A stretch of 12,488 nt of DNA from Pavlovales sp. CCMP2436 (lineage: Eukaryota > Haptophyta > Pavlovophyceae > Pavlovales). The first letter of the stretch is position 1; every line of letters starts with the position of its first letter. Below the pieces are notes generated by a model. The model saw only the letters and a program-made list of their open reading frames with translations. It did not search any database and had not been told where the DNA came from. The position numbers and the translations under genes are program-made. This document shows positions 1 to 12,488 of this stretch, one piece after another. Location: the NCBI GenBank assembly GCA_026770615.1, contig MU631338.1, positions 100,523 through 113,010 on the forward strand, written 5' to 3'.

Positions 1-2
1 CA

Positions 3-922
3 GATCGCCACCAGCTGGCAATCTGGAACTACCTCACGGCGACGCTGGACATTTCCAAGATCCACTCGCCCGCGTTCAACATCATGGACACCATCTCACC
101 CGTGTGGCTGAAGAAGTCGCACGCCGTGCTCGCGGCTGCTGCAGCCGTGCGGCAGCAGCAGCGCGACATCCTCCATGCCAACCTGGCGGGCCGCAGTCAC
201 GGGCAAGGCGCACGCAACGTCTTCACCCGCTCGGAGCTCGCGGCGTACGCGCTCGCGCAATTTCGCCCCATCGCCGAGTTGTACGCGGGCAGCGAGGAGA
301 CCATCGACAAACTCGTCGCGCACATGCTCAAATTCAAGCAGCTCGCCCCGAAAGGTACGCACGGCTCTACTCCCAGCGCGCGTGGCTCTGCTCCCAGCCT
401 GCGCCTCGCGCTCGCGCTGGTTTTGACACTGACGCTGATCTCGCTCACCCGACGCGCGTGCATGTGCCTTACGGTGCAGGTGCGTCAAAGCGCTCCAAAA
501 AGGCCGTAGTGGATTCGCGGGTGGTCGAGGAGGAGGAGGTGGAGGAGGCTGCGCACGCGGAGGCCGTGGGCGGGGCTGGCCCCTCGGGGCAGCACAAAGG
601 TACGCACGGCTCTGCTCCCAGCGCGCGTGGCTCTGCTCCCAGCCTGCGCCGCGCGCTCGCGCTTGTTGTGACACTGACGCCGATTTCGCTCACCCGACGC
701 CTGCATTTGCCTTGCGGTGCAGGTGCGACACAGCGCCCCAAGCGCATCAACCCGTTAGCCGAGGCTGCGCGGGAGGTCGACGAGGAGGAGGTGGTGGAGG
801 TGGCTGGCCGTTCGGGGCTGCACGACCCGCACCCGCAGGCTCGCACCGTTTTGAACCCGGTCGGGAGGGCTGAGTCCGGGAAGCCGAAGCAGAAGCGCTA
901 CAGGAGCGCTCACGAGAACTGA
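3..922 (+). CDS. 3' end of a three-exon gene of unknown function (exons 3-354, 480-599, 723-922)
   Basis: The reading frame is open from the left edge, so the true start lies outside the window. Splicing at AAAG|GTACGC...GTGCAG|GTGCG twice joins three exons in one frame and gives 223 visible residues ending at TGA 920-922. Exon 1 has ordinary globular composition (for example FTRSELAAYALAQFRPIAEL). Exons 2 and 3 encode two diverged copies of one module: a basic start (GASKRSKK / GATQRPKR), an acidic block (EEEEVEE / DEEEVVEV) and a Gly-rich stretch. The C-terminus is basic (KPKQKRYR), which could be a nuclear localisation signal. Both introns are phase 1. Without splicing, exon 1 meets a stop at 507-509, which supports intron 1. 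Intron 2 is 123 bp and keeps the frame if retained. I do not recognise the family. The charged tail suggests a nucleic-acid or chromatin protein, but that is inference. Confidence 0.62.
   Translation, partial: SPPAGNLELPHGDAGHFQDPLARVQHHGHHLTRVAEEVARRARGCCSRAAAAARHPPCQPGGPQSRARRTQRLHPLGARGVRARAISPHRRVVRGQRGDHRQTRRAHAQIQAARPERYARLYSQRAWLCSQPAPRARAGFDTDADLAHPTRVHVPYGAGASKRSKKAVVDSRVVEEEEVEEAAHAEAVGGAGPSGQHKGTHGSAPSARGSAPSLRRALALVVTLTPISLTRRLHLPCGAGATQRPKRINPLAEAAREVDEEEVVEVAGRSGLHDPHPQARTVLNPVGRAESGKPKQKRYRSAHEN
355..479 (+). other. Spliceosomal intron 1 (125 bp)
   Basis: Begins GTACGCACGGCTCTACTCCC and ends CTTACGGTGCAG. A TGAC/CTGAC-type branch-point candidate lies at about 424-440. Exon sequence AG|G precedes it and G follows the acceptor. 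It is nearly identical along its whole length to the intron at 600-722. Removing it restores one open frame between exons 1 and 2. Confidence 0.65.
600..722 (+). other. Spliceosomal intron 2 (123 bp), near copy of intron 1
   Basis: Begins GTACGCACGGCTCTGCTCCC and ends CTTGCGGTGCAG, with only scattered differences and a net 2-bp length change from intron 1. Same phase, same donor and same acceptor context. It is a multiple of 3 with no in-frame stop, so retention would add 41 residues. Confidence 0.62.
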
Positions 923-1127
923 TGTGCAGGGCAACGCCGGTCCGCACTCAAGTCTTATAATATAATTTCAGTCTAAATAGTTAACTACTTGTTAGTTTAC
1001 CGGACTCAACTCGTCACACCGCCGGACTAGTTACTGAGCAAGTGCAAAGTCGAGCTCGTCCTCGCACCAGCTCGTCGACACCAAGCAGGACTGGACGGTG
1101 CTCCGACTATTCAGAAACTAACTCCGA
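923..1127. other. Intergenic, AT-rich 3' flank then GTCGAGCTCGTCCTC repeats
   Basis: Shortly after the stop comes an AT-rich stretch (CTTATAATATAATTTCAG near 953-970), a possible 3' end-processing region. GTCGAGCTCGTCCTC occurs at 1049-1063 and again at 1161-1175; read on the minus strand both give the peptide EDELD. I see no gene here. Confidence 0.35.
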
Positions 1128-1320
1128 CTAGTAGTTCACCGGTCGACGTCGAGCACCAGCGTCGAGCTCGTCCTCCTTGCTGAGCTGCACCTCGCACGGG
1201 AGGCTCAGCTCGACCTCGCGCTTCTTGAGCGCGGCCACGAACTTGTCCGCGTCGAACTCGCTGGCCTCGACCCCGTCAAGCAGAGCATCCGCAGGCGCCT
1301 CATCCGGAGCAGCAGCCGGA
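1128..1320 (-). pseudogene. C-terminal coding remnant, unknown family
   Basis: On the minus strand this stretch reads with natural protein composition, including DALLDGVEASEFDADKFVAA, KKREVELSLPCEVQLSKEDE and a short tail ending at TAG 1128-1130. Upstream (above about 1320) the frame stays open but becomes Arg/Pro/Ala-rich and looks non-coding. Inverted repeat 1257-1277 / 1337-1357 lies exactly there, so a rearrangement may have cut the gene. No family recognised. It could instead be the last exon of a gene whose other exons are not visible. Confidence 0.4.
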
Positions 1321-1357
1321 GTAGCGAGTCCAGGAGGACGGGGTCGAGGCCAGCGAG
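1257..1357. repeat. Perfect 21-bp inverted repeat, 59-bp spacer
   Basis: Arms 1257-1277 (CTCGCTGGCC...GACCCCGTC) and 1337-1357 (GACGGGGTC...GGCCAGCGAG) are exact reverse complements. The left arm lies in the minus-strand coding remnant; the right arm does not. This looks like a local inverted duplication rather than a terminator. Confidence 0.7.
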
Positions 1358-1461
1358 AGCGGAGCGGAGACGGTACGAGCGACGGTCCTCCGCGCGGCGA
1401 GCGGGTGCACAGCGTGTCGAGACGCGGCGAGCTGTGCGCCACGGAGCAAGCGACGAGCGGC

Positions 1462-1590
1462 GCGGCGACGCCGCCGGCGAAGGCAAGCGCGACAGCGACG
1501 GGCGGCGCGGCGAGCGGAGCGGCGAGAGAGGCGAGGGCGAAGCCGGCAGCGGCGACGCCGCCGGCGCCGCCGGCGCGCTCCGGCCCGCGC
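1462..1590. repeat. GC-rich low-complexity block with an 18-bp direct repeat
   Basis: GCGGCGACGCCGCCGGCG occurs at 1462-1479 and 1549-1566 within purine- and GCG-rich sequence (GGCGAGCGGAGCGG-like). Several frames are open here only because the sequence is very GC-rich. I do not support a gene. Confidence 0.5.
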
Positions 1591-1712
1591 TCCTGCCGAG
1601 GCCAAAGAGCGAGAACATCACGTTGCGCTCGCTCTGCGCAGCGCTCTGCGCAGTGCGAGCTCTGCGAAAGGTCTCCGAGTACCACGCTGAGCGCGAGACG
1701 GCCTCAGATAGA

Positions 1713-1806
1713 CGACTACTTTCCCTCGGGCTCGTCTCGAGCCCGTATAGGACGTCTCTCAGAGGCGCCCCGTTGCCTCGTCTCGCTGTTTGAGGGAAAG
1801 TAGTCG
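1713..1806. mobile_element. 94-bp foldback / MITE-like inverted repeat
   Basis: CGACTACTTTCCCTC at 1713-1727 is the exact reverse complement of 1792-1806. Just inside the left arm a second hairpin, GGGCTCG-TCT-CGAGCCC, spans 1728-1744. No clear target-site duplication is visible, so a mobile origin is only one explanation. It sits beside the 3' side of the LINE remnant. Confidence 0.4.
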
Positions 1807-1809
1807 GTA

Positions 1810-2030
1810 AAAGTGCGGGATTGCGTCGTAGCTCGTGGGCTCCCGTAGTCCATGTGGCGGGGAGTTGGGGTCGGGGTGTCTTCTGTGCCAGGCCATGCAT
1901 TTTACACCTGTGTCGTGGTCCCATCCTATGTCGAGTTGGTGTTCGTGGTTTAGGGCCTGTAGGGCCAATGTGACGGCATTGCACTATGCGTTGGCAACCG
2001 TCTGATCTTCGGGAAATGTGCAGTGAGTAT
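1810..2030 (-). pseudogene. Minus-strand coding remnant, probable LINE tail
   Basis: Minus-strand translation reads FPEDQTVANA, then an in-frame TAG at 1984-1986, then CNAVTLALQALNHEHQLDIG and WDHDTGVKCMAWHRR, continuing to about 1810. Composition is natural, unlike the Arg/Pro-rich frames over the same bases. It lies downstream of, and on the same strand as, the LINE remnant, so it may be the end of that element's ORF. No known domain is recognised, and the link across 2030-2277 is inference. Confidence 0.35.
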
Positions 2031-2276
2031 ATGTGTGCGATGTTTAAGTTTATAGTACTGTAAACGTCCGTCCCCGGGAGGATCGCGCTGGAAACCAAGC
2101 GTTGAAAAACACTCAGATCCAGGAATCCACCCCGGGCACACGGATACCGTCCCCACCGCTGATCAGTTCAGACACACGACGATCGACGACTCTGTGCCTC
2201 TGGTATTTCTGTCGCTTGTCTGGATTGGTCTGGTGCTAGCACGTAGAAGCACGCTGCATTGGCAGCTTGTGCCGGC

Positions 2277-3523
2277 TCATTCCGTCCTGGGTCGATAAAT
2301 GAGCCGTCGACCCCGACTTGTGAGGTACATACGCGTGGTTATGCTGTCGTCGGTAATTGATGTCTGAGCACGTGGATAAGTGATGTGTGGCGTGTCACGA
2401 ACGTTTATGCCAGTGGGCCGCATATGGTCATGGTGAGTGAGTGTGGGCAGGATCGTTCTCAGGGTATTTTTGCGTTGCTTGTCCTTGAGTTCCAAAAACA
2501 GTGGTAGGTACTCTTCTGTGAATAGGACTTTTGCTATCACTCCCGTCACTATTGCTGGGATGACCTTTGCCGCTGGTAGGGAGGTTTCGATTCGGCTGAG
2601 TGTGTCCCGTACGTTGGCGCCTCCAGGTCGCAGTATGTCTTCTTCTGCCTCGCTTAATATAATATTCCCAATTGCCCGTCCGTGTCTCCGGTAGTAGTTC
2701 GCAGTGTATTTTCTTCTGCTTCTCTTAGTATTCTCAATTGTCCGTCCGTGTCTCCGGTAATGGGCGGAGTGCCGCTGGTGCGTGGCTGCACTAATCTGAG
2801 TGTGCTTCCTGCGCTTCTTGTCGCAAGGGCAGCTGCTGATTGCATAGGTTTGCCGCCTGAGGCTGGCCGCAGGAGGGTGAGGGCGAGTTCGCCCATAGGT
2901 GCCGCTTGCAGGAGGTGTGCGTAGTTTTCAAAGAAGTCCAACTTCGCCTCTCCCGTAGGTGCCTCGGCGAGGCCTCTGACCGCCCCTCTTGCCGTGGACA
3001 TGGTGTGTGCCTTGGCTTGGGCTGAGGCCCTATTCTGGACTATGCTCAGCGCGTGTGCTGCTAGAGGGTGGGTTGCCGATTCCGCTGGGGAGTTCAGTAG
3101 GCGCAGCATGGTAGTCACCTTCTCGCATGCGTTCTGCGCGCGCGGATCTACCACTCCTAGGCCACCGCGTTCAAGAGGGCTGCACGGGCGCTCTCTTGCT
3201 ACGTAGGTCCCTAGTGTGCATCGGAGGCGCGTTGCCTCCACTATAGCGGTGAGCGTCACTTTTAGGAAGACCTCAGAAAGGTCCGATGCTTCCATGGAAT
3301 ATAGCAGTGTCGGCGCGGCATCGTGGGTGGATAGTTTGGCTGTCCACAGTGTGTGGCATGCCCTCTTGTCAGAGGCGAGGTGTACTTTTCGCATGGCCTG
3401 CGCTAGCTCTATCGAGAGTTTACGTTCATGGGCCTGCCAGTCGCCGTTGGTGGGTAGGAGGTGCCCCAGGTATTCGAATACTTTATCGCTTGGCGTCTGC
3501 GGTACTTCCGAGCAGTTTCCGGT
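2277..3523 (-). pseudogene. LINE (non-LTR retrotransposon) polyprotein remnant, RT thumb and post-RT region
   Basis: The minus strand is open from 3523 (stop at 3524-3526 just upstream) to 2654, then shifts frame and continues to about 2277. Near its start it reads KVFEYLGHLLPTNGDW, the F-x-YLG motif typical of the segment after the catalytic core of LINE reverse transcriptases. It is followed by APTLLYSMEAS, where LINEs usually have a LLYG-like motif. A P-x-E-R-GGLGV-x-D motif, common in the post-RT region, comes about 90 residues later. The catalytic part with the YxDD box and any endonuclease are missing, so the copy is 5'-truncated. The frameshift near 2655 coincides with about 5 extra AT-rich bases in one copy of a 71-bp tandem duplication. 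After the shift the protein continues (SEAEEDILRPGGANVRDTLS). The clade cannot be assigned. Confidence 0.72.
2627..2764 (-). repeat. 71/66-bp tandem duplication inside the LINE remnant
   Basis: Units about 2627-2697 and 2698-2764 both run TCGCAGT-TCTTCTGC...CCGTCCGTGTCTCCGGTA. Both encode GDTDGQL...EAEE on the minus strand. The first unit has about 5 extra bases (TATAATAT region), which breaks the reading frame. Confidence 0.65.
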
Positions 3524-3595
3524 TTAGTGGTCTCTGTCTGGACCTGCGAGAGCCGGCCTTCAAGTTGGCGCATCTCCAGGTTGCGCCTTTATACA

Positions 3596-3612
3596 TAACG
3601 TAACGTAACGTA
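3596..3612. repeat. Short (TAACG)n repeat
   Basis: Three TAACG units plus TA, just outside the 5' end of the LINE remnant. It may mark the insertion edge or be a chance microsatellite. Confidence 0.4.
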
Positions 3613-3639
3613 CCACGGTGTGGCAAAAATCGATTTTCA

Positions 3640-3692
3640 CTACAAAGTACAACTTTTTCCGTTCCGCTGGTTTTTAAAGTTGTACTTGTGTA
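3640..3692. repeat. Inverted repeat with AAGTACAACTTT arms
   Basis: CTACAAAGTACAACTTT (3640-3656) and AAAGTTGTACTTGTGTAG (3676-3693) pair almost completely around a spacer of about 20 bases. Function unknown; a foldback scar is possible. Confidence 0.5.
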
Positions 3693-3887
3693 GACCCAAA
3701 TTTCGGCCGAAAACCCGTGTGAAATGCCAAATCTCTGCTCGTTTGCTCTTGCCGTTCGTTTGCAGGGCGAATAAGCGTGGCCACGCTGCGGCGGGCAGGG
3801 CGCGTGGCCATGCGCCCGCCGCAGCGCTTGGTCACACGCCCGCTGCCCTGCACGTTGCCGCCGCGCCCGTCGCCGCGCCGTGCGCGC

Positions 3888-4050
3888 CACCGAACATGCG
3901 CGCGGCGCCACAACGTAGGAGGACCTCGCTCTGCTTCTCCGCGGTATCGAGCTCCTCCTTCATGGGCTGGTAAGTGAGATAGTGCGCACGATTGATCGTC
4001 TGCGCGAGCTGAATCGCCTTCGTCGGTGAAGGCCAGCACGTGCCAAACGG
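3888..4050 (-). pseudogene. Minus-strand coding remnant, unknown family
   Basis: Minus-strand translation reads AIQLAQTINRAHYLTYQPMK then EELDTAEKQSEVLLRCGAAR, a helix-rich, well-balanced composition unlike the neighbouring Arg-rich frames. Just upstream another frame reads VWHVLAFTDE, which joins naturally if there is a one-base shift near 4021-4030. Further upstream it runs into the 39-bp tandem repeat, and an ATG at about 4294-4296 opens a Pro/Ala-rich stretch that could be its N-terminus. Family not recognised. Confidence 0.4.
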
Positions 4051-4065
4051 TTGTCGTTGCTGAGG

Positions 4066-4161
4066 GTGCCCGCAAGGGGGAGCGTGCCGGCCAGCACGAT
4101 GAGCGTGGCCGCAAGCGGGGCCGGGCCGGCCAGCACGGTAAGCGTGCCCGCAAGAGGAGCC
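4066..4161. repeat. 39-bp tandem repeat, about 2.5 copies
   Basis: Units 4066-4104, 4105-4143 and a partial 4144-4161 share GTGSCCGCAAG...GGCCAGCACG. The length is a multiple of 3, so every frame encodes a 13-residue repeat. On the plus strand it is very basic (RAGQHDER / RAGQHGKR). On the minus strand one frame is hydrophobic (LAGTLTVLAGP). Several frames are open, so the coding strand is undecided. Confidence 0.6.
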
Positions 4162-4310
4162 AGGAGCGCCGCCGCCGCCGGCGGTTCGGCGCCGGCTTCT
4201 TTGCCGTCAGCGCGCGCGCGGCGGGCTCGTCGGCGACGAGCGGGGGTACCGGGAGCGCCGGATCCGTCGCCGGCACCATTGCCTTCACGGCCATCACGAT
4301 GTTGAATGAA

Positions 4311-4330
4311 CCGAAAAAGTCCTTTTTCGG
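4311..4330. repeat. Short palindrome CCGAAAAAG-TC-CTTTTTCGG
   Basis: A perfect 9-bp stem with a 2-base centre. GAACCGAAA (4308-4316) recurs inverted as TTTCGGTTC near 4358-4366. It may be a transposon footprint; there is no evidence that it is a terminator. Confidence 0.5.
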
Positions 4331-4389
4331 TATCGAACAGAAATGAAATTCAGAGCTTTCGGTTCGTTTCTCGGTAGAAAGCTGTTTAA

Positions 4390-4648
4390 GCGCGCAGCAC
4401 TCTCCTGTGGAAGATGAGACAGGAGATCGGCATGTGTGCACTTCGAGGGCACGCCAAGGTCATCATTGCGCGCGCGATTGGAGCGCACCGGCACCGGCAC
4501 CGGCGACGGCGGCGGCACACGCACTGACAGCGACGACGACGGCAACCCCGACGAGTGGGCTGAGGGCGCGTACCACCTCCGCAGGGAGACACGGTTTGGG
4601 ATCGGCGCCGAAGTATGCCCCCTGGGTGACTACATGCCGCCTGGGTGA
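4390..4648 (+). pseudogene. Plus-strand coding remnant, unknown family
   Basis: One frame reads KMRQEIGMCALRGHAKVIIA up to about 4480. The next frame continues with GTGTGDGGGTRTDSDDDGNP, then DEWAEGAYHLRRETRFGIGA, to TGA at 4646-4648. The acidic DSDDDGNPDEW segment and the following ordinary composition suggest protein-coding ancestry with one frameshift. The 3' stop is followed by a near repeat of its own last codons (CCCTGGGTGAC / CCGCCTGGGTGAC). I do not recognise the family. Confidence 0.4.
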
Positions 4649-4742
4649 CTGAACGTCGTCGCGCCTACACGCTCAGAGTCAACCACTTCTGAGACAGAAT
4701 GTCTGCAACTCACTGCCTGCTGCCCTTTTCTATAGTAAGTCG

Positions 4743-5255
4743 TTGTTTAAGAAAAAGGCGGAGCCGAAGAAGGCTACCGATTTATTTTTTCACGCTCGAG
4801 TAACAGGACGAGCGACAAGCCCAAGTTTGTGCTCACTCATACACGAGGCGCAGCACGACTCGGCCAAGTTTGGGGCGATGATCCTCAAGATTGTGAGAGA
4901 TCCTGCGTCTGGGCGCAGCGACTCGCAAGCGCTTCTCTCGGCGCACCGTGGCCCGCCGATGACTGCCGCGCCGCGCCGCACGTCGCCGCGGCCGCGCCGC
5001 GAAGCATATTTATTGAGCGCGTGTCGTGTTTGGTCCGGATTCAAAATACAACAAGCCAGTCACGGTACCCATTATAGTCATTTTTGCGGGGACTGTCTAA
5101 TGCCTGACAGGCTTGAAATTTTGCGACGGAAGTTGGAGCGTCGAATAGCCGACGCCAGGGTGCGTCCAGCAAGTCAGGGCACTTCCCTGTCAGACCTGTT
5201 CTTCAGCCGTGCGAGCGCGCCGTGCGTTGCACCGAATCAAAAAATTCGGCCGTGA
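4743..5255 (+). pseudogene. Plus-strand coding remnant, unknown family
   Basis: A long frame holds believable segments EAQHDSAKFGAMILKIVRDP and MPDRLEILRRKLERRIADAR. Just before the first, another frame reads DKPKFVLTHT, which joins if one base is added or lost near 4850. A basic start (FKKKAEPKKA) precedes it. Between the two natural segments is a GC-rich Arg/Pro stretch (about 4940-5000) and then the left arm of the 5067 inverted repeat, so the two parts may come from different sources. No known domain recognised. Confidence 0.35.
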
Positions 5256-5993
5256 TTTCGACCCAAATTACTCTGGCGCATAAAATTGAAGAACGGGAGC
5301 GGCCACTGAGCTCGCTGGTGGATCCTAACGTTCCTTGTGAGCTAGTGGTCACGCCAATGCCGGTAGTTTGAAAATTTCTTGAGAACTTGCGGAGCCATTT
5401 TCTGCGGGATATTCACCGAAAAAAACTAAAAAAAATTACAACCACGCCAAAGCGAGTCAAGGAGCGACCGTGGACATGTCCAGACCTTGGGAGAAGACTG
5501 GTGAGGAGTGCCTGCGTCACGGCCGAAATACCACGGAGGTCGCCGAGCGCATGACCGGGAGCGTGGCGGTCGCGCGTGCGGCCGAGCTCGAGCAAGCTGG
5601 AGGCCACCTGCTGGACTACACAACCTCGTCCGCGAGTTCATCGAGGAGTGGAAGGAGGCCGGCAAGGCGTGAACCCCGCCGAGGGGGTGACGGGGGGGAG
5701 TGCCCCTACACCCCGCTCACCGCCAGCCCGCTTTGAGGGCTCCGAGCCCTCTGATGCACGCTGATGTGAAACTGACTATTTTTTATAATGGGTCCCGTTT
5801 TGGTTTTTTTTACCTCTGTACAGCACTTGACATGACTTGTAACGACGTGTCGGGGGCTTGTCCGAATAGGCCAGGCTTTTAAGGGCACTCCAACAACCCC
5901 CTTGGCTATCCCCTGGGCCATCAAGCGCACTCCCCCGACCTTTTCTGGCTCCGCTAGGACCCGACATCTCCAAAAAATGACTATAATATGGGT
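5067..5993. mobile_element. Possible TIR element bounded by ACCCATTATAGTCATTTTT arms
   Basis: 5067-5089 starts ACCCATTATAGTCATTTTT. The reverse complement of 5970-5993 starts ACCCATATTATAGTCATTTT, the same sequence with a 2-bp insertion. A third, partial inverted copy (TATAATGGGT) lies at 5784-5793. The interior, about 900 bp, holds the coding remnant at 5470-5671 and no transposase. No convincing target-site duplication is visible, so ends and class are unsure. Confidence 0.4.
5470..5671 (+). pseudogene. Plus-strand C-terminal coding remnant, unknown family
   Basis: One frame reads MSRPWEKTGEECLRHGRNTT and EVAERMTGSVAVARAAELEQ, then AGGHLLDY. The adjacent frame then reads NLVREFIEEWKEAGKA and stops at TGA 5669-5671. 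Joining them needs a one-base shift near 5620-5625. It looks like the helical end of a protein. The AT-rich sequence just upstream (AAAAAAACTAAAAAAAATTAC, 5420-5440) is not coding. Family not recognised. Confidence 0.42.
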
Positions 5994-6376
5994 TTAGACG
6001 TTAGTTCACCATACGAAAGTAAACACAATTTTAACTTTAAATTTAATAACTAGCTGAGTAGTTAGACGGTTGGTAATATATTGTTTTAGAGGTCTGGCAT
6101 CAGGCGATGGAGTCCTTGAAATATACGGATCTAAAGCTTATTTAGGTACCATCTGCATCCGCCTGCTGTTTCTCAGTGATGTCGAGAACGCGAAGTCCGG
6201 TCTGCACCGCCGGCGGACCAGTCCCGGATGTGACCGGCACTTTTTTTTATTTCAATTAAATGATGACCATCACATTCACATGGTAGTGGCACGCACACGG
6301 CACATGTGCCTGGGAGCTGAGCCCATGCCACAGCAGACGCACGTGCTAGCTAGATAGGTTGTTGATTGTAGGGCAG
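5672..6376. other. Gene-free AT-richer stretch
   Basis: It contains a small hairpin GAGGGCT-CCG-AGCCCTC at 5735-5751, runs of T and the right arm of the 5067 inverted repeat. An open frame at 6070-6357 has no start context or motif that I can support. I see no convincing gene. Confidence 0.4.
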
Positions 6377-6398
6377 GGGTCGAAATCCGAATTAGTGG
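6373..6398 (+). repeat. Left TIR and flanking GCAG of the 5.1-kb candidate element
   Basis: GCAG at 6373-6376, then GGGTCGAAATCCGAATTAG to 6395 and TGG to 6398. It pairs exactly with 11482-11507. Confidence 0.6.
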
Positions 6399-6612
6399 GG
6401 GGAATTTTTTTAAAAAGTCCGGTAGATGTTTTTGAGGAACTCAAGAACCGAAGGTGGTGCCACGGAGTTAGTTGCAGATTCGTGAATGGGGCACTTCGGG
6501 AACCATGACTTTCTTTTCGCTTCCGAACGCTAAAATCGGAAATGTGGTTACAGTATACAGCACATTTTGAATAATGTCAATTGCTCCAGGCACACATATT
6601 TTTAAACCTACA

Positions 6613-6620
6613 TTTTAAAC
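6613..6620. repeat. Target-site duplication TTTTAAAC (left of hAT)
   Basis: Exact match to 7762-7769 at the other end of the hAT element. Another TTTTAAAC lies 13 bases further left at 6600-6607. Confidence 0.75.
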
Positions 6621-6942
6621 CAGTGCTCGGCGTTTACGGAGCCCCCCCCTTCATTCACTGGTTCATTCATCACCGGCAGAAATGGAGATTGGTTCATGAG
6701 AGCCTCGGCTTGCCAGTGCACTTTGGGTGGGTCCAAACTTCGTGATATACAACTAGAATAATGTCAAAAAATCTTCGCTGGCGCAGTCTCACTGTAGACG
6801 CGAGGCTATGCCTCGGTATACAGCTTGGTTCCAGCGCACCGGCCGCTCGGCAAACGGGCCTGAGGACGCCCCTGCGCGCGCGGACGGCGCGTACCGTGAC
6901 GACAACTGGCACAGCCACAATGCCGACCGGGGCGCACGCCTC

Positions 6943-6978
6943 GGCCGCGGTGGCCGCGGCGGCCGCGGCGGCCGCGGC
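6943..6978 (+). repeat. Four 9-bp GGCCGCGGY tandem units
   Basis: Located inside the hAT element. One frame encodes an RGG-type run (GRGGRGGRGGRGG), another poly-Ala. A G-rich run (G8-A-G9 region, 7022-7041) follows, and shortly after it a CGNCYKF segment (7046-7066) that could be a BED zinc-finger remnant. That last assignment is weak. Confidence 0.55.
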
Positions 6979-7309
6979 GGACAGGGCACACGCACCTATA
7001 TGGACGTGAGCGTTATGTGTGTGGGGGGGGGAGGGGGGGGGAACCTGTGGCAATTGCTACAAGTTCACCACCAACCTCACCTCTACCACCACCATCCCTG
7101 CTGCCAGGACTAACGTCTGACGTCGACCAAGTCAGTGAGTGGACAACACCTGTTGAACCATGCTGAGCCGCTATATATACAGTTAGCGGCAGTGTACAAG
7201 CGGGGGGCTGGGACGCTACAGTATGACGTAATGGTCTGGGCAGAACAGTAACAGACGTAACTGGAATTTCTGCCCCGCCCGGGGCCCGGCACGATGCTCG
7301 TCCCAACAG

Positions 7310-7525
7310 ATCGGGGCGCTGGCCGCGGAGAGCTTCCTGCGAGCATATGCTCTCGGCCGCGAACCAGGTGCTCAATGACGGCAACGCGTGCCTCTCTTCC
7401 AAGACCATGGAAATGCTCGTCATCCTCCGCACGTCAGCCGCAAGTTCATGGAGTACATGCGCAAGACGTACCCCAACCTTAGCCAGCAGCAGCTTAACGA
7501 GACGATTGTCGCCTCAGCTGACTAG
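7310..7525 (+). pseudogene. hAT transposase C-terminal dimerisation domain remnant
   Basis: LSAANQVLNDGNACLSSKTM and EMLVILR (7350-7430) follow the hAT C-terminal dimerisation pattern (FS.AG.....R..LS....E.L..L). A preceding stretch in another frame reads LAAES, matching the usual small-residue plus E segment before it. After about 7435 the frame shifts and reads KFMEYMRKTYPNLSQQQLNE to TAG 7523-7525. At least two frameshifts and the loss of the catalytic DDE core make it non-functional. In the family this domain mediates transposase multimerisation. Confidence 0.72.
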
Positions 7526-7761
7526 CGCTAGTGGCAGTGGGAGGAGAGCCGCGCCAGCTCTGTGTTCATCAGGCTAGTTCATCAGACTGGGCGCCGTTCA
7601 TCATTCATTCAGCGCCGGTGCTGTTCATGAACGTTCATAAATGTTCATTCGTGAAACATATCTATTTCTGTTGAATGAACTGCTTCATTCGTAATAAATC
7701 CTGCCTTAATCCTATGAACGGGTTCATTTTTTTCTTCGGGGCTAATGAACGCCGAGCACTA

Positions 7762-7769
7762 TTTTAAAC
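7762..7769. repeat. Shared TTTTAAAC between hAT and foldback element
   Basis: It serves as the right target-site duplication of the hAT element. It also matches 8718-8725 at the far end of the foldback element, so two insertions share one target word. Confidence 0.7.
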
Positions 7770-7980
7770 GGAAGACGTGTGCAAAAGCCTTTAGGAAATT
7801 TCTATCCGTTCCATTCGATCGTTACGTTCTCATCCGTTCACTAGAACGGATGTAAGTTCCGTTCTGTCCGTTCTCGTCCGTTCATCTTTGCGAACACAAT
7901 GAACGCATCTCTGAGAACGCAATAAATGTATTCTTTACGTTCTCATCCGTTCTCATCCGTTCAATAGAACGAATGTGTGT

Positions 7981-8166
7981 TCCGTTCTCGTCCGTTCTCG
8001 TCCGTTCTCGTCCGTTCATCTTTGCGAACGCAATGAACGCATCCATGGGAACGCAATAAACGTATTAAACGCAATGAACGCACCCTTAAAAGTTTAATGA
8101 ACGCAATGAACGGATGGAGAACAGGCGAGAACGGATGAGAACGGACGAGAACGGATGAGAACGGAT
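7981..8166. repeat. 10-bp TCCGTTCTCG array and its inverted counterpart
   Basis: TCCGTTCTCG repeats from 7981, three exact units plus TCCGTTC. GAGAACGGAY units run from 8127 to 8166 in inverted orientation, giving arms of about 40 bp around a loop of about 110 bp. Related, less regular units run from 7828 to 7965. Confidence 0.75.
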
Positions 8167-8167
8167 A

Positions 8168-8187
8168 TGCTCTATTTTGATAGAGCA
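8168..8187. repeat. Hairpin TGCTCTAT-TTTG-ATAGAGCA
   Basis: A perfect 8-bp stem with a 4-base loop, immediately after the inverted 10-bp array. Confidence 0.6.
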
Positions 8188-8266
8188 GGATAACCATGGA
8201 TTGTTCCTTTTTGATCGATGCTTAAGACCGTGAAGCTCTTCTTCGATCAAGTGCAGCATAAGTTAA

Positions 8267-8310
8267 AACGACGTAGGATCGTTGTGTAAACGACGTAGGT
8301 TCGTTGTGTA
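8267..8310 (+). repeat. Two adjacent 22-bp units AACGACGTAGGWTCGTTGTG(TA)
   Basis: Units 8267-8288 and 8289-8310 differ at one base (GGATCG versus GGTTCG). Confidence 0.75.
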
Positions 8311-8761
8311 ACCCGCTGCACCTGGCCGGTGGGGCTCTTGCCTGCGGCGCAATAATAATTTTTTTCGTAATCATTATGCAGAACTGCCTATAATTCAGAA
8401 GTGCGGAGCATTCAGAAATGTAAATTTATCTAGGGATTGACGTACTTGATGTACCACACGTTCATTGCGTTCGTTTCTGAGAACGCTATAAACGTATTAA
8501 ACTCAATGAACGCAACCTTAACAAGTTTAATGAATGCAATGAATGGATGGTAAATTATTTTGAAGAATCCGTTCTCGTCCGTTCGCTTGAAAATCAGACA
8601 TCGAAAAACGCTCTGAAATCCGTTGCATCCGTTCCCATCCGCGGATACAACAGATACAAAAACGGGTTTCCTAAAGGCTTCTGCGCACTTTCCTTAAGGC
8701 TTTTGCGCGATTATCCGTTTTAAACCGCTCTCGATCAGGGGGACGCTGTGCCGTTTAAATA

Positions 8762-10646
8762 GCGTTGCAAGGGCTCCCAAGCTGGTCCCAGTTTTACCTG
8801 GGAGACCGCGAACGGGATCGATCGGACAAGCCGCTGGCCTTCGGCCTCTGTGTCCGGACACGCCGTGCGGCTGGGCGAGAGCGTTCCCCAAGCAGTGCCC
8901 GATTGAATACTCCGAGGACGAGCGCATGCGCTGGCACGCGTGGGAGCCGCGTCTGAGGGGCATGAACAAGGACGGTGTCCTGTTTACGTCGGATGAGCTC
9001 GTGCCGCGCGACGGCGCCCGCGCGCAATTCATGAGCAAGTTACGCGCAGATGTCGGGTCTTACCTGCCACACATCTCCGATGCAGCTCATGCAACACGCG
9101 AATCGGCTGTTTGAGGAGCGCAAGGACCAGGTGACCGCCACGCGGCACAGCGACTACGCCTCGCAGGTGCCTATCGTGCGCGCGAGCACCACCACGTGCG
9201 CGAGTAAGGAGTCGATCAACAACTGCGTGAGCGTGATTGGCTTCAAGCCGCGCACCGTCGAGGTGCCACTTCGCCGCCAAGCACACGCCGCTGCCGAGGG
9301 CAAGCCGAGCATTCGCACCGCCCGTCGGCAGACCGTCTTCATCGCGTTCGGCAGGTTTGCCAACACGTACAAGCCCGACGTGCGCTTCTTCAACGTGCAG
9401 GCTGCCGACCTCGACTCGATCCTCAAGACCGGCGTGTCCATCCACAGTGAGTGGTTCTACAAGGGCAAGCGGCTACCGGGCGGCAAGCTACGCGCAGAGC
9501 TGCCGGCCGCCATCGCCGACTACGAGGGCCACAGCCGTTCTTCCCCGAGATGGAGCGTGTGATGTAGTAGGTGACGGACGAGGCTCCTTCACAGTTCGAC
9601 AATAGGACGCACTACCACCAGGTAACCTCACCCCATCACTCCCCCCACGCCCATCCCCACACACTTGCACACCTCTCTGACCTATGAAATCACCCCTATT
9701 TTATGAATACAAACCGCCGCGTGGAGGGCACAGTCACACTGGAAAATCATCCGCGCTGCAAGCTGGTCACGATGCACGGCAAGAGCGTGTGCAACAGTGC
9801 GAGCAACGCGCTCAAAAGTGCGCTCGTGGAGGCGGGCGCCCAGGGCCTGCTCGTCGAGCCAGGCGCGCGCGGCGCCCTGCTCTACCTCGTTGAGGCCAAG
9901 CAGACACCGTCCAAGGCTAAGATCGACGGCGGCAGCTATTGGCAGGCGGACGGTATCCTCTACTGCTACTACGACCCGTCGCTCTTCACCGCTTCGGCCG
10001 TCCACGACGCTGTGCCGTTCGTTGGTTCGAGCAAGGTGCACATGAGCTGTGGCCTGTGCATGGACGACGAGCAGGCGACGCGCAGCGGGCCGCTCACGCA
10101 CCTCGACGTCTTCTGCCCGTGCGCCCCGTGCTGCCGCCTTGACTTTGCCATCTGCGAGATGACGGCTGTGTTCGGAAGGTGCAGGTCTCGAACGTGAAGC
10201 GCGCGTCCTCGACCGGACTGCCGTCGCAGACGGAGAGCCTGCAGGAGTTCGCCGCCTGGCTCGACAAGGACAGGCTCGCCGCATTCAGGGTGGAGTTGGA
10301 CGAGCACACCGTCGAGGGCAGCGTCTGGCTCGCTCTGCTCGACAGCAAATCTTTCGCCCTGGAGCAGGACAAGCATCACGCCGGGCAGCACTTTGAGAGG
10401 GGCTGGAGCGTTGTGCGTGGCCACTGGTTCTCCCTTGCGCGCACCGAGCGTGCGGGCGGCATGCAGGTCTACAAGGCGCTCGAGGAGTAGACGCTGTTCA
10501 ACGTGCAGTCGATGTTGAAGATCAAGAACCTCAAATTCCTCCAAGGCCTGCCGAAGCAAACGCGCCTGAGCACGGCCGCCTGGTACAAGAACAACGAGAT
10601 TTCATTCCATCGCAAGACGTACCAGCTCCTGGTAGACAGCCTCTAG
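8762..10646 (+). pseudogene. Long broken gene of unknown family with a cysteine cluster
   Basis: Coding segments on one strand join across lesions. The first, SWSQFYLGDRERDRSDKPLA to about 8882, shifts frame into FPKQCPIEYSEDERMRWHAW. It shifts again near 9078 into QLMQHANRLFEERKDQ and runs to about 9536, then shifts to FFPEMERVM and hits TAG TAG (9565-9570). A 105-bp intron at 9622-9726 would join the next segment (ENHPRCKLVTMHGKSVCNS onward). Near 10040-10160 it holds CGLC, then CPCAPCC and a further Cys, spaced like a zinc-binding module. Another shift near 10175 and an in-frame TAG at 10488-10490 precede the end (KNNEISFHRKTYQLLVDSL, TAG 10644-10646). FNVQ followed by W-Y-K occurs twice (about 9393 and 10500). 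The family is unknown to me; it could be the transposase or cargo of the surrounding 5.1-kb element. The 5' side abuts the foldback element, so the start is probably lost. Confidence 0.55.
9622..9726 (+). other. Tentative intron (105 bp) in the broken gene
   Basis: Donor CACCAG|GTAACC and acceptor GTGGAG|GGC keep phase 0 between the segments on either side. The interior is pyrimidine-rich with CTCTGAC as a possible branch site and contains a TGA (9685-9687) in the frame of the following exon. Alternatively this is simply decayed sequence. Confidence 0.35.
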
Positions 10647-10716
10647 TGCACAGATTAGCGGCCCGCGACAAGCGCTGATGCCCAACTGACCGCTCTGAGT
10701 CTGCCGCTCTTATTAT

Positions 10717-10771
10717 AAAATATGTTAATTATTAGATTACTTAAGTAAGCATAATTAATTACTACATATTT
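10717..10771. repeat. AT-rich quasi-palindrome centred on ACTTAAGT
   Basis: AAATATGTTAATTATTA on the left mirrors TAATTAATTACTACATATTT on the right around ACTTAAGT. It lies 70-125 bases after the stop of the broken gene and directly before the 665-bp element. It could be a 3' processing region or a transposon footprint. Confidence 0.5.
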
Positions 10772-10778
10772 CTGAATG

Positions 10779-11443
10779 CGGCTAGACCCCTGACTCGGGC
10801 CTGGGCCTATTTAACCAGCTTTTTGGCCTATTTAATAGGCTACATTCGGCACGCTGTAGCCGGCGCACCGCGCGTCGGACACCCAGGGTCACCGCACATT
10901 GCCGTGGACGCCACGAGCAGGCACGACATGGGAATAGCCAGGATTCAATCAGATTGACGATGCGACTTCCCGGTGGCATATTATGACCTGGTGAATTAGA
11001 AGAAAAATTACAAAAATTTCAGCATGGCAGACGCTGACCCTACGTCGCTGCCGCTCGAGCCTGAGCCGCTCGCCGAGAGGCCGAAGCGCTTGCCATCAAA
11101 GACTCGACGAACGGTATCACCTGCACCTCGGCCACGCTGGAGGCTATATGCGAGGGTGTCGCTCGCTCCCCACGCCGCCTAGAGCGCCCACTGAGTCTTG
11201 CCTATTGGTTCCTCCTGAAATTTGCCTATTCAATAGGAATGTTATTTTAGTCAAAATCTGCATTTAATTAGTAATGTTAATTTAGTTATTGAGGAGGATA
11301 TGATGGGTCGAGGCTTTTAATTTGCCTCTTGAGACTCTTCCCTCCAAGCCTCAGCTCTGAGAACAAACTAGAGACAAACGGCGACAGCGTGTACCTTGTC
11401 AATTGAATATGTTTGAATAGGATCAGTCTCAGGGGTCTAGCCG
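10779..11443. mobile_element. 665-bp TIR element with AATG duplication
   Basis: The left end CGGCTAGACCCCTGA (10779-10793) is exactly inverted at 11429-11443. AATG lies directly outside both ends (10775-10778 and 11444-11447), consistent with a 4-bp target-site duplication. Inside are GCCTATT-type palindromes (GGCCTATTTAATAGGC near 10826-10841; GCCTATTCAATAGG near 11224-11237) and a short coding remnant. No transposase is present, so it is non-autonomous. The superfamily is unclear. Confidence 0.6.
11024..11243 (+). pseudogene. N-terminal coding remnant inside the 665-bp element
   Basis: An ATG at 11024 opens MADADPTSLPLEPEPLAE. A different frame then reads EAEALAIKDSTNGITCTSAT and LEAICEGVARSPRRLE, so a frameshift or a short splice lies near 11075-11085. 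The ATG follows an A-rich leader (AGAAGAAAAATTACAAAAATTTCAGC). It may be the start of the transposase of the parent element, kept in a deletion derivative. No domain recognised. Confidence 0.4.
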
Positions 11444-11481
11444 AATGTGGGCGCTTTCCCCCTCTCCAGTGCGGAATCGCG

Positions 11482-11507
11482 CCACTAATTCGGATTTCGA
11501 CCCGCAG
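11482..11507 (-). repeat. Right TIR and flanking GCAG of the 5.1-kb candidate element
   Basis: CCACTAATTCGGATTTCGAC at 11482-11501, then CC and GCAG 11504-11507. It is the inverted partner of 6377-6398 with the same directly repeated GCAG outside. Confidence 0.6.
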
Positions 11508-11639
11508 GCCTCAACCCGGCCGTGTTCTCCCCCGGCTTTATGCGTACGTCAGAATGCCAAAATCACGTCCGCCGCTCTCACGCTGTGCGCGGCGTGGGGC
11601 GCGCGTGTAGGCCTGCTGATCGGCGGGAAGCAGGCTTAA
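11504..11639 (+). pseudogene. Coding remnant adjoining the right end of the 5.1-kb element
   Basis: From the GCAG next to the right TIR, one frame reads AGLNPAVFSPGFMRTS. The adjacent frame then reads NAKITSAALTLCAAWGARVG then LLIGGKQA and stops at TAA 11637-11639. A one-base shift near 11552 joins them. It may be the host gene interrupted by the insertion, but no matching upstream part is visible left of 6373. Family unknown. Confidence 0.38.
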
Positions 11640-11893
11640 TGGGCGTGCGAGGGCGCTCGCCGAGCTGCACCCCCTTCCGCCTCGCCAGGTGCACGATGCA
11701 TGCACGATGCGCACGTCGGAACGCTGTTCTCAGCACACACGGGTTGCAGCGTGTAGAAGCACATCCACCGGCAAAAAATGTTGCACTCGCGGCCACTGAA
11801 TCGGCACGTTCGTCGGCCCTGGGTCATACCGGAATCAGCGCGTCCGCGCTGGGCGCGTTTCCGTGAAGCATGCCGCCTATCTGTGCACATGAG
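11640..11893. other. Gene-free stretch
   Basis: GC-rich sequence with open frames on both strands of Arg/Cys/Ala-rich composition and no motif that I can support. A small direct and palindromic repeat (GCACGATGCATGCACGATGC) lies at about 11692-11711. Confidence 0.35.
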
Positions 11894-12276
11894 TCACAGG
11901 GGCGCACGACGGTTATATCCAATCCACTCCGGCGGGGAGTGGAGTGAGTGTGGGACCTCTGTGATGCGATCATTCTTGATAGAGCCCTTGTCAAAGGGGT
12001 TGTTAAGGGCTGTACGGAAGCTTTGTGGATCCGCGCTTCCTAGCACCCGCAGGCCACGCGCTGGGCGCGCGCGACAGGGTAGATCTGCAAAAGGTCGAGG
12101 AACCTTTGCCGCGATGAAACCGAAACGACGCCCTTGGGCCCTATTGCGTAGCTCTCGAGGAACATGGGGGGGTTCTCGAGCCGGTTGTGATACTCGCGGA
12201 CCACACAGGCAACATGTGCGAGCACGCAGCCGGCCTCGCCGAGCCCAGCAAATCGATCCAGGCTGTCGATAAACAT
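11894..12276 (-). pseudogene. Minus-strand coding remnant, unknown family
   Basis: An ATG at 12274-12276 opens MFIDSLDRFAGLGEAGCVLA and continues through HVACVVREYHNRLENPPMFL and SSRQRFLDLLQIYPVARAQR to about 12045. Another frame then continues LGSADPQSFRTALNNPFDKG to TAG at 11894-11896, implying a frameshift near 12030-12060. The first 75 residues have convincing protein composition; the second part is less certain. Upstream lies a (CA)n run and GGC-rich DNA. Family not recognised. Confidence 0.42.
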
Positions 12277-12282
12277 CGATCG

Positions 12283-12293
12283 TGTGTGTGTGT
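12283..12293. repeat. (GT)n microsatellite
   Basis: GTGTGTGTGTG just upstream of the minus-strand remnant's ATG. Confidence 0.6.
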
Positions 12294-12317
12294 GGCTTTT
12301 TTAGTCCAACTGGGGAA

Positions 12318-12460
12318 GCCGAGGCGCCGAGGCCGAGGTGTCGAAATGGAGGCCGAGGCGGTGGCGGCGACGGCGGCGGCGGCGGCGACGGCGGCGGCGG
12401 CAATGGCGCGTGGCGGCAATGGAGGCTGCGGAGGCGACGGCGACGGAGACGGAGTGTGGC
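12318..12460. repeat. GGC/GAGGCG low-complexity repeat
   Basis: GAGGCCGAGGCG-type units, then GGCGGCGACGGC trinucleotide runs, then GGAGGCGACGGCGACGGAGA. Open frames here encode poly-Ala, poly-Pro or Gly/Asp runs because of composition. It may be the edge of a low-complexity coding region continuing beyond the window. Confidence 0.6.
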
Positions 12461-12488
12461 TTTGGACGAGAACGTGGGCGCGTTCGAC

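Follow-up and report, generated by a model that had tools for sequence, protein, structure and literature searches.

Sola2 transposons have terminal inverted repeats and 4-bp target duplications, and in one Sola2 set the duplications are AT-rich with the pattern AWWT, according to an excerpt of PMC3627910. Sola1 elements of bivalves have a mean length of 5445 bp (PMC10294476, in part). Kolobok transposons also have 4-bp duplications, with ends that read 5'-RR and YY-3', and a C/DxxH motif lies between the second D and the last acidic residue in hAT, P, MuDR, Kolobok and Dada, as told in a passage of PMC9587614. Chapaev (CMC) elements, as described in part of PMC4079192, have 3-4-bp duplications and invariant CAC...GTG ends.

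The window is the whole stretch of 12,488 nucleotides analysed here, C32:100523-113010 of the genome of Pavlovales sp. CCMP2436. Positions 6377-11503 are very probably a copy, now dead, of a class II DNA transposon family moved by a DDD cut-and-paste transposase (Table 1). The transposon is filed as a variant of the DDD/E DNA transposons, with its superfamily unplaced.

Table 1. Features of the transposon copy and of the elements nested in it (window positions)
Feature	Position	Strand	Remark
Target site duplication GCAG, left	6373..6376	.	Once only at three paralogous empty sites
22-bp terminal inverted repeat, B end	6377..6398	+	Exact match; type from the sequence just inside
B-end subterminal region	6399..6552	+	Matches the gene-bearing C527 copy
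Nested hAT-like element with duplications	6613..7769	.	Foreign to the host transposon
Repetitive foreign segment, outside the gene	7770..8826	.	Long inverted repeats and CGTTCTCATC-type tandem repeats
Transposase gene remnant	8827..10646	+	5' part missing; stops and frameshifts
First conserved aspartate codon (SDYASQ), retained	9152..9154	+	
Second conserved aspartate codon (TDEAPSQF), retained	9577..9579	+	
Inferred 91-bp intron	9622..9712	+	GT start; place of the C527 AG acceptor reads AA
Third conserved residue, codon AAC (asparagine)	9793..9795	+	Aspartate in 22/22 occupied rows of alignment A6
C-terminal part	10179..10646	+	Same region of relatives predicted as BAH-like domain
Second nested element with duplications	10775..11447	.	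Foreign to the host transposon
A-end subterminal region	11448..11481	-	11444-11503 matches the C527 copy at 93%
22-bp terminal inverted repeat, A end	11482..11503	-	Exact match
Target site duplication GCAG, right	11504..11507	.	Sequence and empty sites

Ends, target duplications and empty sites

The preliminary description had noted perfect 22-bp inverted repeats abutted by GCAG and had read them as the termini of a DNA transposon. GGGTCGAAATCCGAATTAGTGG is present exactly at 6377-6398 and, inverted, at 11482-11503, with GCAG outside both repeats, and the element termini read GGG...CCC. The window has no third site at up to 3 mismatches, and 0/200 window shuffles contained a match. When the outer flanks were joined with a single GCAG, three paralogous sites matched across the junction at 92-95% identity. 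A fourth place, on C324, matches the joined flanks at 78% in an alignment that was computed without inspection by eye. Because the empty sites match across the junction, one insertion event, into a copy of another repeat, accounts for 6377-11503. The empty site with one GCAG that had been proposed as a check was thus found three times, and together with shared ends and 4-bp duplications it bears out the reading as a DNA transposon with terminal inverted repeats.

The genome to which the window belongs (119,351,458 bases, 703 contigs) was searched for the 22-mer at up to 3 mismatches. It contains 786 forward and 768 reverse matches, 1554 together, and the reversed-pattern control gave 0 in each direction genome-wide. 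Two kinds of end were defined over 38 bases at up to 3 mismatches: the A end, in which the 22-mer is followed by CGCGATTCCGCACTGG (345+306 matches), and the B end, in which it is followed by CCAGTCCGGGGGGAAA (237+259 matches). Controls gave 0 for both. Comparison with the C527 copy shows that the window element has a B end on the left and an A end on the right, the pattern expected for one element. Its B end, repeat and subterminal region together, corresponds to C527 positions 1-124 (80%) and 199-261 (94% identity). The two 22-mers might instead be ends of two separate short elements with ordinary DNA between them, since the family has many short copies and other repeats are interspersed in the interval. 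The B and A types of the two ends and their equal flanks argue against this, as do the three empty sites, which join the outer flanks exactly. The empty sites rule out two unrelated ends, and we give the separate elements practically no chance.

Loci L001-L064, a non-random sample made up of the first-listed 22-mer places and gene neighbourhoods, were surveyed for ends that face each other at a distance of 100-5500 bp, and yielded 24 different pairs. By end type 17 are A+B and two are B-B, and five have an end that the script could not type. Exact 4-bp duplications flank 17/24 pairs and longer ones 0/24; both B-B pairs are among the 7/24 that have no exact duplication. Copies elsewhere thus share these ends but have other 4-bp flanks, as the preliminary description had anticipated. 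The duplications of the 24-pair survey show no splice-site pattern, so an introner reading, in which the transposon acts as an intron, was dropped.

Adding GCAG, TAAT and TTTT from gene-bearing copies to the 17 of the survey gives 20 exact duplications. TTAA, the duplication of Kolobok and piggyBac, occurs in 0/20. hAT transposons have 8-bp duplications, in contrast to the 4 bp found here. Forms of hAT with 7-bp duplications are named in an excerpt of PMC4455052. At the left end CAGGGGTCG had suggested hAT, a reading rejected because the right end has no CAGGGGTCG. Chapaev is similar in duplication length but, as described, differs in having CAC...GTG ends where the ends here read GGG...CCC. 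The element may belong, as a divergent branch, to a named superfamily that makes 4-bp duplications, with Sola the first candidate; this is a serious possibility that falls short of being probable. By description it resembles Sola in terminal inverted repeats, size and duplication length, 4 bp being the length told for Sola2 in the part of PMC3627910 noted above. However, the AWWT pattern that the same excerpt gives for one Sola2 set fits 3/20 exact duplications, and GCAG, GAAG, CGAG, GACC and others are found here in place of AT-rich ones. Membership in Sola would alter the label only and leave the mechanism unchanged.

Gene-bearing copies and the state of the window copy

Scoring of 40 of 159 candidates gave at least 45 genome matches to 8740-10760. 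At least 33 of these, in 27 places including the window, cover the gene sequence, and those outside the window have 78-93% identity. The remaining 12 are weak and match only 8768-8827, a different scattered repeat that lies within the foreign segment upstream. The gene had been placed at 8762-10646; because of this scattered repeat its start was moved from 8762 to about 8827. An element gene is present there, though its frame is broken and it is not one open frame. An A end lies just past the 3' end of the gene, in the correct orientation, in 20/30 fetched loci (17 distinct copies). No end was found within the fetched DNA at 7/30 loci; L047 and L059 have only a separate 867-bp element, and L045 has two B ends.

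Five gene-bearing copies were followed to both ends and span 4.0-5.5 kb: the window copy (5127 bp, flanks GCAG/GCAG), C541 (4042 bp, TAAT/TAAT), C193 (5548 bp, TTTT/TTTT), C527 (4615 bp, AATT/ATTT) and C87 (4413 bp, flanks that do not match). Three of them have exact 4-bp duplications. Paired ends with the same gene between them were thus found, as predicted, rather than solitary short repeats alone. The C527 copy has a single long sense gene, broken by an inferred 91-bp intron and by stops. Partial matches to the C527 B end are present at C87, C541 and C356, and the B end lies about 200 bp from the gene in C87 and about 290 bp in C541. With 40 of 882 candidates scored, at least 11 further places with the gene begin to match C527 only at about position 355-410. 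For this reason C527 may be a recombinant with the B end of a short copy, or may represent the lineage parental to the short copies.

The gene could be a captured passenger, with the real transposase of these ends encoded by another, unseen gene. This would agree with the 16/24 end pairs that span only 374-494 bp, too small for the gene, and with the outcome of one proposed check, as no copy examined was shown to have both ends and a wholly intact gene. Against it, the longest open frame of the 4615-bp C527 copy (1030 residues) is that of this gene; antisense frames there reach at most 513 residues and overlap it. The A end beyond the gene in two thirds of the fetched loci and the three conserved aspartates, placed on a core predicted to be RNase H-like, point the same way, and we consider a passenger quite improbable. 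The gene is very probably that of the transposase.

The window copy has been altered by two other transposons. The first, at 6621-7761, has C/TAGTGCTCGGCGTT ends and the 8-bp duplication TTTTAAAC at 6613-6620 and 7762-7769; by its hallmarks we take it to be hAT-like. The second, at 10779-11443, is 665 bp long with CGGCTAGACCCCTGA ends and a 4-bp AATG duplication at 10775-10778 and 11444-11447, and the C527 copy shows this site empty. Five other window frames gave no Pfam match. The gene remnant begins at the match to C527 position 2596, and 8827-10760 is 87% identical to the C527 copy and 86-90% identical to the ten next longest matches. Relative P0001 is continuous across the point of the putative intron. 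The third conserved residue is asparagine in C527 also, and aspartate in the L033 and L034 copies. Because the front of the gene is missing, its frames are broken and the third aspartate codon is AAC, the window copy is a dead fossil.

The protein and its relatives

Searches of public protein sets gave 18, 15 and 15 rows, which comprise 31 different relatives. Their sources are jgi, ena and lgn, and P0020 is also in mmetsp, a collection of marine eukaryote transcriptomes. The relative P0001 aligns with 96% of the 446-residue query, at 80% identity. P0019 and P0022 have 1080 and 1374 residues, which suggests a full protein of about 1000-1300 residues. Viral contigs searched with single-protein patterns of P0001 and P0019 yielded no relatives. 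Some uncharacterised proteins of animals, with the motifs TDG...QYK and HAKG, may be similar.

The gene had been described as belonging to no recognised family, and database searches agree. Pfam gave no match to four window peptides at E up to 1, to three frames at E up to 10, or to 19 relatives at E up to 1; among 23 relatives there was a single match, at chance level (E 0.036), in one. Three sequence searches of the PDB returned no transposase or integrase chain (best E 0.19, none and 0.45, both of these best matches being ribosomal proteins). Mos1/mariner, Hermes (hAT) and retroviral integrase, accordingly without a matching PDB chain, also differ in ends and duplication.

Three aspartates are conserved in alignment A6 (23 sequences; seven fragmentary members of the earlier alignment A3 excluded). 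D320, in SDYAxQ-like stretches, is present in 16/16 occupied rows, D454 (DGxxxQF or DTCAAQF) in 22/22 and D495 (GKxxCD) in 22/22. In A3 (19 sequences) the values were 10/10, 13/14 and 13/13, and the sole exception, at the second aspartate, is the truncated protein P0002. An alternative first catalytic aspartate at CVSVIDF of the C527 copy was rejected because relatives have G there; the conserved one is in SDYAxQ. The first aspartate is preceded by a cysteine-rich stretch. An RNase H-like core and a C-terminal BAH-like domain are tentatively predicted. C/DxxH between the second and third aspartates is found in 10/22 rows, nine of them DNYH or DNFH ten residues past the second D. This motif, the 4-bp duplication and the GG...CC ends recall Kolobok as the cited passage describes it, but 12/22 relatives lack the motif, including P0001.

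Short copies, mechanism and meaning

Sixteen of the 24 pairs have no gene. The gene-less 374-494 bp copies with both ends are MITEs of the window's transposon family; the window copy differs from them in its greater size and its gene remains. Since they are too small for the gene, they must move in trans. Six of seven compared with C527 match it at both ends and L025 at the B end only, and two of the seven also match about 38 bp near C527 position 467-504. Pairwise identity among 15 short copies is 78.5-97.4% (mean 85.8%, 105 pairs, gaps excluded), and the family is not very young.

A hairpin stem of at least 24 bp is present in 21/32 B ends and none such in 11/32. Most of the 21 stems start 70-139 bp from the end, and two come from the opposite sides of a single head-to-head joint (L026). 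Among 15 rows selected because their stem was good, a choice that overstates covariation, 13/39 pairs changed on both sides and covariation cells numbered 48 versus 17.7 after shuffling. Pair types were not clearly more numerous than in shuffles (107/500 reached the same number). Selection and arm-to-arm copying during replication would both be expected to give this pattern. The window B end keeps a single arm, the other being missing relative to C527, and the fold of 6440-6560 is no better than that of shuffled sequence.

Full-length relatives of about 4-4.6 kb would have one transposase gene, which points its 3' end at the A end and is probably split by a 91-bp intron. We propose that the transposase binds the A and B ends, excises the element and joins it into a target with a 4-bp staggered cut. 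Catalysis would proceed through the three aspartates on the predicted RNase H-like fold, and the predicted BAH-like domain may read chromatin, a guess from its fold. Short copies would ride on the transposase of full-length relatives. The copies themselves show the ends, duplications, empty sites, copy families, gene-to-end linkage and conserved aspartates; the chemistry, end binding, splicing and chromatin reading are deductions. The window copy would have inserted into another repeat; the 5' part of its gene and one hairpin arm are gone, the two other transposons have moved in, and asparagine stands at the third aspartate.

The suggestion of an undescribed transposon with its own protein is supported by the Pfam results and by an open-licence literature search, which found no description of such a transposon among the matches listed, without thereby proving absence; in the window that protein's gene is broken. 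Titles and abstract starts of the literature matches listed describe no fusion of a BAH domain to a transposase. More speculatively, and on balance doubtfully, this may be an unnamed eukaryotic DDD transposase superfamily, probably widespread among marine protists, marked by SDYAxQ...DGxxxQF...GKxxCD, whose 4-bp duplications show no clear sequence preference and whose built-in BAH-like domain directs insertion by reading histones.

What is new here is a transposase-like family outside Pfam together with its ends, duplication, empty sites, short derivatives and aspartate triad, and end sequences numbering 1554 in the genome gain a repeat label. Chromodomain-bearing retrotransposon integrases follow a logic comparable to that of a transposase with a histone reader. 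If the BAH-like domain is real, the enzyme would be a DNA transposase equipped with a histone reader of its own, and chromatin-guided insertion by a DNA transposon would become testable.

Elements within the host transposon

Two nested elements flanked by target duplications lie within the host transposon (6377-11503). The longer is presumed to be hAT-like, from general hallmarks of hAT elements. The empty site of the shorter element is present in the C527 copy, a 4615-bp gene-bearing relative on another contig of the same genome, and this element apparently belongs to a further family that also duplicates 4 bp of its target. The segment bounded by inverted arms is, as judged from its sequence, a candidate for a further separate element.

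Features of the window and of the B end
Feature	Position	Strand	Details
Nested element, presumed hAT-like	6621-7761		1141 bp; ends C/TAGTGCTCGGCGTT; 8-bp duplication TTTTAAAC
Second nested element	10779-11443		665 bp; ends CGGCTAGACCCCTGA; 4-bp duplication AATG
Inverted arms	7763-7798 with 8689-8724		enclose tandem repeats of the CGTTCTCATC type, together with inverted copies of these
Direct repeat	351-455 and 596-700		105 bp; 94% identical; start-to-start 245 bp
Open frame	2654-3394	-	246 residues
B-end hairpin	L022:1585-1672; likewise in other B ends		near-perfect; up to 39 bp

Surroundings of the insertion

The outer flanks of the host transposon (6217-6376 and 11504-11667) are multicopy sequence with further copies on contigs C97, C527 and C26 and a weaker match on C324. 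Elsewhere in the window, the direct repeat falls within a gene-like stretch. A Pfam search of the open frame returned no match; the frame may resemble a reverse transcriptase tail.

The B-end hairpin

Some family copies, including that in the window, lack the hairpin found at B ends, one of the two end types. A stem of at least 24 bp was observed in 21/32 B ends, a count that includes locus L026, where a head-to-head joint of two B ends (1501-1754) gives rise to an 82-bp stem with 5 mismatches. Between copies the hairpin arms co-vary at 13 of 39 pairs, a proportion overstated by the choice of 15 rows with a good stem.
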